Shown here one piece after another: positions 1-64,000 of a stretch of 64,000 bases of DNA. Each line of letters begins with the position of its first letter. The first letter of the stretch is position 1. The notes beneath the pieces are model-generated. The model had not been told where the DNA came from. It searched no databases and saw only the letters and a program-made list of their open reading frames with translations. Made by a program: the position numbers and the translations under genes. The DNA is from Microbulbifer guangxiensis (lineage in GTDB: Bacteria; Pseudomonadota; Gammaproteobacteria; Pseudomonadales; Cellvibrionaceae), in assembly GCF_021729075.1 (NCBI RefSeq), contig NZ_JAJSAQ010000002.1, forward strand, positions 310,001 through 374,000, written 5' to 3'.

Positions 1-124
1 CTTTGGCCGGACAGGGGAACACTTTCGCTATACTCGCGCTCCAAGCGTCAGCCGGCGAACAAAACGGCGCCCACATGACCGCCTCGTCATCGCCGACAGA
101 GCAACAACGAACCGGAGTTTTTCG

Positions 125-1594
125 ATGCAATTGCGCTCGCGCATGAGCCCCATAGTCCTCGCCCAGGCCCTCGCCGCCGCCCTCTCCCTGACGGCCGGCC
201 CGGCCTGGAGTACCGAGGAGGCAGACAATCCCGAAGGCAACGAGGTGCAGTCCGAGCTGCCTAAAGCGCAGGAGCAGCCGTCGGAACAGGAGCAACCGCT
301 GGAAAAGGCGGAAAGCATTTCCCTCGACCAGCCGATCGAGTCGCCGGCGCAGGAGCCCGCCCCCGAGGATCCGACGGCAGCGACCAGTGAAGAGATCGCT
401 CCGGCGGAAGCTGCCGGGGCCAAACCCCTGCGCCTGCTGGGCGCCGAAGTGCCGCCGGCCACCTCGACCCGGCTGGCCTGGTCACCGAGCCAGCACTTCG
501 AGGGCGTTTACAGCTCCACTGCGGTACTGGTCGTCAATGGTGCCGAGCCGGGGCCGACCCTGTGCCTGACCGCCGCCGTGCACGGCGATGAGCTGAACGG
601 CATCGAGACCGTCCGCAGGGTGCTCTACAACCTCGACCCGAACACCCTGAAGGGCGCCGTGATCGGGGTACCGATCGTAAACCTGCAGGGCTTCCACCGC
701 GGCTCCCGCTACCTGACCGACCGGCGGGACCTGAACCGGCACTTCCCCGGCGACCCCAACGGCTCCTCGGCCTCGCGGATTGCCCACTCGTTCTTTCACG
801 AGATCATCGTCCACTGCAATGCAGTGGTGGACCTGCACACCGGCTCGTTTTATCGCACCAACCTGCCCCAGTTGCGTGGTGACCTGACCAACCCGAAAGT
901 GGTCAAGCTCACCAAGGGCTTCGGCTCCACCGTGGTACTGCACAGTGACGGCGCCAAAGGCACGCTGCGTCGGGCTGCGGTCAATGCGGGCATCCCCACG
1001 GTGACCCTGGAGGCCGGCGCGCCGATGGTCCTCGACGAGACATCAGTCAGCCACAGCGTGAAGGGAATCCGTACCCTGCTGCACCAGCTGGATATGGTGG
1101 CCAAATTCCGCCTGTGGGGGGATCCGGAGCCGGTCTACTACAACTCCACCTGGCAGCGCGCAACCACCGGCGGCATGATTTTCAGCAAGGTGAAACTCGG
1201 GCAGTTCGTGCGCAAGGGCGACCTGCTGGGCACTGTCACCAACCCGATTACCAATGTGCGCACCGAGATCCGCTCCGAGCACAACGGGCGCATCCTGGGC
1301 ATGGCACTGAACCAGGTGGTGCAACCGGGCTTTGCCGCCTATCACATCGGGATTCAGGCGCCGCAGGAACAGATCAGCGCACCGGAGGAAGTCACGGCAG
1401 AGCTGTCACCGGAAGCAGAAAGTGACCGGGCCAGTGATGCAGCCGGCAAGGAACAGCCGGGCGACGCGGTGAGCGAGGACGGCGAGCCACTGGAGGACGA
1501 GTCGGCGACGGAAACACCGACCTCGGAAGCCATGCCCACCGATGCCGGTGATGAACCGGAAGAGCACGCCGATCCGGATACCGAAGACAAATAG
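125..1594 (+). CDS. Succinylglutamate desuccinylase/aspartoacylase-family metalloenzyme, exported
   Basis: A 489-residue protein with a cleavable-looking signal peptide (about residues 1-29), then a Glu/Pro/Gln-rich linker (about 30-100), a catalytic domain (about 105-400) and a second acidic tail. The catalytic part shows the AstE/AspA (M14-related) zinc signature: H153-x-x-E156 in VHGDELNG, the DLNRHFPG arginine motif near 202-209 and the third ligand H238 in DLHTGS. The family hydrolyses N-acyl amino acids or related amides; the substrate cannot be told from sequence. Cytosolic AstE has no signal peptide or disordered tails, so a periplasmic role is inferred and an arginine-catabolic role is unlikely. 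No ast genes are nearby. The start has a GGAGTTTTTCG ribosome site just upstream. Confidence 0.85.
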   Translation: MQLRSRMSPIVLAQALAAALSLTAGPAWSTEEADNPEGNEVQSELPKAQEQPSEQEQPLEKAESISLDQPIESPAQEPAPEDPTAATSEEIAPAEAAGAKPLRLLGAEVPPATSTRLAWSPSQHFEGVYSSTAVLVVNGAEPGPTLCLTAAVHGDELNGIETVRRVLYNLDPNTLKGAVIGVPIVNLQGFHRGSRYLTDRRDLNRHFPGDPNGSSASRIAHSFFHEIIVHCNAVVDLHTGSFYRTNLPQLRGDLTNPKVVKLTKGFGSTVVLHSDGAKGTLRRAAVNAGIPTVTLEAGAPMVLDETSVSHSVKGIRTLLHQLDMVAKFRLWGDPEPVYYNSTWQRATTGGMIFSKVKLGQFVRKGDLLGTVTNPITNVRTEIRSEHNGRILGMALNQVVQPGFAAYHIGIQAPQEQISAPEEVTAELSPEAESDRASDAAGKEQPGDAVSEDGEPLEDESATETPTSEAMPTDAGDEPEEHADPDTEDK

Positions 1595-1652
1595 GTGCCA
1601 AGGCCGGGGGCATCCCTCCACCGGGATTCCTCAGTGGTGCCTCAGTGATCCC

Positions 1653-2555
1653 TTAGCGATCAGAGATGCGGTCGACGATCTCTACCTGACGTCCCTGCAG
1701 CGGCTCCGGCTGCAGGGTGATATGGTCGATATCGAAGCGCTGTATCAGGGTCTGCCGCAGCCGGTCCAGCACCCCCGGCCAGGCCTGCAGGTCATCCACC
1801 ACGATATGGGCCGACAGGGAGATAGTGCTGCTGTCCAGCCGCCAGATATGGAGGTCGTGAACGGAGCGAACCCCTTCGACCGCGGCCAGTGTCTTGCCCA
1901 CCACCGGCAGGCTCAACTCCCGCGGCACGCGCTCCATCAGCACATCAATGGAATCCCGCAACAGGCGCAGGCTGGAAACCAGGATCAGGCCACAGATCAA
2001 CAGTGACAGGATCGGGTCGATCGGCGTCCAGCCGGTGAAGTAGATGATCGCCCCCGCCGCCAGAGCCGCTACCGACCCCAGCAGGTCCCCCATGACGTGC
2101 AGCAGCGCGCCGCGGATATTGAGCGTCTGCTCGCCGCGATGAAGCACCCAGGCCACGGCCAGGTTCACCACCAGGCCGATGGCGGCAATCACCATCACCA
2201 CCCCGCCCTGCACCGGTTGTGGGGTACGCAGCCGGTCGATTGCCGCGACGCCGATGGCAATAATGATCAGCAGCATGAACAGGGCGTTCACCACCGCCGC
2301 CAGCACCTCGGCACGGCCCCAACCAAAGGACAACTCCCGATCCGCGGGCTTTTGTGCCAGCAGCGCTGCCACTGCCCCCAGGGCCAGAGCCAGGGCATCG
2401 GTGGCCATATGGCCCGCATCCCCCATCAGCGCCAGCGAACCCGACAGCCAGCCGCCGACTGCCTCCACCAGGGCAAAGGCAAAGGTGATGACGAGCCCCC
2501 AGACCAGGGGACGGAGATGGCCACTGCCGTGGCGATGGTGGACGTGTTCGTGCAT
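1653..2555 (-). CDS. Cation diffusion facilitator (Zn/Co/Cd efflux), CzcD/ZitB type
   Basis: A 300-residue inner-membrane antiporter of the CDF family with a histidine-rich N-terminus (MHEHVHHRHG), six predicted transmembrane helices and a short cytoplasmic C-terminal domain (about 210-300). The transport-site ligands are visible as DAGHMATD (about 46-53) in helix 2 and HVMGD in helix 5. Family members export Zn2+ or related divalent metals in exchange for protons. It is transcribed leftward, convergent with the upstream AstE-like gene, and is followed upstream by prmC 60 bp away on the same strand. Metal specificity is not decided by the sequence; the His-rich leader and HxxxD sites fit zinc best. 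Confidence 0.9.
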   Translation of the reverse strand: MHEHVHHRHGSGHLRPLVWGLVITFAFALVEAVGGWLSGSLALMGDAGHMATDALALALGAVAALLAQKPADRELSFGWGRAEVLAAVVNALFMLLIIIAIGVAAIDRLRTPQPVQGGVVMVIAAIGLVVNLAVAWVLHRGEQTLNIRGALLHVMGDLLGSVAALAAGAIIYFTGWTPIDPILSLLICGLILVSSLRLLRDSIDVLMERVPRELSLPVVGKTLAAVEGVRSVHDLHIWRLDSSTISLSAHIVVDDLQAWPGVLDRLRQTLIQRFDIDHITLQPEPLQGRQVEIVDRISDR

Positions 2556-2615
2556 GCTCCCTGCCGCTTTCCTGTGACCTAAGGTCCTGCGGGTCCCGTC
2601 AGAACCGGCACCAAT

Positions 2616-3449
2616 TTAACACTGGCTGCGCCCCAGGGTCAGCCGCTCGCGGCCACCGTAATCCCGGCGGCTCTCGATCGACACCAGTCCCGCGTCGGCA
2701 AAGATCGCGCGCACGGCTGCCGCCTGCTGCCAGCCGTGCTCCACCAGCAAACAGCCGCCGGGCGCCAGGAAGGCGGGGGCGGTGGCAGCAATCACCTCGA
2801 TATCGGCCAGCCCCTCGCGATCGGCCACCAGTGCCGAACGGGGTTCAAAGCGCACATCCCCCTGCCCCAGGTGCGGGTCGGCTGCATCGATGTAGGGTGG
2901 ATTGCTGACGATCAGATCAAAGGACTGCGGCGGTATCTGCGCAAACCAGTCGCTCTCGATGACCCGCACATTGTCGAGGCCGAGACTGACGCGGTTGCGC
3001 TCCGCCAGCGCCAGCGCGTCGGGGGATTTCTCCGCTGCCAGCACCTGCCAGGCCGGGCGCTCCGAGGCCAGCGCCAGGGCGATGGCGCCGGTACCGGTAC
3101 CGAGATCCAGGACTCGCTGCGGTGTTACCGGGCACAACGCCAGAGCCGTCTCCACCAGCAGCTCGGTATCCGGGCGGGGAATCAGGGTGGAGGCGTCCAC
3201 CTGGAGCGACAGGGACCAGAACTCCCGCTCGCCGGTGAGGTGGGCGACCGGCTCTCCGGCGGCCCGCCGTCGCAGCAGCTCATCGAATTGAACCTGCTCA
3301 CTTTGCGACAGCTCATACTCGGGCCAGGTATAGAGCCAGGTACGCGGGCGCTCCAGCACATGGGCGAGCAGCACCTCCAGGTCGAGGCGGGCCGAATCAC
3401 TGTCGGGCAATTCCCCGCCGCGACGGAGGTTCTGCTGTACCGTGATCAA
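2616..3449 (-). CDS. prmC: Release factor glutamine methyltransferase PrmC (HemK)
   Basis: A 277-residue SAM-dependent methyltransferase that methylates the glutamine of the GGQ motif in RF1 and RF2. An N-terminal helical substrate-binding domain (about 1-85) is followed by a Rossmann fold with the SAM motif DLGTGTGAIAL (about 116-126) and the diagnostic NPPY motif (about 185) that positions the target glutamine. It lies 40 bp downstream of prfA, its substrate gene, as the last gene of the hemA-prfA-prmC operon, an arrangement conserved in gammaproteobacteria. Length is normal for the family. Confidence 0.95.
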   Translation of the reverse strand: MITVQQNLRRGGELPDSDSARLDLEVLLAHVLERPRTWLYTWPEYELSQSEQVQFDELLRRRAAGEPVAHLTGEREFWSLSLQVDASTLIPRPDTELLVETALALCPVTPQRVLDLGTGTGAIALALASERPAWQVLAAEKSPDALALAERNRVSLGLDNVRVIESDWFAQIPPQSFDLIVSNPPYIDAADPHLGQGDVRFEPRSALVADREGLADIEVIAATAPAFLAPGGCLLVEHGWQQAAAVRAIFADAGLVSIESRRDYGGRERLTLGRSQC

Positions 3450-3489
3450 GAGCGGTCCCCTGCCGGTGCAACCCAGGCGGATAACACGA

Positions 3490-4575
3490 TCAGCCCTGGC
3501 CCAGGGCCGCGAGCTGGTCCGCCTGGTGCTCGGTGCGCAGCGGATCGATCACCTCCTCGAGGGCGCCCTGCATGATTTCATCGAGCTTGTAGAGCGTCAG
3601 CCCGATGCGGTGATCGGTCACGCGGCCCTGAGGGTAGTTGTAAGTGCGGATACGCTCGGAGCGGTCGCCACTGCCGACCAGGTTGCGGCGCGCGTCGGAA
3701 ATTTCCTTCGCCGCGGCGGCCTCCTGTTCGCTGGACAGTTTCGCCTGCAGTAGCGCCATGGCCTTGGCCCGGTTCTTGTGCTGGGAGCGCTCGTCCTGGC
3801 ACTCCACCACGATACCCGTGGGAATATGGGTGAGGCGCACCGCCGAGTCGGTCTTGTTCACATGCTGGCCACCGGCACCGGAGGCGCGATAGGTATCGAT
3901 GCGCAGGTCCGCCTTGTTGATGTCCACCGCCTCGCGCTCATCGGGCTCCGGCATCACCGCTACCGTGCAGGCGGAGGTGTGGATACGGCCCTGGGACTCG
4001 GTCTCCGGCACCCGCTGTACCCGGTGGGCACCAGACTCGAACTTGAGCTTGGCATAGACATCCTCACCTGCGACCCGGGTGATGATCTCCTTGTAACCGC
4101 CGTGCTCCCCGGGGTTCTCACTGATGATCTCCACCCGCCAACCCTGACGCTCGGCATAGCGGGAGTACATGCGGAACAGGTCGCCGGAAAAGATCGCCGC
4201 CTCGTCACCACCGGTGCCGGCGCGAATTTCCAGGAAAACGTTCTTGCGGTCGTTGGGGTCCCTGGGCAGCAGCAATGTCTGCAGCTCCCGCTCCAGCGGT
4301 TCCACCTGCGCCTCGGCCGCGGAGATTTCCTCCCTGGCCATTTCACGCATTTCCGGGTCGCTCTCCTCGAGCATCTCGCGGGCCGCAGTCATATCCTCCT
4401 GCAGCTGACGATAGCGGTTGTAGCACTTAACCACTTCTTCCAGCTCGGCGTATTCACGGGACAGGTCGCGGAACTGCTCCTGGTCGCTGATGATCTCGGC
4501 GTCCCCCAGCAGGGCAGACACCTCTTCATGGCGGTCCACGAGATGTTCCAGCTTGTTGCGTACCGACTCTTTCAT
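3490..4575 (-). CDS. prfA: Peptide chain release factor 1
   Basis: A 361-residue class I release factor that reads UAA and UAG stop codons and triggers peptidyl-tRNA hydrolysis. The N-terminal helical domain is followed by the codon-recognition tripeptide region (P190-E191-T192 in RVPETES; E. coli has PAT) and the universal GGQ motif at residues 235-237 ([15 protein letters not shown]). The P-x-T form marks it as RF1 rather than RF2 (SPF). It sits 58 bp behind hemA and 40 bp before prmC on the same strand. Confidence 0.97.
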
Positions 4576-4633
4576 TCGCTCTGTTTTCTCAATAGTGACC
4601 CGGCCATGCCGGGCGCGGCGCCGTCGGCGCCTG

Positions 4634-5905
4634 TCAGTCCTGCGACTCGCGATCGCCGCTCTCGGGATCGAGGCCGACGATCTCGCGGGCCAGGCGCAGG
4701 CGCTCCGCGTCGCCCTCGGCGGTCACCCGCCTGAGGCTGACGGTGGGGGCGTGTATCAATTTGTTGGTCAGGGAACGGGCCAGCTGCTCCAGCAGGCGCC
4801 GGGGGTCGCCACCCTTGTCGAGCTGCTGCAGGGCCCGCGCCAGCTCGGCCTCACCGATGGACTGGGCGCGCTGGCGGAAGTTGCGGATGGTATCCACGGC
4901 CTCGAGTGCGCGGTGCTGGCGCATGAATTCCGCCGCCGCCTGCTCGACGATTTCATGGGCGGCCTCGGCAGCCTTTTCCCGCGAGCGACGTCCCTCGTCA
5001 ATCACGCCGCGCAGGTCATCCACCGTGTAGAGGTAGACATCGTCCAGCTGGTTCACCTGCGGCTCGATATCCCGCGGCACGGCGATATCCACCATGAACA
5101 TGGGACTGTGCCGGCGGGCCTTGAGCGCCGTTTCGACCGCACCCTTGCCGAGGATCGGCAGCTGGCTGGCAGTGGAACTGATGACGATGTCCGCACGCGC
5201 CAGGTAATCGGGAATATCTGCCAGCAGGATCGGCTCGGCACCGAAATCCGCCGCCAGCTGCTCGGCGCGGTTCAGGGTACGGTTGGCCACGATCAGCTTG
5301 CTGACCCCCTGCTCCCGCAGGTGCCGGGCAACCAGCTCGATGGTCTCGCCGGCCCCGATCAGTAATGCCGTCTGCTTGCCCAGATCAGTGAAAATCCGCG
5401 ACGCCAGCGACACCGCCGCATAGGCCACGGAGACCGGATTCTCGCCTATCGCTGTCTCCGTGCGCACGCGCTTGGCGACGGCAAACACCTGCTGGAACAC
5501 ACTGTGCAGCAGGCTGCCTACCGCACCGGATTCCCGCGCCACTGCGTAGGCGGACTTGATCTGGCCGAGGATCTGCGGCTCCCCCAATACCAGGGAATCC
5601 AGGCCACAGGCGACCCGCATCATGTGGCGCACCGCCTCTTCACCGCTGTAGCTGTAGGAACAGCCGGCCAGCTGCTCCAGCGGCACCCGGTGGTAGTCGG
5701 CGAGCCAGCGCAACAGGCGTTCGCGGGTCACCTCGCCGTAGATCTCGGTGCGGTTGCAGGTGGAAAGGATCGCCAGCTCGGGACACTGCAGTGCCTGACG
5801 CGCATCGCCCAGGGCGCCGGACATGGTTTCCGGGGCAAATGCCACCCGCTCGCGCACCTCGATCGGTGCACTGTCATGGTTGATACCCAGGGCGAGGATT
5901 GGCAT
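4634..5905 (-). CDS. hemA: Glutamyl-tRNA reductase
   Basis: A 423-residue enzyme that reduces glutamyl-tRNA(Glu) to glutamate-1-semialdehyde with NADPH, the first committed step of tetrapyrrole synthesis by the C5 route. The catalytic cysteine lies in the STCNRTEIY motif (about residues 48-56); a Rossmann-type NADPH domain with [16 protein letters not shown] lies near 185-200, and the C-terminal dimerisation helices follow. The start ATG at 5905 encodes [10 protein letters not shown], typical for the family. It is the first gene of hemA-prfA-prmC and diverges from the TPR-lolB operon. Confidence 0.96.
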
Positions 5906-6226
5906 AGGCTCCCGTCGATATTACTGGCAGTCTCGGAATCAGGCCGGGAGGCGCGCGATTGCGGGACTCCGGGGGGCGCATTTTCCCGGCGGACCGCCCG
6001 CCTTGCAAGCGGCGCCGCGGAGAACCGGCCATCCGGATGCGCACGCTGTGGCAGCTCCGACCTCCCCGGCGGGGCCTCAGCGGCAAAATCGCGTCTAGAA
6101 TTACAGAGCGGCTCCGCACGGGCAAAGGAGAGGCGCCAGACGCCAGCCCCACAGCCATAAACCTGCCCGCGGCCCTGTCTTCACATCGCACCGGGAAAGG
6201 TGCGGCCATAAAGAACGGACACCCCT
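5906..6226. promoter_or_regulatory. Divergent intergenic region between hemA and the TPR-lolB operon
   Basis: These 321 bp hold no credible gene. They must contain the promoter of hemA-prfA-prmC (leftward) and that of the TPR-lolB-ispE operon (rightward). I could not assign confident -35/-10 boxes; the sequence is strongly GC-rich. The divergent layout is the same as in pseudomonads. Confidence 0.45.
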
Positions 6227-8083
6227 ATGCGACCTGCTCTACCCGTCCACCACTCCCGGCACTTGCCACGCCTGACCGCAGCCATTGTGCTCCTCGGCGG
6301 CCTGCTGGCCTCCTCCTGCGCCCAGCAGCAACCGGATACCGGGACGGCCCCGACCGCCACAGAAGCGCCTGCCGGCATTCCCGAGGCCAGCGCGCAAGAT
6401 CGCGGCGATGGCGAGACAGCCAGGGCCCCGACTCCGCAGCCTCCGGCGCCGGCCGTACCCACCAGCCCCGCGCGCCCCTTCCCGGTCGAGACCCTGTATA
6501 CCCTGCTGGTGGCCGAAGTGGCGGGCAACCGCGAGCAGTTCGACGTAGCCCTGGCCAATTATTATCACCAGGCGCAGAGCACGCGGGATGCGGGGGTTGC
6601 GGCCCGCGCCACCCGTATCGCCCGCTTCCTCAATGCCCGCCGCGCAGCACTGCGCTCCGCGCAGCTGTGGGCCGAGCTGGAACCGGATGAGGCGGAGGCC
6701 CAGCTCACTGCCACCGCCGAGCTGACCCTGGCCGGGGAACTGGATCAGGCCCTCGTCCACGCGGAAAAGGCCATGGAGCTGGGCGGGGATGCACCCCTGC
6801 AGTCACTCGCCGCCACCGCCGTGTCCAACCCGGAACTGGTCAAGCGCATCACACCGGAGTTCCGGCGCCTGGCCGAGAAAGCCCCCGACAATGGCGAGGC
6901 GGCTCTGGCACTGGCGATGATGCTGCGCGCCGCCGGGAACTACCCGGAAGCACTGGCCATCGTCCGCCGGGTGGAAGAACAGCACCCGCAGCTGCTGGAC
7001 GCCCCGCTGCTGAAGTCCCACCTGCTGGTGGACATGAAGCGGGAGGACGATGCCGTCGCCCTGCTGGAACAGATGGTGGCCACCTACCCCCGCGAAACGC
7101 GAATCCGGCTGCAGTATGCCCGCCTGCTGGTGAACAGGGACCTGGATCAGGCGCAGGAACAGTTCACCACCCTGGTCCAGCAACGCCCGGCCGATGGCAA
7201 CCTGATCCTGTCCCTGGCCCTGATCCGCATGGAGAGCGAGGACTTCGCTGCTGCCGAGCCGCTGCTGCAGCGCCTGCTGGAACTGGAGCAGCATGAGTCT
7301 GCCGCCCATTTCTATCTGGGCACCATCGCCCAGCAAGCCCGCGACCCACTCCGTGCCGCGGCACACTACCGTCAGGTGGAACCGGGTAACGATTACATGC
7401 AGGCCATTACCCGCGGCACAGAGTTGCTCGCCGCTGTGGGCAAACCCGGGGAAAACCAGCAGTGGTTCACCCAATTGCGCCAGCGGCACCCGGACCAGTC
7501 AGAGCACTTTTACGTGATGGAGGCGAACCTGCTGCGCAAGTATGACCAGCCCGCCCAGGCCCTGACTTTGCTCGACCAGGCCCTGGGGCAGCATCCGGAC
7601 AGCGGCCGCCTTATCTATGTGCAGTCACTCATTCACGAGCAGCTAGGCAATACTGCGGCCTTCGAGCAGGGGGTGCGCCAGTTACTGGCCCGCGACCCGG
7701 ACAACGCCACGCTGCTCAATGCGCTCGGTTACAAGCTGCTCGATGACGACAGCCGCCTGCAGGAAGCCCTGGAACTCATTACCCGAGCACTCGAACTGAA
7801 GCCGGATGACCCCGCCATCATCGACAGCATGGGCTGGGTGCAGTACCGTCTCGGCAATCACGCCGAGGCCGTGCGCTACCTCGAGCAGGCACTGGAAAAA
7901 TTGCCAGACCACGAAATTGCCGCCCACCTCGGCGAGGTCCTGTGGATGCAGGGTAACCGTGAGCGTGCCATGCAGGTCTGGCAACAGGGACTCGAGATCA
8001 ACCCCGAGAGTGAGATCATCCCGGCGGCCATCGACAGGCTCAAGGACAAGAACCCCATGGAGCAACATGTTTCCGATCACTGA
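6227..8083 (+). CDS. Tetratricopeptide-repeat lipoprotein upstream of lolB
   Basis: A 618-residue protein with a signal sequence ending in LLASSC (candidate lipid cysteine C31, although the lipobox is imperfect), a Pro/Ala/Thr-rich linker to about residue 85 and then a long array of TPR-like helix pairs to the C-terminus. Several repeats are clear near the end, for example around ITRALELKPDDPAIIDSMG and VRYLEQALEKLPDH. TPR arrays bind proteins; the partner is unknown. Its stop overlaps the lolB start by 17 bp, implying translational coupling, and the same gene precedes lolB in Pseudomonas. A role at the envelope, perhaps supporting lipoprotein sorting, is inference from position only. Confidence 0.85.
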   Translation: MRPALPVHHSRHLPRLTAAIVLLGGLLASSCAQQQPDTGTAPTATEAPAGIPEASAQDRGDGETARAPTPQPPAPAVPTSPARPFPVETLYTLLVAEVAGNREQFDVALANYYHQAQSTRDAGVAARATRIARFLNARRAALRSAQLWAELEPDEAEAQLTATAELTLAGELDQALVHAEKAMELGGDAPLQSLAATAVSNPELVKRITPEFRRLAEKAPDNGEAALALAMMLRAAGNYPEALAIVRRVEEQHPQLLDAPLLKSHLLVDMKREDDAVALLEQMVATYPRETRIRLQYARLLVNRDLDQAQEQFTTLVQQRPADGNLILSLALIRMESEDFAAAEPLLQRLLELEQHESAAHFYLGTIAQQARDPLRAAAHYRQVEPGNDYMQAITRGTELLAAVGKPGENQQWFTQLRQRHPDQSEHFYVMEANLLRKYDQPAQALTLLDQALGQHPDSGRLIYVQSLIHEQLGNTAAFEQGVRQLLARDPDNATLLNALGYKLLDDDSRLQEALELITRALELKPDDPAIIDSMGWVQYRLGNHAEAVRYLEQALEKLPDHEIAAHLGEVLWMQGNRERAMQVWQQGLEINPESEIIPAAIDRLKDKNPMEQHVSDH

Positions 8084-8711
8084 CCGCCCCGTGTTCGTCC
8101 ACCGGCCCGCAGCCGGGTTTCACCGCCCCGTATTGCGGCTACTCGGCCTTTGTCTGCTGGCTCTGCTCTCGGCCTGCACCAGCCAGACCCGGCAACCACC
8201 CGTGGCTCCCGAGCAGCCAGTCATGCAACTGCAGCAGTGGACCATCAAGGGCAAACTGGGTGTCCGCTCCCCCAATGACAACGGCAGTGCCAATCTCACC
8301 TGGCTACAGCAGTCACAGCCCAACTACCGCATCCACCTGAGCGGCCCACTCGGCGCCGGCGCCACCGTGATCAGCGGCTCACCGGGGGGAGTCAGCCTGC
8401 AACGTGGCGACGAGCCCACCACCCATGCCGCCAACCCCTCCCAGCTGACCGCAATGACCCTGGGCTGGCCGCTGCCGGTGGACGAGATGTTTTACTGGGT
8501 TCGGGGCTTACCCGCGCCAGGCCAGGCATCCGGCGAACGGCGTAACACGCAGGGGCTGCTGCAGTCACTGCAACAGGCCGGCTGGCAGCTGAATTTCAGC
8601 GGCTACCAGAATGTCGGTGCCTATGTACTGCCCACACGCATCAAGGCGGAAACCCGCCAGGCCAGCGGCCCGGTCAGGGTGACCCTGGTGATCAAGGAGT
8701 GGCTGCTCTGA
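8067..8711 (+). CDS. lolB: Outer-membrane lipoprotein receptor LolB
   Basis: A 214-residue lipoprotein that receives lipoproteins from LolA and inserts them into the outer membrane. The signal peptide ends in a good lipobox, LLSAC (C37), and the mature part shows the LolB pattern W-x-x-x-G-x-L-G-V-R near 55-65 (WTIKGKLGVRS) and the MTLGWPLPVDEMFYWVRG region. The open frame extends far upstream, but the ATG at 8067 just before the stop of the preceding TPR gene gives the expected length and signal peptide. It is followed by ispE, as in pseudomonads. Confidence 0.93.
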   Translation: MFPITDRPVFVHRPAAGFHRPVLRLLGLCLLALLSACTSQTRQPPVAPEQPVMQLQQWTIKGKLGVRSPNDNGSANLTWLQQSQPNYRIHLSGPLGAGATVISGSPGGVSLQRGDEPTTHAANPSQLTAMTLGWPLPVDEMFYWVRGLPAPGQASGERRNTQGLLQSLQQAGWQLNFSGYQNVGAYVLPTRIKAETRQASGPVRVTLVIKEWLL

Positions 8712-8820
8712 CCCTGCCGGCTTTCCCGGCCAATAACAGGAAGGGCGCCCGTGCCGTGCGCCGACCGCTGCGGGCCGCTATCATTGCGGCCCAACCACGT
8801 CGCCGCAGAAGCGTTGAAGC

Positions 8821-9705
8821 ATGCCCCTGGAATTACCCGCCCCTGCCAAACTGAACCTGTTCCTGCGCATTCTTGGCCGCCGCCCCGATGGTTATCACGA
8901 ACTGCAGACCCTGTTTCAGCTGCTCGATTTCGGCGATTCGCTCCAGTTTGAACTTCGCGATGATAGTGAGCTGTCTGTCGAAGCGCCCGGGCTGGATGTG
9001 CCGCAGCAGGACAACCTGATTTTCCGCGCGGCCAGATTGCTCCAGGACATTAGCGGCACACAAAGGGGCGCTCATATTCGCCTGGAAAAGAAACTCCCCG
9101 CGGGCGGCGGTATCGGCGGCGGCAGCAGCGATGCGGCCACCGCGCTGCTGGGCCTGAACCATCTGTGGCAATGCCACCTGTCCCTCAGCGAGCTCGCATC
9201 CCTGGGACGACAGCTGGGCGCGGATGTGCCGGTGTTCGTCGCCGGCCACACGGCTCTGGCAGAGGGTATCGGCGAGCACCTGGTCCCGGTGCAGACCGGG
9301 CCCCGTCACTACCTGATACTGGTTCCCGAATGCCATGTCAGCACCGCGGCGATATTCCGCCACCCGCGTTTGACAAGAGATTCCCCGGCAATTAAATTAG
9401 CGCACCTTCGCGACAGGGTGCTGGACAGCGAATGGCTGCGAAAGCACGCTGGCAATGATTGCCAGCCGCTGGTCGAGGAGCTCTACCCGGAGATCCGGGT
9501 CGCTCGGGAGTGGCTGCAGCAGCATGCCGACGCACAGCTGACCGGCACCGGCGCCTGCGTTTTTGCCGCCTTCCACTCTGAAGCGGAAGCGCAAAGAGTC
9601 TTCGAGCAGAGGCCAGCGGGATGGCGCGGCTTCATCGCCGCAGGCGTCGACAGATCGCCAACCCACAAGGCGCTCGCGAAAACCATTTCCGCCAGCCGGG
9701 AGTGA
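8821..9705 (+). CDS. ispE: 4-diphosphocytidyl-2-C-methyl-D-erythritol kinase
   Basis: A 294-residue GHMP-family kinase that phosphorylates CDP-methylerythritol in the non-mevalonate isoprenoid pathway. The N-terminal PAKLNLFLRILGRRPDGYHE segment is diagnostic, and the ATP-binding glycine-rich loop LPAGGGIGGGSSDAATAL lies at about 96-113. A C-terminal GTGACVFA motif closes the GHMP fold. It is 109 bp behind lolB and only 14 bp before tRNA-Gln, so the tRNA may be cotranscribed. Confidence 0.96.
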   Translation: MPLELPAPAKLNLFLRILGRRPDGYHELQTLFQLLDFGDSLQFELRDDSELSVEAPGLDVPQQDNLIFRAARLLQDISGTQRGAHIRLEKKLPAGGGIGGGSSDAATALLGLNHLWQCHLSLSELASLGRQLGADVPVFVAGHTALAEGIGEHLVPVQTGPRHYLILVPECHVSTAAIFRHPRLTRDSPAIKLAHLRDRVLDSEWLRKHAGNDCQPLVEELYPEIRVAREWLQQHADAQLTGTGACVFAAFHSEAEAQRVFEQRPAGWRGFIAAGVDRSPTHKALAKTISASRE

Positions 9706-9719
9706 AACAAAGAATTTAC

Positions 9720-9794
9720 TGGGGTGTAGCCAAGCGGTAAGGCAGCGGGTTTTGATCCCGTCATGCGTAGGTTCGAATCCTACCACCCCAGCCA
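9720..9794 (+). tRNA. tRNA-Gln (anticodon TTG)
   Basis: 75 nt ending in an encoded CCA. The acceptor stem TGGGGTG pairs with CACCCCA (the first T-A pair is typical of tRNA-Gln). The anticodon loop at 9750-9756 carries TTG at 9752-9754, and the T arm TAGGTTCGAATCCTA is intact. The gene is identical to the copy at 15033-15107 and sits 14 bp after ispE. Confidence 0.97.
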
Positions 9795-10231
9795 TATTTC
9801 GCTGACTGCGTTAATGCAGATCGGATCTCCGCAACTCGACAGGTTCGAGCCGACAAACTTGCGAAGCGAGTTTGGGCGCCGGAGTAGAAGTAAACGGACG
9901 GCGGGGCGCAGCCCCGAGCACGAAGTGCGAGTCCACCGGCCGGGGCCGCCGGAGACCAGCGAGCCGCTAGGCGACGCTAATCCTACCACCCCAGCCATTT
10001 TTCTCGTCCCCACCCTCTCCCGGGTAAGGGAAACGATCCAGCCCAATCGGGCCGGAAGCGGCCATCACTGGGCCGCAACAGATTATGAACCGGGTAATTA
10101 CCCGCCCCCTTCGCGGCCGCCTGTGCCGCCACAGCAAAAGGTGACGCAATCGCGCGCTACAAGCTTACTCACAGACAGGCATCTACACTTTTCACGTCCC
10201 CAGGAACTCAACAGAACCAAAGGTATTCGCA
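9795..10231. other. tRNA-Gln to prs intergenic region with tRNA-tail copy and hairpins
   Basis: No gene seen. At 9979-9998 a 20-nt stretch repeats the tRNA-Gln 3' end (9776-9795) exactly, 203 bp downstream. Between them are several strong small hairpins, including CAAACTTGC/GCGAGTTTG with a GAA loop (near 9855-9875), GGGGC/GCCCC and GCAC/GTGC. The last 45 bp before the tail copy resemble the repeat unit behind the second tRNA-Gln at 15.1-15.3 kb. The prs promoter should lie in the right half. Confidence 0.7.
9979..9998 (+). repeat. Direct repeat of the tRNA-Gln 3' end
   Basis: The 20 bases are identical to the last 19 bases of tRNA-Gln plus one following base (9776-9795). They are preceded by GCGACGCTA, matching the GCGACGCTC that precedes the equivalent tail copy in the second tRNA-Gln locus. 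No integrase is present nearby, so an attachment site is possible but unsupported. Confidence 0.85.
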
Positions 10232-11173
10232 GTGGCTGACTTAATGGTCTTTACCGGCAACGCCAACCCGGAACTGGCGCAGAAGATTGTTGACCACATG
10301 GCAATCCCGCTCGGCGAGGCGGTGGTCAAGCGCTTCTCCGACGGCGAAATTGCCGTGGAAATCACCGATAACGTCCGCGGCCGCGACGTGTTCGTGGTGC
10401 AGTCCACCTGCCAGCCCACCAATCGCAACCTGATGGAACTGATCCTGCTCGTTGATGCCCTGCGCCGCGCCTCCGCCGGCCGCATTACAGCCGTGGTGCC
10501 CTATTTCGGCTACGCCCGCCAGGATCGCCGCGTAAGGTCCCAGCGTGTACCCATTTCCGCCAAGGTGGTGGCGGACATGATGGTGAGCGTGGGGATCGAC
10601 CGCGTACTGACCGTCGACCTGCACGCCGAGCAGATCCAGGGCTTCTTCGATGTACCGGTGGACAACGTCTACGGCTCCTCCGTACTGCTGGACGATATCG
10701 AGCGCCAGAGCTACGAGAACCTGGTGGTAGTGTCCCCTGATATCGGTGGCGTGGTGCGCGCCCGCGCCGTGGCCAAGAGCCTGGACTGCGACCTGGCGAT
10801 CATCGACAAGCGGCGCCCGGCCGCCAACGTGGCGGAAGTCATGAATATCATCGGTGAAGTCAGTGGTCGCACTTGCCTGCTGGTGGACGACATGGTCGAT
10901 ACTGCCGGCACCCTGTGCAATGCCGCCAACGCGCTGAAGGAACACGGCGCCATGAAGGTAGTGGCCTACTGTACCCACCCGGTCCTGTCCGGCAACGCCA
11001 TCGACAATCTCAACAACTCCGTGCTGGATGAACTGGTGGTCACCGACTCCATCCCGCTCGGCGACAAGATGGAGCAGGCTCCCAAGATCCGCCAGCTCAC
11101 CCTGTCCGCCATGCTGGCAGAGTCCGTGCGCCGGATCAGCAACGAGGAATCCCTGTCAGCGATGTTCCGCTGA
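10232..11173 (+). CDS. prs: Ribose-phosphate pyrophosphokinase (PRPP synthase)
   Basis: A 313-residue enzyme that makes PRPP from ribose 5-phosphate and ATP for nucleotide, histidine and tryptophan synthesis. The PRPP-binding loop [14 protein letters not shown] (about 213-226) and the flexible loop [12 protein letters not shown] (about 90-101) are visible, and the C-terminus [13 protein letters not shown] is typical. The GTG start at 10232 is chosen because it restores the family N-terminus (three residues before [11 protein letters not shown]); an ATG at 10244 is the alternative. Gene order ispE-tRNA-prs-rplY-pth-ychF matches pseudomonads. Confidence 0.97.
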
Positions 11174-11268
11174 TCCCCGGTGACCGGCCGCCTGCCGGTC
11201 GCTCCTGCCGGCTGACCCGCTGCAGATTTTGTAGCGCTTTGCCGGCGATTCCCTTAGAATACGCGCCC

Positions 11269-11290
11269 GCCCGGCACTGCCGGGCGTTTA
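11269..11290 (+). terminator. Probable terminator/leader hairpin between prs and rplY
   Basis: A 7-bp perfect GC stem, GCCCGGC (11269-11275) with GCCGGGC (11279-11285), a 3-nt loop and a short following GTTTA. It could end prs transcription or act as a leader hairpin of rplY. The T-tract is short. Confidence 0.4.
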
Positions 11291-11385
11291 CTATTGGGTA
11301 ATCGGAACCCCGTTGCCCGATTTACAGCAATGCCAGAGTGGTCCGGTCGCAGGTCACTCTGGGCAGACAACCCGAGGTTTACCCC

Positions 11386-12024
11386 ATGTCTGATTTCAAA
11401 CTGAACGCCAACGTCCGCAGCGACGAAGGGAAAGGTGCGAGCCGCCGCCTGCGTCGTGAGGAAGGCCGAGTACCTGCCGTCGTATACGGTGGCAAGGCCA
11501 AGCCGGCTTCCATCTCCCTGCTGAGCAAGGAGATGTTCAAGGCGCTGGAAGATGAAACCTTCTTCTCCTCCGTCCTGACCCTCGATATCGAAGGCAAAGA
11601 AGAGAAAGTGATCCTGCGTGATCTGCAGCGTCACCCGGCCAAGCAGCAGCTGCTGCACGCTGACTTTCAGCGCGTATCCGCCAACACCAAAGTACACCTG
11701 AAAGTGCCGGTGCACTTCCTGAACGAAGACAAGTGCAAGGGCGTGAAAGCCGGCGGTATCGTTTCCCACACCCTGACCGAGCTGGAAATCAGCGCCCCGG
11801 CCTCCAAGCTGCCCGAATTCATTGAGGTAGACCTGGCGGACCTGGAGCTCGACGGCACCGTACACATCTCCGACATCAAGCTGCCGGCCGGCGTTGAGTC
11901 TGTGGACCTGGCCCACGGTGCAGACCACGACCTGGTCGTAGCCTCCGTTCACAAGCCGCGCGGCGCCATCGAAGCCGAAGCGGAAGGTGAAGAAGGCGAA
12001 GCTGCTGAAGGCGGCGAAGAGTAA
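11386..12024 (+). CDS. rplY: 50S ribosomal protein L25 (CTC/TL5 form)
   Basis: A 212-residue 5S rRNA-binding ribosomal protein of the long CTC/TL5 type. The N-terminal L25 domain (about 1-92, with [21 protein letters not shown]) is followed by the beta-rich CTC domain and an acidic Ala/Glu-rich tail. The frame is open to 11338, but the ATG at 11386 gives the family N-terminus ([10 protein letters not shown]). It lies 11 bp before pth, a standard pair. Confidence 0.96.
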
Positions 12025-12035
12025 GGGTCAATATT

Positions 12036-12644
12036 TTGGCCAAGGCACCGGATACACCGATCCAGCTGATCGTGGGCCTGGGCAACCCCGGCCCCGAATA
12101 CGACCGGACTCGCCACAACGCCGGTGCCGACTTTGTCACCGAGCTGGCGCGCCGCCACGGCGCCCAGCTCGCGTCCGACAGCAAGTACCGCGGCCTTACC
12201 GGCCGGGTACGGATCGGTGGCCAGGATGTGCGCCTGCTGATCCCCACCACCTACATGAATCGCAGCGGCCAGGCAGTTGCCCCGCTGGCGAACTTTTTCA
12301 AGATTCCCGCCGAAGCCATTCTCGTGGCTCACGACGAACTCGACCTGCCCCCGGGCACCGCACGGCTGAAGGCCAGCGGCGGCCATGGCGGTCACAACGG
12401 CCTGCGGGACATCATCTCCGCGCTCGGCAACAACCGGGATTTCATGCGGCTCCGGCTCGGCATCGGGCACCCAGGCAGCGCCCGCGAAGTCGTCAACTTC
12501 GTACTGCAGCGCGCCCCCCGCAACGAGCAGGAACAACTGGCTGAAGCGATCGACCGCGCTGTCGACGTGATGCCCATCGCTGCTGAAGGCGACTGGGGCG
12601 CAGCCATGAAAACACTGCACACAGCGGCGACCGCGGCCAAGTAA
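12036..12644 (+). CDS. pth: Peptidyl-tRNA hydrolase
   Basis: A 202-residue enzyme that recycles peptidyl-tRNA released by stalled ribosomes. The signature [19 protein letters not shown] contains the catalytic histidine (in RHNAG); TTYMNRSG and [10 protein letters not shown] complete the active site, and [11 protein letters not shown] is also present. The start appears to be TTG at 12036, only 11 bp after rplY; no ATG or GTG in frame fits the conserved N-terminus better, so low or coupled initiation is likely. Confidence 0.95.
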
Positions 12645-12715
12645 GCCTGCGGCGCCACGACGGTGCACCCCGAATCAACCGGCGCCAGAGCGCCACTCGC
12701 AACGGAAAGAACACC

Positions 12716-13807
12716 ATGGGTTTTACTTGCGGAATCGTCGGCCTGCCCAATGTGGGCAAATCCACCCTGTTCAACGCCCTGACCAAGGCAGGCATCGATG
12801 CAGAGAACTTCCCGTTCTGTACCATCGAGCCCAATGCCGGCGTGGTACCGGTGCCGGATCCCCGTCTCGACAAGCTGGCTGAAATCGTCAAGCCGCAGAA
12901 AGTGATCCCCACCACCATGGAGTTCACCGATATTGCCGGCCTGGTGGCCGGGGCCTCCAAGGGCGAGGGCCTGGGCAACAAGTTCCTGGCCAACATCCGT
13001 GAGACCGATGCCATCGCCCACGTGGTGCGCTGCTTCGAGGATGACAACGTGATCCACGTGGCCAACAAGGTACACCCGGTTGCCGACATCGAGGTGATCA
13101 ATACCGAACTGGCCCTGGCCGACCTGGATACCGTGGAAAAGGCCCTGCAGCGCTACACCCGCGCCGCCAAGGGACAGGACAAGCACGCCATCAAGATGAA
13201 GGCGCTGCTGGAAAAGATCCAGCCGCACCTGGACGAGGCCAAACCGCTGCGCTCATTCGGCCTCAGCGAAGACGAACTGGCGGCCCTGCGCGAACTGAGC
13301 CTGCTCACCATCAAACCCACCATGTACATCGCCAACGTCGATGAAGACGGGTTCGAGAACAACCCGCACCTGGATGCGGTGGCCGCCATCGCCGCCGAGG
13401 AAAACGCGGTGCTGGTACCCATCTGCAACAAGCTCGAGTCAGAAATCGCCGAGCTGGACGATGAGGAAAAGCAGGAATTCCTGGAGGAGCTGGGCATGGA
13501 AGAGCCGGGCCTGAACCGGGTGATCCGCGCCGGCTACCAGTTGCTGGGCCTGCACACCTATTTCACTGCCGGCGTCAAGGAAGTACGCGCCTGGACCATT
13601 CCGCTGGGTGCCACTGCACCGCAGGCCGCCGGCAAGATCCACACGGATTTTGAGAAGGGCTTTATCCGCGCCGAAGTCGTGAGCTATGCCGACTTCGTCG
13701 CCAACAATGGCGAGGCCGGTGCCAAGGAAGCGGGCAAATGGCGCCTCGAGGGCAAGGAATACGTAGTGGCAGACGGCGATGTGATTCACTTCCGCTTCAA
13801 CGTCTGA
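12716..13807 (+). CDS. ychF: Redox-regulated ATPase/GTPase YchF (OLA1 family)
   Basis: A 363-residue Obg-family P-loop protein. Walker A is GLPNVGKST (about 9-17), switch/G3 is [16 protein letters not shown], and a C-terminal TGS domain follows (about 280-363, ending in [11 protein letters not shown]). Unlike most Obg proteins, the family prefers ATP because the NKxD motif is replaced. It associates with ribosomes and stress responses. It follows pth by 71 bp, an arrangement conserved across gammaproteobacteria. Confidence 0.96.
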
Positions 13808-13827
13808 TCCCGCTTCGATGGCACCCT

Positions 13828-13849
13828 GCGCCCCTCATCCGAGGGGCGC
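13828..13849. terminator. Stem-loop after ychF
   Basis: Perfect 8-bp stem GCGCCCCT/AGGGGCGC with a 6-nt loop, 20 bp after the ychF stop. There is no T-tract, so termination efficiency is uncertain. Confidence 0.35.
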
Positions 13850-13881
13850 GACCACCCCGCCCCAACCCACAGATCGTCACC

Positions 13882-14796
13882 ATGCATCCTTCCAACTGGA
13901 AAATCGGCCTGCCGCTGGCCCTGGTCACCGCATTCATGTGGGCACTGCTTCCCATTGCCCTCAAGGGGCTGCTGGACTCCATGAGCGCCAGCACCGCTAC
14001 CTGGTACCGCTTTGTCGGCGCTGCTGTGCTGGCCGGCACTTACTATGGATGGACCCGCCAGCTGAACCTGCGCCAGCTGTTCGAGCGGGGCATGCTGCCG
14101 CTGACCATCATCGCCGTGGTTGGCCTGCTGACGAATTACCTGACCTACGCGTCCGGCCTGCACTTCATCACCGCCGGCGCCGCGCAGATCGTCATCCAGC
14201 TGGCGCCCCTGCTGCTGTTGACCTCCAGCGTTATCTGGCTGGGTGAGCACTTCTCGTCACGGCAATGGCTCGGGGTCGCCATGGTGGTGGCCGGCCTGCC
14301 GTTATTCTTCAACCAGCGGCTGACGGAACTGGTCAGTGGTGCCAACAACAGCTACCTGCTGGGGCTCGGCCTGATCGTGGTGGCGGCAGTGGGCTGGGCC
14401 GTGTACGGTTTTTTCCAGAAGAAGATTCTTGGCCGGGCCAAGCCCCAGGATCTGCTGGTGCTGATTTATATCGCCGGCACCCTGTGTTTCCTGCCCATGG
14501 CGGATCCGCTTTCGGCCCTGGAGCTCGACTGGCTCGGCTGGGGCCTGCTGGTCTTCCTGACCGCCAATACCCTGATCGCCTACGGTGCCTTCACCAAGGC
14601 CCTTGCCCACTGGGAGGCCTCCCGGGTCAGCGCTACCCTGGCTCTGGTGCCCCTGCTCACCCTGGGCATGGGAACACTGATCGGTGCTGCGTGGCCGGGC
14701 TATATTGAAGTGGAGCCGATGAACTGGATCAGCTGGCTGGGCGCCGCAGCAGTGGCCAGCGGCTCACTGTTTGCGGCCATCGGCAGGGGGCGCTAG
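13882..14796 (+). CDS. DMT-superfamily transporter (two EamA domains)
   Basis: A 304-residue inner-membrane protein with about ten transmembrane helices arranged as two EamA halves (about 8-140 and 155-300). The N-terminal half contains LVTAFMWALLPIALKGLLDS and the WYRF motif common in EamA exporters. Family members export amino acids, purines or other metabolites; the substrate is not evident. The longer open frame starting at 13738 overlaps ychF; ATG 13882, directly before the hydrophobic start, is preferred. Confidence 0.88.
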   Translation: MHPSNWKIGLPLALVTAFMWALLPIALKGLLDSMSASTATWYRFVGAAVLAGTYYGWTRQLNLRQLFERGMLPLTIIAVVGLLTNYLTYASGLHFITAGAAQIVIQLAPLLLLTSSVIWLGEHFSSRQWLGVAMVVAGLPLFFNQRLTELVSGANNSYLLGLGLIVVAAVGWAVYGFFQKKILGRAKPQDLLVLIYIAGTLCFLPMADPLSALELDWLGWGLLVFLTANTLIAYGAFTKALAHWEASRVSATLALVPLLTLGMGTLIGAAWPGYIEVEPMNWISWLGAAAVASGSLFAAIGRGR

Positions 14797-14859
14797 CAGC
14801 GCGCGATGGCGCGTGCGGACAATTGCGCTAACTCACTGAAAATTCAGCAAAAAAGGGGG

Positions 14860-14888
14860 TTGACAGCCCCATCCCGGAGTCCCATAAT
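14860..14888 (+). promoter_or_regulatory. Sigma-70 promoter of the tRNA-Met/tRNA-Gln unit
   Basis: A perfect -35 TTGACA (14860-14865), a 17-bp spacer and -10 CATAAT (14883-14888), about 30 bp before tRNA-Met. The GC-rich discriminator after the -10 box (GCGCCC) is the pattern expected of stringently controlled stable-RNA promoters. Confidence 0.85.
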
Positions 14889-14918
14889 TCGCGCCCTCGG
14901 TTAGCCGAGAACGTCAGT

Positions 14919-14995
<77 letters not shown>

Positions 14996-15032
14996 TTTTC
15001 CTCCTGCGAGAGGCTTCTCGCAGCGCCTTTAC

Positions 15033-15107
15033 TGGGGTGTAGCCAAGCGGTAAGGCAGCGGGTTTTGATCCCGTCATGCGTAGGTTCGAATCCTACCACC
15101 CCAGCCA
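15033..15107 (+). tRNA. tRNA-Gln (anticodon TTG), second copy
   Basis: 75 nt identical to the tRNA-Gln at 9720-9794, including TTTAC immediately upstream. It lies 37 bp behind tRNA-Met and is probably cotranscribed with it. Its 3' end is the first of a series of tail repeats. Confidence 0.97.
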
Positions 15108-15316
15108 TTTTCTTCCCTGACCCAGAAGCTCCCCTTAAAGCTATTCAGTGAAATGAAACTGAAGGGATCAGCGAGCCCGACAGGGCGACGCTCATCCTAC
15201 CACCCCAGTCATTTTCCTCCCTGATCCAGAAGCTCCCCCTTAAAGCTATTCAGTGAAATGAAACTGAAGGGATCAGCGAGTCTGACGGGGCGATGCTCAA
15301 CCGGCACCCCCAGCCA
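15091..15316 (+). repeat. Tandem ~104-bp repeats, each starting with a copy of the tRNA-Gln 3' end
   Basis: Two near-identical units (15091-15194 and 15195-about 15299), followed by a degenerate third tail (to 15316). Each begins with the last 17 bases of tRNA-Gln (exact in the tRNA, one mismatch in copy B, several in copy C). Each continues through a shared spacer that includes the imperfect hairpin TTCAGT-GAAATGAA-ACTGAA and ends in GGCGA(C/T)GCTCA. The architecture resembles the E. coli tyrT locus, where repeats carry the 3' end of tRNA-Tyr. No gene is encoded. Confidence 0.88.
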
Positions 15317-15444
15317 TTTCCTTATGTGCCACGGCTAAGCCAGCAGAGCCCGAGCAGCCGACCAGCGGAAACCAGTCAGCCCACGATGGACAGAGACGGA
15401 GAATTGGGAGCAGGACCCGGGGAAGATCCGGACCTCGGCCAGCC

Positions 15445-16476
15445 TCAGGTTGCCTGAGGCTGGACACCATTCAGGGAGGTCGCGGGAGCTGCTTGCGGAC
15501 GCGGCCGCCGCCGGCCGATGGCCCGCAGCCATTCGAAGCCCAGCAGCCCCAGCAGCACCGCAGCAGCAACGAGCACGGCACCAGCCGGGCCGATGGCCTG
15601 CCACTCCACGTAACAGGTCCACAGCAGCTGCACGACACAGAGGCAGGCGACGACCAGCAATGTGGGCTTGCGACCGATCAGGGCCACCACAAATACCCCC
15701 AGGGGCGCCCCCAGGGCCACTACCGGTGCCGCCGCCATCCAGTTGCCAAATACCTGAGGATGCCAGTCCCCGGAAAGGCTCTTCACCGCCACACCAATCA
15801 CAGAGCTGAACGCCATGATGACCACCGAGGTGGGGATCGCGACTTTCAGATCCACACGGCACATCAGCACCAGTACTGCGTAGATCAGCATATCGATGCC
15901 CACCCCCGTGGTCGCCACCGCGGACACACCGGCGGCGGCACCGAGCCACAGGCCAAGGCGAAAGTCCCGCCGTGGCTCACTGTGGGGGCAGGCATTGTGG
16001 GCGGTGATTTCATTGAGGCGGTACAGGTGCAGGATGCCGAAACTTCCCCAGAGCACCGCAAAGACCAGCTTGATCCAGAGATCCGGCATCGCCGGGGCCA
16101 CAAAAAGGATGCCGAGAGGGGTACCGAACAGGGAGCCGAGCATGGCGCCCCGCAGCATTGGCCAGGCCAGTGTCTGCCGACGGGCCAGAATAAACAGGCT
16201 GGCGCTCACCATACCGATGGACTGCACCGCAAAACTGAAATCCCGGCCAAGGCTGGCGGGCATATCGAACAGCAGCACCAGCACGGGAAACCCGACAGTG
16301 CCGCCGCCCATAGGGGTGGACCCGGCGGCGTAGCTGCCGATAGCCATCGACAACGCCATGGGCCAGTGGGCTTTAGCCAACGCCCAGTAATCCAGCCCGA
16401 AGGCCAGTAGCAGCCACGCGGCGTAGAACACCACAAGGCCGGCCAACCAGAGTCGCAGGTGCTTGAGCACGGCCAT
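15445..16476 (-). CDS. TauE/SafE-family membrane permease
   Basis: A 343-residue polytopic protein with about eight or nine hydrophobic helices and the family pattern of two TauE halves, including GSYAAGSTPMGGGTVGFPVL near the first helices and SAVATTGVGIDM in the second half. Family members move sulfite, sulfonates or other organic anions across the inner membrane. The start is ATG 16476, where AGGTGA lies 7 nt upstream; the longer frame to 16590 would run into the halogenase remnant. It is on the same strand as the decayed halogenase fragment. Confidence 0.85.
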   Translation of the reverse strand: MAVLKHLRLWLAGLVVFYAAWLLLAFGLDYWALAKAHWPMALSMAIGSYAAGSTPMGGGTVGFPVLVLLFDMPASLGRDFSFAVQSIGMVSASLFILARRQTLAWPMLRGAMLGSLFGTPLGILFVAPAMPDLWIKLVFAVLWGSFGILHLYRLNEITAHNACPHSEPRRDFRLGLWLGAAAGVSAVATTGVGIDMLIYAVLVLMCRVDLKVAIPTSVVIMAFSSVIGVAVKSLSGDWHPQVFGNWMAAAPVVALGAPLGVFVVALIGRKPTLLVVACLCVVQLLWTCYVEWQAIGPAGAVLVAAAVLLGLLGFEWLRAIGRRRPRPQAAPATSLNGVQPQAT

Positions 16477-16480
16477 CAGC

Positions 16481-16750
16481 TCACCTCGACCATCCGCGCG
16501 CGGGCGTCGGATGCAGGGTGCACAGGAAAGCCTGTCGCCACATGACCGCAAAAAAGGAGTAAATACTGTGCACTGTGGCCTCGCCGACACCGATGATGGC
16601 CTCTTTAGGGCTCTCGGTTACGTGTATGAGAGAACTCTTCGCACAGAGGCTGAAGCTGTGCTTCAGGTGAATGGCGGTCGGCCAGCCAGCGGTGACACCG
16701 CCCATCATCAGGACATGCCCGATGCGACCGGATGTCACCGCATTGGCCAT
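16481..16750 (-). pseudogene. Truncated tryptophan-halogenase-like gene (N-terminal fragment)
   Basis: The first 70 or so residues match the N-terminus of flavin-dependent tryptophan-halogenase-like proteins: GHVLMMGGVTAGWPTA corresponds to the FAD motif GGGTAGW (with Gly changed to Val), and VTESPKEAIIGVGEATVHSI corresponds to VES...IGVGEATIPT. After that the reading changes to unrelated sequence (about residue 70 on) and stops; more than 400 residues are missing. It lies 20 bp behind SapC on the same strand, the usual place for the intact gene. Compare the intact paralogues at 60.1-64 kb. Confidence 0.8.
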
Positions 16751-16770
16751 CAGCCGGTTTGCACGCCGCT

Positions 16771-17493
16771 TCAGGCGGCTGCAGTGGCCTGCATCTTGGC
16801 CAGCTTGGAAAGCTGGTGCAGAGAGCCCAGCTGCGCGTACAGAGCCGGCAGGAAGCCGCGCTTGCGGAAATCGGCGAAGTCTTCCTCACCGAGCTCATTC
16901 AGCTTCTTCTCGTCGACGATGTACAGACCGTTCAGGTTGATCTTCTCTTCGCCCGCATTGACGGTGACGGACTGAGCGGTCAACAGCTCCTTATCAACCA
17001 GAACATTAACGAAGGCCTTGGTCATCTGGTCACTTTCGAGGAAGTTCACCAGAGTTTCTTTCTTGGCCTTCAGGTAATCGGATTCCTCACCCTCAGCGGT
17101 GAACAGGGGGTTGCCCTCTTCTTCGCTCACCAGCGAGCTGTTCTCGATGATACCCACCATCAGCTGATCTTTGTTCTCGCCCGCGGGCGCCAGCACGAAG
17201 GGGTGGTTACGGACACTGCCGGGCACGAAAGTACCCTGCCACTTGTCACCATCGACAAACAGGTTCTCACCGACTTTCAGGCCCAGCAGTGCGACTGACT
17301 GGAACTGGCCGGTTTCAGAATTCTTGACAAAAACGATCGGGTACTCGGCTCCCAGGCGGGTGAACTCGTGGGCCGTCACAGGCACCATGTGCGCGTTCTT
17401 CACGTGCTCAAAGCTGCCCAGTTCACGGATTTTCAGCTTGCCGTGGGCCTCTTTGTGCAGAGGAGCGATCTTGGGAGTCTGTTCAGTGGTCAT
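16771..17493 (-). CDS. SapC family protein
   Basis: A 240-residue protein of the SapC family (Pfam SapC), recognised by the N-terminal pattern around HMVPVTAHEFTRLGAEYPIVFVK and the acidic central region EEEGNPLFTAEGEESDYLK. No catalytic motif or signal peptide is visible. In many marine gammaproteobacteria sapC lies between a TonB-dependent receptor gene and tryptophan-halogenase-like genes in carbohydrate loci. Here both neighbours are fragments, on the same strand and in the expected order. Function is unknown; the frame is intact, so it may still be expressed. Confidence 0.88.
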   Translation of the reverse strand: MTTEQTPKIAPLHKEAHGKLKIRELGSFEHVKNAHMVPVTAHEFTRLGAEYPIVFVKNSETGQFQSVALLGLKVGENLFVDGDKWQGTFVPGSVRNHPFVLAPAGENKDQLMVGIIENSSLVSEEEGNPLFTAEGEESDYLKAKKETLVNFLESDQMTKAFVNVLVDKELLTAQSVTVNAGEEKINLNGLYIVDEKKLNELGEEDFADFRKRGFLPALYAQLGSLHQLSKLAKMQATAAA

Positions 17494-17614
17494 ACAACAC
17501 CATTACGTTCGTTGGTTATTCTGTTAATTTGGCCGCCCCAGTATATTTTTCAAACGGAAAAAGGGAAGCAAAAACTTCCCTTTTTCCTCTGGTTCAGGGC
17601 CCGGCCAGCTTACC

Positions 17615-18060
17615 TCAGAACCTGGCGGACACGCCAAGATTGACCCGGCGAGCGGTTTCGTACTCGTTCAGCGGAAAACCGGCAGTGAAACCAGATCCGG
17701 ACGTCGGTTCAGCGTTGTTCCCCGGCCGGGCTGACTCTTTGCCCTGCAGGTTGTTCACATCCAGTTTCACACCCACCGGGTCCATCGCCTGCCAGACGAC
17801 ACTGAAGTCCAGGCTGCCGAAGTCGCCGTGCGGGTGGTTACCGTAAGATCCTGCTCGCGGAGCATGGACTCGCTGCGCCAGCTGTAGGCCAGGCGCGCAG
17901 GGGAGATGCCATTCCCGTAGTCGCCAGCAGCCAGTCAGGTCGTAGACGTTGTCGGAGCGCTGGCGCCGCAACTGGGCTCACGAGGGCATTGTGAAAACCA
18001 GCCCAGCGAAGACCAGTCCAATACAAGTTATCGCTCTCCTTCTTCCAACTGGAAGACCGG
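17615..18060 (-). pseudogene. C-terminal remnant of a TonB-dependent receptor
   Basis: The leftward strand encodes the last strands of an outer-membrane beta-barrel, ending LNEYETARRVNLGVSARF with the terminal Phe needed for barrel assembly. Upstream the homologous text is split across frames: SDNVYDLTG in one frame, DYGNGISPARLAYSWRSESM in another, then GSLDFSVVWQAMDPVGVKLD back in the first. At least two frameshifts are needed, and everything upstream (plug and most of the barrel) is absent. It precedes sapC, the usual order for receptor-sapC-halogenase sets. Confidence 0.8.
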
Positions 18061-18147
18061 AGAAGTGAGGATTGGTGGAAGCTGTGTCCGCCCGTTCAGA
18101 GTGGTGAGGAAAAGAGGCAGGAAATAGAGGGATTTTACCCCGCGAAT

Positions 18148-18179
18148 CAGCCACCGCGCCCGATGGGGCGCGGTGGCTG
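18148..18179. terminator. Strong stem-loop downstream of pyk
   Basis: A perfect 14-bp GC-rich stem (18148-18161 with 18166-18179) and a GATG loop, only a few bases after the pyk stop. There is no T-tract on either side, so it may act as an RNA-stabilising 3' end or Rho-assisted terminator. Confidence 0.55.
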
Positions 18180-18183
18180 CAGG

Positions 18184-19623
18184 TTATTCGATTTCCTTGA
18201 TACGCATGGCGTTGGTCTGGCCGCCCACATTCAGGCGGTCGCCCTGGGTGATCAGGATCCGCTGGCCCTTCTTCAGCTCCATGCGCGATCCCACCACTTC
18301 GACAATGGACTCGCTCAGGTGGCCCAGCGGAATCTCCGCCGGGTCGAAGTCCACCACCGGCTCGACGCCACGCAGCAGCACCAGCTGGCGGGCAACCGCT
18401 GGATGGCGGGTCAGGGCATAGATCGGCAGGTGGGTGGTGGCGCGGGACATCATCCGCGGCGTGCGGCCGGACTCGGTCAATGCCACCACCGCCACCAGGT
18501 TTTCCACCCGCGCGGCAACATCCACGGCCGCCTGGGCGATGACGGTATCGATTCGATCGGACGCCCTGCTCTGGCCGGCGGGACGATTGACGCTACCCAG
18601 GTAGCGCTCAGCGCCCACGATCACCTCACTCATGGCTTCCACAGCAGCCACCGGGAAATCCCCTGCAGCGGTTTCCGCCGACAGCATCACCGCATCGGTG
18701 CCGTCCAGCACCGCGTTGGCCACGTCCATCACTTCCGCCCGGGTCGGGGTCGGGCTGGTGATCATGGATTCCATCATCTGGGTGGCCGTAATGACGCCGC
18801 GATTGAGGGCATTGGCGCGGTTGATCAGCTTCTTCTGCACACCGACCAGGGACGGGTCTCCGATCTCCACACCGAGGTCGCCGCGGGCCACCATGATCGC
18901 GTCTGAGGCGAGGATGATTTCATCCATCTGCTCGTCGGACGCGACGGCCTCCGCCCGCTCGACCTTGGCGACGATGGCCGCTTTGCTGCCCTCGGCTTCC
19001 ATGGCACGGCGCGCGGTTTCCAGATCTTCCGCGCTGCGGGGAAAGCTCACGGCGAGGAAATCGACATCCAGCTCAGCGGCCAGCTTGATATCCCGGTAGT
19101 CCTTCTCCGTCAGTGCCGGAGCCGAGAGCCCCCCTCCGAGCAGGTTGATGCCCTTGTTGTTGGACAGTTTGCCGCCCTGCAGGACACGGCAGTAGAGCTT
19201 CTGCGGAGTAGTCCCCGTCACCTCGAGGCGGATCTTGCCGTCGTCGAGCAGAAGGATGTCGCCGGCTTCGCAATCGCTGATCAGGGTCGGATAGTCCACA
19301 CCGACGCGGTGAACGTCACCGGCATCTGCCGGGCAGTCCGCATCCAGGGTGAACTCGCTGTTGTTCTCCAGCCAGATACTGCCCTCAGCAAAACGGGCAA
19401 TACGGATCTTCGGCCCCTGCAGGTCACCGAGGACGGCCACCAGTTTGTTTTGCGCGGTTGCCGCCTCACGTACCGCTTCCACTCGGCGCCGGTGGTCTTC
19501 GGCGGAGCCGTGGGAAAAGTTCAGGCGGACAATGTTCACCCCCGCACGAATCATCTCTTCGATGACACGGGGCTTGTCAGTGCCGGGGCCGAGGGTGGCG
19601 ACAATTTTGGTATGGCGGATCAT
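18184..19623 (-). CDS. pyk: Pyruvate kinase
   Basis: A 479-residue glycolytic enzyme converting phosphoenolpyruvate and ADP to pyruvate and ATP. The N-terminus TKIVATLGPGTD, the substrate motif RLNFSHGS, the Mg2+/K+ site MVARGDLGVEIG and the signature VITATQMMESMI...PTRAEVMDVANAV are all present, followed by a C-terminal regulatory domain. It is the last gene of edd-zwf-pgl-eda-gap-pyk (91 bp after gap), placing the final pyruvate-forming step in the same transcript as the Entner-Doudoroff enzymes. Confidence 0.96.
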   Translation of the reverse strand: MIRHTKIVATLGPGTDKPRVIEEMIRAGVNIVRLNFSHGSAEDHRRRVEAVREAATAQNKLVAVLGDLQGPKIRIARFAEGSIWLENNSEFTLDADCPADAGDVHRVGVDYPTLISDCEAGDILLLDDGKIRLEVTGTTPQKLYCRVLQGGKLSNNKGINLLGGGLSAPALTEKDYRDIKLAAELDVDFLAVSFPRSAEDLETARRAMEAEGSKAAIVAKVERAEAVASDEQMDEIILASDAIMVARGDLGVEIGDPSLVGVQKKLINRANALNRGVITATQMMESMITSPTPTRAEVMDVANAVLDGTDAVMLSAETAAGDFPVAAVEAMSEVIVGAERYLGSVNRPAGQSRASDRIDTVIAQAAVDVAARVENLVAVVALTESGRTPRMMSRATTHLPIYALTRHPAVARQLVLLRGVEPVVDFDPAEIPLGHLSESIVEVVGSRMELKKGQRILITQGDRLNVGGQTNAMRIKEIE

Positions 19624-19714
19624 AGACAGGCAATTACTTCTCAGTTGTGTTCAGGGCGCACGCGGCGCCCACACGGGCGGACACTCCACCCAGTTCGCTT
19701 TCTTTCGCTGTTGC

Positions 19715-20749
19715 TCAGGCGGTTTCTGCAACCGGCTCCTGCAACTGCAGCGCTTCGGCCATGGACAGGCTGGTATCCAGCATACGATGGGAGAAGCCCC
19801 ACTCATTGTCGTACCAGGCCATGACCTTGACCAGATTACCGTTGACGCGGGTGTGGTTCGCATCAAAATGGCTGGAAGCCGTGGTGTGGTTGAAGTCCAC
19901 GGACACCAGCGGCTGGTCACAGTAGGTGAGCACACCGCGGCTGTTGGTCGCCGCCTCTTTCATGATGGCGTTCACCTCCTCAACGGTAGTGTCGCGCCCG
20001 GCAACAAACTGGCAATCCACCAGGGAAACATTGCTCACCGGCACGCGGACGGCCATGCCGTCCAGGCGCCCCTTCAGTTCCGGCAACACCAGGCCGACCG
20101 CGGCAGCTGCACCGGTCTTGGTGGGAATCATATTATCGGCGGCGGCACGGGCGCGGTAGATGTCCGCGTGCACCGCATCCTGGGTGTTCTGGTCGTTGGT
20201 ATAGGCGTGCACCGTGGTCATGAAGCCGCGCTCGAGACCGAGTGCGCGGTGCAGGGCCTTGGCCACCGGCGCCAGGCAATTGGTGGTACAGGATGCATTG
20301 GAAACTACCTTGTGTTCCGCCGTGAGCTTATCGTCGTTCACGCCGTAAACCACAGTCAGGTCGGCGTCCTTGGATGGGGCAGAAATCAGCACTGCCTTGG
20401 CACCGGCCTGCATGTGAGCAGACGCACTTTCTTTGGTAGTGAAACGCCCGGTGCACTCCAATACCAGATCCACCTCCAGCTCGGCCCAGGGCAGCTGTGC
20501 CGGGTCGCGCTCCTGGCACACACGGACGCGGTCACCACCGATCAGGAGGTCATTCCCCTCCACCGACACCGGCGTATTGAAGCGACCGTGAATGGTGTCA
20601 AAGCGGGTCAGGTGGGCATTGGACTCCACCGGGGCCAGGTCATTGATGGCCACCAGCTGCACCCGATCGTTGTAGCCGGACTCGTAAATCGCACGGGTGA
20701 CGTTGCGGCCGATGCGGCCGTAGCCGTTGATAGCAATTTTCAGTTTCAT
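19715..20749 (-). CDS. gap: Glyceraldehyde-3-phosphate dehydrogenase (type I)
   Basis: A 344-residue NAD(P)-dependent enzyme that oxidises the glyceraldehyde 3-phosphate produced by KDPG aldolase. The Rossmann start [10 protein letters not shown] (about 7-16), the catalytic cysteine in [12 protein letters not shown] (about 152-163) and the C-terminal [17 protein letters not shown] are diagnostic. Erythrose-4-phosphate dehydrogenase was considered because of the similar length, but the operon context favours Gap. It lies 74 bp after eda and 91 bp before pyk. Confidence 0.92.
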
Positions 20750-20823
20750 TGGGTTTGCCTCAAATTTTTTAACGTTATTCGTCGCTGCTGCGGTCGGCTA
20801 CTGCACCCGGCTCGCGGCATCAT

Positions 20824-21447
20824 TCAGAGCGCCGAGGCCTCTCTGGCCAACCGGGTGATCTCTTCCCAGCGCTGCTCTTTCACCAGCTTTGACGACGCCA
20901 TCCAGGAACCGCCGGCACAGATCACATTTGGCAACGCCAGGTAATCTTTTGCGTTGCCCGGCCCGATGCCGCCGGTGGGACAGAACTGCACCTGAGACAG
21001 GGGGCCGGCCAGGGACTTGAGCATGGGTACACCACCGGCAGCCTCTGCCGGGAAAAACTTCTGGTAGCGGTAACCGCGCTCCAGCAGACGCATCACCTCC
21101 GAGGCGGTTGCGGCACCCGGCAACAACGGCACCTGATGATCCTCTGCCGCATCCAGAAGCGCTTCTGTCGCCCCCGGGCTGACCATGAATGTCGCGCCCG
21201 CATCGACCGATCTCTGTAGGTCTGCAGCATTCAGCACAGTACCGGTACCCACATGGGCGTCCGGCAGGTGCTTTGCGATTTCCTCCACTGCTTTCAGCGC
21301 CGCATCGGTGCGCAGGGTCACCTCCAGCACATTCAGGCCGCCCTCAACCAGGGACTGCGCCAGCGGCAGTGCATCCTCGACTCTGTTGATCACCAGCACC
21401 GGTACGATGCCGGCCTGCGCAAGCACTTCGGCAAGCTGTTTCTGCAT
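20824..21447 (-). CDS. eda: KDPG/KHG aldolase (2-dehydro-3-deoxyphosphogluconate aldolase)
   Basis: A 207-residue class I aldolase splitting KDPG into pyruvate and glyceraldehyde 3-phosphate, the last specific Entner-Doudoroff step. The catalytic Glu lies in VLEVTLRT (about 40-47), the Schiff-base lysine in YQKFFPAE (about 130-137), and the phosphate loop in CPTGGIG. Length equals the E. coli enzyme. It is 73 bp behind pgl and 74 bp before gap in the operon. Confidence 0.96.
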   Translation of the reverse strand: MQKQLAEVLAQAGIVPVLVINRVEDALPLAQSLVEGGLNVLEVTLRTDAALKAVEEIAKHLPDAHVGTGTVLNAADLQRSVDAGATFMVSPGATEALLDAAEDHQVPLLPGAATASEVMRLLERGYRYQKFFPAEAAGGVPMLKSLAGPLSQVQFCPTGGIGPGNAKDYLALPNVICAGGSWMASSKLVKEQRWEEITRLAREASAL

Positions 21448-21520
21448 GATTGATTTCCAGTTGTTGCGGGGCGCTTCCCGCCCTCATTCGTTATTTCAGT
21501 TCGGCCTGACCATCCTGGCG

Positions 21521-22234
21521 TCAGGGTGCCCAGTAAACGGTTACCGCCTTGAGCCCCTGCTTGAGAATGCTGCGAATCGGCATTTCCAGTTCGTCGCTGC
21601 CCAGAAGGGCCTGTCGGTAAACCTTGAGTTTTTCCTCGCCGGTGATCAGCAGCTTGATATCCCGCGCCTGCAGGATGGCGGCAAGGGTCAGCGTCATCCG
21701 CTCGGTGTGACTACCGGTTACCTCGGTCTGTTGAGCGATAATGGCCTTGCACAGCTGGCTACCACTGGCGTCCAGGGCCGCTTCCAGTCCCTCGGCGTGG
21801 GGAAACAATGAGGCGGTGTGGCCATCGCTGCCCATCCCCAGGATGCAGACGTCGAATGGACGCGGAAGCTCGCTGTAGGCCCGTTCGCAGTCCGCCTCAC
21901 CTTCCGCCGCCGATGCGTGCGGAGTTTTCATACCGAGGAAAGGCGCCTCTGCAGCAACATTTTGCAGCAGGCTCTTTTCGATAAACGCGTGGTTGCTGCC
22001 GCTCTCGTTTTTTTCTACCCAGCGCTCATCCACCAGCGCCACGGTGATATCTGACCACGGCAGAGGGCGTTTGGAGAGCTCCCGGTAAACCGGTTCCGGC
22101 GTGCTGCCGCCGGACACCAGGAAACTGGCCTGGCCATTTTCCCTGATGCCCTGCTGCAACTTGCTGGCACAGTCATTGGTCAATGCCTGTACCAGCCGCT
22201 CCCGGTTGGGGAAAAACTTTTCCTCAATCATCAT
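21521..22234 (-). CDS. pgl: 6-phosphogluconolactonase
   Basis: A 237-residue lactonase of the NagB/DevB fold that hydrolyses 6-phosphogluconolactone to 6-phosphogluconate. The motifs FLVSGGSTPEPVYREL (about 38-53), VALVDERWV (about 67-75) and ILGMGSDGHTASLFP (about 130-144) define the family and separate it from NagB deaminases. It follows zwf by 45 bp, so its product supplies the next step of the same pathway. Its start doubles as ATGATG; either could serve. Confidence 0.95.
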   Translation of the reverse strand: MMIEEKFFPNRERLVQALTNDCASKLQQGIRENGQASFLVSGGSTPEPVYRELSKRPLPWSDITVALVDERWVEKNESGSNHAFIEKSLLQNVAAEAPFLGMKTPHASAAEGEADCERAYSELPRPFDVCILGMGSDGHTASLFPHAEGLEAALDASGSQLCKAIIAQQTEVTGSHTERMTLTLAAILQARDIKLLITGEEKLKVYRQALLGSDELEMPIRSILKQGLKAVTVYWAP

Positions 22235-22279
22235 GGCGTTCGCCTCGATTTCGCAGTTATTGGACGTTGCGTCAGCAGA

Positions 22280-23740
22280 TTACCTGGCGTTGACCCACTC
22301 GCGGCCATCCAGCCGCATCAGGTCATCGGCCGCCTGCGGCCCCCAGCTACCGGCCCGATACAGGCAGGGCTGGTCGCCGGTTGCGCGCCAGTGCTCGATA
22401 ATCGGGTCGACCCACGCCCAGGCTGCAGCCACCTCGTCGCGGTGAATGAACAGCGCCGGATTGTTGGCCGCCGCATCCAGCATCAGCCGCTTGTAGGCAT
22501 CACTGCGGATGCTGTCGTAGGTCTCGGACAGGGTCAGGTTCAGCTCAACCGGTTTCAGCTCCATCTCGAGGCTGTCCATTTTCTTGGCCATCAACAGCAG
22601 CTTGATGCTCTCTTCCGGCTGCAGGCGGATGACAAGGCGGTTAGGGACTGCCTTACCGGCGGACCTGTCGTAGACGTTGTGGGAAACCTTTTTGTACTGG
22701 ATCACAATCTCCGCGCAGCGCTTGCCCATCCGCTTGCCGGTACGGAGATAGAAAGGCACACCCGCCCAGCGCCAGTTGTCGATGTGGGCCCGGATGGCGA
22801 CGAAAGTCTCGGTATTACTGGACGCCTGGTCCAGCTCCTCCAGGTAACCGGGCACCAGCTGGTCGCCGATACCGCCAGCGACGTACTGACCGCGCACGAT
22901 GTTTTCATCCACCTCGACACCGACAAGGGGGCGCAGCGCCTCCAGCACCTTGATCTTTTCAGCGCGGATATTCTTGGCCGACATGCTGTTGGGGGATTCC
23001 ATCGCGATCAGGCACAACAGCTGCAACAGGTGGTTCTGCACCATGTCCCGCAGCGCACCCGCTTCGTTATAGAAGCCGGCGCGCCCCTCGAGACCGACCG
23101 TCTCGGAAATGCTGATTTGGATATGGTCGATGGTCTGCGCATCCCACAGGTGCTCGAACAGCACATTGCTGAACCGCAGCGCAAGCAGGTTCTGGACGGT
23201 TTCCTTACCCAGGTAGTGATCGATCCGGAAGATATCCTTTTCCGGAAAGTAAGTGGCAATCTTGCTGTTGATCTCGTCTGAGGTCTTGGCGTTATAACCG
23301 AGGGGTTTTTCCACCACGACGCGGGACTGCTCGTGAATCAGGCCCTTGACCGACAGATTTTCACAACAGGCGCCGAACACTGCCGGCGGAATGGCCAGGT
23401 AGAAAATCCGCGCGCGTTCATTGTCGCCGCCCAGCAGGTCACCGAGGTGATCCCACTGTTCGTCGGCAACGGCAATATCCAGGGCCACTGCACGCAGGCG
23501 CTGCTGGAATTCGTCCCAACCCTCTTCGGTGTATTCACCATCGCGCAAATGCGTTTGCAGAGCCTTCCGGGCAGTTTCCAGATAGGCATCCGCATCTTCC
23601 TGGCGACGGCATACTGGAAAGATACGTGAACTTTCCTCGAGACTGCCCTCCAGGTGAGCCCGGTAAAGTGCCGGAATCAGTTTGCGCAGGGCGAGATCGC
23701 CACCGCCACCAAACAAAACCATATCGAAGGGATTGACCAT
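22280..23740 (-). CDS. zwf: Glucose-6-phosphate 1-dehydrogenase
   Basis: A 486-residue enzyme oxidising glucose 6-phosphate with NAD(P)+. The nucleotide-binding start is MVLFGGGGDLALRKL (a GASGDLAKRK variant) and the active-site signature is RIDHYLGKETVQN (about 172-184). Length is usual. It is the second gene of the operon, 74 bp behind edd, and links glucokinase-derived glucose 6-phosphate from the beta-glucan locus to the Entner-Doudoroff route. HexR, the usual zwf-linked regulator, is not encoded in the window. Confidence 0.96.
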   Translation of the reverse strand: MVNPFDMVLFGGGGDLALRKLIPALYRAHLEGSLEESSRIFPVCRRQEDADAYLETARKALQTHLRDGEYTEEGWDEFQQRLRAVALDIAVADEQWDHLGDLLGGDNERARIFYLAIPPAVFGACCENLSVKGLIHEQSRVVVEKPLGYNAKTSDEINSKIATYFPEKDIFRIDHYLGKETVQNLLALRFSNVLFEHLWDAQTIDHIQISISETVGLEGRAGFYNEAGALRDMVQNHLLQLLCLIAMESPNSMSAKNIRAEKIKVLEALRPLVGVEVDENIVRGQYVAGGIGDQLVPGYLEELDQASSNTETFVAIRAHIDNWRWAGVPFYLRTGKRMGKRCAEIVIQYKKVSHNVYDRSAGKAVPNRLVIRLQPEESIKLLLMAKKMDSLEMELKPVELNLTLSETYDSIRSDAYKRLMLDAAANNPALFIHRDEVAAAWAWVDPIIEHWRATGDQPCLYRAGSWGPQAADDLMRLDGREWVNAR

Positions 23741-23814
23741 AAATACTCTCTGTCCTTTTTCGACGCCCGGCGCCGTGCAGTCATTAACAGGGCTCTTCGT
23801 GTCCCGTAACCGAC

Positions 23815-25632
23815 TCAGTAAAGAATACTGGCCCCACTCTCCGCACCGGTGGCGAGGCTGCGCAGGTTCTTGAACAGCTCGCGCCCCATACCGCGGGAGT
23901 GCGCGCTCAGGTCCACTTCCACCGCCGGCCGCGCGGCCAGTTCCGCATCATCCACATGTACCACCAGCTTGCCCGCCTTGGCATCCAGCTCGATAACGTC
24001 GCCATCGCGCACCCGGGCGATTGCACCGCCCTCGACCGCTTCCGGTGACATGTGGATCGCAGCCGGTACCTTGCCGGATGCGCCGGACATGCGGCCGTCC
24101 GTCACCAGCGCCACCTTATAGCCGCGATCCTGGAGAACGCCGAGGGTGGGAGTGAGTTTGTGCAGTTCCGGCATGCCAATGGCCTGCGGTCCCTGGAAAC
24201 GCACCACGGCGACAAAATCTTTCTCCAGCTCGCCGGCCTTGAACCGTTCCAGCAAATCGTCCTGGCTCTCGAACACCACAGCCGGTGCCTTGATGTAGAG
24301 CTGGTCAGACTTGAGTGCGGATACCTTGATTACACTGCGCCCCAGGTTGCCGTCGAGCAGCTGCAGGCCGCCGTGCTGGGAGAAAGGGTCACTGGCCGGG
24401 CGCAGGATGCTGGCGTCGCCCGTCTCCTCAAGGGTGGGCCGCCACACCACCGAGGCCTTGTCTTCACTCAGGAACGGATCGTGGCAGTAAGGCTTGAGCC
24501 CGGATTCGCCGAGCACGGTGTGGACGTCGTTGTGCAGCAGGCCGGCATCCAGCAGCTCCCGAATCAGGAACTGCATACCGCCGGCAGCGGCAAAGTGGTT
24601 GATATCCGCCGTGCCATTCGGGTAGACGTGACACATCAGCGGCACCACGTCGGACAGCTCCGCCATATCCTGCCAGGTAATCTGGATACCGGCCGCACGG
24701 GCCATGGCGATCAGGTGCAGGGTGTGATTGGTGGAACCGCCGGTGGCAAGCAAGCCGACGATGCCGTTGACGAAGGCCTTTTCGGTGAGGATTTTCGCAA
24801 TCGGTGTGTACTGGCTGGGCTCGGTGATCTGCACCAGCTGTTTCACGGCGGCATCGTTCAGCGCCTGGCGCAACTCAGTACCGGGGTTCACGAAGGAGCT
24901 GCCCGGCAATTGCAAACCCATGATTTCCACCAGCATCTGGTTGCTGTTGGCAGTGCCGTAGAAAGTACAGGTACCCGGGCTGTGGTAGGAGGCACTCTCT
25001 GCTTCCAGCAGCTCCTTGCGGCCCACCTTGCCCTCTGCATACAGTTGCCGCACCCGCGCCTTTTCCGCATTGGACAGGCCGGTGGGCATGGGGCCTGCGG
25101 GCACGAACATCGCCGGCAGGTGTCCGAACGCCAGCGCGCCGATCACCAGGCCCGGGACGATCTTGTCACAGATCCCGAGATAAAAAGCTCCCTCGAATAC
25201 ATCGTGGGAGAGAGCGATTGCGGTCGACATGGCGATCACATCGCGGGAGAAAAGACTGAGTTCCATTCCGGCGCGCCCCTGGGTCACGCCGTCACACATG
25301 GCGGGCACACCACCAGCCACCTGGGCCGAGGCGCCGTTGCTGATCGCCGCCTTCTTGATCAAATCCGGATAGGCACCATAGGGCTGATGCGCCGACAACA
25401 TATCGTTGTAGGCATTGACGATAGCCAGGTTGGGCCCGCGCCCGGAGGCGATCAGGTCCTTGTCGCGCTCGCTGCAGGCAGCAATCGCATGGGCAAGGTT
25501 GCCACAGGAGAGATGACTGCTGGCTCGCCCGCTGACATGGGCGCGCTCTACCTGGGCGAGGTACTCGCCGCGGGTCTCCTCACTGCGCTCGACGATGCGT
25601 TGCGTAACTGCTTGAACCTTGCTGTGGACCAT
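23815..25632 (-). CDS. edd: 6-phosphogluconate dehydratase
   Basis: A 605-residue Fe-S dehydratase of the IlvD/Edd family making KDPG from 6-phosphogluconate. Visible hallmarks are [11 protein letters not shown] (about 46-56), [18 protein letters not shown] (cluster-ligand Cys in CDG), GSTNHTLHL and [18 protein letters not shown]. The frame is open to 25680, but the ATG at 25632 aligns with the family start ([13 protein letters not shown]) and gives E. coli length. It heads the operon; the region before it is a pgi pseudogene containing candidate operators. Confidence 0.95.
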
Positions 25633-26116
25633 AACCCTTTTACTCTTTTGCTTATCCGGTGGTTTCCGCCTCGGCGGCACCGGCAGTGACCCGCCGGCAG
25701 TATTCGATCAGACGGGCTGTGGGGCATCCTCGCTGCGCAGATCACCACTCTCCAGCTTTGGTTGTAGTGCCGCGGCGAGGCCTTCACCCAGTTCCAAGCC
25801 CCACTGGCCGAAGAAATAAATCTGCAGAATCACGCCCTGACTAAAAATATTGTGCTGATACAGGACGATCAGAGCACCCAAGAGTCGCGATTCCAGTTTT
25901 TATAAGAATCCTGTTGCTTGGCCGATTACCCGGGTGAACCTTGAACGGCGCCAGAGCCGGAACCACCGCCGGGCCCTGTGCAGACACTGGTAAAAGGTAC
26001 GCTGACCGTTGATTCCCAGCTGACCCCAGATCAAGGGGCCCAGATGCGGGCCGTCGACACCGAGATCGACCACATCGGTAATCGGCTGGCGGGTGCAGCC
26101 TGTCAGGGCGACATTA

Positions 26117-26131
26117 TGTAGTAAATTTACA
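26117..26131. promoter_or_regulatory. HexR-like palindrome (site 1)
   Basis: TGTAGTAAATTTACA has the TGTA-N7-TACA form of HexR operators, the usual regulator of edd/zwf/gap/pyk genes in gammaproteobacteria. It lies 485 bp before edd, inside the pgi pseudogene. The match is by eye to the known consensus form; binding is not shown. Confidence 0.45.
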
Positions 26132-26315
26132 AACCCTTTCAAGCGATCCAGCTCGACATCTGCGGCGGCTGCCCCCAGCTCCCCTGCCCGACTGACATCC
26201 GGCGCCACGCTCCCTCGCGGCGCCGGGTTGAAAACGGGCGAACCTCGGTGCGATTGATGGCGGCACCAGCAAAGAGACGCCCCGCCAGCGCACCACACCG
26301 ACCTCCCTGTCCAGC

Positions 26316-26330
26316 TGTAATAAATTTACA
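26316..26330. promoter_or_regulatory. HexR-like palindrome (site 2)
   Basis: TGTAATAAATTTACA, 199 bp from site 1 and differing from it by one base. It also lies in the pgi pseudogene; in the old reading frame both sites encode FVNLL. Two near-identical AT-rich palindromes in GC-rich DNA before the Entner-Doudoroff operon suggest operators. Confidence 0.45.
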
Positions 26331-26447
26331 AAAATCTCGTCATCGATCCGGTTTTTGACGTAGTCGAGCAGGAATGACGGCAGCTCCAGGGAGTAGCACG
26401 CGGTGCGCGTTGGTTGCCCGACAGCGAGCTAACGCTTGAAAACACAT

Positions 26448-26461
26448 TGACAACGCTGTCA
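26448..26461. promoter_or_regulatory. Probable NagR operator 1 (nagR promoter)
   Basis: TGACAACGCTGTCA, a near-perfect palindrome with a central CG as in LacI-family operators. It overlaps a TTGACA hexamer at 26447-26452 that may be the -35 box of nagR. It is the exact reverse complement of the site before nagK (32575-32588). Confidence 0.7.
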
Positions 26462-26485
26462 TTATGGCTTGAGAGTCCCATACTG

Positions 26486-26499
26486 CGACAACGCTGTCA
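26486..26499. promoter_or_regulatory. Probable NagR operator 2 (nagR promoter)
   Basis: CGACAACGCTGTCA, one base different from operator 1, with centres 38 bp apart. Two operators before the regulator gene suggest cooperative autorepression. Confidence 0.65.
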
Positions 26500-26656
26500 A
26501 TCTGGGCCTGTAGTAAAGTTTCAGGACCTGATAATCCGCCTGCCCCTCTGCCGCGGCGGCGCATCCAGGTAGCTTTTGCTGCTAAACTGCGCCTCTCGGC
26601 CTGCGGGGGAAGCGATGCGGGACCGGACAGAACAAGGACAAGGACCAGCGCCCTTC

Positions 26657-27703
26657 ATGAAAGTCACCATCAATGATGTCGCCGCACAGGCCGGCGTCTC
26701 CATCAAGACCGTGTCCCGGGTCATCAACAATGAACCCTCAGTGCGCCCGACCACCAAGAAGAAGGTCATGGATGCGGTCAAGGCTCTCAACTACCAGCCG
26801 AACCTTGCGGCACGCAACCTGGCGGGCACCCGCTCCTACACCATTGCCTTCATTTACGACAATCCCAACGCCTACTACGTCATCGACATGCAAAACGGCA
26901 TTCTCGATGCCTGCAAGGCACGGGGCTATGAACTGCTGATCCACCCGAGCAACTCCAAGTCGCCCAATGTGTACAAGGAGCTGGAGGATTTGGTGGATCA
27001 TTCCAAGGTGGCGGGACTGGTACTCACCCCACCCTTCTCGGAAACGCCGGACGTCATCGAGTCCATCAAAAAGCTCGGGGTCGACTATGTGCGTATCGTC
27101 TCCGCCGAGGCCGCCGAGAAGGATGAAGACAACTGCATCCAGGTGGATGACAGCAGTGCCGCCTACGAGCTGACCAGACACCTGCTGGAGCACGGCCACA
27201 AGCGCATCGGCTTTCTGTGCGGTGGTGAGGAACATGTCTCCACCCATGGTCGCCTGGAAGGCTACCGGCGAGCACTGAGAGACGCCGGACTCGAGGTGGA
27301 TGAAAAACTGGTACTCAAAGGGGAGTACTCTTTCGACTCCGGTGTCCAGGGAGCCAAGAAACTGCTGGAATCCGCGCAACCACCCACCGCGATTTTTGCC
27401 AGCAACGACGAAATGGCGGCGGGCGCCCTTTTCGCTGCGCGCCTGATGAACATCGACATTCCGTCCCAGCTCTCCATTGTCGGCTTCGAGGACAGCCCCT
27501 TCTCCCGCCAGACATGGCCGAAGCTGACGACCGCACATCAGCCCAACAATGAGATTGCCAAATGTGCAGCTGCCCTGGTGCTGAGCAAGGCACGCAGCAA
27601 GGGCGCCACCGAGACCGGGTCAGCCAGCAAAGAGGCCGGTATCCAGCGCAAGTTCACCCCATCCCTGGTAGTGCGCGATTCCAGCGGCCCGGCTCCGGAA
27701 TAA
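26657..27703 (+). CDS. nagR: LacI-family transcriptional regulator, probable N-acetylglucosamine repressor NagR
   Basis: A 348-residue LacI/GalR-type repressor. The N-terminal helix-turn-helix is INDVAAQAGVSIKTVSRVIN (about 4-23), followed by the hinge helix region NLAARNLAG (about 50-58) and a periplasmic-binding-protein-like effector domain. It faces the nag operon convergently (nagP ends at 27898). The same 14-bp palindrome occurs before nagR and before nagK, which is the main reason for the NagR call. The start at 26657 gives the standard LacI N-terminus; the frame extends upstream to 26576. Confidence 0.82.
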   Translation: MKVTINDVAAQAGVSIKTVSRVINNEPSVRPTTKKKVMDAVKALNYQPNLAARNLAGTRSYTIAFIYDNPNAYYVIDMQNGILDACKARGYELLIHPSNSKSPNVYKELEDLVDHSKVAGLVLTPPFSETPDVIESIKKLGVDYVRIVSAEAAEKDEDNCIQVDDSSAAYELTRHLLEHGHKRIGFLCGGEEHVSTHGRLEGYRRALRDAGLEVDEKLVLKGEYSFDSGVQGAKKLLESAQPPTAIFASNDEMAAGALFAARLMNIDIPSQLSIVGFEDSPFSRQTWPKLTTAHQPNNEIAKCAAALVLSKARSKGATETGSASKEAGIQRKFTPSLVVRDSSGPAPE

Positions 27704-27796
27704 CCCCCACCCCGGCGGGGCACTCCCGCCGACTGCCTCCCTCTATCCCCACTCAACAACCCAAACCATCCGCATAAAAAGCCCGGGCACAAAAAA

Positions 27797-27813
27797 GCCC
27801 TCACGCGGAGGGC
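27797..27813 (-). terminator. Rho-independent terminator of the nag operon
   Basis: On the leftward strand, the stem GCCCTC/GAGGGC with a 5-nt loop is followed by TTTTTTG (bases 27791-27796 as A on the plus strand). It lies about 85 bp after nagP. Confidence 0.8.
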
Positions 27814-27897
27814 AAGATGACGAGAACCAACGAGAGAACAGAGAGCTTACAAAACTTCCGGAATCACCCCTGGATCACCAGTGCAGCGGCCGGAGAC

Positions 27898-29220
27898 TTA
27901 ACTCCAGCTGCGCATCTTGTGGCCCTTGAGGGCATAGAACAGGATGAACAGGTAGCAAGGCAGCGCGACCCAGTAGCCGACCTGGGTGCTCTCCGCCACA
28001 TGGGCGAGCTTGCCGAAGGCCAGCGGAATAATCGCGCCGCCGGCAATACCCATGATCAGCAGTGCGGACCCCTGTGCGGTGAAGCGGCCCAGACCTTCCA
28101 GGGCCAGCGGCCAGATGGCAGGCCAGACCAGTGCGTGCGCGAGCCCCATCAGGGCAACGAAGGCCACGGTATTTGGTACCACCGGCACGCCGGTCCAGCC
28201 CCACAGGACGTCGGCAATCGCGGTGCTCTCCGCTGAGCCGTACAAAGCTCCAAAAACACACAGGCTGCCGGCGATGGCTGAGCCCAGCAGCGCCTGCTGC
28301 TGGCTGATAAAGCGCGGGATGCCGAACACACCGATCAGGTAACCGATCACCATGAATACCATGGTGTAGGAAGTGAGCGAGGCGTAATTGGCAAGGCCGA
28401 GTCGCTCACCGTAGAGACCGATGGTGTCACCGGCGATCACCTCCACACCGACGTAGGCAAACAGCGCCAGTGCACCCAGAACCACCTGCGGATACTGTAG
28501 GATGCCGGACTTCTCCTCGCTCTTGTCACTGGCCTCCTCCTCGATGTCCGGCAGACCGGACAGCTTGACCAGCCCGACCAGCAGGAACAGCAGTGCAGCC
28601 ATGTAGATATACGGCATGATCAGGCGATTGGAGACTTCCTCCAGCCTGGCTGCGCGCTCAGCGTCATCCAGCTGGCTGATAGCCTCGGTATTGAAGTCCG
28701 CCAGACCGGACAGCACCAGCGCGGTGAACACGATCGGGGCCAGCACCCCGGCGCCCTTGTTGATAATGCCCATCACCGCAATACGGGTAGCAGCACTTTC
28801 TGGCGGACCCACCTTCACCACGTAGGGGTTGGATGCCGTCTGCAGGATGGTCAGGCCGGCACCGAGGCCGAACAGGGCCAGCAGGAACACCGGATAGCTG
28901 CCCGTCTGTGCCGCCGGTATAAAGATCAGCGAAGCCACACCCATGATGCCGAGGCCGATCGCCATACCATCGCGGTAGCCGGTACGGCGCAGGATGTAGG
29001 ACATGGGCAGGGCCATTACCGTGTAGGCAATGTAGAAGGCAAAGGTCACGAACAGTGCCTGGAATTCGTTCAGCTCACAGAGGACTTTCAGGAACGGAAT
29101 CAGGGATCCATTCAACCAGGTCACAAATCCGAAAATAAAAAACAGCATACCGATAATGGCCATCGGCAGCAGGCTGCTTCTCGTTCTCGATTCACTTTGT
29201 TGCAGAACTGCAGTTTCCAT
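27898..29220 (-). CDS. nagP: FHS-family sugar/H+ symporter, probable N-acetylglucosamine permease NagP
   Basis: A 440-residue major-facilitator protein of the fucose-galactose-glucose-HexNAc (FHS) family with about 12 transmembrane helices. Family marks include FFIFGFVTWLNGSLIPFLK in helix 1 and ILQTASNPYV in helix 5. It is the last gene of nagK-nagB-nagA-nagP, 64 bp after nagA. The start at 29220 follows a good AAAGGTG ribosome site; the open frame to 29343 overlaps nagA and is rejected. N-acetylglucosamine specificity is inferred from the operon. Confidence 0.88.
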   Translation of the reverse strand: METAVLQQSESRTRSSLLPMAIIGMLFFIFGFVTWLNGSLIPFLKVLCELNEFQALFVTFAFYIAYTVMALPMSYILRRTGYRDGMAIGLGIMGVASLIFIPAAQTGSYPVFLLALFGLGAGLTILQTASNPYVVKVGPPESAATRIAVMGIINKGAGVLAPIVFTALVLSGLADFNTEAISQLDDAERAARLEEVSNRLIMPYIYMAALLFLLVGLVKLSGLPDIEEEASDKSEEKSGILQYPQVVLGALALFAYVGVEVIAGDTIGLYGERLGLANYASLTSYTMVFMVIGYLIGVFGIPRFISQQQALLGSAIAGSLCVFGALYGSAESTAIADVLWGWTGVPVVPNTVAFVALMGLAHALVWPAIWPLALEGLGRFTAQGSALLIMGIAGGAIIPLAFGKLAHVAESTQVGYWVALPCYLFILFYALKGHKMRSWS

Positions 29221-29284
29221 AGGAGCACCTTTATTATCGTTATCGTGGTCTTCGCCACGGTCTAAAAACCGGCAAGTGAAAGAC

Positions 29285-30412
29285 TCAGGCAGTAAACACT
29301 TCCCGGCCGGAAATCCAGGTCTTCTGAACCCGGAGTTCCTCATCCAGTAAAATCAGGTCGGCGCGGCCGCCTTCCTGAATGCGCCCGCCCGAATCACCCA
29401 GGAATTGCGCCGGGTACAGGGAGGCCATGCGCAGCGCCTCGAACAGCTCGACATCGCACCAGCGATGGATATTCCGCACTGCAGAAATCATATCCAGATG
29501 CGATCCCGCCAGCTCACCGGTGGTGGAAGTGAGCTTGTCCCCTTCCCTTGTCACCACCCGATCGAACAGCGGGAAGCTGGTCTCATCGCTGCCGACCAGC
29601 GACATGGCATCAGTGACCAGCATGATCTTGCCCCTTGGCTTGGCCTTGATGGCCAGCCGCATGGCTTCGGCACTTACATGGTGGCCGTCGGCAATCAGCC
29701 CGCACCAGGCCTGGTCACTGATCAGCGCCGTCCCCACCATACCCGGCTCGCGGGAATGCAGCGGCGACATGGCGTTATAAAGGTGGGTGAAACCGGTGGC
29801 ACCGGCCTCCAGGGCCGCCGCGGCGGTCGCACCATCGGCATTCGAGTGCCCGAGGCAGACCCGCACCCCCAGATCCACCAGCTTGCGGATATCGGCAACA
29901 GAGACATTTTCCGGGGCCAGGGTCACCATCTTGATGCCGAGGTCCTCACGGGCGTAGATGGCCAGCTCCTCATCGGTGAGCGGACGGATAAACCGCTCTT
30001 CGTGGGTGCCCTTCTTGGGAGCACTGAGGTGCGGCCCCTCGAAGTGCACACCCAGCACGCCGGGCACCGACTCCTTGATTCCCGCACTGACGGCATCTGC
30101 CGCCCGCTGCATGACGGCCACCTCATCGGTGATCAGGGTTGGCATAAAGCCCGTGGTGCCGAACTGCGCGTGCGCGCTGCTCATTTTTCCCAGCGCATTG
30201 ACGCTGGGATCGTTGTTGAACAGCGCCCCGCCACCACCATTGACCTGCACATCCACCAGCCCCGGCGCCACCAGTCCGTGCAGGCGTTGCGCATCCGCGG
30301 GCGCCTCATCTCCCAGCGAGGCGATGGTGCCATCGTCGGCGAGGGCAATGGTCACGTTCGTGCGAACATTCTCCCCATCAAAAAGCTGTTCGGCGATCAG
30401 GGTGCGGGCCAC
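29285..30412 (-). CDS. nagA: N-acetylglucosamine-6-phosphate deacetylase
   Basis: A 375-residue amidohydrolase that removes acetate from GlcNAc-6-phosphate. The metal ligand E125 lies in GVHFEGPHLS; LGHSNA (about 196), THLYNAMSPLHSREPG (about 215-230) and the catalytic Asp in LVTDAM (about 275) are all present. The N-terminal motif is DVQVNGGGG instead of DxHxNG, as in the single-metal NagA group. It is 22 bp behind nagB-II in the operon. Confidence 0.95.
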   Translation of the reverse strand: MARTLIAEQLFDGENVRTNVTIALADDGTIASLGDEAPADAQRLHGLVAPGLVDVQVNGGGGALFNNDPSVNALGKMSSAHAQFGTTGFMPTLITDEVAVMQRAADAVSAGIKESVPGVLGVHFEGPHLSAPKKGTHEERFIRPLTDEELAIYAREDLGIKMVTLAPENVSVADIRKLVDLGVRVCLGHSNADGATAAAALEAGATGFTHLYNAMSPLHSREPGMVGTALISDQAWCGLIADGHHVSAEAMRLAIKAKPRGKIMLVTDAMSLVGSDETSFPLFDRVVTREGDKLTSTTGELAGSHLDMISAVRNIHRWCDVELFEALRMASLYPAQFLGDSGGRIQEGGRADLILLDEELRVQKTWISGREVFTA

Positions 30413-30433
30413 GACTCTCTTCCTTGCCGGTTC

Positions 30434-31477
30434 TCAGACGGTCTGGGTGACTTTCTTGAGGCCGGCCGGCTCGTCCGGGTTGATCCCCCGGCTCACCGCC
30501 ACATGGGCCACATCGATATAAAAGCGCTGTAACAGAGCCAGCGGTGCCACGCGCGGGTGTACCCCCTTGCTCGGCACATGCAGGTTCACCAGGGTGCCGC
30601 CACGGCGGATGATGTCGGCGATCTGCTCACTATGGGCTTCGAAACTTTCGTCCTCGATAGGCACATTCACCACGGTGAGCTTCTGTTCTACCAGAGTCAC
30701 CGGTCCGTGCAGAAATTCCGCGCTGGAGAAAGATTCGGCGTGGATGTTGCAAACCTCTTTCAGTTTCAATGCCAGCTCGCGGGTAATGCCGTAACCCGGG
30801 CCACGGCCGAGTACCACCAGGTTTTTTACTGCCGCCAGGTCTTCCGGGCGCAGCTGCACATCGGATTCCACCGCCTCGCGCAGTGTCTCGGGCAACGCAT
30901 TTACCGCACTGAGCAGCTGCTCATCCCGGGTCCAGTTCGCCACCAACTGCAGCACGGCGGACAATGTGGCCAGGTAACTCTTGGTGGCCGCAACCGCCTT
31001 TTCCGGCCCAGCTTTCAGGGGCACCATCAGGTCGACGATCTCGCCGATGGGGGCGGACTCGTCGTTGACCAGAGCCACCACGTAGGCGCCGGCCTCCTTG
31101 GCCATGCGGGCCTGGGCGAGAATGTCCGGACTGCGGCCGGACTGGGAAATCACCAGCACCAGCGCACCCTCGAGCTTCAGCTTGCGGCCATACACACTGG
31201 AGACGGACGGCGCGGCGGCAAAGGTCGGCGTACCGGTCTCGATCTCGATCAGGTACTTGGCAAAAACGCCGGCGTGGTCGGACGAGCCGCGTCCAACGAT
31301 CATGACAAAGCGCGGCGGCTCGCGGCGCAGTCGCTCACCCAGCTCCGCCATGACAGCGGCGTTGTTCTGCAGTTGTTCCGCGATTCGCTCCGGTGCCTCG
31401 CGGGCTTCAGATTCCATCACCGTGGTAACCATCGTCTTTTCCACCTGTGTTACCTCAGCCGTATTTGCTGCACTCAT
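30434..31477 (-). CDS. nagB: Glucosamine-6-phosphate deaminase, SIS-domain type (NagB-II)
   Basis: A 347-residue protein with two SIS sugar-isomerase domains (about 45-185 and 205-335), resembling the isomerase half of GlmS without its glutaminase domain. Visible motifs are VGRGSSDHAG (about 62-71), ISQSGRSPDIL (about 110-120), ESFSSAEFLHGP (about 243-254) and a GlmS-like C-terminus LKKVTQTV. Members next to nagA convert GlcN-6-phosphate to fructose 6-phosphate and ammonia and replace the unrelated NagB-I. The true start may be Met16 or Met21. It is 21 bp behind nagK. Confidence 0.9.
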   Translation of the reverse strand: MSAANTAEVTQVEKTMVTTVMESEAREAPERIAEQLQNNAAVMAELGERLRREPPRFVMIVGRGSSDHAGVFAKYLIEIETGTPTFAAAPSVSSVYGRKLKLEGALVLVISQSGRSPDILAQARMAKEAGAYVVALVNDESAPIGEIVDLMVPLKAGPEKAVAATKSYLATLSAVLQLVANWTRDEQLLSAVNALPETLREAVESDVQLRPEDLAAVKNLVVLGRGPGYGITRELALKLKEVCNIHAESFSSAEFLHGPVTLVEQKLTVVNVPIEDESFEAHSEQIADIIRRGGTLVNLHVPSKGVHPRVAPLALLQRFYIDVAHVAVSRGINPDEPAGLKKVTQTV

Positions 31478-31498
31478 ATCACTCTCAATCGTTATCCG

Positions 31499-32446
31499 TT
31501 AACCAAACAGGGCGCTGCTGCCCGACTTCTTGGCAGCGTCCTTCGCGTTGCCGGCCTCGCGGGCCAGAGACTGTTCGGCGAAATACACACAGCCGATCTC
31601 CGGCGGGTCCTGCGGATCCGTCAGGCGCTCTACCACATGAGGAGCCAGCCAGGGACGCAGGCGCGGGGCGAGACCACCGATCATCGAGAGTCGTGGCGGT
31701 TTCTGTTCCAGCAACTTGTCCGCCAGATCGCTGATATAGGACGCGCCGTCGCGAACAATGGCAACCGCTACCGGGTCGCCCGACTCGGCGCACTCGATCA
31801 CCGGTACGGCCATTCGTGCGTAATGACTGGAGGATTTGCCACCAATCTTCTCGAATACTTCATTGGCATCGGTGGCATCCAGGGCCTGCAACAATGCCCC
31901 TTTCAGGCGGGAGTCCTCGGCGAGACCATCGAGCGCCATCAGCAGGTACTTGATCGCCTCCATGCCCATCCAGGCGCCACTGCCCTTGTCCCCGTGGGGG
32001 AAACCGTGGCCGCCCACGAGCAGGCTGCGACCGTTCACCCAGGAGTAACCACAGGAACCGGTACCGGCAATGATCACCGCACCGTCCCCGCCGCGATGCG
32101 CGCCAAGACAGGCGGAGTGCTGATCCGTTGTGAGGTACATTTTCTTGAAGGGGTGCGCCCAGGAATCCATCTCGTGGTACAGGCGCGGCATATTGACGCC
32201 CGCAAGGCCCACACCCGCCACCAGATCACCGAGAGTTTCCGGCGGCAGCCCGGCATCGGCCAGGGCCAGTGCGGCAGAGCGCACGATGGAGTCGATTGTC
32301 TGGGCGTAACCGTGAAGAGGGTTGGCAGGGCCGGCCACTCCGGTGCCGAGTACACGATGGGCGGCATCTACAACAGAGGCGCGACACTTGCTGCCGCCAC
32401 CATCGATGCCAATGTAAAGGGTATCCCTGTCTCTCAAAGCAACCAT
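31499..32446 (-). CDS. nagK: N-acetylglucosamine kinase, BadF/BadG/BcrA/BcrD ATPase family
   Basis: A 315-residue ASKHA-fold kinase. The phosphate-1 loop is YIGIDGGGSKCRASV (about 11-25), the central GTGSCGYSW (about 128-136) and the adenosine motif SMIGGLAPRLRPWL (about 253-266) complete the nucleotide site. It would phosphorylate GlcNAc after NagP import, providing the substrate of NagA. It is the first gene of the operon and has a perfect copy of the NagR-type operator about 130 bp upstream. Confidence 0.88.
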   Translation of the reverse strand: MVALRDRDTLYIGIDGGGSKCRASVVDAAHRVLGTGVAGPANPLHGYAQTIDSIVRSAALALADAGLPPETLGDLVAGVGLAGVNMPRLYHEMDSWAHPFKKMYLTTDQHSACLGAHRGGDGAVIIAGTGSCGYSWVNGRSLLVGGHGFPHGDKGSGAWMGMEAIKYLLMALDGLAEDSRLKGALLQALDATDANEVFEKIGGKSSSHYARMAVPVIECAESGDPVAVAIVRDGASYISDLADKLLEQKPPRLSMIGGLAPRLRPWLAPHVVERLTDPQDPPEIGCVYFAEQSLAREAGNAKDAAKKSGSSALFG

Positions 32447-32574
32447 CTGAACCGGCCTCTAAGATTTTCTATTGTTATGTGTCCGTGCCGGGCTTCCCAA
32501 CATTTCCCCCGGGGGAAGCGCGGCTGACGCATTGAGGGCGCCAGTGCGAATATACGGGAATACTACAGGAGGGA

Positions 32575-32588
32575 TGACAGCGTTGTCA
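32575..32588. promoter_or_regulatory. Probable NagR operator in the nagK promoter
   Basis: TGACAGCGTTGTCA, the exact reverse complement of the operator at 26448-26461. On the leftward strand its edge forms ATGACA, which with TAGTAT 18 bp further resembles a -35/-10 pair, so binding would block the promoter of nagK-nagB-nagA-nagP. Confidence 0.72.
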
Positions 32589-33188
32589 TCCCGTTTCTTA
32601 GAAAAAGCCCGCAGAAAAACGCATGGCGCCCGATCCTTGCACAGAATTCGTACAAACCCGGAGCAATCCCCTGCAGTATAGCGGCTCGCCGTCGAGCGAT
32701 TGACCGCCGGAAATCTATCACCGCTCCTGCGACAACCGCCTTTCGCCCTCCCGCTCAAACAACCCGCGATTGCACAATAACTACCATCACTACATAAGAC
32801 CCTCCTGCAATGAAGCACACGCCAGCCGGTCGGCAACCGCTGGGCCATCACAGGCACGGCAAATCGGAACCGGAGCAGGACAGCCTCGCACTAAAGGAAC
32901 CGGGCGGCCTTGCAAATTTTATCGGGGAGTCAAAGCAGTCCCCGAAGCTGACGCAGGAAAAATTCCCCGGTCGCAAGTCTAAGGAAAAACAGTTGGGTGG
33001 AGGTCTGGATCGACAGCAGCGTCGTAGAGAGTCAATAAGCGAAAGAAAGAGGTCGGCTCACGACTGAACCCGGCCGCCTCGCCGACGTCTATATTTGTGA
33101 GGAACGGACAGTAATTTATTGGCGCGCCGCTCATCATTGGCTGAAAGAGACGATAAGCAGAGCGTTCACGCCAGGCAGGGCAAGCTCG
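32589..33188. other. Intergenic region without a recognised gene
   Basis: About 600 bp between the nagK promoter and the DUF6279 gene. Short open frames exist (for example 32810-33067, plus strand, 85 codons, Lys/Gly/Gln-rich), but none has a convincing ribosome site or family resemblance. The promoter of the DUF6279 gene should lie near the right end. Confidence 0.5.
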
Positions 33189-34079
33189 ATGGCCGCTCAA
33201 ACCATCCACGACACAACCGGGCGTATTGTTTGCGACATCAGCCGTGCCACGCGGCTCGTGGTGGCCCTGTTCTGCCTTCTGACGCTCACCAGCTGCTCCA
33301 GTATCCAGTTTGCCTACAACCAGCTGGATACCTGGCTGCGCTGGCGGCTGGACGACTATGTGGATCTTAATGGCGGCCAGAAAAACCAACTCACCACGTC
33401 ACTGGAAAGCTTTCACCGCTGGCATCGCCAGACCCAGCTGCCGCGCTACGCAGAATTCCTCGATGAACTGGCCTACGAAGCCTCCAATGGCGACCTCGAA
33501 TCGGTTTCCCTCCCCGCAATCGAAGAGGACCTGAGCCAGTTCTGGGACACCAGCAGTAACCAGCTCTACCGCCAACTCCTGCCACTGGCCGCCCAGTTGA
33601 CGCCGGCACAGATTGACGAGCTGGAGCAGTCGATGCTGGAAAAACGCATGGAGTCGCTGGAAAAGTGGCAGCGTTCACCAGAGAAGGTTCGCGAGCGCCG
33701 CAACAAGCGTATCCGCAAGCAGAGCCAGCGTTGGCTCGGCTCAGTCAATGGGCGACAGGAACAGCTCATTGCCGCGTTCGTCGACCAGGTTGCCTACAAC
33801 CCCCTGCTCCGCGACCAGCAACGCCAGATATGGCAGGCCCGCTTTATCTCGGTACTGCGGGAGAAACCCGAAGGCTATCAGCAGCACCTGCTGGACTTGA
33901 TGCATAACCCGGAACAACTCTGGTCGGAGGATTATCGCCGCATGCAGGCAGAACGCCGGGAGCAGGCCATGAGGCTGAGCCGCGAGCTGCTGGCCAGCAC
34001 CACCCCCGAACAACGCCGCCATCTGACCGAGACCCTGCGCGACTATGCCAGTGATTTCCGCACCCTGGCCCAGCGCTGA
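33189..34079 (+). CDS. DUF6279-type lipoprotein
   Basis: A 296-residue lipoprotein with a signal sequence ending LLTLTSC (C36), followed by the family opening SSIQFAYNQLDTWLRWRLDDYVDLN and a wholly helical, Arg/Gln/Glu-rich body. The family is common in marine gammaproteobacteria and has no known function. It is monocistronic or weakly linked to the aminotransferase 114 bp downstream. No catalytic motif is visible. Confidence 0.82.
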   Translation: MAAQTIHDTTGRIVCDISRATRLVVALFCLLTLTSCSSIQFAYNQLDTWLRWRLDDYVDLNGGQKNQLTTSLESFHRWHRQTQLPRYAEFLDELAYEASNGDLESVSLPAIEEDLSQFWDTSSNQLYRQLLPLAAQLTPAQIDELEQSMLEKRMESLEKWQRSPEKVRERRNKRIRKQSQRWLGSVNGRQEQLIAAFVDQVAYNPLLRDQQRQIWQARFISVLREKPEGYQQHLLDLMHNPEQLWSEDYRRMQAERREQAMRLSRELLASTTPEQRRHLTETLRDYASDFRTLAQR

Positions 34080-34193
34080 GTACAGCTCCTCCTGACTTTC
34101 CTGACCTCCAGCTGCTTTTCCCGTTATCCGCTGGCGAGTCTCCACGGCGGCTGATAAGCTCGCCGCTTCCATTTAGCCAAGCGAGGAAAACCC

Positions 34194-35465
34194 GTGCGTA
34201 TCGACTCCGCCACCCGAGATCAGTTACAGGCGTGGGAAAAAGAATTGGGCGCGCAATACCAGCGCATCTGCCAACACGAGCTCAACCTGGACATCACCCG
34301 CGGTAAACCTTCCGCGGATCAGCTGAGCCTGTCCGATAAACTCGACGGCAGCCTGAATGGTGATTACCGCGCAGGCGACGGAACCGATACACGCAACTAC
34401 GGTGGCCTGGAGGGCCTGATCTGCGCCCGCGAAATGGGCGCCGATATCCTCCAGGTGCCGACCAACGAGGTTATCGCTGGCGGTAACAGTTCCCTGACCC
34501 TGATGTACCACGCCGTCCTCACCGGCTACCTGTTCGGCTTTGCCGGCAATACACCCTGGCGTGACATGAAGGCGCCCAAGTTCCTGTGCCCGGTTCCCGG
34601 CTATGACCGCCACTTTGCCATCTGTGAACAGCTGGGCATTGGCATGGTCAACGTTCCCATGACCGCCACCGGTCCGGACATGGGCGCTGCGGAGCGCCTG
34701 GTTGAGGAGGACCAGGAAATCATCGGCATGTGGTGTGTGCCGAAGTTCTCCAACCCCACCGGCGTCACCTACGATCAGGAGACCGTCGAGCGACTGTCTC
34801 GCCTTGGCCGGATTGCCAATCCCGGTTTCCGCATTTTCTGGGACAACGCCTACGCCATCCACGATCTCGGACAGCAGGTCAACCTGCCAAACATCCGTAC
34901 GGCAACAGTCGAGAACGACACTGTAGACTCAGTGCTGCAGTTTGCGTCCACTTCCAAGGTCACCCATGCGGGCTCCGGGGTCGCTTATGTCAGTGCCAGC
35001 CCGGCCAACCTGGCCTCACTCAAGCAGCAGATGCAGGCCATGACCATCGGCCCGGACAAGGTGAACCAGCTGCGCCACTCGCGCCTGTTCCCCGAGTTCT
35101 CCATGCTGAAGGACCATATGAAAAAGCATGCCGGGATCCTGCAGCCGAAGTTCGCCTGTGTGCTCAAGCACCTGGACGACGCCTTTGGCGATTCCGATCT
35201 CGGTACGTGGGAAGAGCCCAGGGGGGGTTACTTCGTGTCCTTTGACACCCGCCCGGGCTGCGCCAGGGCCGTCGTAGAGCTGGCGGCAGGCGCCGGCGTG
35301 AAACTGACCCCGGCCGGAGCCACCTTCCCCTACGGCAAGGACCCGGAAGACTGCAATATCCGCATTGCACCGAGCTTCCCGCCGCTGGAAGAGCTGGACA
35401 CGGCCATGTCTGTCTTCGTGCTCTGTGTGAAACTGGCTAGCGTGCGCAAAGCGCTGGAAGCCTAG
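34194..35465 (+). CDS. PLP-dependent aminotransferase, aspartate aminotransferase-like (class I subgroup 1c)
   Basis: A 423-residue fold-type I PLP enzyme. The N-terminal LDITRGKPSADQLSLS and YGGLEGL segments place it in the unusual AspC-like group first seen as MocR-independent aspartate aminotransferases. NPTGVTYD (about 187-194), the cofactor Asp in FWDNAYAIHD and the Schiff-base lysine in STSKVTHAGSG (about 256-266) are present. Aspartate/2-oxoglutarate transamination is the likely activity. It starts at GTG 34194 after a GCGAGGAAA ribosome site. Confidence 0.87.
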   Translation: MRIDSATRDQLQAWEKELGAQYQRICQHELNLDITRGKPSADQLSLSDKLDGSLNGDYRAGDGTDTRNYGGLEGLICAREMGADILQVPTNEVIAGGNSSLTLMYHAVLTGYLFGFAGNTPWRDMKAPKFLCPVPGYDRHFAICEQLGIGMVNVPMTATGPDMGAAERLVEEDQEIIGMWCVPKFSNPTGVTYDQETVERLSRLGRIANPGFRIFWDNAYAIHDLGQQVNLPNIRTATVENDTVDSVLQFASTSKVTHAGSGVAYVSASPANLASLKQQMQAMTIGPDKVNQLRHSRLFPEFSMLKDHMKKHAGILQPKFACVLKHLDDAFGDSDLGTWEEPRGGYFVSFDTRPGCARAVVELAAGAGVKLTPAGATFPYGKDPEDCNIRIAPSFPPLEELDTAMSVFVLCVKLASVRKALEA

Positions 35466-35577
35466 CCACCCTGGGACCCGGTGGCTCCAGACCACCGGTT
35501 CCGGGTTTTCGAAAACGCACAAAGCCATCCCCGTAGCTCTGTCGGTGCCGTCCCCGGCACCGACAATTCACACTACC

Positions 35578-35605
35578 CGTCCTCTCCCTCTCCCTCTCCC
35601 TCTCT
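35578..35605 (+). repeat. (CCCTCT)n microsatellite before the GNAT gene
   Basis: About four perfect tandem copies of a 6-bp unit, 62 bp before the acetyltransferase start. Such hexamer arrays can change length by slippage; here it is outside the chosen coding start and would affect spacing only. Confidence 0.85.
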
Positions 35606-35666
35606 TACCAGCACAACATTTGCGTTGCTAAAATCACAGATCACGCTGTCCACCTGGCGCAAAGAG

Positions 35667-36191
35667 ATGTTCAAGCTCGATACCCCGCGACTGGTCCTTC
35701 GCGAGATGACAGAAGACGACGCCCCGCTGATGCTCGCGGTACTGAACGACCCGGACTTCCTGCGCAACGTGGGCGATCGCGGTGTGCGTACCGAGGACGA
35801 TGCGCGCCGCTATATCGTCGATGGCCCCATTGCTGCCTACAAACGCCAGAATTTCGGCATGTACAAGGTGGAGTTGAAAGATGGTTCGCCCATCGGCCTG
35901 TGTGGACTGGTCAAGCGCGACGGCCTGGATGACGTGGATATCGGCTTCGCCCTGCTGCCGGATTACCGCAGCCAGGGCTACGCGCTGGAAGCAGCCGAGG
36001 CAGTGATGCAGTTCGCCCGGGAGAGTGTCGGTCTCCGACGGATAGTGGCCATTGCCCAGCCGGCCAACCTGCCGTCCGTGCAACTGCTGGAAAAGCTCGG
36101 CATGCAGCAGGAGCGCAAGCTCAGGCTGCCCAACGACGACGAGGAGCTGTTACTGATGGCCTGGGATTCCGATAGATCCACCAGTAGCTGA
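35667..36191 (+). CDS. GNAT-family N-acetyltransferase (RimJ/RimL type)
   Basis: A 174-residue acetyl-CoA-dependent acetyltransferase. It opens with LDTPRLVLREMTEDDAP, typical of RimJ/RimL-like members, has the acetyl-CoA loop LLPDYRSQGYALEAAEAV (about 92-109) and ends with NLPSVQLLEKLGM. The frame extends to 35481 through the microsatellite, but the ATG at 35667 with AAAGAG directly before it fits the family start. The substrate (protein N-terminus or small molecule) is unknown. Confidence 0.88.
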   Translation: MFKLDTPRLVLREMTEDDAPLMLAVLNDPDFLRNVGDRGVRTEDDARRYIVDGPIAAYKRQNFGMYKVELKDGSPIGLCGLVKRDGLDDVDIGFALLPDYRSQGYALEAAEAVMQFARESVGLRRIVAIAQPANLPSVQLLEKLGMQQERKLRLPNDDEELLLMAWDSDRSTSS

Positions 36192-36270
36192 GCGGATGCA
36201 AAGCAGCCCCGCAACTGCAGGGCCACAACGATTACTGATCAGGACTGGCGATCAATCCAGACTTTGCCAG

Positions 36271-38013
36271 TCAATGTGCGCTGGCCTCGCCCGCCCCTTT
36301 CGGGAAGCGGATATTGGCTACCATCTCCTGCACATGCTTCGGGGCATCGCCGGTCACCTTTGCCACGCCGATGGCAACGGCAAAGTTGAGTAGCATCCCC
36401 AGTGTGCCGATCCCCTCAGGGGAGATACCGAACCACCAGCTTTCCGGCACATTCGCCGCCGGATTAATGAACTTGAAGTAGATGATGTAGGCAGCCGTAA
36501 AGGTGATACCGGCAATCATCCCTGCGATGGCCCCTTCCTTGTTCATTCGCTTGCTGAAGATCCCCAGGATAATCGCCGGGAAGAACGATGAAGCCGCAAG
36601 CCCGAAGGCGAATGCCACCACTTGCGCCACGAAACCCGGCGGATTGATACCGAGGTAACCGGCGATACAGATGGCCACTGCTGAGGCAATCCGCGCATAG
36701 CGCAGCTCCTGCTTGTCACTGATGTGGGGCATCAGGTTGCGCTTCAGCAGATCGTGGGAGATCGATGTAGAGATCACCAGCAGCAGGCCCGCGGACGTGG
36801 ATAGTGCGGCTGCGATGCCGCCAGCTGCCACCAGCGCGATCACCCATGCCGGCAGGCCGGCAATTTCCGGGTTCGCCAGTACCATGATATCCCGGTCGAT
36901 GGTCATCTCATTGCGCTCGTCCCCGGAGTAGAACATCCGGCCGTCATCATTCTTGTCCTCCCAGGAAATCAGGCCGGTATTTTCCCAGTTGCTGATCCAG
37001 CCCGGTGCTTCTTCGTAGGCAATACCCTCCGCATCCGGGCCGTTGATGGTGTCGATCATGTTCACGCGCGCAAAGCTGGCGATCGCCGGTGCCGTGGTAT
37101 AGAGCAGCGCGATGAACAGCAGCGCCCAGCCAGCCGATTTGCGCGCATCACGTACCTTCGGCACTGTGAAAAAGCGCACGATCACGTGCGGCAGGCCTGC
37201 GGTCCCCACCATCAGTGCGGCGGTGATGAAGAACACATCAATGGTGCTCTTGGTCCCCGAGGTATATTCCGCAAAGCCCAGTTCCGTCGACAGACCATCA
37301 AGCTTGTCCAGCAGGTAAGTACCGGAGCCATCCGCTGATAGAGAGCCATCAGCCGATAGAAAGCCATCATTCAACTCGCTACCAAAACCGATCTGCGGGA
37401 TCACGTGACCGGTCATCATGATGGAGATAAAAATGGCCGGCACCAGGTAGGCACAGATCAGGACGCAATACTGGGCTACCTGGGTATAGGTAATGCCCTT
37501 CATGCCACCCAGCACTGCGTAGAAAAACACGATGGCCATGCCGATGACAACGCCCGCGGTGATATCCACTTCCAGGAAGCGCGAGAAGACCACACCGACA
37601 CCACGCATCTGGCCCGCCACATAGGTAAAGCAGACAAAGACTGCACAGATCACTGCAACGGTACGGGCGGTATTGGAGTAGTAGCGGTCACCGATGAACG
37701 CCGGCACGGTGAACTTGCCAAACTTGCGCAGATAGGGTGCCAGGCAAAGGGCAAGCAGCACGTAGCCGCCGGTCCAGCCCATCAGATACACAGCGCCATC
37801 GTAGCCCATGAAACTGATCAGCCCAGCCATGGAGATGAAGGACGCTGCCGACATCCAGTCCGCTGCAGTCGCCATCCCATTCGCCACCGGATTGACGCCA
37901 CCACTGGCGACATAGAAGTCGTGAGTGGAGCCCGCACGGGACCAGATGGCGATACCGATGTACAGCGCGAAGGTGAGCAGGACGATGATGATGGTAAGGG
38001 TTTGAATATCCAT
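36271..38013 (-). CDS. Sodium/solute symporter, acetate-permease-like (VC_2705 subfamily)
   Basis: A 580-residue sodium:solute symporter with about 13 transmembrane helices; [25 protein letters not shown] near helix 2 is characteristic of ActP-like members. Two long hydrophilic inserts are seen (about 215-260 and 320-375). The first contains an 18-bp direct repeat encoding SLSADG. It is cotranscribed with the DUF4212 small subunit 9 bp upstream, the standard pair for this subfamily. Short-chain carboxylates such as acetate are the likely substrate. Confidence 0.9.
37324..37368 (-). repeat. 18-bp in-frame repeat inside the symporter gene
   Basis: About 2.5 copies of an 18-bp unit encode [15 protein letters not shown] in an extramembrane loop. 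Copy-number change would add or remove six residues without shifting the frame. Confidence 0.75.
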
Positions 38014-38022
38014 GAGCGGCTC

Positions 38023-38340
38023 CTACTGCGTGAACTCTTCTTCGAGGGCTTCCTCGAATTCTTCCGGCTCTTCGTGATCCTCGTGCACGTTGTACTTGCG
38101 GTCGAGCTTGTTCATCTTGACCACGTACACGACGATCAAAGCCAGGAACACATAAATGGAGCCTTGCTGGGCGAACCAGAAGCCAAGTTTGAAGCCACCC
38201 AGGCGGATGGTATTCAGCTCCTCTACAAACAGGATGCCAGCCCCGAATGAGACCGCGAACCAGATGCTGAGCAGGGTCAGCATCATGCGCAGGTTTTCTT
38301 TCCAGTATTGATCCGCGTGTTTCTCACTTTCGAAACTCAT
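38023..38340 (-). CDS. DUF4212 small subunit of sodium/substrate symporter
   Basis: A 105-residue protein with the DUF4212 opening ADQYWKENLRMMLTLLSIWF, two transmembrane helices (about 18-42 and 55-78) and a strongly acidic tail (EDHEEPEEFEEALEEE). It ends 9 bp before the symporter gene. ATG 38340 with GGGAGA upstream is preferred over the open frame to 38385. In this family it is the partner of the large SSS permease. Confidence 0.88.
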   Translation of the reverse strand: MSFESEKHADQYWKENLRMMLTLLSIWFAVSFGAGILFVEELNTIRLGGFKLGFWFAQQGSIYVFLALIVVYVVKMNKLDRKYNVHEDHEEPEEFEEALEEEFTQ

Positions 38341-38653
38341 CAATTGTCTCCCATACCAATCCGTTATTGTTATTGCTGGAGACAAATTTGACGAAAAGCC
38401 GCAGGCACTGCAAGCGACTTTTCCATATTGGGGAGGTAGGACAGGACGCAGGGTGAGATGCCCCCCAACAATGCATGCCTAAAGTTTCGACAGGGGGACA
38501 ATTTTCAGCCCTGGCAGTACGAATACCGGGATTCACACGCCATGACATGACTTTCTCTTGTGGCCCCAAACATGCCGTTGACACGGTGCATCCCTGAACT
38601 ATTTTCTGGTTAGCCCAGATAATCCGTTGTCACCTGCTGAACGAGACCATGCC

Positions 38654-38950
38654 ATGATCATCGCCACCGATATGCCCGAGGTCGCCAAGTGCGTCATCAG
38701 TCACTGTGCCTATAACGCTGACGAGTCCTGTCACGCGCGGGCCATCACCATTGGGGATGGCCCTGACCCCGATTGCGACACCTATTTTGACAGCTCCAAG
38801 CATACCGAGAGCGACCGCACCGCGGGCGTCGGCGCCTGCAAGATGGAAGACTGCGCCCACAACGACGACTTCGAGTGCACTGCAGATGCCATCCAGGTAG
38901 GCCAGAACGGCAACGCCGTCAATTGCCTCACCTATTCCACTGCCCACTGA
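38654..38950 (+). CDS. Cysteine-rich protein with two DUF1540-like domains (copy 1)
   Basis: A 98-residue protein containing two similar Cys-rich modules: AKCVISHCAYNADESCHARAITIG...CDTYF (about 12-44) and GACKMEDCAHNDDFECTADAIQVG...NCLTY (about 60-95). The Cys spacing matches DUF1540, a small putative metal-binding domain. There is no signal peptide. It is about 70% alike in pattern to the gene at 40051-40344, with an identical first twelve residues (MIIATDMPEVAK). ATG 38654 is chosen because the paralogue starts at the same point. Function unknown. Confidence 0.82.
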   Translation: MIIATDMPEVAKCVISHCAYNADESCHARAITIGDGPDPDCDTYFDSSKHTESDRTAGVGACKMEDCAHNDDFECTADAIQVGQNGNAVNCLTYSTAH

Positions 38951-38975
38951 ATCCGCCTCCCTCCGAGCAAAAAAA

Positions 38976-38994
38976 AGCGCCCGTCATGGGCGCT
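38976..38994 (-). terminator. Rho-independent terminator (leftward)
   Basis: Stem AGCGCCC/GGGCGCT with a 5-nt loop; on the leftward strand it is followed by TTTTTTTT (A-run 38969-38976). It serves the leftward OB-like gene ending at 39097 and separates it from the rightward DUF1540 gene. Confidence 0.8.
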
Positions 38995-39096
38995 GATTGC
39001 TTCTCCTTACTGTTATTGTTTTCTCCCTTACTCTCCTCCCTGAGACTCGTTGCAGATGCTCTCCCTGTTATTTTGTGAACTGCCGGTGAGCCGACA

Positions 39097-39813
39097 TCAA
39101 TGAGTGACCCTGCTCACGGGTTTGCGCCGTATTTCTGGCGACAGGGTCAGAACACGATCGGCCCGGATCTCATTTTCCTCGAAGAAACCAAGGTCCAGCT
39201 CCCCGGAAACGCTGACAAAGTCACCAGCATCGATCTGCTGGTAGCCCTCATCATCGAGGGGGTTATAACCGAGACCGATGGTATCGATCCGCATCTCACG
39301 CACCCCGGTATCCAGGGTGAACTCTCGACCTTCGATCGCCTTCACCCGGCCTGTCAGGCTGACCTCCTGGCCTTCGGTACGGGGGAAGGCGAAATAGCTG
39401 CCAACATAGATGTTGTTGATGTCTTCCTCATCCAGGGCACTGGCAAAGAAAGTGCTGTTGAGGCTGTCCACATGCACACTGGCGGCCTCGATCGAGCGGA
39501 TCTCGTAGAGGTCATCGTCAATGCGTCCGTATACGATCACCTCCTGCCCGTCCAGTAGGGCCTGCCCCTCCTGGTACCAGTCCCAGTCGTCCATCTCTAC
39601 TGTGATGACCCCCTCGCCAAAGTCGAGCGCAAAACGATCTGCCTGCGCGCTAACCACCGTACCAGTGACACTGATCCAGCTGTCATCGGCCTTGTCGTAG
39701 GGATCCTCCGCCACCGCTGCCGAGGACAACACCAGCCCGGCAGCGCCCACAGCCATACCTCCAAGGGCAGTGCGGATGCTCTTTGCCAGATTGTGTGTCT
39801 CGTGCGGAATCAT
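39097..39813 (-). CDS. Exported protein with two OB-fold-like repeats, unknown function
   Basis: A 238-residue protein with a signal peptide ending SSAAVAED (about residues 1-36). Two comparable beta-rich segments follow: ISVTGTVVSAQADRFALDFG...IVYGRID (about 47-98) and VSLTGRVKAIEGREFTLDTG...VSVSGELD (about 150-210). The pattern VxGxVxxxxxxxFxLD resembles bacterial OB-fold or DUF5666-like periplasmic domains. It lies between the two DUF1540 genes but on the opposite strand. I do not recognise a named family with confidence. Confidence 0.65.
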   Translation of the reverse strand: MIPHETHNLAKSIRTALGGMAVGAAGLVLSSAAVAEDPYDKADDSWISVTGTVVSAQADRFALDFGEGVITVEMDDWDWYQEGQALLDGQEVIVYGRIDDDLYEIRSIEAASVHVDSLNSTFFASALDEEDINNIYVGSYFAFPRTEGQEVSLTGRVKAIEGREFTLDTGVREMRIDTIGLGYNPLDDEGYQQIDAGDFVSVSGELDLGFFEENEIRADRVLTLSPEIRRKPVSRVTH

Positions 39814-40050
39814 AAAACCTCCTTTTCTGATGTTTCCGGTGCGTTCATCAATAGAACTGCGACCGAAAAAATGGTTTTAAAGGGCGTATTGATTCGATCT
39901 CGGCATAGATCTGCGCTGCTCATAACCTTGAGCAATGTGGAAACTTGCGCCGAATGCCGGCGCAGCGACGTGATTTTCAACTGGCTCCGATTCCCTGCTG
40001 GCGGGCTGGACTAGGCTTGAAGGAGCGAGAAAAAGACAGCGAGGCCCCAG

Positions 40051-40344
40051 ATGATCATCGCCACCGATATGCCGGAAGTCGCCAAATGCGCCATTTCCCA
40101 ATGCGCCTATAACACCGACAGTAACTGCCATGCCCGTGCCATTACCATCGGCCATGGGGACGTTCCCGGTTGTGACACCTATTTCCAGAACAGCAAACAC
40201 ACCCGCAGCAATCGCTCCGCCGGGGTCGGCGCCTGCAAGGTCTCTGCCTGCAATCACAATGAGGATTTCGAGTGCTGTGCGGACAGCATTGATGTGGGTG
40301 AACAGGGTGGCGAGGTCAAGTGCATGACCTGCACCTGTCACTGA
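40051..40344 (+). CDS. Cysteine-rich protein with two DUF1540-like domains (copy 2)
   Basis: A 97-residue paralogue of the gene at 38654-38950, starting with the same MIIATDMPEVAK and keeping the two Cys modules: CAISQCAYNTDSNCHARAI...CDTYF and CKVSACNHNEDFECCADSI. An additional Cys pair ends the protein (CMTCTCH). Metal or redox binding is likely from the Cys pattern; nothing else can be said. It is followed by a strong terminator at 40366-40395, so it is probably monocistronic. Confidence 0.83.
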   Translation: MIIATDMPEVAKCAISQCAYNTDSNCHARAITIGHGDVPGCDTYFQNSKHTRSNRSAGVGACKVSACNHNEDFECCADSIDVGEQGGEVKCMTCTCH

Positions 40345-40365
40345 TCCTGCTACAGTAAAAACGAA

Positions 40366-40395
40366 ACAGGGCCGGGGGATTTCCACCGGCCCTGT
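40366..40395. terminator. Bidirectional terminator
   Basis: A perfect 10-bp stem ACAGGGCCGG/CCGGCCCTGT with a 10-nt loop, followed rightward by GCTTTT and leftward by TTCGTTTTTAC. It ends the DUF1540 gene (rightward) and the acyl-CoA synthetase (leftward). Confidence 0.82.
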
Positions 40396-40470
40396 GCTTT
40401 TGGTGTTGTGCGTCCTGCCACCAAGGGTCGCAGTTCTGCGTCAGGCTTTCACTGACATCACTGGCCTCCT

Positions 40471-42213
40471 CTACGCATTCCCACCGATATCAGGCTGGGA
40501 GGGTTTGAAAGTTCCTCCCGTTCCGGCAGGCGCAGCCCTGTCGGACTCCGGCGCCTCCCACACCACCGGCCCCGCCGCCGCGTGGCTCTCGATCCACGGA
40601 CGGTAGCGCAGCTCCAGTAGCTTGCGCTTGATTTTCATCGTGGGTGTCAGCATCTCGTTCTGCGGCGTCCACTCCTCCGCGGTAATGTAAATGGCTTCAA
40701 TCCGTTCATGGGCCTGCAGTTGGGCGTTGGCCCGCTCGAGGGTTTTCCCCAGTTGCCCGGTCACCGCCGACCTGTCCATGCTCTGAGCCAGCTCGGACAG
40801 CGCAGCCAGCATTACCGGCTGGCTCATACCGTGTCCCAGTACACAAACCTGGCCCAGCAGAGCCTCGCTGCCAAACAGGCCCTCCAGCTTGGGCGGCTGC
40901 ACGAAACGGCCCTTGCTTGTCTTGAAGGTGTCGGCGATGCGCCCGGTGACATGCAGCAGCCCTTCGTCGTCGATGAAGCCGGCATCACCCGTGTGGTAGT
41001 AGCCGTCCCGCAGCACTTCGGCGGTTTTTTCCGGCTCCCGGTAATAGCCCTTCATCAGCGCGCGGCTTTTGAACAGGATCTCGCCCTCATCGGAGATCTT
41101 CACCTCACACTCCCAGAACGGCTTGCCCACGGTGCCGGGCACAGGCTTATCCCCCATATGGGTAATACAGCCATAGATAAAGTTCTCGGTCATGCCATAA
41201 CCATCGGTCACCATCATGCCCAGCTGGTGATACCAGCGCAGCAGATCAGTGGAAATGGGGGAGGCTCCGGTGACCAGCATGCGCGCCTGGTCGAGGCCGA
41301 GCCCGCGCTGGATCTTGCGCTGTAGCCAGCGCCGCAGACCGGGCACCTTCAGCAGGAATTGCTGCACGGATGGTGGCAGTTTCGCATCGATCCCTTCCTT
41401 GAACTTGCCCCACAGGCGCGGCACTGAGAAAAACATGGTGGGGCGAGCCCGCTTGAGGTCTTCAAGGAAGGTATCCAGTGATTCGGGAAAATGCACCGGC
41501 GTGCCCGAATAGAGGCTGTGAAACTCAATCACGATGCGCTCGGCCGCATGCGCCAGCGGAAGGTAGGAAAAGAAGCGGTCGCGCTCATCATAACCAAACC
41601 CGCGCACCATGTTCGGCACCGCGAAACTGATGGCGGACCAGGTGTGCATCACGCCCTTGGGGTGACCGGTCGTGCCGGAGGTGTACATGATGGTGAACAC
41701 CTCGTCCTCGCCAAACAGAGGGCTCTCGGCGTATGGGCGATGGGTCTCCAGCAGCTCATCCATGGTGATGTCGCAGTCGATCTCACAGCGCTGGATGGCT
41801 ACCGTCGGCAATTGCCGGGCGACCTCGGTGAGTGCGCTGTTGTCATCACTGGCGCCACAGAACAGCAGCTTGCTGTCCGAGTGCTCGAGGACGTAACGCA
41901 TGGAACTGGCAGACTGCCCGGGATAGAGGGGCACGCTCACCATTCCGGCGAGCATGATGCCGATGTCGACGATGATCCAGTCAGCGCAGTTCTTGGCGTG
42001 CATCGCAATGCGGTCGCCGGGCTCGAATCGCTCGCGCAGGAAACTGGCAATACGCCGCGCGCGATCCATGACCTCACTCCAGGTGTATTCCCGCCATTCG
42101 CGGTTCCACATCTGCCGCAGGTAAACCTCCCCGCCCTGTTCCCGCTCCCGCTGGTAAAGGAGTTCCAGCGGCTGCTTGCCAGCCACAAGCTGGTATTTCT
42201 GCTCTGGAGTCAT
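40471..42213 (-). CDS. Long-chain fatty acid-CoA ligase (AMP-forming)
   Basis: A 580-residue ANL-superfamily enzyme activating a fatty acid to acyl-AMP and then acyl-CoA. The AMP-binding P-loop is IMYTSGTTGHPKG (about 175-187). DGYGMTEN (about 325), YYHTGDAGFIDDEGLL (about 415) and the hinge GRIADTFKTSKGRFV (about 432-446) follow. It belongs to the long-chain (FadD/FAA1-like) group with a YGMTE motif. ATG 42213 is preferred over the open frame to 42444 because it gives the normal N-terminus. It is monocistronic and unrelated to the neighbouring glycan genes. Confidence 0.9.
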   Translation of the reverse strand: MTPEQKYQLVAGKQPLELLYQREREQGGEVYLRQMWNREWREYTWSEVMDRARRIASFLRERFEPGDRIAMHAKNCADWIIVDIGIMLAGMVSVPLYPGQSASSMRYVLEHSDSKLLFCGASDDNSALTEVARQLPTVAIQRCEIDCDITMDELLETHRPYAESPLFGEDEVFTIMYTSGTTGHPKGVMHTWSAISFAVPNMVRGFGYDERDRFFSYLPLAHAAERIVIEFHSLYSGTPVHFPESLDTFLEDLKRARPTMFFSVPRLWGKFKEGIDAKLPPSVQQFLLKVPGLRRWLQRKIQRGLGLDQARMLVTGASPISTDLLRWYHQLGMMVTDGYGMTENFIYGCITHMGDKPVPGTVGKPFWECEVKISDEGEILFKSRALMKGYYREPEKTAEVLRDGYYHTGDAGFIDDEGLLHVTGRIADTFKTSKGRFVQPPKLEGLFGSEALLGQVCVLGHGMSQPVMLAALSELAQSMDRSAVTGQLGKTLERANAQLQAHERIEAIYITAEEWTPQNEMLTPTMKIKRKLLELRYRPWIESHAAAGPVVWEAPESDRAAPAGTGGTFKPSQPDIGGNA

Positions 42214-42737
42214 GGTGGTGTGCCTCGCGTTCGCCCTGGTGATCGGTTTCCATTCGCCGCGGAACTGCTGTGAGCGCATAAACAGAGTACTCGTTCCATG
42301 AATGTGTGGACCAGCTACAGTGCGTCTTTTGGCGCAAAACCCCACTCCTGCGCGCAGTTCAGAATGACCAGTTACATCACCAGGGTCAGATCGAGAAGCA
42401 CCGTTTACGCTAGCCCAGGAAGCTCTCACTATCACCGCACGCAAGATCTGCTTGCTGCACGCTCTTTCTGAAGAGACAGCGCTTCAAAACAGGCTTGAAA
42501 GCGCAAAAACGCGGTTCCGAAATATGCCTTCATTCTTTTTGGTTGTGAGGCTCAGGCGGTGGCGTTAAATTCATTCTTGACCTACCGGATCCAAACAACG
42601 GCTTCCCAATCAGCCTAATTCCGAACCACTCCGCCGCATTCAGCCACCGATCACAAACCAGCCATAGCCGGGCTTGGTAATTTCATTGCGCGTGCCCGAG
42701 GAACGGGGCATGCAAACTCAATTTGAGGAAACACAAC
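42214..42737. other. Divergent intergenic region between the acyl-CoA ligase and GH16 genes
   Basis: 524 bp with lower GC than the flanks and no credible gene. It must carry the promoters of both divergent genes. A GAGGAA ribosome site lies 9 bp before the GH16 ATG. No NagR-type or HexR-type palindrome was seen. Confidence 0.5.
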
Positions 42738-44900
42738 ATGTATAAGAATAAGTATTACCGGGGACTCACCCTCCCCGCAGCGATGTTGATGGCTTCGACA
42801 GCCTTTGGCCAGCAGTGCCAGAGCCCGAGCCCGGTCTGGGAAGACAATTTCGATGGCACCGCACTGGATACCAGTAAATGGGAACCCATGATCGGCGATG
42901 GCTGTAGCTACGGTATCTGTGGCTGGGGCAACAGCGAGCTTCAGTACTATCAGGCTGAAAATGCCACTGTCGCCAATGGCTTACTGACGATTACCGCGAG
43001 GAAAGAGCGTGTGCGGGGCTCGGCCTACACCTCCGCGCGCCTGCGTACCGCCAATATGCCCAATGGCGGAGAATGGACAAACGGCCGCTTTGAGGCGCGT
43101 ATCAAGATCCCTGATGGCACGGGCATGTGGCCAGCATTCTGGATGCTGCCCACCGATCCGGCGGAAGGTTGGCCGATCAGTGGTGAGATCGACATTATGG
43201 AGTCCACCGGCCAGGCGGATGAGTATGTCTCTGGCACCATTCACTACGGCGAGCCCTACCCCAATAACTCCTTTACCGGTAATCGCCTGTTGAGCCAGCC
43301 AGAGCCCTGGTCCGCGGACTTTCACGTTTACGCGGTGGAGTGGGAACCCAACGAGATGCGTTGGTACGTGGACGACCAGCTGTACGCCACACTGACGCCC
43401 GACGACATCACCGATGCGTCTTACTGGACGTTTGAAAATTACCAGTACCACTTCCTGCTGAATGTGGCGGTGGGCGGCACTCTCGGCGGGGTCGTGGACG
43501 ACTCCATGCTACCGCAGACCATGCAGGTGGATTACGTGCGCGTCTACGACCATGGCCAGCCGAGCCTTGTCGGTGACCGCATCGTGGATAACGGGGAAAC
43601 CACCAGCTATTCCGTCACTGGCGCCATCGGTGCCAGCGCCACCTTCAACTGGAACGTGCCCGCAGACGCGACGCTGGTCTCCGGCACAGGCAGCGATACT
43701 ATCAGCGTGCAGTGGGGCAACTCCGGTGGAGAGTTGACCGTCAGTGTTACCGATAGCTGTGGTAACCGTAACCTGGCCCTGCCGGTCCATGTGGGACCCA
43801 AACTGGTGCAGGAAAGTGTTCTGGACGACTTCGATGGCAACCGCAACCTGGGCTACACCGTCTTCGATGGCACCTTTGTACAGGATGCAGTCAACCCAGC
43901 TCCGGACGCCACCAACAGCTCTGCCACAGTGGCCATGTACACGCGCAACGCCACGGCCCAATATGACGTGATCATCGCTGATACGACTGCCATTCCGGAC
44001 GCAGCACCGTTCCTGACCGGCGACAAGGCGTTCTACATGGATGTATTCACCAACGCGGTCCCGGGCACACAGATCCTGGTGCAACTGGAAGACAGCTCCA
44101 GTACCACTGCTACCAACTATCCCACTGGCCGGCACTCCAAGTATGCGGCTTATGTCGGCGAGGGAAGTGGCTGGCAACGGCTGAAGTTCGAGCTCGACGA
44201 CCGTATCGATGGCGGCACGCCCGACAACGCGGTAGATAGCCTCGTGGTCCTGTTTGACCCCAACACCCTCAATGGTGACACCTATTACTGGGATAACTTC
44301 GATATCTACGGTCTCGAGGGCGGAACTGGCAATCAGGCCCCGACCGCCAGCACCAGCCACAGCTGTACAGACCTGAGCTGTAACTTCGACGGCAGCGCCA
44401 GTTCCGACAGTGATGGCTCCATCAGCAGCTACGCCTGGGATTTTGGTGACGGCAGCAACGGCTCCGGCGCTACTGCCAGCCATACTTATGCTGCGTCGGG
44501 CACTTACACCGTGACACTGACCGTGACGGACAATGAGGGGGCTACTGGAGAGAGTTCCTTCGATGTGACCGTCAATGACAGCGCCGCTGCCACCACCATG
44601 TACGTATCCAGTGTGGTCACCGGCACCCAGTCGGCAGGTCGCGGCCAGAAGTACGCCACCGCAACTGTGACGGTCCTGGACAACCTGGGCCGCGGCATGA
44701 GTGGCGTGACTGTGACCGGCAACTTCAGTGGCAGCATCACCGAGAGCGGCGCCAGCGCAGTCACCGATGCCAACGGCATGGCGACCGTGAGCAGCTCGGC
44801 GACTGCGGGCGGTAACCTGTCTGTTGGCTTCTGTGTCTCCGACCTGAGCGGCGGTGGCCTGAGCCATGACACCGGCGCCAGCACCGGGTTGTGCCAATAA
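42738..44900 (+). CDS. Secreted GH16 endo-beta-glucanase (laminarinase-like) with PKD domain
   Basis: A 720-residue exported enzyme. The signal peptide ends near AFGQQ (about 24). The GH16 domain (about 30-275) has the catalytic motif GEIDIMES with nucleophile E150 and acid/base E155, as in beta-1,3-glucanases. A beta-sandwich segment (about 280-360), a carbohydrate-binding-like module with the YYWDNFDIYG end (about 360-530), a PKD domain (about 535-615, WDFGDGS and HTY motifs) and a C-terminal Ig-like module (about 620-720) follow. Laminarin hydrolysis is inferred from family and from the GH3/glucokinase genes nearby; other beta-1,3/1,4-glucans are possible. Confidence 0.9.
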   Translation: MYKNKYYRGLTLPAAMLMASTAFGQQCQSPSPVWEDNFDGTALDTSKWEPMIGDGCSYGICGWGNSELQYYQAENATVANGLLTITARKERVRGSAYTSARLRTANMPNGGEWTNGRFEARIKIPDGTGMWPAFWMLPTDPAEGWPISGEIDIMESTGQADEYVSGTIHYGEPYPNNSFTGNRLLSQPEPWSADFHVYAVEWEPNEMRWYVDDQLYATLTPDDITDASYWTFENYQYHFLLNVAVGGTLGGVVDDSMLPQTMQVDYVRVYDHGQPSLVGDRIVDNGETTSYSVTGAIGASATFNWNVPADATLVSGTGSDTISVQWGNSGGELTVSVTDSCGNRNLALPVHVGPKLVQESVLDDFDGNRNLGYTVFDGTFVQDAVNPAPDATNSSATVAMYTRNATAQYDVIIADTTAIPDAAPFLTGDKAFYMDVFTNAVPGTQILVQLEDSSSTTATNYPTGRHSKYAAYVGEGSGWQRLKFELDDRIDGGTPDNAVDSLVVLFDPNTLNGDTYYWDNFDIYGLEGGTGNQAPTASTSHSCTDLSCNFDGSASSDSDGSISSYAWDFGDGSNGSGATASHTYAASGTYTVTLTVTDNEGATGESSFDVTVNDSAAATTMYVSSVVTGTQSAGRGQKYATATVTVLDNLGRGMSGVTVTGNFSGSITESGASAVTDANGMATVSSSATAGGNLSVGFCVSDLSGGGLSHDTGASTGLCQ

Positions 44901-45335
44901 AGGGGTATTGCGCGGAATGTTTCCGTTAATACCCGCAGCGACAATCCAGCTCTGATTTATCCAGCGGGCCCTGCTCGGTACTTGGCCGGACAGGGCCTGT
45001 TATCACCTGCTCTTAAGAAGAGCTGGTTATCGACCTTTTCATGCTGAAGCACCGGTTGTTATTGCGGGAACCAAGCTACTGTAAAAAAGCGCGGGTGGGG
45101 CAATTGAGGCAACAGCGCTCCGCGTCATGCCCGGCTGACTATATTTTTGAGCGGAAGTGTCTGTTCAGGTGGTTAATCTGGCGGGCAGGTAATTCAAGCC
45201 AGGGAGTGAAATGCAAGTCGGCGTATTGCCAGCTACATTCGTTGCGAAACCAGTAACTTTCTCCGGGGCTGGTAATTCTTCAACAACGCTATGGCAAACC
45301 GGAGAGGATTTCCAGGCTTCGGGACATCCAACCGG
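44901..45335. other. Intergenic region between convergent GH16 and TPR genes
   Basis: 435 bp, no convincing gene. A long stem GGCCCTG/CAGGGCC (about 44968-45000) with a 17-nt loop may end GH16 transcription. A 71-codon frame at 45041-45256 lacks any recognisable feature. Confidence 0.45.
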
Positions 45336-46274
45336 CTAGTAGCCTGGCTTGAGGGCCACTGTTTTCAGCTCATCCTGCACCCGCTTCCGAAACCAAGCGG
45401 GCCCGACCCAGGTGTAGATCACCAGACCCAGCCAGGCATAGCTGACCAGTGACGCCAAGTCACCATGTCCGGTGTCTTCCAGCACTTGCGAGCTTAACTG
45501 AAACAGCAGGTAACCAATTACCAGCAGCAACATGGTGCGGCTTCCACTACCGGACACAAGCCAGGAGTTGAGCCGAAACCATAGTCCAAAAAAAGGATTC
45601 TGCCGCGCCTTGATCGATGACAATAAGTAAAGGGCCCGCTCATCATTGGCGTCCTGCTGCAGGGCCCAGATGGCATGGTCATAAGCCTCATCGACCGCGC
45701 CCTGCTGGAGGAGGATCTGCCCCATCAAAACGAGTGATTCCTGATGCTGCGGCTCGGCCTCCAGGGCCAACTGCACAAAATGCCCGGCTTCCTTTCTCTT
45801 TCCACCACTGAGGTGCCAACACGCCATTTCGGCGAGGGTGTCCGCATCCTCCGGGTCCAGCTCCAGAGCGCGCTCCAGGCTTTGAAGCGCTTCTGCTCGT
45901 CGATTCAGCTGGGACAGGCTCTGCCCCAGGGCCAGGTGAGCCGCAGCAAACTCCGGGTCCAGTTCCAGCGCCCGACCGTAACTATCCACGGCTTCTCGCC
46001 ATTGCATTTTCGCCGCCAAGACCAGGCCCAGAGCGTAATGTGCGAAAGGCTCTTCTGGCTCCAATGCCAGGCCGGCCTGGGCCTCATGCAGGGCTGCTAC
46101 CAGCCGCCTTGCCCCAATCAAGCCGATCCCGAGATAACTGTGAACGTATCCATTGTTCGGGTCGAGAGTCAGCGCCTCCCGCAGGGATTCAATTGCCGCT
46201 CCCACATCACCGTACGAAAACTGGCGCCGCGCCTTTTCAACCAGGCGGTCAATTTCATTGCTCAGTGGATCCAT
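45336..46274 (-). CDS. TPR protein with C-terminal membrane helices
   Basis: A 312-residue protein whose first 210 residues are about six TPR units (for example AIESLREALTLDPNNGYVHSYLG). They are followed by two or three transmembrane helices (about 238-258, 268-290) and a short basic tail ending LKTVALKPGY. The TPR array would face the cytoplasm if the N-terminus is inside. It is the last of four genes; its start overlaps the preceding membrane-protein gene by 13 bp, implying translational coupling. Family and function not recognised. Confidence 0.82.
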   Translation of the reverse strand: MDPLSNEIDRLVEKARRQFSYGDVGAAIESLREALTLDPNNGYVHSYLGIGLIGARRLVAALHEAQAGLALEPEEPFAHYALGLVLAAKMQWREAVDSYGRALELDPEFAAAHLALGQSLSQLNRRAEALQSLERALELDPEDADTLAEMACWHLSGGKRKEAGHFVQLALEAEPQHQESLVLMGQILLQQGAVDEAYDHAIWALQQDANDERALYLLSSIKARQNPFFGLWFRLNSWLVSGSGSRTMLLLVIGYLLFQLSSQVLEDTGHGDLASLVSYAWLGLVIYTWVGPAWFRKRVQDELKTVALKPGY

Positions 46275-46768
46275 TGTGCGACCCCATTCATCACGGTATT
46301 AATCACAGCCACCTGAAGCTTACCGCCTGCTAAATAGCCTAAGCCGAGGATGAGTAAAGGGAGAGCATTGATTGTCTTGCCACCAAAATACTCATACAGC
46401 TCAAATGCTGTACTCTGCCGCTGAAAGAGGTAGTAGCTGGGCAACAGCGCCACCGCAACCAACAGGATCCGCGTGTAATGATGGGACAGCCCTTCCACCA
46501 ATCCGCTATTAACCAGAATGAGCATCAGGAAGAAAAGTGCAAAATAACCAACTGCACCGAGTATGACCACGACGGACTCACGCACACGGGTCGGGCTACC
46601 CAGGGCAAAACTGTTGAATACCGCCCAAATCCAGCTAAAGAAGACCCCGCCGAGAATGAAACCAAGCAGCGGCCACAGGGGGTTTACAGCCAGTCGTGAC
46701 AGCAATCCCGGACGCGGCTCATCGATAATCTGATATGAGGTCAAGGCACCTCTTCCCATGCCGGTCAT
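46262..46768 (-). CDS. Four-helix membrane protein of unknown function
   Basis: A 168-residue inner-membrane protein with four strong transmembrane segments (about 30-52, 66-88, 98-115, 132-155). It has some resemblance in layout to Yip1-like proteins but no motif that settles it. It starts 3 bp after the AAA+ gene and overlaps the following TPR gene by 13 bp, so it is almost certainly produced with them. Alternative start Met4 is possible. Function unknown. Confidence 0.78.
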   Translation of the reverse strand: MTGMGRGALTSYQIIDEPRPGLLSRLAVNPLWPLLGFILGGVFFSWIWAVFNSFALGSPTRVRESVVVILGAVGYFALFFLMLILVNSGLVEGLSHHYTRILLVAVALLPSYYLFQRQSTAFELYEYFGGKTINALPLLILGLGYLAGGKLQVAVINTVMNGVAQWIH

Positions 46769-46771
46769 CGC

Positions 46772-48103
46772 TTACTTACCATGCTTTTTCAGGAATTCGA
46801 GCACATCATTGTACTGGCCTGACTCATTCGCGTAGCGCGCATAATTTCTCGCTGTTGTCAGCCATTCGACGGTCGTGGGCTTGACCTGCTTGAGTGCTTC
46901 CAGCAGATATTCATTACCAAGCGCCTGTTCATTTCCCGACTCGATCGAGGCATCAATAACTTCATCGATTGCGGTTTCAACCAGATTGGCCAGATCCGCA
47001 CCTGAAAAGCCCGGAGTCAACCGTGCCACCCTGCTGACGTCGACAGTTTCGCCGCCGGGCCTGCCGTCCAGCAGGCCGCGCAAAATCTCAATTCGCGCTT
47101 CGGAATCCGGCGGCGGCACGAACTGAACGCGATCGAACCGACCCGGCCGCCGAAACGCCGGATCCAACGCCCAAGGCACGTTGGTTGCCGCCAGTACCAG
47201 TACGCCATGATTATCCTGGGCAAAGCCATCCAGCTCAGCGAGAAACTGGCTGACCAGCTTCGATGAGGTCGCTTCCCGTGTGTGTTCACGCTTAGTCGCG
47301 AGTGCTTCTACCTCATCAAAAAAGATCACTGCGGGGCTGTTGCGACGGGCCTGTTCGAACACTGCGTGCAACTTGCTCTCGGACTCTCCAATGTACATGT
47401 CGAGGATGTCAGAAATCACTACATTGAAAAAGGTCGCTTTGCATTCCCCAGCGGTTGCCCGTGCGAGCATGGTCTTGCCACAGCCCGGCGGCCCATACAG
47501 CAATATGCCGCCACCAACTTTTTTACGAAAACGGGAAAACAATGATGGCTTCTGGTAGGGCAAGATGATTTTTTTGTGAATCTGCTTCTTTACATCCTTA
47601 AGACCACCGATATCCAAAAACTTGATAGCCTCTTGCTCGGGCTGCAATATGCGATTCAGCTCGCTCGTATTGGTATCATCATTTGAGATAACCCGAAGCT
47701 TTGGTCCTTTTCCGGTATCGATGCTTCGGGCATTCAATTGCTTCGCCAGCTCTGCGTCCTCCAGGGTTGCATTTTCCCGGATGACATCGGCATAGAGCGA
47801 CTTGGCCTCATCCAGCTTTCCCAGCGTCAAAAGCACGCGCGATCGCTCCAACGTGACCCTGGCGTCAGTGGAAATGAGGAAATCCAGTGCACGCGTTGCA
47901 GAATTATTTCTTTGCAGAACCCCTGCAGCCAGTAGCTGCTCTTGCGCAGACAACTGTTCCCCGGACAATGGTTCCAGGTAGCGCGCCGCCGCTTCGATTT
48001 CGCCTGCACTGGCCAGGGCACGCACTAATGACAGTCGCAAGGGAATGTTGTCCGGTGAAGACAACAGTGCGGCTTCCAAACCGTGGATCAGGGTTTCATC
48101 CAT
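46772..48103 (-). CDS. AAA+ ATPase with N-terminal TPR-like domain
   Basis: A 443-residue protein. Residues about 1-125 form TPR-like helices (LRLSLVRALASAGEIEAAARYLEP), followed by a linker and a classical AAA+ module of the FtsH/Cdc48/spastin group. Walker A is GPPGCGKT (204-211), Walker B is VIFFDEVE (about 259-266), the sensor-1 Asn is in LAATNVPWALD and the arginine-finger region is FRRPGRFDR. There is no protease domain, so a remodelling or unfolding role is inferred. ATG 48103 is preferred over 48223; it overlaps the stop of the small membrane gene by 8 bp. Confidence 0.9.
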   Translation of the reverse strand: MDETLIHGLEAALLSSPDNIPLRLSLVRALASAGEIEAAARYLEPLSGEQLSAQEQLLAAGVLQRNNSATRALDFLISTDARVTLERSRVLLTLGKLDEAKSLYADVIRENATLEDAELAKQLNARSIDTGKGPKLRVISNDDTNTSELNRILQPEQEAIKFLDIGGLKDVKKQIHKKIILPYQKPSLFSRFRKKVGGGILLYGPPGCGKTMLARATAGECKATFFNVVISDILDMYIGESESKLHAVFEQARRNSPAVIFFDEVEALATKREHTREATSSKLVSQFLAELDGFAQDNHGVLVLAATNVPWALDPAFRRPGRFDRVQFVPPPDSEARIEILRGLLDGRPGGETVDVSRVARLTPGFSGADLANLVETAIDEVIDASIESGNEQALGNEYLLEALKQVKPTTVEWLTTARNYARYANESGQYNDVLEFLKKHGK

Positions 48104-48329
48104 CTTTTGGCTCCAGCATGTCATTGGATTTATTGAGCTTATTGGCTGATTCCCGGGTGCGCAGGAATCTCCATACGGCACAGCCCAACATATAAGAGAC
48201 AAATATGGCCAGGAAAATGACAAGGGCCGTGAGGGAAGACGGTGAAGTGGGGTGGCCGGTCACATAGACAAGAAATCCGGCGATGAAGATGGCATGCAGG
48301 CAATCCATGCCAGACAAATAGTTACGCAT
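48096..48329 (-). CDS. Small two-helix membrane protein, first gene of the AAA+ operon
   Basis: A 77-residue protein with two hydrophobic segments (about 8-24 and 33-54) and a charged cytoplasmic tail (RTRESANKLNKSNDMLEPKDG). Its stop overlaps the ATPase start by 8 bp (GGATGA), which supports it as a real, coupled gene. It could be the membrane anchor or a substrate of the ATPase; this is inference. No family recognised. Confidence 0.7.
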   Translation of the reverse strand: MRNYLSGMDCLHAIFIAGFLVYVTGHPTSPSSLTALVIFLAIFVSYMLGCAVWRFLRTRESANKLNKSNDMLEPKDG

Positions 48330-48683
48330 TTATTCTTCTACTGTGTGAGACAGGAGTGCAATCCACCCCCTTTTGATAAGCACACGTTGCACGAAGAATA
48401 CTGCGTTTCGCGCCAGACATTCACAGAAGCCAACAATCTAGCACAGTTTATTTGAGCTGTCCTGCGGCGAAAAGTTGCTCACAAAACAGCCCGATTTTCG
48501 CGCCCCCCCCCGCTATTGAGGGTTACGCAGGGAACAATGCTTATTTACAGATAGCGAACGCAGAGCTTACCCCCCCCGATGACACCAAAAGATAAGCATA
48601 CACCCCTGAAATACAGGGAGCGCAGGGGGATTAGATTGCCCAGGCAAAGGGACGGGGCCCGTCCCCGGGCCACCAAGTCAAGC
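48330..48683. other. Intergenic region with poly-C tracts
   Basis: 354 bp without a gene. It contains a run of nine or ten C near 48503-48512 and a run of eight C near 48570-48578, unusual for the window. The promoter of the leftward AAA+ operon should be at the left end; the right end is downstream of the GH3 gene. Confidence 0.6.
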
Positions 48684-50621
48684 TCAAATTTTTTCGAAGC
48701 TGAGGCCGAAGTCGTAGGGAAACAAGGGGTCATACTGCTCGTCGCCCACATTGATGGGGATCTGCTTGAGATCTTTCGGCCAGGTGACCGGTAGCTTGCC
48801 AGTGGGTGCGTAATCGCCGAACAAGACATCCGCCACGCCGTTGCCTTCGGTGCCCGGCAGCCATGCGGCAACAAAAGCTTCCCACTGCGGCAGTTGGTCA
48901 GCGATCAGCAGCGGGCGCCCGGAAACCAGAACTACCACGGTCGGAACACCGCTCGCCTCCACTTTATCCAGCACCGCCAGTTGCTCATCGCTGAGGGTCA
49001 GCGGCTTGCACAATTCGCACGGAGCTTCGCGATAGTCACCCATACCCTCAGCGTAGGGCTGTTCGCCCACGACAACGATGGCCACATCGTGGCCTGCGGC
49101 ACCCTCGCCGTCGGCACTGTAGGTTACTGAGCCGCCGGCGACTTCCTTGATGCCCTGCAGAATCGTGGTGCCCTCGGTGATCTCACCGGCCTTGCCCTGC
49201 CACTCGATGGTCCAGCCCCCGGACTGCAGGCCGATGTCATCGGCATGGGCCCCCGCCACAAAGACTTTCGCATCCTTCGCGATCGGCAGCAGCTCGCCAT
49301 CATTTTTCAGTACCACCTGGGATTCACGCACGGCCTGACGAGCCAGCGCGCGATGGTCCTGGTGACCGAGCAATTCACCCGCGCCGGGCTCGCTCGCCAG
49401 TGGCGGCATCGGGTTCTCGAACAAGCCGGCTGCAAGCTTGGTTTTCAGGATACGGCTGACGGCATCATCGATGCGCTCCATGGAGACCTCCCCCGCCTCC
49501 ACCGCCGCGGTGAGGTCGGTAATGAACTGTTGCCATTTTTCCGGCTCCATCACCATATCCACACCCGCATTGATGGCACGAGCGACCCGTTCGCGATTGG
49601 TCTCTGCGGGAATTTCCTTAAGCGCTTCCCAGTCCGAGATGGTGAAACCGTCGAAACCGAACTCCCCCTTCAGGACGTCGTTGATCAACTCACCGTGCTC
49701 GTGCATCTTGGTGCCGTTGACGGTGCTGTAGGAAATCATCACGGTCCCCACACCCGCTTCCAGTGCCGGCTTATAGGGCGCGATATGGAGCTCACGCAGC
49801 TCCTCCATGGAGATCTGGGTATCACCGCGGTCCATGGCATAGTTGGCGTCTCCGGTGCCGTAGGCGGTACCACCGTCACCCACCCAGTGCTTGGCGGTGG
49901 CGACGATCTTGTTCTCTGCGATGGTGTCGCCATTCATGTGGCCGCCCTGCAGGCCATCCACCAGCGGTGCGGCGAATTCGGCTACCAGCGCCGGATCTTC
50001 ACTGAAGCACTCGTAAGAACGGCCCCAGCGTTCATCGCGGGTCACACAGAGCGTGGGAGCGAATGTCCAGGACACCCCGGTCGCCGCCACTTCACGGGCA
50101 GTGGCTTCGCCAATTTTCTGTGCCAGTTGCGGATTGCGGGTAGCACCGAGGCCGATGTTGTGGGGAAAAATAGTCGCACCGACCACATTGCTGTGGCCAT
50201 GTACCGCGTCACTGCCATAGATAATGGGAATTCCCATACGGGTCGACGTGGCCGCCTCCTGGTAGGCACCGATCATCTGCACCCAGTCCTCGCGGGTATT
50301 TTTGCCGGGGAAGGAGCCACCACCATTCAGGATCGATCCGAGGTGATGTTTTTTCACATCCCCGGGCGTCGCGTGACGACGCTCGGCCTGGGTCATCTGG
50401 CCAATCTTTTCGGCGAGGGTCATTTCACTCAGCAGTTGCTCTACGCGGCTATCAATATTGGGGGCGATATCCTGCGACGCCAGTTGCTCCTCACCACTGG
50501 CCACAGGCTTGCTGCCTGCCTGTTGGGACTGCTGGCCGGACTGGTCGCCGGAACAGCCAGCCAGTGCCACCAGCAGCGCCAGGGTACTGGCGCGGGCGAT
50601 GGAAGTATCGTTGTTTTTCAT
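48684..50621 (-). CDS. GH3 beta-glucosidase lipoprotein, short form
   Basis: A 645-residue glycoside hydrolase family 3 enzyme. The signal peptide ends LVALAGC (lipid Cys23). The (beta/alpha)8 domain carries the catalytic nucleophile D330 in GFTISDWEAL. KHWVGDGGT and the SEDP motif of substrate binding are present, and the alpha/beta sandwich domain ends at about 640. It would release glucose from beta-1,3 or beta-1,4 oligosaccharides at the outer membrane or in the periplasm. It is the last gene of the leftward MFS-glk-GH3-GH3 group, 126 bp after the longer GH3. Confidence 0.92.
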   Translation of the reverse strand: MKNNDTSIARASTLALLVALAGCSGDQSGQQSQQAGSKPVASGEEQLASQDIAPNIDSRVEQLLSEMTLAEKIGQMTQAERRHATPGDVKKHHLGSILNGGGSFPGKNTREDWVQMIGAYQEAATSTRMGIPIIYGSDAVHGHSNVVGATIFPHNIGLGATRNPQLAQKIGEATAREVAATGVSWTFAPTLCVTRDERWGRSYECFSEDPALVAEFAAPLVDGLQGGHMNGDTIAENKIVATAKHWVGDGGTAYGTGDANYAMDRGDTQISMEELRELHIAPYKPALEAGVGTVMISYSTVNGTKMHEHGELINDVLKGEFGFDGFTISDWEALKEIPAETNRERVARAINAGVDMVMEPEKWQQFITDLTAAVEAGEVSMERIDDAVSRILKTKLAAGLFENPMPPLASEPGAGELLGHQDHRALARQAVRESQVVLKNDGELLPIAKDAKVFVAGAHADDIGLQSGGWTIEWQGKAGEITEGTTILQGIKEVAGGSVTYSADGEGAAGHDVAIVVVGEQPYAEGMGDYREAPCELCKPLTLSDEQLAVLDKVEASGVPTVVVLVSGRPLLIADQLPQWEAFVAAWLPGTEGNGVADVLFGDYAPTGKLPVTWPKDLKQIPINVGDEQYDPLFPYDFGLSFEKI

Positions 50622-50747
50622 TTTCTCTCCTCGGCTGTGCGGGCCAGGCGTGCCCTGCCCGTCCTTATTTTCAGCTTCTTAAACCACAATGCCCGGGCTG
50701 GTGCCCGGGCATTGGAAAAGGTCAGTCGATGATCACCGCTACAGGGC

Positions 50748-53348
50748 TCACCCCTCGCAGCGAATCGCGGCCTCGTCTGCGGCCTTCGGCACGTACTTGA
50801 CGTTGGCGACTGCCAGCGATAGCTGACCTTCGGTGCTCAGTGCCAGCGCGTTGGAAACGCGGCTGAAGTCAGCACCCTTGTAGACGAAACACTGCAGGTC
50901 GATGGAAAGCTTCGACCACTTGCCGGTCTCCAGGGCTTGCAGGGCATTCTGCAACGGCAGCTCAGCAGAGCAGTCGTCGCCGCAGGCGATGCTGGCACTG
51001 ACCGGCTGCTGCGGCTTGCTATCCACGCGGATATCAAAAGACAGCGCGGCGCCCTCTTTCAGGTAGCGGCTCAGGTCCTGCGGTTTTTCGGCTGCCAGCA
51101 GCACGCTGCCAGCACGGAGGCCCTTCCAGTCGATCTTGCGGGCGTCTTCCTGGGACTCCATGTCGATGGATGCCACGGTGATATTGGCATCTTCACCACT
51201 GGTGGCACGGTTACCGGTCACGGCCACCGGAGCCTGGCCGCTCTCTTCGATCTGCAACTGCCAGGGCGCGCGCGGCCGCGATACCAGCATCCACGCGTCT
51301 TCCAGGGCGCCGTCCGTGTAAGTCTCACCATCCTCTGTCAGCTGGTTGCTCACCAGGGACTCCTGCCCGGACTGCAGACCGTAGCCGAGCTGGAACAGCG
51401 GCTCATAGTCGTCGTGGTAGGGGTTGAGAACCGTCTGGTGCACGTAATGCGGCCAGCTGAATGGCAGGGTACCGGTAAAGTCGTAGCGCACCTCACCATC
51501 GGCGTCGGTGAACAGCACATCTGCAACACCAGCACCCTCGGAGCCGGGCAACCAGGCAGCAACAAACGCATCAGACGCGTTCATTTCCTTGTTCACCCAC
51601 AGCGGACGGCCTGACAGGAAAACACTGACGACCGGCACTCCGGCGGCATGCAGCTTTTTCAGCAGTGCCAGGTCTGTTTTGGTGGTCTGCTGGTATTCCA
51701 GGCTTGATAGGTCACCATGCCACTCGGCATAGGGCTCCTCGCCAAATACCACGATGGCGACATCGGGCTTCTGGCCGTTGGCAAAGCTGTCTGCGCCGAA
51801 TTCGCCCTGCTCATTCAGTACGGCCTCACCGCCGGAGGATTTCACCACTTCGGCGATCCCCTCGTAGATAGAGGTCGCACCGGGGAAATCTGCCCGGGTG
51901 TTACCAGTACCCTGCCAGGAAATCGTCCAGCCACCGGTCTGCTTCGACAGGTTGTCGGCACCATCACCGGCAACCAGTACATTCTGCTGAGGCTTCAGGG
52001 GCAGCAGGTTGCCATTGTTTTTCAGCAAGACGAGGGACTTGCGCACCGCCTCCCGTGCCAGCGCACGGTGGTCGTCATTGCCAAGGATGCCGTCCTTACC
52101 CGCCAGCGGACGCTCGTGCTCGAACAGCCCGGCACGGATTTTGACGCGGAGGATACGGCGCACGGCATCATCGATGCGGGCCATGGGAATTTCACCATTC
52201 TGCGCCTGCGCCAGAGTGTTTTTGTACAGTTCTTTCCAGTCCGACGGCACCATGAACATATCGAGGCCGGCATTAATGGCCGCGGCACAACTGTCCACGG
52301 TGCACCCGGGCACGAACTGGTGGCCGTTCCAGTCTCCCACCACGAAGCCGTCAAAGCCCAGGCGCTCTTTCAGCACATCAGTCAGCAGGTATTTGTGGCC
52401 GTGCAGGCGATCACCGTTCCAGCTGTTAAAGGAAGCCATTACGGTCTGCACACCTGCGGGCAGCGCACCAAAGTAGCCAGCCGCGTGCACTTCGGCGAGC
52501 TCTTTTTCCGGCACCAGGTTATCGCCGCGGTCGATACCGCGCGTGGTACCGCCGTCACCGACGAAGTGCTTGGCAGTAGCTACGAGGTTTTCACCGCGCA
52601 GAAAGTCCTCGTCTGCCTTTTCACCCTGCAGGCCTTTCACCATGGCCTCGGCATAGGCTTCCACAACAGCGGGATCTTCTGAGTAGCTCTCATAGGTGCG
52701 GCCCCAGCGATCATCGCGTACCACCGCCACGGTCGGGGCAAAGGTCCAGTCGACACCGGTCACCGCCACTTCCCGCGCGGTTGCCTCGCCGATACGACGG
52801 ATCAGCTCCGGGTCGCGGGCAGCGCCCAGGCCGATGTTGTGCGGATACAGCGTGGCCCCGACGATGTTGTTGTGCCCGTGTACCGCATCACTGCCCCAGA
52901 TAATGGGTATCGCAACACCGCCGTCGGAGGTGTCCATGGAAGCGGCAAAAAATGCCTCCGAGAGCGCCAGCCAGTCCTGGGGCGTGGCCAGCTTATTGTT
53001 GTCCGGGTAGCTGCCACCACCGTTCAGCACGGAGCCCAGGTGGTAATTCTTCACATCCTCCGGAGTAACGTATTTGATTTCGGCCTGGATCATCTGGCCG
53101 ACTTTTTCCTCCAGGGACATCTGTGCCATCAGCTCAGTGATGCGCGCCTCGAGTCCGGGATCCTCTGCCAGTGCCGGCTTCAGTTCCGGCCAGACGGAGA
53201 GATCTCCAGTTGCCGATGTCACTTCCCCGGCATCACCACCGGTCTGCGTTGATACGGCAACGCTGGGAGCTTGCTGTTCGCCCTCGCAACCGGCGATGAG
53301 CGCACCGCACAGCAACGCAGCGAGGGTATATTTCTTGCTTAGTGGCAT
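50748..53348 (-). CDS. GH3 exo-beta-glucosidase lipoprotein, long form (ExoP-like)
   Basis: An 866-residue GH3 enzyme with lipoprotein signal (ALIAGC, Cys21). The nucleophile is D339 in GFVVGDWNGH and substrate residues lie in KHFVGDGGT. After the two GH3 domains comes an extra C-terminal beta domain (about 690-866) of the type in the marine exo-beta-glucanase ExoP, which can bind oligosaccharide. Paralogous to the downstream GH3 (same SDAVHGH and IGEATAREVA blocks). It starts 17 bp after glk. Beta-1,3/1,4-gluco-oligosaccharides are the expected substrates. Confidence 0.92.
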   Translation of the reverse strand: MPLSKKYTLAALLCGALIAGCEGEQQAPSVAVSTQTGGDAGEVTSATGDLSVWPELKPALAEDPGLEARITELMAQMSLEEKVGQMIQAEIKYVTPEDVKNYHLGSVLNGGGSYPDNNKLATPQDWLALSEAFFAASMDTSDGGVAIPIIWGSDAVHGHNNIVGATLYPHNIGLGAARDPELIRRIGEATAREVAVTGVDWTFAPTVAVVRDDRWGRTYESYSEDPAVVEAYAEAMVKGLQGEKADEDFLRGENLVATAKHFVGDGGTTRGIDRGDNLVPEKELAEVHAAGYFGALPAGVQTVMASFNSWNGDRLHGHKYLLTDVLKERLGFDGFVVGDWNGHQFVPGCTVDSCAAAINAGLDMFMVPSDWKELYKNTLAQAQNGEIPMARIDDAVRRILRVKIRAGLFEHERPLAGKDGILGNDDHRALAREAVRKSLVLLKNNGNLLPLKPQQNVLVAGDGADNLSKQTGGWTISWQGTGNTRADFPGATSIYEGIAEVVKSSGGEAVLNEQGEFGADSFANGQKPDVAIVVFGEEPYAEWHGDLSSLEYQQTTKTDLALLKKLHAAGVPVVSVFLSGRPLWVNKEMNASDAFVAAWLPGSEGAGVADVLFTDADGEVRYDFTGTLPFSWPHYVHQTVLNPYHDDYEPLFQLGYGLQSGQESLVSNQLTEDGETYTDGALEDAWMLVSRPRAPWQLQIEESGQAPVAVTGNRATSGEDANITVASIDMESQEDARKIDWKGLRAGSVLLAAEKPQDLSRYLKEGAALSFDIRVDSKPQQPVSASIACGDDCSAELPLQNALQALETGKWSKLSIDLQCFVYKGADFSRVSNALALSTEGQLSLAVANVKYVPKAADEAAIRCEG

Positions 53349-53365
53349 AGAGGTTCTCCTTATAT

Positions 53366-54385
53366 TTATCCGTCGAGGCGCAGGAAGGCAGCTGCACCAC
53401 TGAGAGCGGGGAAGGGGTGGCTGACAAGAAACACCGGCAGGTGCTCCAGGTAACCGGACATTACGCCCTTCGACCGCAGTCGCTGTTCAAAATCACTGTC
53501 GCGCAGCAGGGCTTCTATACGGGGCAGGATACCGCCACCGAGATAGACTCCGCCACGTGCGCCAATGGTAAGAGCCACGTCTCCGCAAAAACTGCCAAGC
53601 AGAGCGCAGAACACCAGGACCGCATCGCGAGCCAGAGTGCACTCGCCTGCAAGCGCCGCAGCAGAGATGGCCGCCGGGTTTTCCATTACGGCCTCAACAC
53701 CGCACAGGGTGGCAAGCCCCCGATAGATATTCTGGAGTCCGCGGCCACTGAGCAGGTCCTCGGCCGAGAGGTGACTGCGCTCGCGACGCAGGACCCGGAA
53801 CAAGCCAAACTCCTCTTCCGTGGCCGGCGCGATCGCCGCATGCCCGCCCTCGCCGGGGAGAGCACGCCAGCCATCACCGCTTCTCAACAACCCGCAGACA
53901 CCGAGACCGGTACCGGGGCCAATCACCACTCTGGGCGCACTCCTGTCCCAGGCGCCGCTCGCGGCACCGAGGCGGTCTACACGGGTGAGATGCTGGGAAT
54001 CCAGCTGCGCACAACTCAGGGCAAGAGCGGCAAAATCATTGATCACTTCGAACCGGCGATAGCCGAGCTGCTCACCTACGTGACTCTTGGAGAAGCGCCA
54101 GGACAGGTTGGTCACCGCCACCACGTCATCTTCGGTGGGGCCGGCGATGGCCACGCAGGCTTCCCGTACAGACCTCCGACGATCTCCGGGGACAGAATCC
54201 AGATAAGCGGTCAGAGCCGCTTCGATGGTCGGGTAATCGGCACACTCAAAGGTACGAATTTCATCGACCTCAATTTTTGCATTCGCGCCTCCGGATGCCA
54301 GGCCAAAGCGGGCATTCGTGCCACCGATGTCGGCAACCAGCTGCCACTCTCCCTCTTGCGGGCGCATCATTACCTGCTTATGCAT
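53366..54385 (-). CDS. glk: Glucokinase
   Basis: A 339-residue ROK-unrelated (bacterial Glk-type) glucokinase. The phosphate loop is LVADIGGTNARFGLA (about 16-30), the catalytic Asp lies in EVINDFAALAL (about 112-122), ATP contacts in IGPGTGLGVCG (about 155-165) and the GEGGHA motif (about 178-183) contacts sugar. It phosphorylates glucose released by the GH3 enzymes, feeding zwf in the Entner-Doudoroff operon. It lies 17 bp before the long GH3 gene and 231 bp after the permease. Met1, Met6 and Met7 are possible starts. Confidence 0.93.
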   Translation of the reverse strand: MHKQVMMRPQEGEWQLVADIGGTNARFGLASGGANAKIEVDEIRTFECADYPTIEAALTAYLDSVPGDRRRSVREACVAIAGPTEDDVVAVTNLSWRFSKSHVGEQLGYRRFEVINDFAALALSCAQLDSQHLTRVDRLGAASGAWDRSAPRVVIGPGTGLGVCGLLRSGDGWRALPGEGGHAAIAPATEEEFGLFRVLRRERSHLSAEDLLSGRGLQNIYRGLATLCGVEAVMENPAAISAAALAGECTLARDAVLVFCALLGSFCGDVALTIGARGGVYLGGGILPRIEALLRDSDFEQRLRSKGVMSGYLEHLPVFLVSHPFPALSGAAAFLRLDG

Positions 54386-54616
54386 GGGTTACCCAATTCC
54401 GCTGTAGATCACGTTTCCCACCGATGCTGAAGCAGGCAGGCGATACAGATAGGCGCGGGAAACGCGCTCGGGAATGTTTCCGGACACCATTATTGTTGTT
54501 GCACCTCACGCAAAACAGAGGGCCATATAAGGTGCACCGATTGCCGTGGAGCGACAAGGTCAAGTCGCCGGGATGGACTTTATTCTGGTTGAAGCGGCAC
54601 CAATAGAGGGCGGGTA

Positions 54617-55942
54617 TCAGAGCTTACTGCGCATTAATGGTGAAAAAGCACCGTAGTAGACGATATAGCAGTAACACAACAGCGGCACGAGGAATGACAG
54701 CTGAATACCTGCGTAGTCCGCCAGCATCCCCTGGAGCAGCGGCACCACAGCACCGCCAACGATCGCCATGCACAGCACACCCGAACCCTGGCTGGTATCA
54801 CGCCCCAGGCCACCGAGCGCGAGGCTGAAAATGGTCGGGAACATGATCGAGTTGCACAGCCCGACAGCGAGAATCGCCCAGACAGCCTGCATGCCCGAAC
54901 TCGCCATGGCCACCGCGATCAGGATCGTGGCAAAGAAACCACAGACGGCCAGCATGAGGCCCGCGCGCACGTAACGCAGTAACAACGCTCCGGCAAAGCG
55001 CCCGACCATCGCGCCAGCCCAGTAATAGGAAACGTAACGGGCGGCCACCGCCGCCTCCATCCCCGCCACCGAGCTTTCACCGAAAAAGTTGACCAGGAAG
55101 CTGCCTATGGCCACCTCGGCACCGACGTAGACAAAGATACCCACGGCACCCAGGGTCAGCCGGGGGTAGCGTAACACTGAAAAAGCGCCGCCTTTCTCCT
55201 CTACCGCCTTGTCGGCCACCTGCTGCTCATGAATGACTGGCAACCGGACCCAGGAAAAGAAAGCCACCATCACTAGTAGCACGACTGCCAGCCAGAAATA
55301 TGGCACCTCGACCAAAGCGGCCTCCTGTGCACGGAATGCGGCCATGCCGGATTCCGTGGAAAGGTCCAGTCCCGAGGAAGCAGCAGAGAAGATAATCAGG
55401 CCTCCGAAGGCCGGCGCGAGGGTTGTACCCAGGGAGTTGAATGCCTGGGTCATGTTCAGGCGGCTGGGCCCGCTATCGCTGCGCCCGAGCGCAATGACAA
55501 AAGGGTTGGCAGAAACCTGCAGAATGGTGATACCGGCAGCGAGGACAAACAGGCCAAGCAGGAAAATTTCGTAGACCTGCATCCTGGCAGCTGGGATAAA
55601 CACCAGACATCCAGCGCAGGCGATCAGCAAACCCAGAACCAGCCCCAGCTGATAGCCGACGCGCTTCAGTAGAGCACCCGCCGGGACCGACACAATCAGG
55701 TAGGCCGCAAAAAAACTGAACTGAACAAAGATCGCCTTGGTATAACTGAGCTCAAAGACGTTCTTGAGATGAGGGACCAGGATATCGTTGAGGCTTGTAA
55801 TGAAGCCCCAGATAAAGAACAGGGAAGACAGAAGGATCAGACTGGTACGCGTACTGACGGCGGGCGCAGCACTTGCGTCGACAGCTGAATATGCCGCTTC
55901 GGTGGCCATTGGCCGCTCTGCCCCGGATACTAACTCTTTCAT
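54617..55942 (-). CDS. FHS-family sugar permease (glucose/galactose GluP-like), copy 1
   Basis: A 441-residue MFS protein with 12 transmembrane helices. Family features are FFIWGFITSLNDILVPHLK in helix 1, ILQVSANPFVIALG in helix 5 and [14 protein letters not shown] in helix 6. GluP-like members import glucose or related hexoses with protons. It starts the leftward permease-glk-GH3-GH3 group. ATG 55942 gives a short tail before helix 1; an internal Met12 (55909) is an alternative. It diverges from the sensor kinase gene across 513 bp. Confidence 0.88.
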   Translation of the reverse strand: MKELVSGAERPMATEAAYSAVDASAAPAVSTRTSLILLSSLFFIWGFITSLNDILVPHLKNVFELSYTKAIFVQFSFFAAYLIVSVPAGALLKRVGYQLGLVLGLLIACAGCLVFIPAARMQVYEIFLLGLFVLAAGITILQVSANPFVIALGRSDSGPSRLNMTQAFNSLGTTLAPAFGGLIIFSAASSGLDLSTESGMAAFRAQEAALVEVPYFWLAVVLLVMVAFFSWVRLPVIHEQQVADKAVEEKGGAFSVLRYPRLTLGAVGIFVYVGAEVAIGSFLVNFFGESSVAGMEAAVAARYVSYYWAGAMVGRFAGALLLRYVRAGLMLAVCGFFATILIAVAMASSGMQAVWAILAVGLCNSIMFPTIFSLALGGLGRDTSQGSGVLCMAIVGGAVVPLLQGMLADYAGIQLSFLVPLLCYCYIVYYGAFSPLMRSKL

Positions 55943-56455
55943 CAAAAATCCGCCGATCCAACCGCAGGCCCACCCACGAAAGGGGAACTCCTGTTGTCTA
56001 TCCGGCCTGACCGTTGGCCATGCATGAATGATTAAACCTGCTTGGTAGGGAAACAACCTGCGCTTCGCTCGCCGCACGAGCTCCACGCAGGGTCCTGTGA
56101 GACGCCTTGTTTCACCATAACGCTACCGGAAGGTCTTATTCCGGAAAGGGCAATGTACCATAGAGCGCAACAATCCCGGGAACCCTTCTTCCCCTCGCCC
56201 GCGACGACCGGGACTGATGGCACGGCAGGGCGGATGACCGGCGGTATCTGATGGGCCTTGACCAGATCTGGCGACAGCGGCACGCCCCCCGACCAACTTG
56301 CCCGAGACAGACCGGACCAAAGGCGAGACAAGGCGGACCAGTAGTCGCCAACGGTACTGGCCGGGGATACCCCCAGCGGTTAGTATCTGCTCAGCACCGC
56401 AGCACGGAATGGCTGCGCATAAAGCGTTGATGCACTCGTACAATAACGACTTTCC
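55943..56455. promoter_or_regulatory. Divergent regulatory region between permease and sensor kinase genes
   Basis: 513 bp with no credible gene; it must hold promoters for the leftward permease-glk-GH3 operon and the rightward LytS/LytTR pair. LytTR regulators bind paired short direct repeats, but I could not identify such repeats with confidence by eye. Confidence 0.4.
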
Positions 56456-57631
56456 ATGGTACTGATTCCCCAGCAACAGCCCGGCCAGGTTGCGGCATTG
56501 AATTCGCAACGCTGGTTCTGGAAGTTACAGCTTGTCAGTTGGCTGGGTATCCTTGTGACCACCTTCCTGTCGCTGACTTTTTGGCACTCGTCGGTCGAGT
56601 GGCCTCAGTTCGAGCCAGGCAACACCCTATTTCAGTGCAGCATTGGCTTCCTCCTCTCCTTGCTGCTCAAGCCGATCTTCGACGTGGCCTGGGAAACCCC
56701 AATCGCGTTGCGCACCTTCATCTATCTAATAGCTGTCGGGGTGATCTCGGGAATCTGGACCCTGGTGCGAATGGAAACCTACATTCGCCTTACCGGAGAA
56801 CACTCTCTCTGGGCAGAGTTCGGCGGCTGGTACTATGCCTCCCTGTTTGTGTTTCTGTTCTGGAGCGCTCTCTATTGCGGGGTAAAATATTTCCTTTTAC
56901 TGCAAAATGAGCACGAAAAAGTACTAGAAGTGGCAGCCTTCCACGAGCGAGAGCAGATTCGCCGCCTGCATGCGGAAGCCGTCGCCAAGGAGGCGCAGCT
57001 AAAGATGCTGCGCTACCAGCTCAACCCTCACTTCCTGTTCAACACCCTCAATTCCATCAACGCCCTGATACGCTTCGAGCAGGCCGCAGAGGCCCGTGAC
57101 ATGGTGGTACGCCTCAGTCAGTTTCTTCGCCACTCACTGACCGAGGACCCGGTCAACAAGGTCAGCCTCGACCAGGAGATCGGGGCGGTTTTACTGTATC
57201 TGGATATCGAAAAGACTCGTTTTGCTGATCGCCTGAAGGTGAAGCTGGACATCGAGGAGCAGACGCGCAGGGCACTGGTGCCAAGCATGCTGTTACAACC
57301 CCTGGCTGAGAATGCGGTGAAATATGCCATCGCCCTCAGTGAATCTGGTGGCACAATCAGAATCCGTGCCAGGCGGGAGGGCGAGCAATTATCATTACAG
57401 ATCTGTGACTCCGGTAACCCCGAGGGTCGGGCAGATCCAGATGCTAACGAACCCGTATCGACTGGTGTCGGGCTCTCCAACGTCCGCGACCGCCTCAGTA
57501 CCCTCTACGCCGACGAATACAGCCTTACCCAGTCCCGCAAGGAAAGCGGCGGGATGATGATACACATCCGCTTCCCGTTCGAATCGCGTGAGACCAAAAA
57601 AAATAACACTACGACGGAGGTAATCGCATGA
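56456..57631 (+). CDS. LytS/YehU-family sensor histidine kinase
   Basis: A 391-residue membrane kinase with four transmembrane helices (about 28-45, 60-78, 88-106, 128-150). A short coiled linker (about 150-185) leads to the His_kinase domain with phosphoacceptor H192 in LNPHFLFNTLN and an HATPase_c domain (about 285-380) with the N-box LAENAVKYAI. No extracellular sensor domain is present, so it probably senses through its membrane helices. It overlaps the response-regulator start by 4 bp (ATGA). Confidence 0.92.
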   Translation: MVLIPQQQPGQVAALNSQRWFWKLQLVSWLGILVTTFLSLTFWHSSVEWPQFEPGNTLFQCSIGFLLSLLLKPIFDVAWETPIALRTFIYLIAVGVISGIWTLVRMETYIRLTGEHSLWAEFGGWYYASLFVFLFWSALYCGVKYFLLLQNEHEKVLEVAAFHEREQIRRLHAEAVAKEAQLKMLRYQLNPHFLFNTLNSINALIRFEQAAEARDMVVRLSQFLRHSLTEDPVNKVSLDQEIGAVLLYLDIEKTRFADRLKVKLDIEEQTRRALVPSMLLQPLAENAVKYAIALSESGGTIRIRARREGEQLSLQICDSGNPEGRADPDANEPVSTGVGLSNVRDRLSTLYADEYSLTQSRKESGGMMIHIRFPFESRETKKNNTTTEVIA

Positions 57632-58446
57632 GCCATTTGAGAGCTGTTCTGGTGGACGATGAACCGCTGGCACTGCGACTGCTACAGTCGATGCTGGAGG
57701 AAACCTCCGGAATTGATGTCGTAGCCACCTGCCGCAACGGTCGCGAGGCCCTCAGCGCGGTCGCCCGACACACACCAGATATACTCTTTCTGGACATCCA
57801 GATGCCGGGGATGAACGGTTTTGAGGTCGTTCGTCGACTCCAGGGAGACACGATCCCGCTGGTAATCTTTGCCACTGCCTATGACCATTACGCTATCGAA
57901 GCCTTCGAGGTCCATGCGGTCGACTATGTGCTAAAGCCCCTGGAGACAGACCGCCTGGAAGTGGCAATCCAGCGCGCGCGGGAACGGCTGCTCCAACGAA
58001 ATGCCGGAAGCAGCGATGAACCCAACGCTGAAAAAGGTCGATTAATGGCCTCGTTGGACTCACTGGATAGCCCGGCGGAGCGCATCGGTAATGAGGGCCC
58101 GGGGAAGCTGGCGATCAAGGATCGCGGCCGCATCATCATGCTCAACCAGGCTGATGTGGAATGGATCGATGCCGCGGGTGACTACATGTGCGTCCACGCC
58201 GGTGGCGATACCCATATCATGCGCAGCACCATGAAGGAGCTGCAGCAACAGCTGTGCAACAGCACCTTCAAGCGTGTCCACCGGTCTACTCTGGTCAATC
58301 TGGACTACATCGATCAGATCAAGGTGCTCACCAAAGGCGAATACCTTCTGACTCTGGCAAGTGGCGCCGAGGTCAAGGTCAGCCGAAACTATCGCCAGCC
58401 AATCAAGGATTACCTGGATGCCAGCCGCGGCACCGCCGCGTCCTGA
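57628..58446 (+). CDS. LytTR-family response regulator
   Basis: A 272-residue regulator. The receiver domain (about 1-125) contains the acidic pair DDEP (10-13), phosphoacceptor D56 in LFLDIQMPG and the conserved Lys in LKPLE. A linker of about 40 residues joins the LytTR DNA-binding domain (about 165-265), with FKRVHRSTLVN and LASGAEVKVSRNY motifs. With the adjacent kinase it likely controls one or both flanking permease operons; this is inferred from position. Confidence 0.93.
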   Translation: MSHLRAVLVDDEPLALRLLQSMLEETSGIDVVATCRNGREALSAVARHTPDILFLDIQMPGMNGFEVVRRLQGDTIPLVIFATAYDHYAIEAFEVHAVDYVLKPLETDRLEVAIQRARERLLQRNAGSSDEPNAEKGRLMASLDSLDSPAERIGNEGPGKLAIKDRGRIIMLNQADVEWIDAAGDYMCVHAGGDTHIMRSTMKELQQQLCNSTFKRVHRSTLVNLDYIDQIKVLTKGEYLLTLASGAEVKVSRNYRQPIKDYLDASRGTAAS

Positions 58447-58505
58447 CCCCTTGCCGGGGCGATCCCCCGCCCCTTCCCCCCTTCGCAGTTTCTCCAGACA
58501 AAAAA

Positions 58506-58527
58506 ACCCGGCAGTAAACTGCCGGGT
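58506..58527 (-). terminator. Rho-independent terminator after the second FHS permease
   Basis: 9-bp stem ACCCGGCAG/CTGCCGGGT with a TAAA loop; on the leftward strand it is followed by TTTTTTT (A-run 58500-58506). It may also attenuate read-through from the LytTR gene. Confidence 0.87.
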
Positions 58528-58550
58528 CAAAACAAGGGAGAAAAGCCAAC

Positions 58551-59825
58551 TCAGCTTTCTTTTACCCGGTGTCCGCGAACACCGTAGAAGAGAATATATA
58601 GGTAGCACAGGATCGGCAGTGCGAAAGCCAACTGGATACCGACCTGGTCGGCCAGCAGCCCCTGCAGTACCGGCACCACCGCGCCCCCGACAATCGCCAG
58701 ACAGAGGATTCCGGAGCCCTGGCTGGTCAAGCCTCCGAGGCGGGCCAGCGCCAGGCTGAAAATCGTCGGGAACATGACCGAGTTACACAGGCCCACAGAC
58801 AGAACTGCCCACATCGCGACACTGCCAGTGCCGAAGATGGTCAGGGCCAGCAGAGCACAGGCGCCCAACGAGCAGGCCGCCAACACCTTTCCGGCCGGCA
58901 CATACTGCATCACCACCGCTCCGATAAAGCGTCCGACCATTGCCCCACCCCAGTATAAGGAGACGTAGAAGGCCGCCTGCTTTTCAGTAATACCGGCGAT
59001 GCTGCCCTCGGAGAGGAAGTTCACCAGGAAGCTACCAATGGAAACTTCCGCACCGACGTAGACAAAGATCGCAATCGCACCCAACAGCAGGTGAGAGTGC
59101 TGCAAGGCGCTGCCCTTCTGGTCTGCAGTGAGATCAGAGGCGGAGTCGAGATGACTATCGATCGTCGGCAACTTCAACTTGGCAAAGATAATTGCGAGTA
59201 CAGCCAGGGCCGAAGCCAGAATCAGGTAGGGCAATTCAACAGCCGAGGCATGCTCTGCCGCAGTCATCTGCTCACCGGCCACACTCGCGACCGACAGAAT
59301 GAGGAAAGCACCAAAGAAAGGCGCTACCGTGGTGCCCAGCGAGTTGAATGCCTGAGTCATGGTGAGGCGGCTTGCAGCCGTGCTCTCCGAGCCCAGCGCG
59401 GTGACATAGGGGTTGGCAGACACCTGCAGCACGGTAATACCTGCCGCCAGTACGAACAGCGCGAACAGGAAAACACCGTAGACCTGCAGTCGCGCCGCCG
59501 GGATAAACAGCAGGCAGCCGACAACGGCAATCGCCAGACCAACGACGATGCCTCGCTGGTAGCCGATTCTGCCAACCAGCTTGCCCGCAGGGAGTGAAAC
59601 AAGGAAGTACGCACCGAAGAAGCAGAACTGCACCAGCATGGCCTGGGCATAATTCAGGTCAAAGACCGCCTTCAGGTGTGGAATCAGGATGTCATTCAGG
59701 CAGGTAATAAACCCCCACATGAAGAACAGAGATGTCAGCGCCACCAGCGCAAACCGCTGGCCGGCCTGGTGCCCGGGCGTAGCGTCAATCGCTCCCGCCG
59801 GGATATTGGTTCCCATCGTCGCCAT
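58551..59825 (-). CDS. FHS-family sugar permease, copy 2
   Basis: A 424-residue MFS protein clearly paralogous to the permease at 54617-55942, with the same helix-1 motif ([19 protein letters not shown]), [14 protein letters not shown] and [14 protein letters not shown]. Twelve transmembrane helices and a C-terminal RGHRVKES tail are seen. It is transcribed leftward on the right flank of the two-component pair and ends at a strong terminator. Substrate likely glucose or a related hexose; whether the two copies differ in affinity cannot be told. The second Met (Met4) is an alternative start. Confidence 0.88.
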
Positions 59826-60009
59826 ATTCTTGTCCTAAAACATCATCTTTATTATCGGTGTCCCCGCCGGCTGGATCTCTCACTCCAACCCCGAACCCGC
59901 AAGGTCTCAGCGTGGAGTTTTAACACAGCCCAAGCACCACATCAGGGCATTTTCGATAAGGGGGTTCAAAATGGGGGCAACCGGGACCAAGTAAAAAAGA
60001 GAGGAGAAA

Positions 60010-60042
60010 ACACCGGGCGCGACCTGCTGGTCCGCCCGGTGT
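60010..60042 (-). terminator. Rho-independent terminator after the halogenase/cupin genes
   Basis: 10-bp stem ACACCGGGCG/CGCCCGGTGT with a 13-nt loop; on the leftward strand it is followed by TTTCTCC and then a second T-run (TCTCTTTTTT). It ends the halogenase transcript 13 bp after its stop. Confidence 0.8.
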
Positions 60043-60054
60043 CAGGGATCGAAA

Positions 60055-61548
60055 TCACATCATTCCTGACGCCTGACGTGACAGCAGAAGGTCCAGATAT
60101 TCATTGTGGTCCTTCAGGCGAGCCAAGTCATTGTCGACCCCACCCTTGATATGACTGATGAAGTCCCGCAATTCCTGCTCAGGCATGGTATCGACGAGGG
60201 GGTGATATCGTTCAGGGAGCAGACCCTGGCCAATCATCACCTGCTGCCATGAGTCGACGAACAGCTCACCCCCCTCGCGGAAGACGTGACCAGTCTCGCG
60301 AAACATGTCGATCTTCGCGGCCAGAGTATCGGGGATACTCATGCGGCGGCAGTGGCGCCAGAACTCGGTATCGGTCCGATCAGTTACCTTATAGTGCAGG
60401 ATGATAAAGTCCCGAATGCGCTCCATATCGAACTCAGCCTGACGGTTGAATTCGTCCACCTCTACCTCGCGGATTTCCGACTGGGGGAAGAATCGCAGGA
60501 ACCGCACGATGTTCTGCTGGATCAGGTGGATACTGGTGGACTCCAGCGGCTCGAGGAACCCACTGGACAGGCCAACTGCCAGACAGTTCTTGTGCCACTG
60601 CTTGCGACGCCGCCCCGTCTGGAACTTGATCTGCAAAGGATCCGTCAGACACTGCCCCTCAACGTTATCCAAAAGCTGCTGACGGGCCGAATCGTCACTC
60701 TGGTAGCGACTGGCATAGACAAGCCCGTTGCCAACCCGGTGCTGCAGGGGAATGCGCCACTGCCATGCACTTTCCCGCGCGATGGACCGCGTGTAGGGGA
60801 CCGGCGGTTCCACGGCTTCTGTTTGCACCGCAACCGCGCTGTCACAGGGGAGCCAATGGGACCAGGATTCGAAACCGGTGTGCAATGCCTTCTCGATCAA
60901 CAGCGCGCGCATGCCTGTACAGTCGATAAAGAAGTCACCGTCCAGCTCTTGGCCGGAGTCGAGCCGCAGAGACTGGATATAGCCACTGTCCGGGTGCTGC
61001 TGCACCTGCTCGATCTTGCCTTCCACCCTCTTCACACCAAAGCCTTCACTGAACTTGCGCAGGTAGGCAGCGTAACGGGTAGCATCGATATGGAAGGCGT
61101 AATTCAGACCATTTTTGGGCAGATGGGTGAACTTGTGTGCCTCTGCGGCACGACGCTCCAGGCAGTATTCACCGAAATCCCCGGCAAAGCCCAGCTCCTT
61201 TGCACGCAACCAGAAATGCTGGAATCCACAGGCCCAGCAATCCTTACCGGTAACGCCGAAGGCATGCATATAATCCTTGCCGACATCACGCCAGTTTTCG
61301 AACTGAATGCCAAGCTTATAAGTGCCCTGGGTAGCCGCGAGAAATTCTGCCTCATCGATGCCCAGCAACCGGTGGAAGAATACCAGGGTGGGAATGGTCG
61401 CCTCACCGACACCGATAGTGCCGATGGACTCTGACTCCACCAGAGTGATATCCAGGTTTTTACCCATCAGTTTGGAAATAGCCGCTGCGGTCATCCAGCC
61501 AGCGGTGCCGCCCCCGGCGATCACGATCTTCTTGATTGGTTGACTCAT
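60055..61548 (-). CDS. Flavin-dependent tryptophan-halogenase-like protein, copy 1
   Basis: A 497-residue FAD protein of the tryptophan halogenase family (Pfam Trp_halogenase). GGGTAGW (12-18) binds FAD, IGVGEATIPT (about 45-54) follows, the catalytic-type lysine K78 sits in TYKLGIQFENW, WQWRIP marks the halogenase-specific WxWxIP site and SGFLEPLES carries the glutamate. All residues needed for chlorination or bromination are present, but the family in TonB/sugar loci has no proven substrate. It lies 65 bp after the cupin-like gene and ends at a terminator. Confidence 0.9.
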   Translation of the reverse strand: MSQPIKKIVIAGGGTAGWMTAAAISKLMGKNLDITLVESESIGTIGVGEATIPTLVFFHRLLGIDEAEFLAATQGTYKLGIQFENWRDVGKDYMHAFGVTGKDCWACGFQHFWLRAKELGFAGDFGEYCLERRAAEAHKFTHLPKNGLNYAFHIDATRYAAYLRKFSEGFGVKRVEGKIEQVQQHPDSGYIQSLRLDSGQELDGDFFIDCTGMRALLIEKALHTGFESWSHWLPCDSAVAVQTEAVEPPVPYTRSIARESAWQWRIPLQHRVGNGLVYASRYQSDDSARQQLLDNVEGQCLTDPLQIKFQTGRRRKQWHKNCLAVGLSSGFLEPLESTSIHLIQQNIVRFLRFFPQSEIREVEVDEFNRQAEFDMERIRDFIILHYKVTDRTDTEFWRHCRRMSIPDTLAAKIDMFRETGHVFREGGELFVDSWQQVMIGQGLLPERYHPLVDTMPEQELRDFISHIKGGVDNDLARLKDHNEYLDLLLSRQASGMM

Positions 61549-61613
61549 AACTACCTCGTTATTGTTTTACGCCAGCAAAGTGCCAAGCCACGGACACCAA
61601 TTTTCCAGGCCGC

Positions 61614-62624
61614 TCAGGGCATGCGCTGTAATTTCTCAATCAGTAATTTCTTCAGTCGCCCCACCATACCGCGATCAAGGCTGCTCAGGGGGCCGCGACG
61701 CTCAGCGGGGATATGGGCGGCCGCCTCTTCACGATTGACTACAAAGTGATTGAACACTTCACCCCACGCCTTGCGCTGTGCCGGTGGCAACCCCCCGATA
61801 CTCATCAACGCGTGCAGCATGGCGTCGTGCGGCAGCCCGGTCCAGCCCGGGGTGCTGCGCCACCAGTAATTCACCAGCACATTGAGGTCATCCAGGCCTT
61901 CAACCTGGTGCCACCACATGCTGGGGATGTACAGTAAATCCCCGGGCACCATCTCGGCAACGGAAGCTGCTGCCAGGGCCTCGCGAAACCGTGGATAACG
62001 CTCGTAGTCCGGCGCATAGAAATCCACCATGCTGATGGCCTGTCCCCCCGGGTTGAAATCCAGTGGCCCCGGGTACAGGTTGCCAACCTGCTCCGGAGGG
62101 AACAAGGTAAAGCGCCGGCGTCCCGCCACTACGCATGCGAGGTTTTCGGGCAAGTCGAAATGGGCCGCGATTCGGGTGCGGTTCCCAAACCATATACAGA
62201 CCAGGGGCTGGATGCCGGGCAGTGGAAAATCGTTTTCAGCCCGAATCCCCGGTAAGTGCTGCTCTACCGCAGTAGAGCCCACATAGCAGGTTTTATCTTG
62301 CGACCCGCCGGACTCCAGCATTCGTAGGGTCTCCAGCAGCTGGCCGGTAGTACGCGTGAAGTTGAAGCCATCCATCGCCTCGTTGTAAAAGATGCGGCCT
62401 CCGGCACTGGCCCCAGCACGAAAAACCACAAGTTGCCGCTTTTGGTCGTAGGGGGCCAGATAATCTCCCAGGCCACCCCTCTGCCCCGCTTGCACCATAG
62501 GCCAGCTCGCGGCCGCACCTTTCATCAGCAGTGGAGTGGTACGGCCGGTGACCAAATCAGCCACCTCTTCCGGTGCTACCGATTCCAGTGTCTCGACTGC
62601 GGGAATGAAGTCGGGGTAATTCAT
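61614..62624 (-). CDS. Cupin-like (JmjC/Cupin_8) protein
   Basis: A 336-residue protein of the cupin_8/JmjC-like group. The iron-binding pattern H-x-D is seen in AAHFDLPEN (about 153-161) and the distal His in IPSMWWHQVEG (about 236-246); YIPSMWWHQV is the usual C-terminal signature. Members are 2-oxoglutarate/Fe(II) hydroxylases, but the group next to halogenase-like genes is uncharacterised. Its ATG overlaps the stop of the upstream halogenase by 4 bp, so the two are translationally coupled. Confidence 0.87.
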   Translation of the reverse strand: MNYPDFIPAVETLESVAPEEVADLVTGRTTPLLMKGAAASWPMVQAGQRGGLGDYLAPYDQKRQLVVFRAGASAGGRIFYNEAMDGFNFTRTTGQLLETLRMLESGGSQDKTCYVGSTAVEQHLPGIRAENDFPLPGIQPLVCIWFGNRTRIAAHFDLPENLACVVAGRRRFTLFPPEQVGNLYPGPLDFNPGGQAISMVDFYAPDYERYPRFREALAAASVAEMVPGDLLYIPSMWWHQVEGLDDLNVLVNYWWRSTPGWTGLPHDAMLHALMSIGGLPPAQRKAWGEVFNHFVVNREEAAAHIPAERRGPLSSLDRGMVGRLKKLLIEKLQRMP

Positions 62625-64000
62625 TGAACCCTCCCCGCGGACTGCCCTCTGGCTATCAGTTGCTCGATAAGCTGACGGTTGCCAGGCAGGCCCTGGCGGA
62701 ACTTTTCCAGCTGCTGCTGGACTTCCATTTGCAGGGTTCGTATACGTCCTGATTGCCGATCAGCGCGAGGAGCGCGGACAAAATCGCAGGGGTGGCCCAT
62801 ACCGTTCAACACATAACGGTAACTGGCCGGCGGGAAAAGGGGCTGCGCCTGCGGAAAGTCCTGGCGCGCGGGCGATCGATGCTGCCAGAGAAGCAGGTTT
62901 TCCTGCAGGGATTCCGGTATCGAAACCGCTTCGCGGTGTGCCAGCCAATACTCTGAATCATTGCGTTCAGAAAGCACGTAGTGCAGCTTCAGGAATTCAA
63001 CAATATTCTCCCAGTGGGAAAGCATTTGCCGGTTAAAGCGCTTCGCGGACAGATCCATATGCTGGTTCCCGGCAGGCAGTAAATCACGAATCAGGCCGGC
63101 AGACTGTTCGATCAGCGCCAGTGCAGAGGCTTCCAGGGGCTCAATAAAACCTGCTGCCATGCCAACGGCGACGCAATTACCCTTCCAGAAAACTGACCGG
63201 TGCCCGGGAACGAAACGTAGCTGCCTGATAGAAAGATCCTGTGCGTTCCGCACACCCTCCATCTCTGCGAGATAGTGGCGGAAATCCGCTTCCGCAGCCT
63301 CATCGTCGATAAAGTCACTCGCATAAACGTACCCCATGCCACGGCGAGTGGGGAGACCGATGTCCCAGATCCACCCACTCGATCGTGCAGTTGAGCGGGT
63401 GACCGATGCGACCGGCGCATCAGGCGTTTCGTAGGGCAACTGGACAGCCAGCGCCCGGTCATTGAACAGAACATGCGACTGGTCTACCCAGCTCACACCC
63501 AGGTGCTTGCCGATAATCAGACCGGCACTGCCGGAGCAGTCGACAAAAATGTCAGCCTGCAGGCGCTGGCCGTCACGAGTGAGCAGAGCAGAGATATGAC
63601 CGTCGACACCATCCTCCACCTGTTCGACATCTGCCCGCAGATGGCGAACTCCGAGCTGGGACACACTGTGATCCCGCAGGCACTCACCGAACTTAGCAGC
63701 ATCGAAGTGATAGCCGTAGTTAAGCACCCCGGCATAATCCGGCGTTGCAAGCTGCTTGGGAGCGAGACTGGCATCGCAAATAGCCGCCTGCGGAGTCACC
63801 GCATAGGCGTACTCCAATGATGAGGTTGAGGAGGCGAGATCGCACTCGAAGTAGCCGTGTGGCAGAGAGAAGGGATGGTAATACCGGCTTTCCTGATCGG
63901 CAGTATGCCAGCAGGAAAACAGGGACCCCTGCTTGAAGGAGGCGTCACACTCAGTGAAGAGGCGCTTTTCTGGTAAACCGATACGCCGGAGCGTCTCCCG
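62621..64000 (-). CDS. Flavin-dependent tryptophan-halogenase-like protein, copy 2 (N-terminus off the window)
   Basis: The reading frame continues past the TTG at 63817 to the window edge, where RETLRRIGLPEKRLF and CDASFKQGSLFSCW (with the family lysine) are encoded, so at least 459 residues are present and only about 45-50 N-terminal ones, including the FAD GxGxxG loop, are missing. WIWDIGLP replaces the usual WxWxIP by one inserted residue, and AAGFIEPLEAS carries the glutamate. It is distantly related to copy 1. The stop overlaps the cupin start (ATGA). Confidence 0.88.
   Translation of the reverse strand, partial: RETLRRIGLPEKRLFTECDASFKQGSLFSCWHTADQESRYYHPFSLPHGYFECDLASSTSSLEYAYAVTPQAAICDASLAPKQLATPDYAGVLNYGYHFDAAKFGECLRDHSVSQLGVRHLRADVEQVEDGVDGHISALLTRDGQRLQADIFVDCSGSAGLIIGKHLGVSWVDQSHVLFNDRALAVQLPYETPDAPVASVTRSTARSSGWIWDIGLPTRRGMGYVYASDFIDDEAAEADFRHYLAEMEGVRNAQDLSIRQLRFVPGHRSVFWKGNCVAVGMAAGFIEPLEASALALIEQSAGLIRDLLPAGNQHMDLSAKRFNRQMLSHWENIVEFLKLHYVLSERNDSEYWLAHREAVSIPESLQENLLLWQHRSPARQDFPQAQPLFPPASYRYVLNGMGHPCDFVRAPRADRQSGRIRTLQMEVQQQLEKFRQGLPGNRQLIEQLIARGQSAGRVQ

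Follow-up and report, generated by a model that had tools for sequence, protein, structure and literature searches.

Tandem repeats that carry the tail of a tRNA gene have been known at the Escherichia coli tyrT locus for decades, without an agreed role. The corresponding RtT RNA (Rfam RF00391; E. coli tyrT/tyrV, RttR) lies behind a tRNA gene in tandem units, each of which has hairpins followed by a copy of the last 18-19 nt of that tRNA, starting from (A)ATCC. In E. coli K-12, the order at tyrT/tyrV is a reversed tail with GGATGAGAA or GGGTGAGAA, a half T-arm (GGTTCG), hairpins, and then AATCC and the tail. Four units at these loci match RF00391, with scores of 132.9-137.5 bits. The RttR RNA annotated there covers a single unit, its 3' end falling on the CCA of the first tail copy. 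RNA lying downstream of a tRNA in its precursor is also a property of the 3' external transcribed spacers of tRNA operons, of which 3'ETS-leuZ is an example; to our knowledge, a tail copy has not been described for such spacers.

A further likeness is to the REP and BIME elements, which are short, intergenic, imperfect palindromes present in many copies; RttR itself has been listed as REP-containing (PMC12306157). Unlike these elements, the copies described here lie behind tRNA genes or with a tRNA-type tail, and in the orientation of the tRNA. A Salmonella comparison lists rtT as a 175-bp VNTR (PMC2658671), RtT is recorded as lost together with one tRNA-Tyr gene in a classical E. coli mutant (PMC12584984) and as expressed in Thioalkalivibrio (PMC8092127), and covariation within RtT, along with a tandem GA motif, is reported (PMC7657543). 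Several host tRNAs for RtT are already known (PMC4986893, a paper that also cites work from 1991 on how RtT is released from the tyrT transcript and on its connection with the stringent response). Excerpts of the literature on rtT, RtT, tyrT and Microbulbifer yielded no account of tail copies at several tRNAs, of tails that change with their tRNA, or of the Microbulbifer module set out below.

The same plan is found at several tRNAs and at tmRNA in many families, with tails that track their tRNA and with exact empty sites in close relatives. This turns an old curiosity into a comparative and testable question, namely whether selection on an RNA or recombination maintains the tail copy.

Two repeat units behind a tRNA-Gln gene

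The window considered here is a stretch of 64,000 nt from the genome of Microbulbifer guangxiensis, and all of its features named below lie on the plus strand. A tRNA-Met (CAT) gene (14919-14995) is the first of a pair with a tRNA-Gln (TTG) gene (15033-15107), whose 18-nt tail, ATCCTACCACCCCAGCCA, occupies 15090-15107. Behind it lie unit A (15108-15211, 104 bp), made up of a spacer, a hairpin and a tail copy, and unit B (15212-15316, 105 bp), which is identical to unit A in 92/105 aligned columns (88%). They are detected as direct repeats of 84 nt (88% identity, spacing 105) and 50 nt (90% identity, spacing 104). The tail copy that ends unit A (15194-15211) is identical to the tRNA-Gln tail at 17/18 positions, its CCA having become TCA; that ending unit B (15299-15316) is identical at 13/18 (five mismatches) and retains CCA. 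A search for the tail on the reverse complement of the sequence downstream of tRNA-Gln gave no matches. The repeats reported in a preliminary description of this DNA are real, each with its tail copy; what was taken there for a decayed third copy is just the tail closing unit B, and there is no third unit body. Protein coding across the units was considered and rejected, as the spacings of 104 and 105 break the reading frame.

The RNA of unit A has a predicted fold of -31.3 kcal/mol (z -3.38), which none of 200 shuffles equalled. Its hairpin (15165-15197) can be written GGAT-C-AGCG-A-GCCC-gaca-GGGC-GA-CGCT-C-ATCC, with a core pattern that is common to the genus and an outer GGAT/ATCC stem, recognised by eye, in which the final ATCC is part of the tail copy. 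The hairpin that precedes the tail in RtT-type elements (CCCGAAGGGCGA type) is present in unit A as GCCCGACAGGGCGA. The half T-arm GGTTCGA, with which the RtT hairpin domain starts, is absent from both units, and no reversed tail was seen in either, only GGAT/ATCC being left in unit A (by eye).

A sigma-70-like promoter, TTGACA-17-CATAAT (14860-14888), lies 30 nt upstream of tRNA-Met. It is a consensus match only (11/12), and is the sole one in 14780-15520 (shuffle mean 0.1). A simple scan of the same interval found no intrinsic terminator, which is weak evidence because the shuffles lead one to expect just 0.8 chance matches. As none was found between the genes and the units, it is quite likely that the units are co-transcribed with tRNA-Met and tRNA-Gln.

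Relationship to RtT RNA

The units differ from E. coli RtT in their host (tRNA-Gln against tRNA-Tyr), in their length (104/105 against 178 bp) and in lacking the last RtT hairpin as well as the reversed tail and the T-loop half. RF00391 has no match in the window at its gathering cut-off (45 bits), and none at E<=5 in 14880-15480. A covariance model, R1, was built from 21 RtT elements outside Microbulbifer (alignment A1, 21/24 elements; L364 was left out for another start, L365 for masked bases and L367 for a shifted end), and it gives no match in 15108-15316. Since units A and B match neither model, the case for their RtT descent rests on intermediates and relatives, from which such descent appears likely.

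The first intermediate is in the window itself. The preliminary description confined the feature to 15091-15316; the units are indeed there, and the phenomenon goes further. A second tRNA-Gln (TTG) gene (9720-9794), identical to the copy at 15033-15107, is followed by an RtT-type element (9847-9934), the best R1 match in the 64 kb (27.8 bits, E 1.6e-4; the next best, 16314-16393, has E 0.26). Further hairpins (GGAGACC-AGCGAGCC..GGCGACGCTA, 9935-9979) separate this from an exact 18-nt copy of the tail (9980-9997), which is preceded by the same hairpin type. RF00391 has no match at E<=5 in 9600-10150. The element at 9847-9997 is fuller than units A and B, and the next gene on that strand lies downstream of it.

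In the whole M. guangxiensis genome, R1 gave eight matches at E<=0.012, all of them behind a tRNA gene (seven) or the end of a tmRNA gene (one). The hosts are tRNA-Asp, -Arg-ACG, -Gln and -Phe and the tmRNA end, and two weaker matches lie near contig ends. A clear tail copy is not universal among these elements, that of Phe being partial and none having been found for the Asp element. A direct search for tail copies (up to 4/19 mismatches, within 600 nt, outside neighbouring tRNAs) found them at 4/68 called tRNA genes in the stretches from this genome: both tRNA-Gln(TTG), one tRNA-Met (two copies) and tRNA-Ala(GGC). Other matches were the tails of neighbouring tRNA genes, and the reverse-complement control gave none. 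The Ala (L200) and Met (L198) copies come without the common hairpin module, and the Ala locus retains nearly the whole of a second T-arm. At L337 (G000:C3, minus strand, about 175100-175300), an RtT-type element follows the 3' end of a tmRNA gene whose body is missing; the site may be the distal end of an island that was inserted in ssrA.

Among the relatives, the Rfam RtT model matches at E<=1 in 22/48 genomes of the genus, none of which (0/48) reaches the cut-off. Six of the 41 listed genus matches (E 1.3e-5 to 0.8) overlie the module found by pattern search, and at 15 loci inspected, a called tmRNA lay beside the match in seven and tRNA-Ser(GCT) in two, no gene being called in six. Across the class, 81/369 genomes (M. 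guangxiensis included) match at E<=0.01, 23 of them over the cut-off; among 14 control genomes, E. coli alone matched. Of the best 30 class loci, 24 have a tRNA-Gln, -Tyr or -Ser gene or a tmRNA gene with a tail copy of up to two mismatches behind it. An alternative count at the same 30 loci gave 22 called upstream genes and 20 tail copies (up to four mismatches), 16 of them exact; some of the eight missing upstream genes belong to loci cut at contig ends, where the position rule fails, and the count of 24/30 was made without that rule. RtT-type elements lie directly behind tRNA or tmRNA genes, comprise several hairpins and mostly end in a copy of the 18-nt tail of that gene.

The likeness to tyrT/rtT drawn in the preliminary description therefore extends further than was claimed, in the genus-wide module, in the sub-cut-off RtT matches over that module in relatives and in the plan shared with E. 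coli rtT. Its statement that the sequence differs from tyrT is correct in part; the hairpin preceding the tail is common to both, reading CCAGCGAG..CCCGAAGGGCGAAGC in E. coli and CCAGCGAGCCCGAAGGGCGAAGC at the Microbulbifer Arg loci.

The reversed tail, which is one part of the RtT closing stem, is less uniform. In 24 elements outside Microbulbifer the cognate tail scored 14.6 against 10.3 for other tails, and ranked first in only 13/24. For 16 non-Gln Microbulbifer elements the values were 11.3 and 9.6, with the cognate first in only two; this is weaker than it appeared by eye, and the row is uncertain, as the region rule took a later or wrong GTTCGA in some elements (e.g. L215). In 11 Microbulbifer Gln elements, units A and B excluded, there was no preference for the cognate tail (7.8 vs 8.2).

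A hairpin-plus-tail module in Microbulbifer

In the motif common to these loci, AGCGAGCC-loop-GGCGANGCT leads into NATCC and then the tail. When 84,980 species in a collection were scanned for this motif, 51 stretches were returned, 30 from Microbulbifer, one from Marinimicrobium and 20 from other taxa. A tRNA-Gln or tRNA-Arg gene lies at most 1.5 kb upstream in 29/31 of the Microbulbifer and Marinimicrobium stretches, the other two being at a contig start or stretch edge; the same distance held neither gene in any of the 20 stretches from other taxa. With a looser pattern, the module is present in 36/48 genomes of the genus, which bears out the conservation among relatives whose absence was half of the refuting condition in the preliminary description, and in 2/96 other genomes of the family. 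The reversed pattern had no matches in all 144 genomes; a still looser pattern gave one control match in 48 genomes.

Of 93 distinct module contexts (110-120 bases each, identical copies counted once and those of fewer than 110 bases skipped), 87 have a same-strand tRNA gene within 1 kb upstream. The hosts are Arg-CCG (35), Gln (26), Ser-GGA (10), Ser-TGA (10), Ser-GCT (4), Pro (1) and Arg-ACG (1). The remaining six comprise four with a tRNA 1.5-9.3 kb upstream, cargo or an array lying between, and two with a tRNA-type tail, one following a tRNA-Arg-like tail in a place without a tRNA call, the other near a contig start with a Gln tail. A minus-strand RNA from the module was also considered, as raw energy favoured the reverse strand in 46/63 cases and the sense strand in 15/63. 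This reading was dropped because dinucleotide shuffles removed the advantage of the reverse strand (mean z -0.88 for sense, -0.33 for reverse).

Tail tracking, gain and loss

The 48 genomes contain 94 Gln loci with five tail types, and a strict pattern finds a first tail copy at 27 of them and none at the other 67. At 23/27 this copy equals the tail of its own tRNA, against 6.0 on average and 16 at most in 20,000 permutations; the four that differ, unit A among them, are each one base off. On a tree of 46 genomes, two of the 48 being omitted for missing genes, the Gln tail changes at least seven times, and at least four times among carriers. The Gln tail copy follows its tRNA through evolution.

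On the same tree, the presence of a tail copy (up to three mismatches) changes seven times at one Gln locus and nine times at the other, and tail copies have thus often been gained or lost. Empty and occupied sites were compared in six genome pairs. Two pairs aligned without gaps (319 and 339 nt) once the tail copy at the occupied site was matched to the only tail at the empty one, with a difference of exactly 122 and 99 bp; one of the other four was gapped (G024/G027, Gln1) and three were uninformative. A terminator follows the tail in both clean pairs. In these two pairs of relatives, the element and one tail are present or absent exactly at the tail, and the exact flanks indicate gain or loss as a piece, between tRNA and terminator.

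Two close relatives inform the history of units A and B. At the same locus M. flavimaris (G012) has three units, the first of which is a full module including the half T-arm; G004 has one decayed unit without a tail copy (by eye). Units A and B share 92/105 positions with each other, and the best match of either to a G012 unit is 83/105, so the units were doubled, or homogenised, recently in this lineage.

Origin and possible role of the units

On balance, units A and B are probably RtT-type elements, reduced and partly worn, that are transcribed by read-through from the tRNA promoter and were doubled recently. The tail copy would originally have given the downstream RNA a tRNA-like 3' end, to be cut by the tRNA 3' processing machinery, as is suggested by the annotated E. 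coli RttR ending on the tail CCA. In full elements, the reversed tail may pair with the direct copy and so mimic the acceptor and T stems of the same tRNA, and an RNA of this kind could compete with its tRNA or report on it. Such mimicry has probably been reduced or lost in units A and B, which no longer have the reversed tail or the T-loop half and whose first CCA is mutated, and it seems rather unlikely that the units are still functional in this genome. Tandem copies may be made and kept alike by recombination or slippage between the 18-bp tails. More tentatively, RtT might be a class of RNA elements linked to tRNA and tmRNA genes across Gammaproteobacteria, rather than a peculiarity of one E. 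coli operon. Its members would mimic the acceptor and T stems of the host tRNA and re-copy its tail when this changes, serving as decoys or sensors in tRNA 3' processing or charging that are specific for the cognate tRNA; the Microbulbifer Gln units would then be a reduced branch.

It is conceivable, if doubtful, that the elements are relics at the DNA level only and have no RNA function. Replication slippage, together with template switching that involves the T-arm, the terminator palindrome and the tail copies, would then build hairpin-rich repeats behind tRNA genes and homogenise them. By eye, the Ala, Phe and Ser loci read tail, terminator, reversed tail, half T-arm, tail, which is the geometry of a small tandem inversion duplication, and the E. 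coli Tyr locus has this geometry minus the terminator. Presence and absence exact at the 18-bp tails also fits such an origin, as does the position of several elements beyond terminators. At the Arg, Ser, Asp, Phe and tmRNA loci the element comes after a terminator-like hairpin (by eye), making co-transcription doubtful there; at the Gln loci of some relatives, a terminator comes after the tail copy. Local copying would not, however, give connector sequences that are common to different tRNAs and to distant families, and an rtT RNA is annotated in E. coli. The 21 elements from outside Microbulbifer have a consensus fold far below column shuffles on both strands, and fold better on the sense strand, where G-U pairs are found (alifold -10.35 sense vs -7.81 reverse; z -13.4 for the tRNA sense vs -8.2 for the reverse, 60 shuffles). 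Covariation alone is not decisive here, because template switching also keeps palindromes matched. The Microbulbifer hairpin could also form a tandem GA motif (AGC-GA-..-GA-GCT, by eye).

The tail of a tRNA gene is the kind of stretch used by tyrosine integrases, and its resemblance to such a target raises the idea that the tail copies are attR scars, attachment sites left over from integrative elements that used the tRNA 3' end. The integrase-like islands found between tRNA-Ser(TGA) and the module in two genomes (translations read) would fit this origin, except that they resemble later insertions. It is rendered improbable by the same hairpins standing before unrelated tails at many tRNAs, where an integrase would keep its own core sequence, and by the tail copies of units A and B being just 104 and 105 bp apart, with no room for a gene and no integrase gene or element DNA between them. 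A chance tandem duplication at a single locus, unrelated to rtT, would account for the failure of units A and B to match the RtT models, and is very improbable, being contradicted by the recurrence across the genus, by the way tails track their tRNA and by a close relative that has the full module at this locus.

Islands and terminators at other module loci

In the four contexts with a distant tRNA, the translations of the cargo between tRNA and module include tyrosine-integrase-like genes in two cases and a transposase-like gene in one, neither being noticed in the fourth; an attC-like cassette array was considered for this cargo and set aside. The two integrase-like islands (L333, G037:C5:6000-17000; L334, G041:C15:37000-48000) lie between tRNA-Ser(TGA) and the module and have a tail copy at the far end. 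In another genome (L280, G022:C27:338000-356500), about 16 kb of extra DNA lies between the two tRNA-Gln genes, and its translations include integrase-like and resolvase-like genes. At three loci behind tRNA-Ser or tRNA-Arg (L193, L069 and L230), the terminator palindromes have about 20 bp per arm and include the tRNA CCA or come close to it; that of L230 extends into the reversed tail copy.
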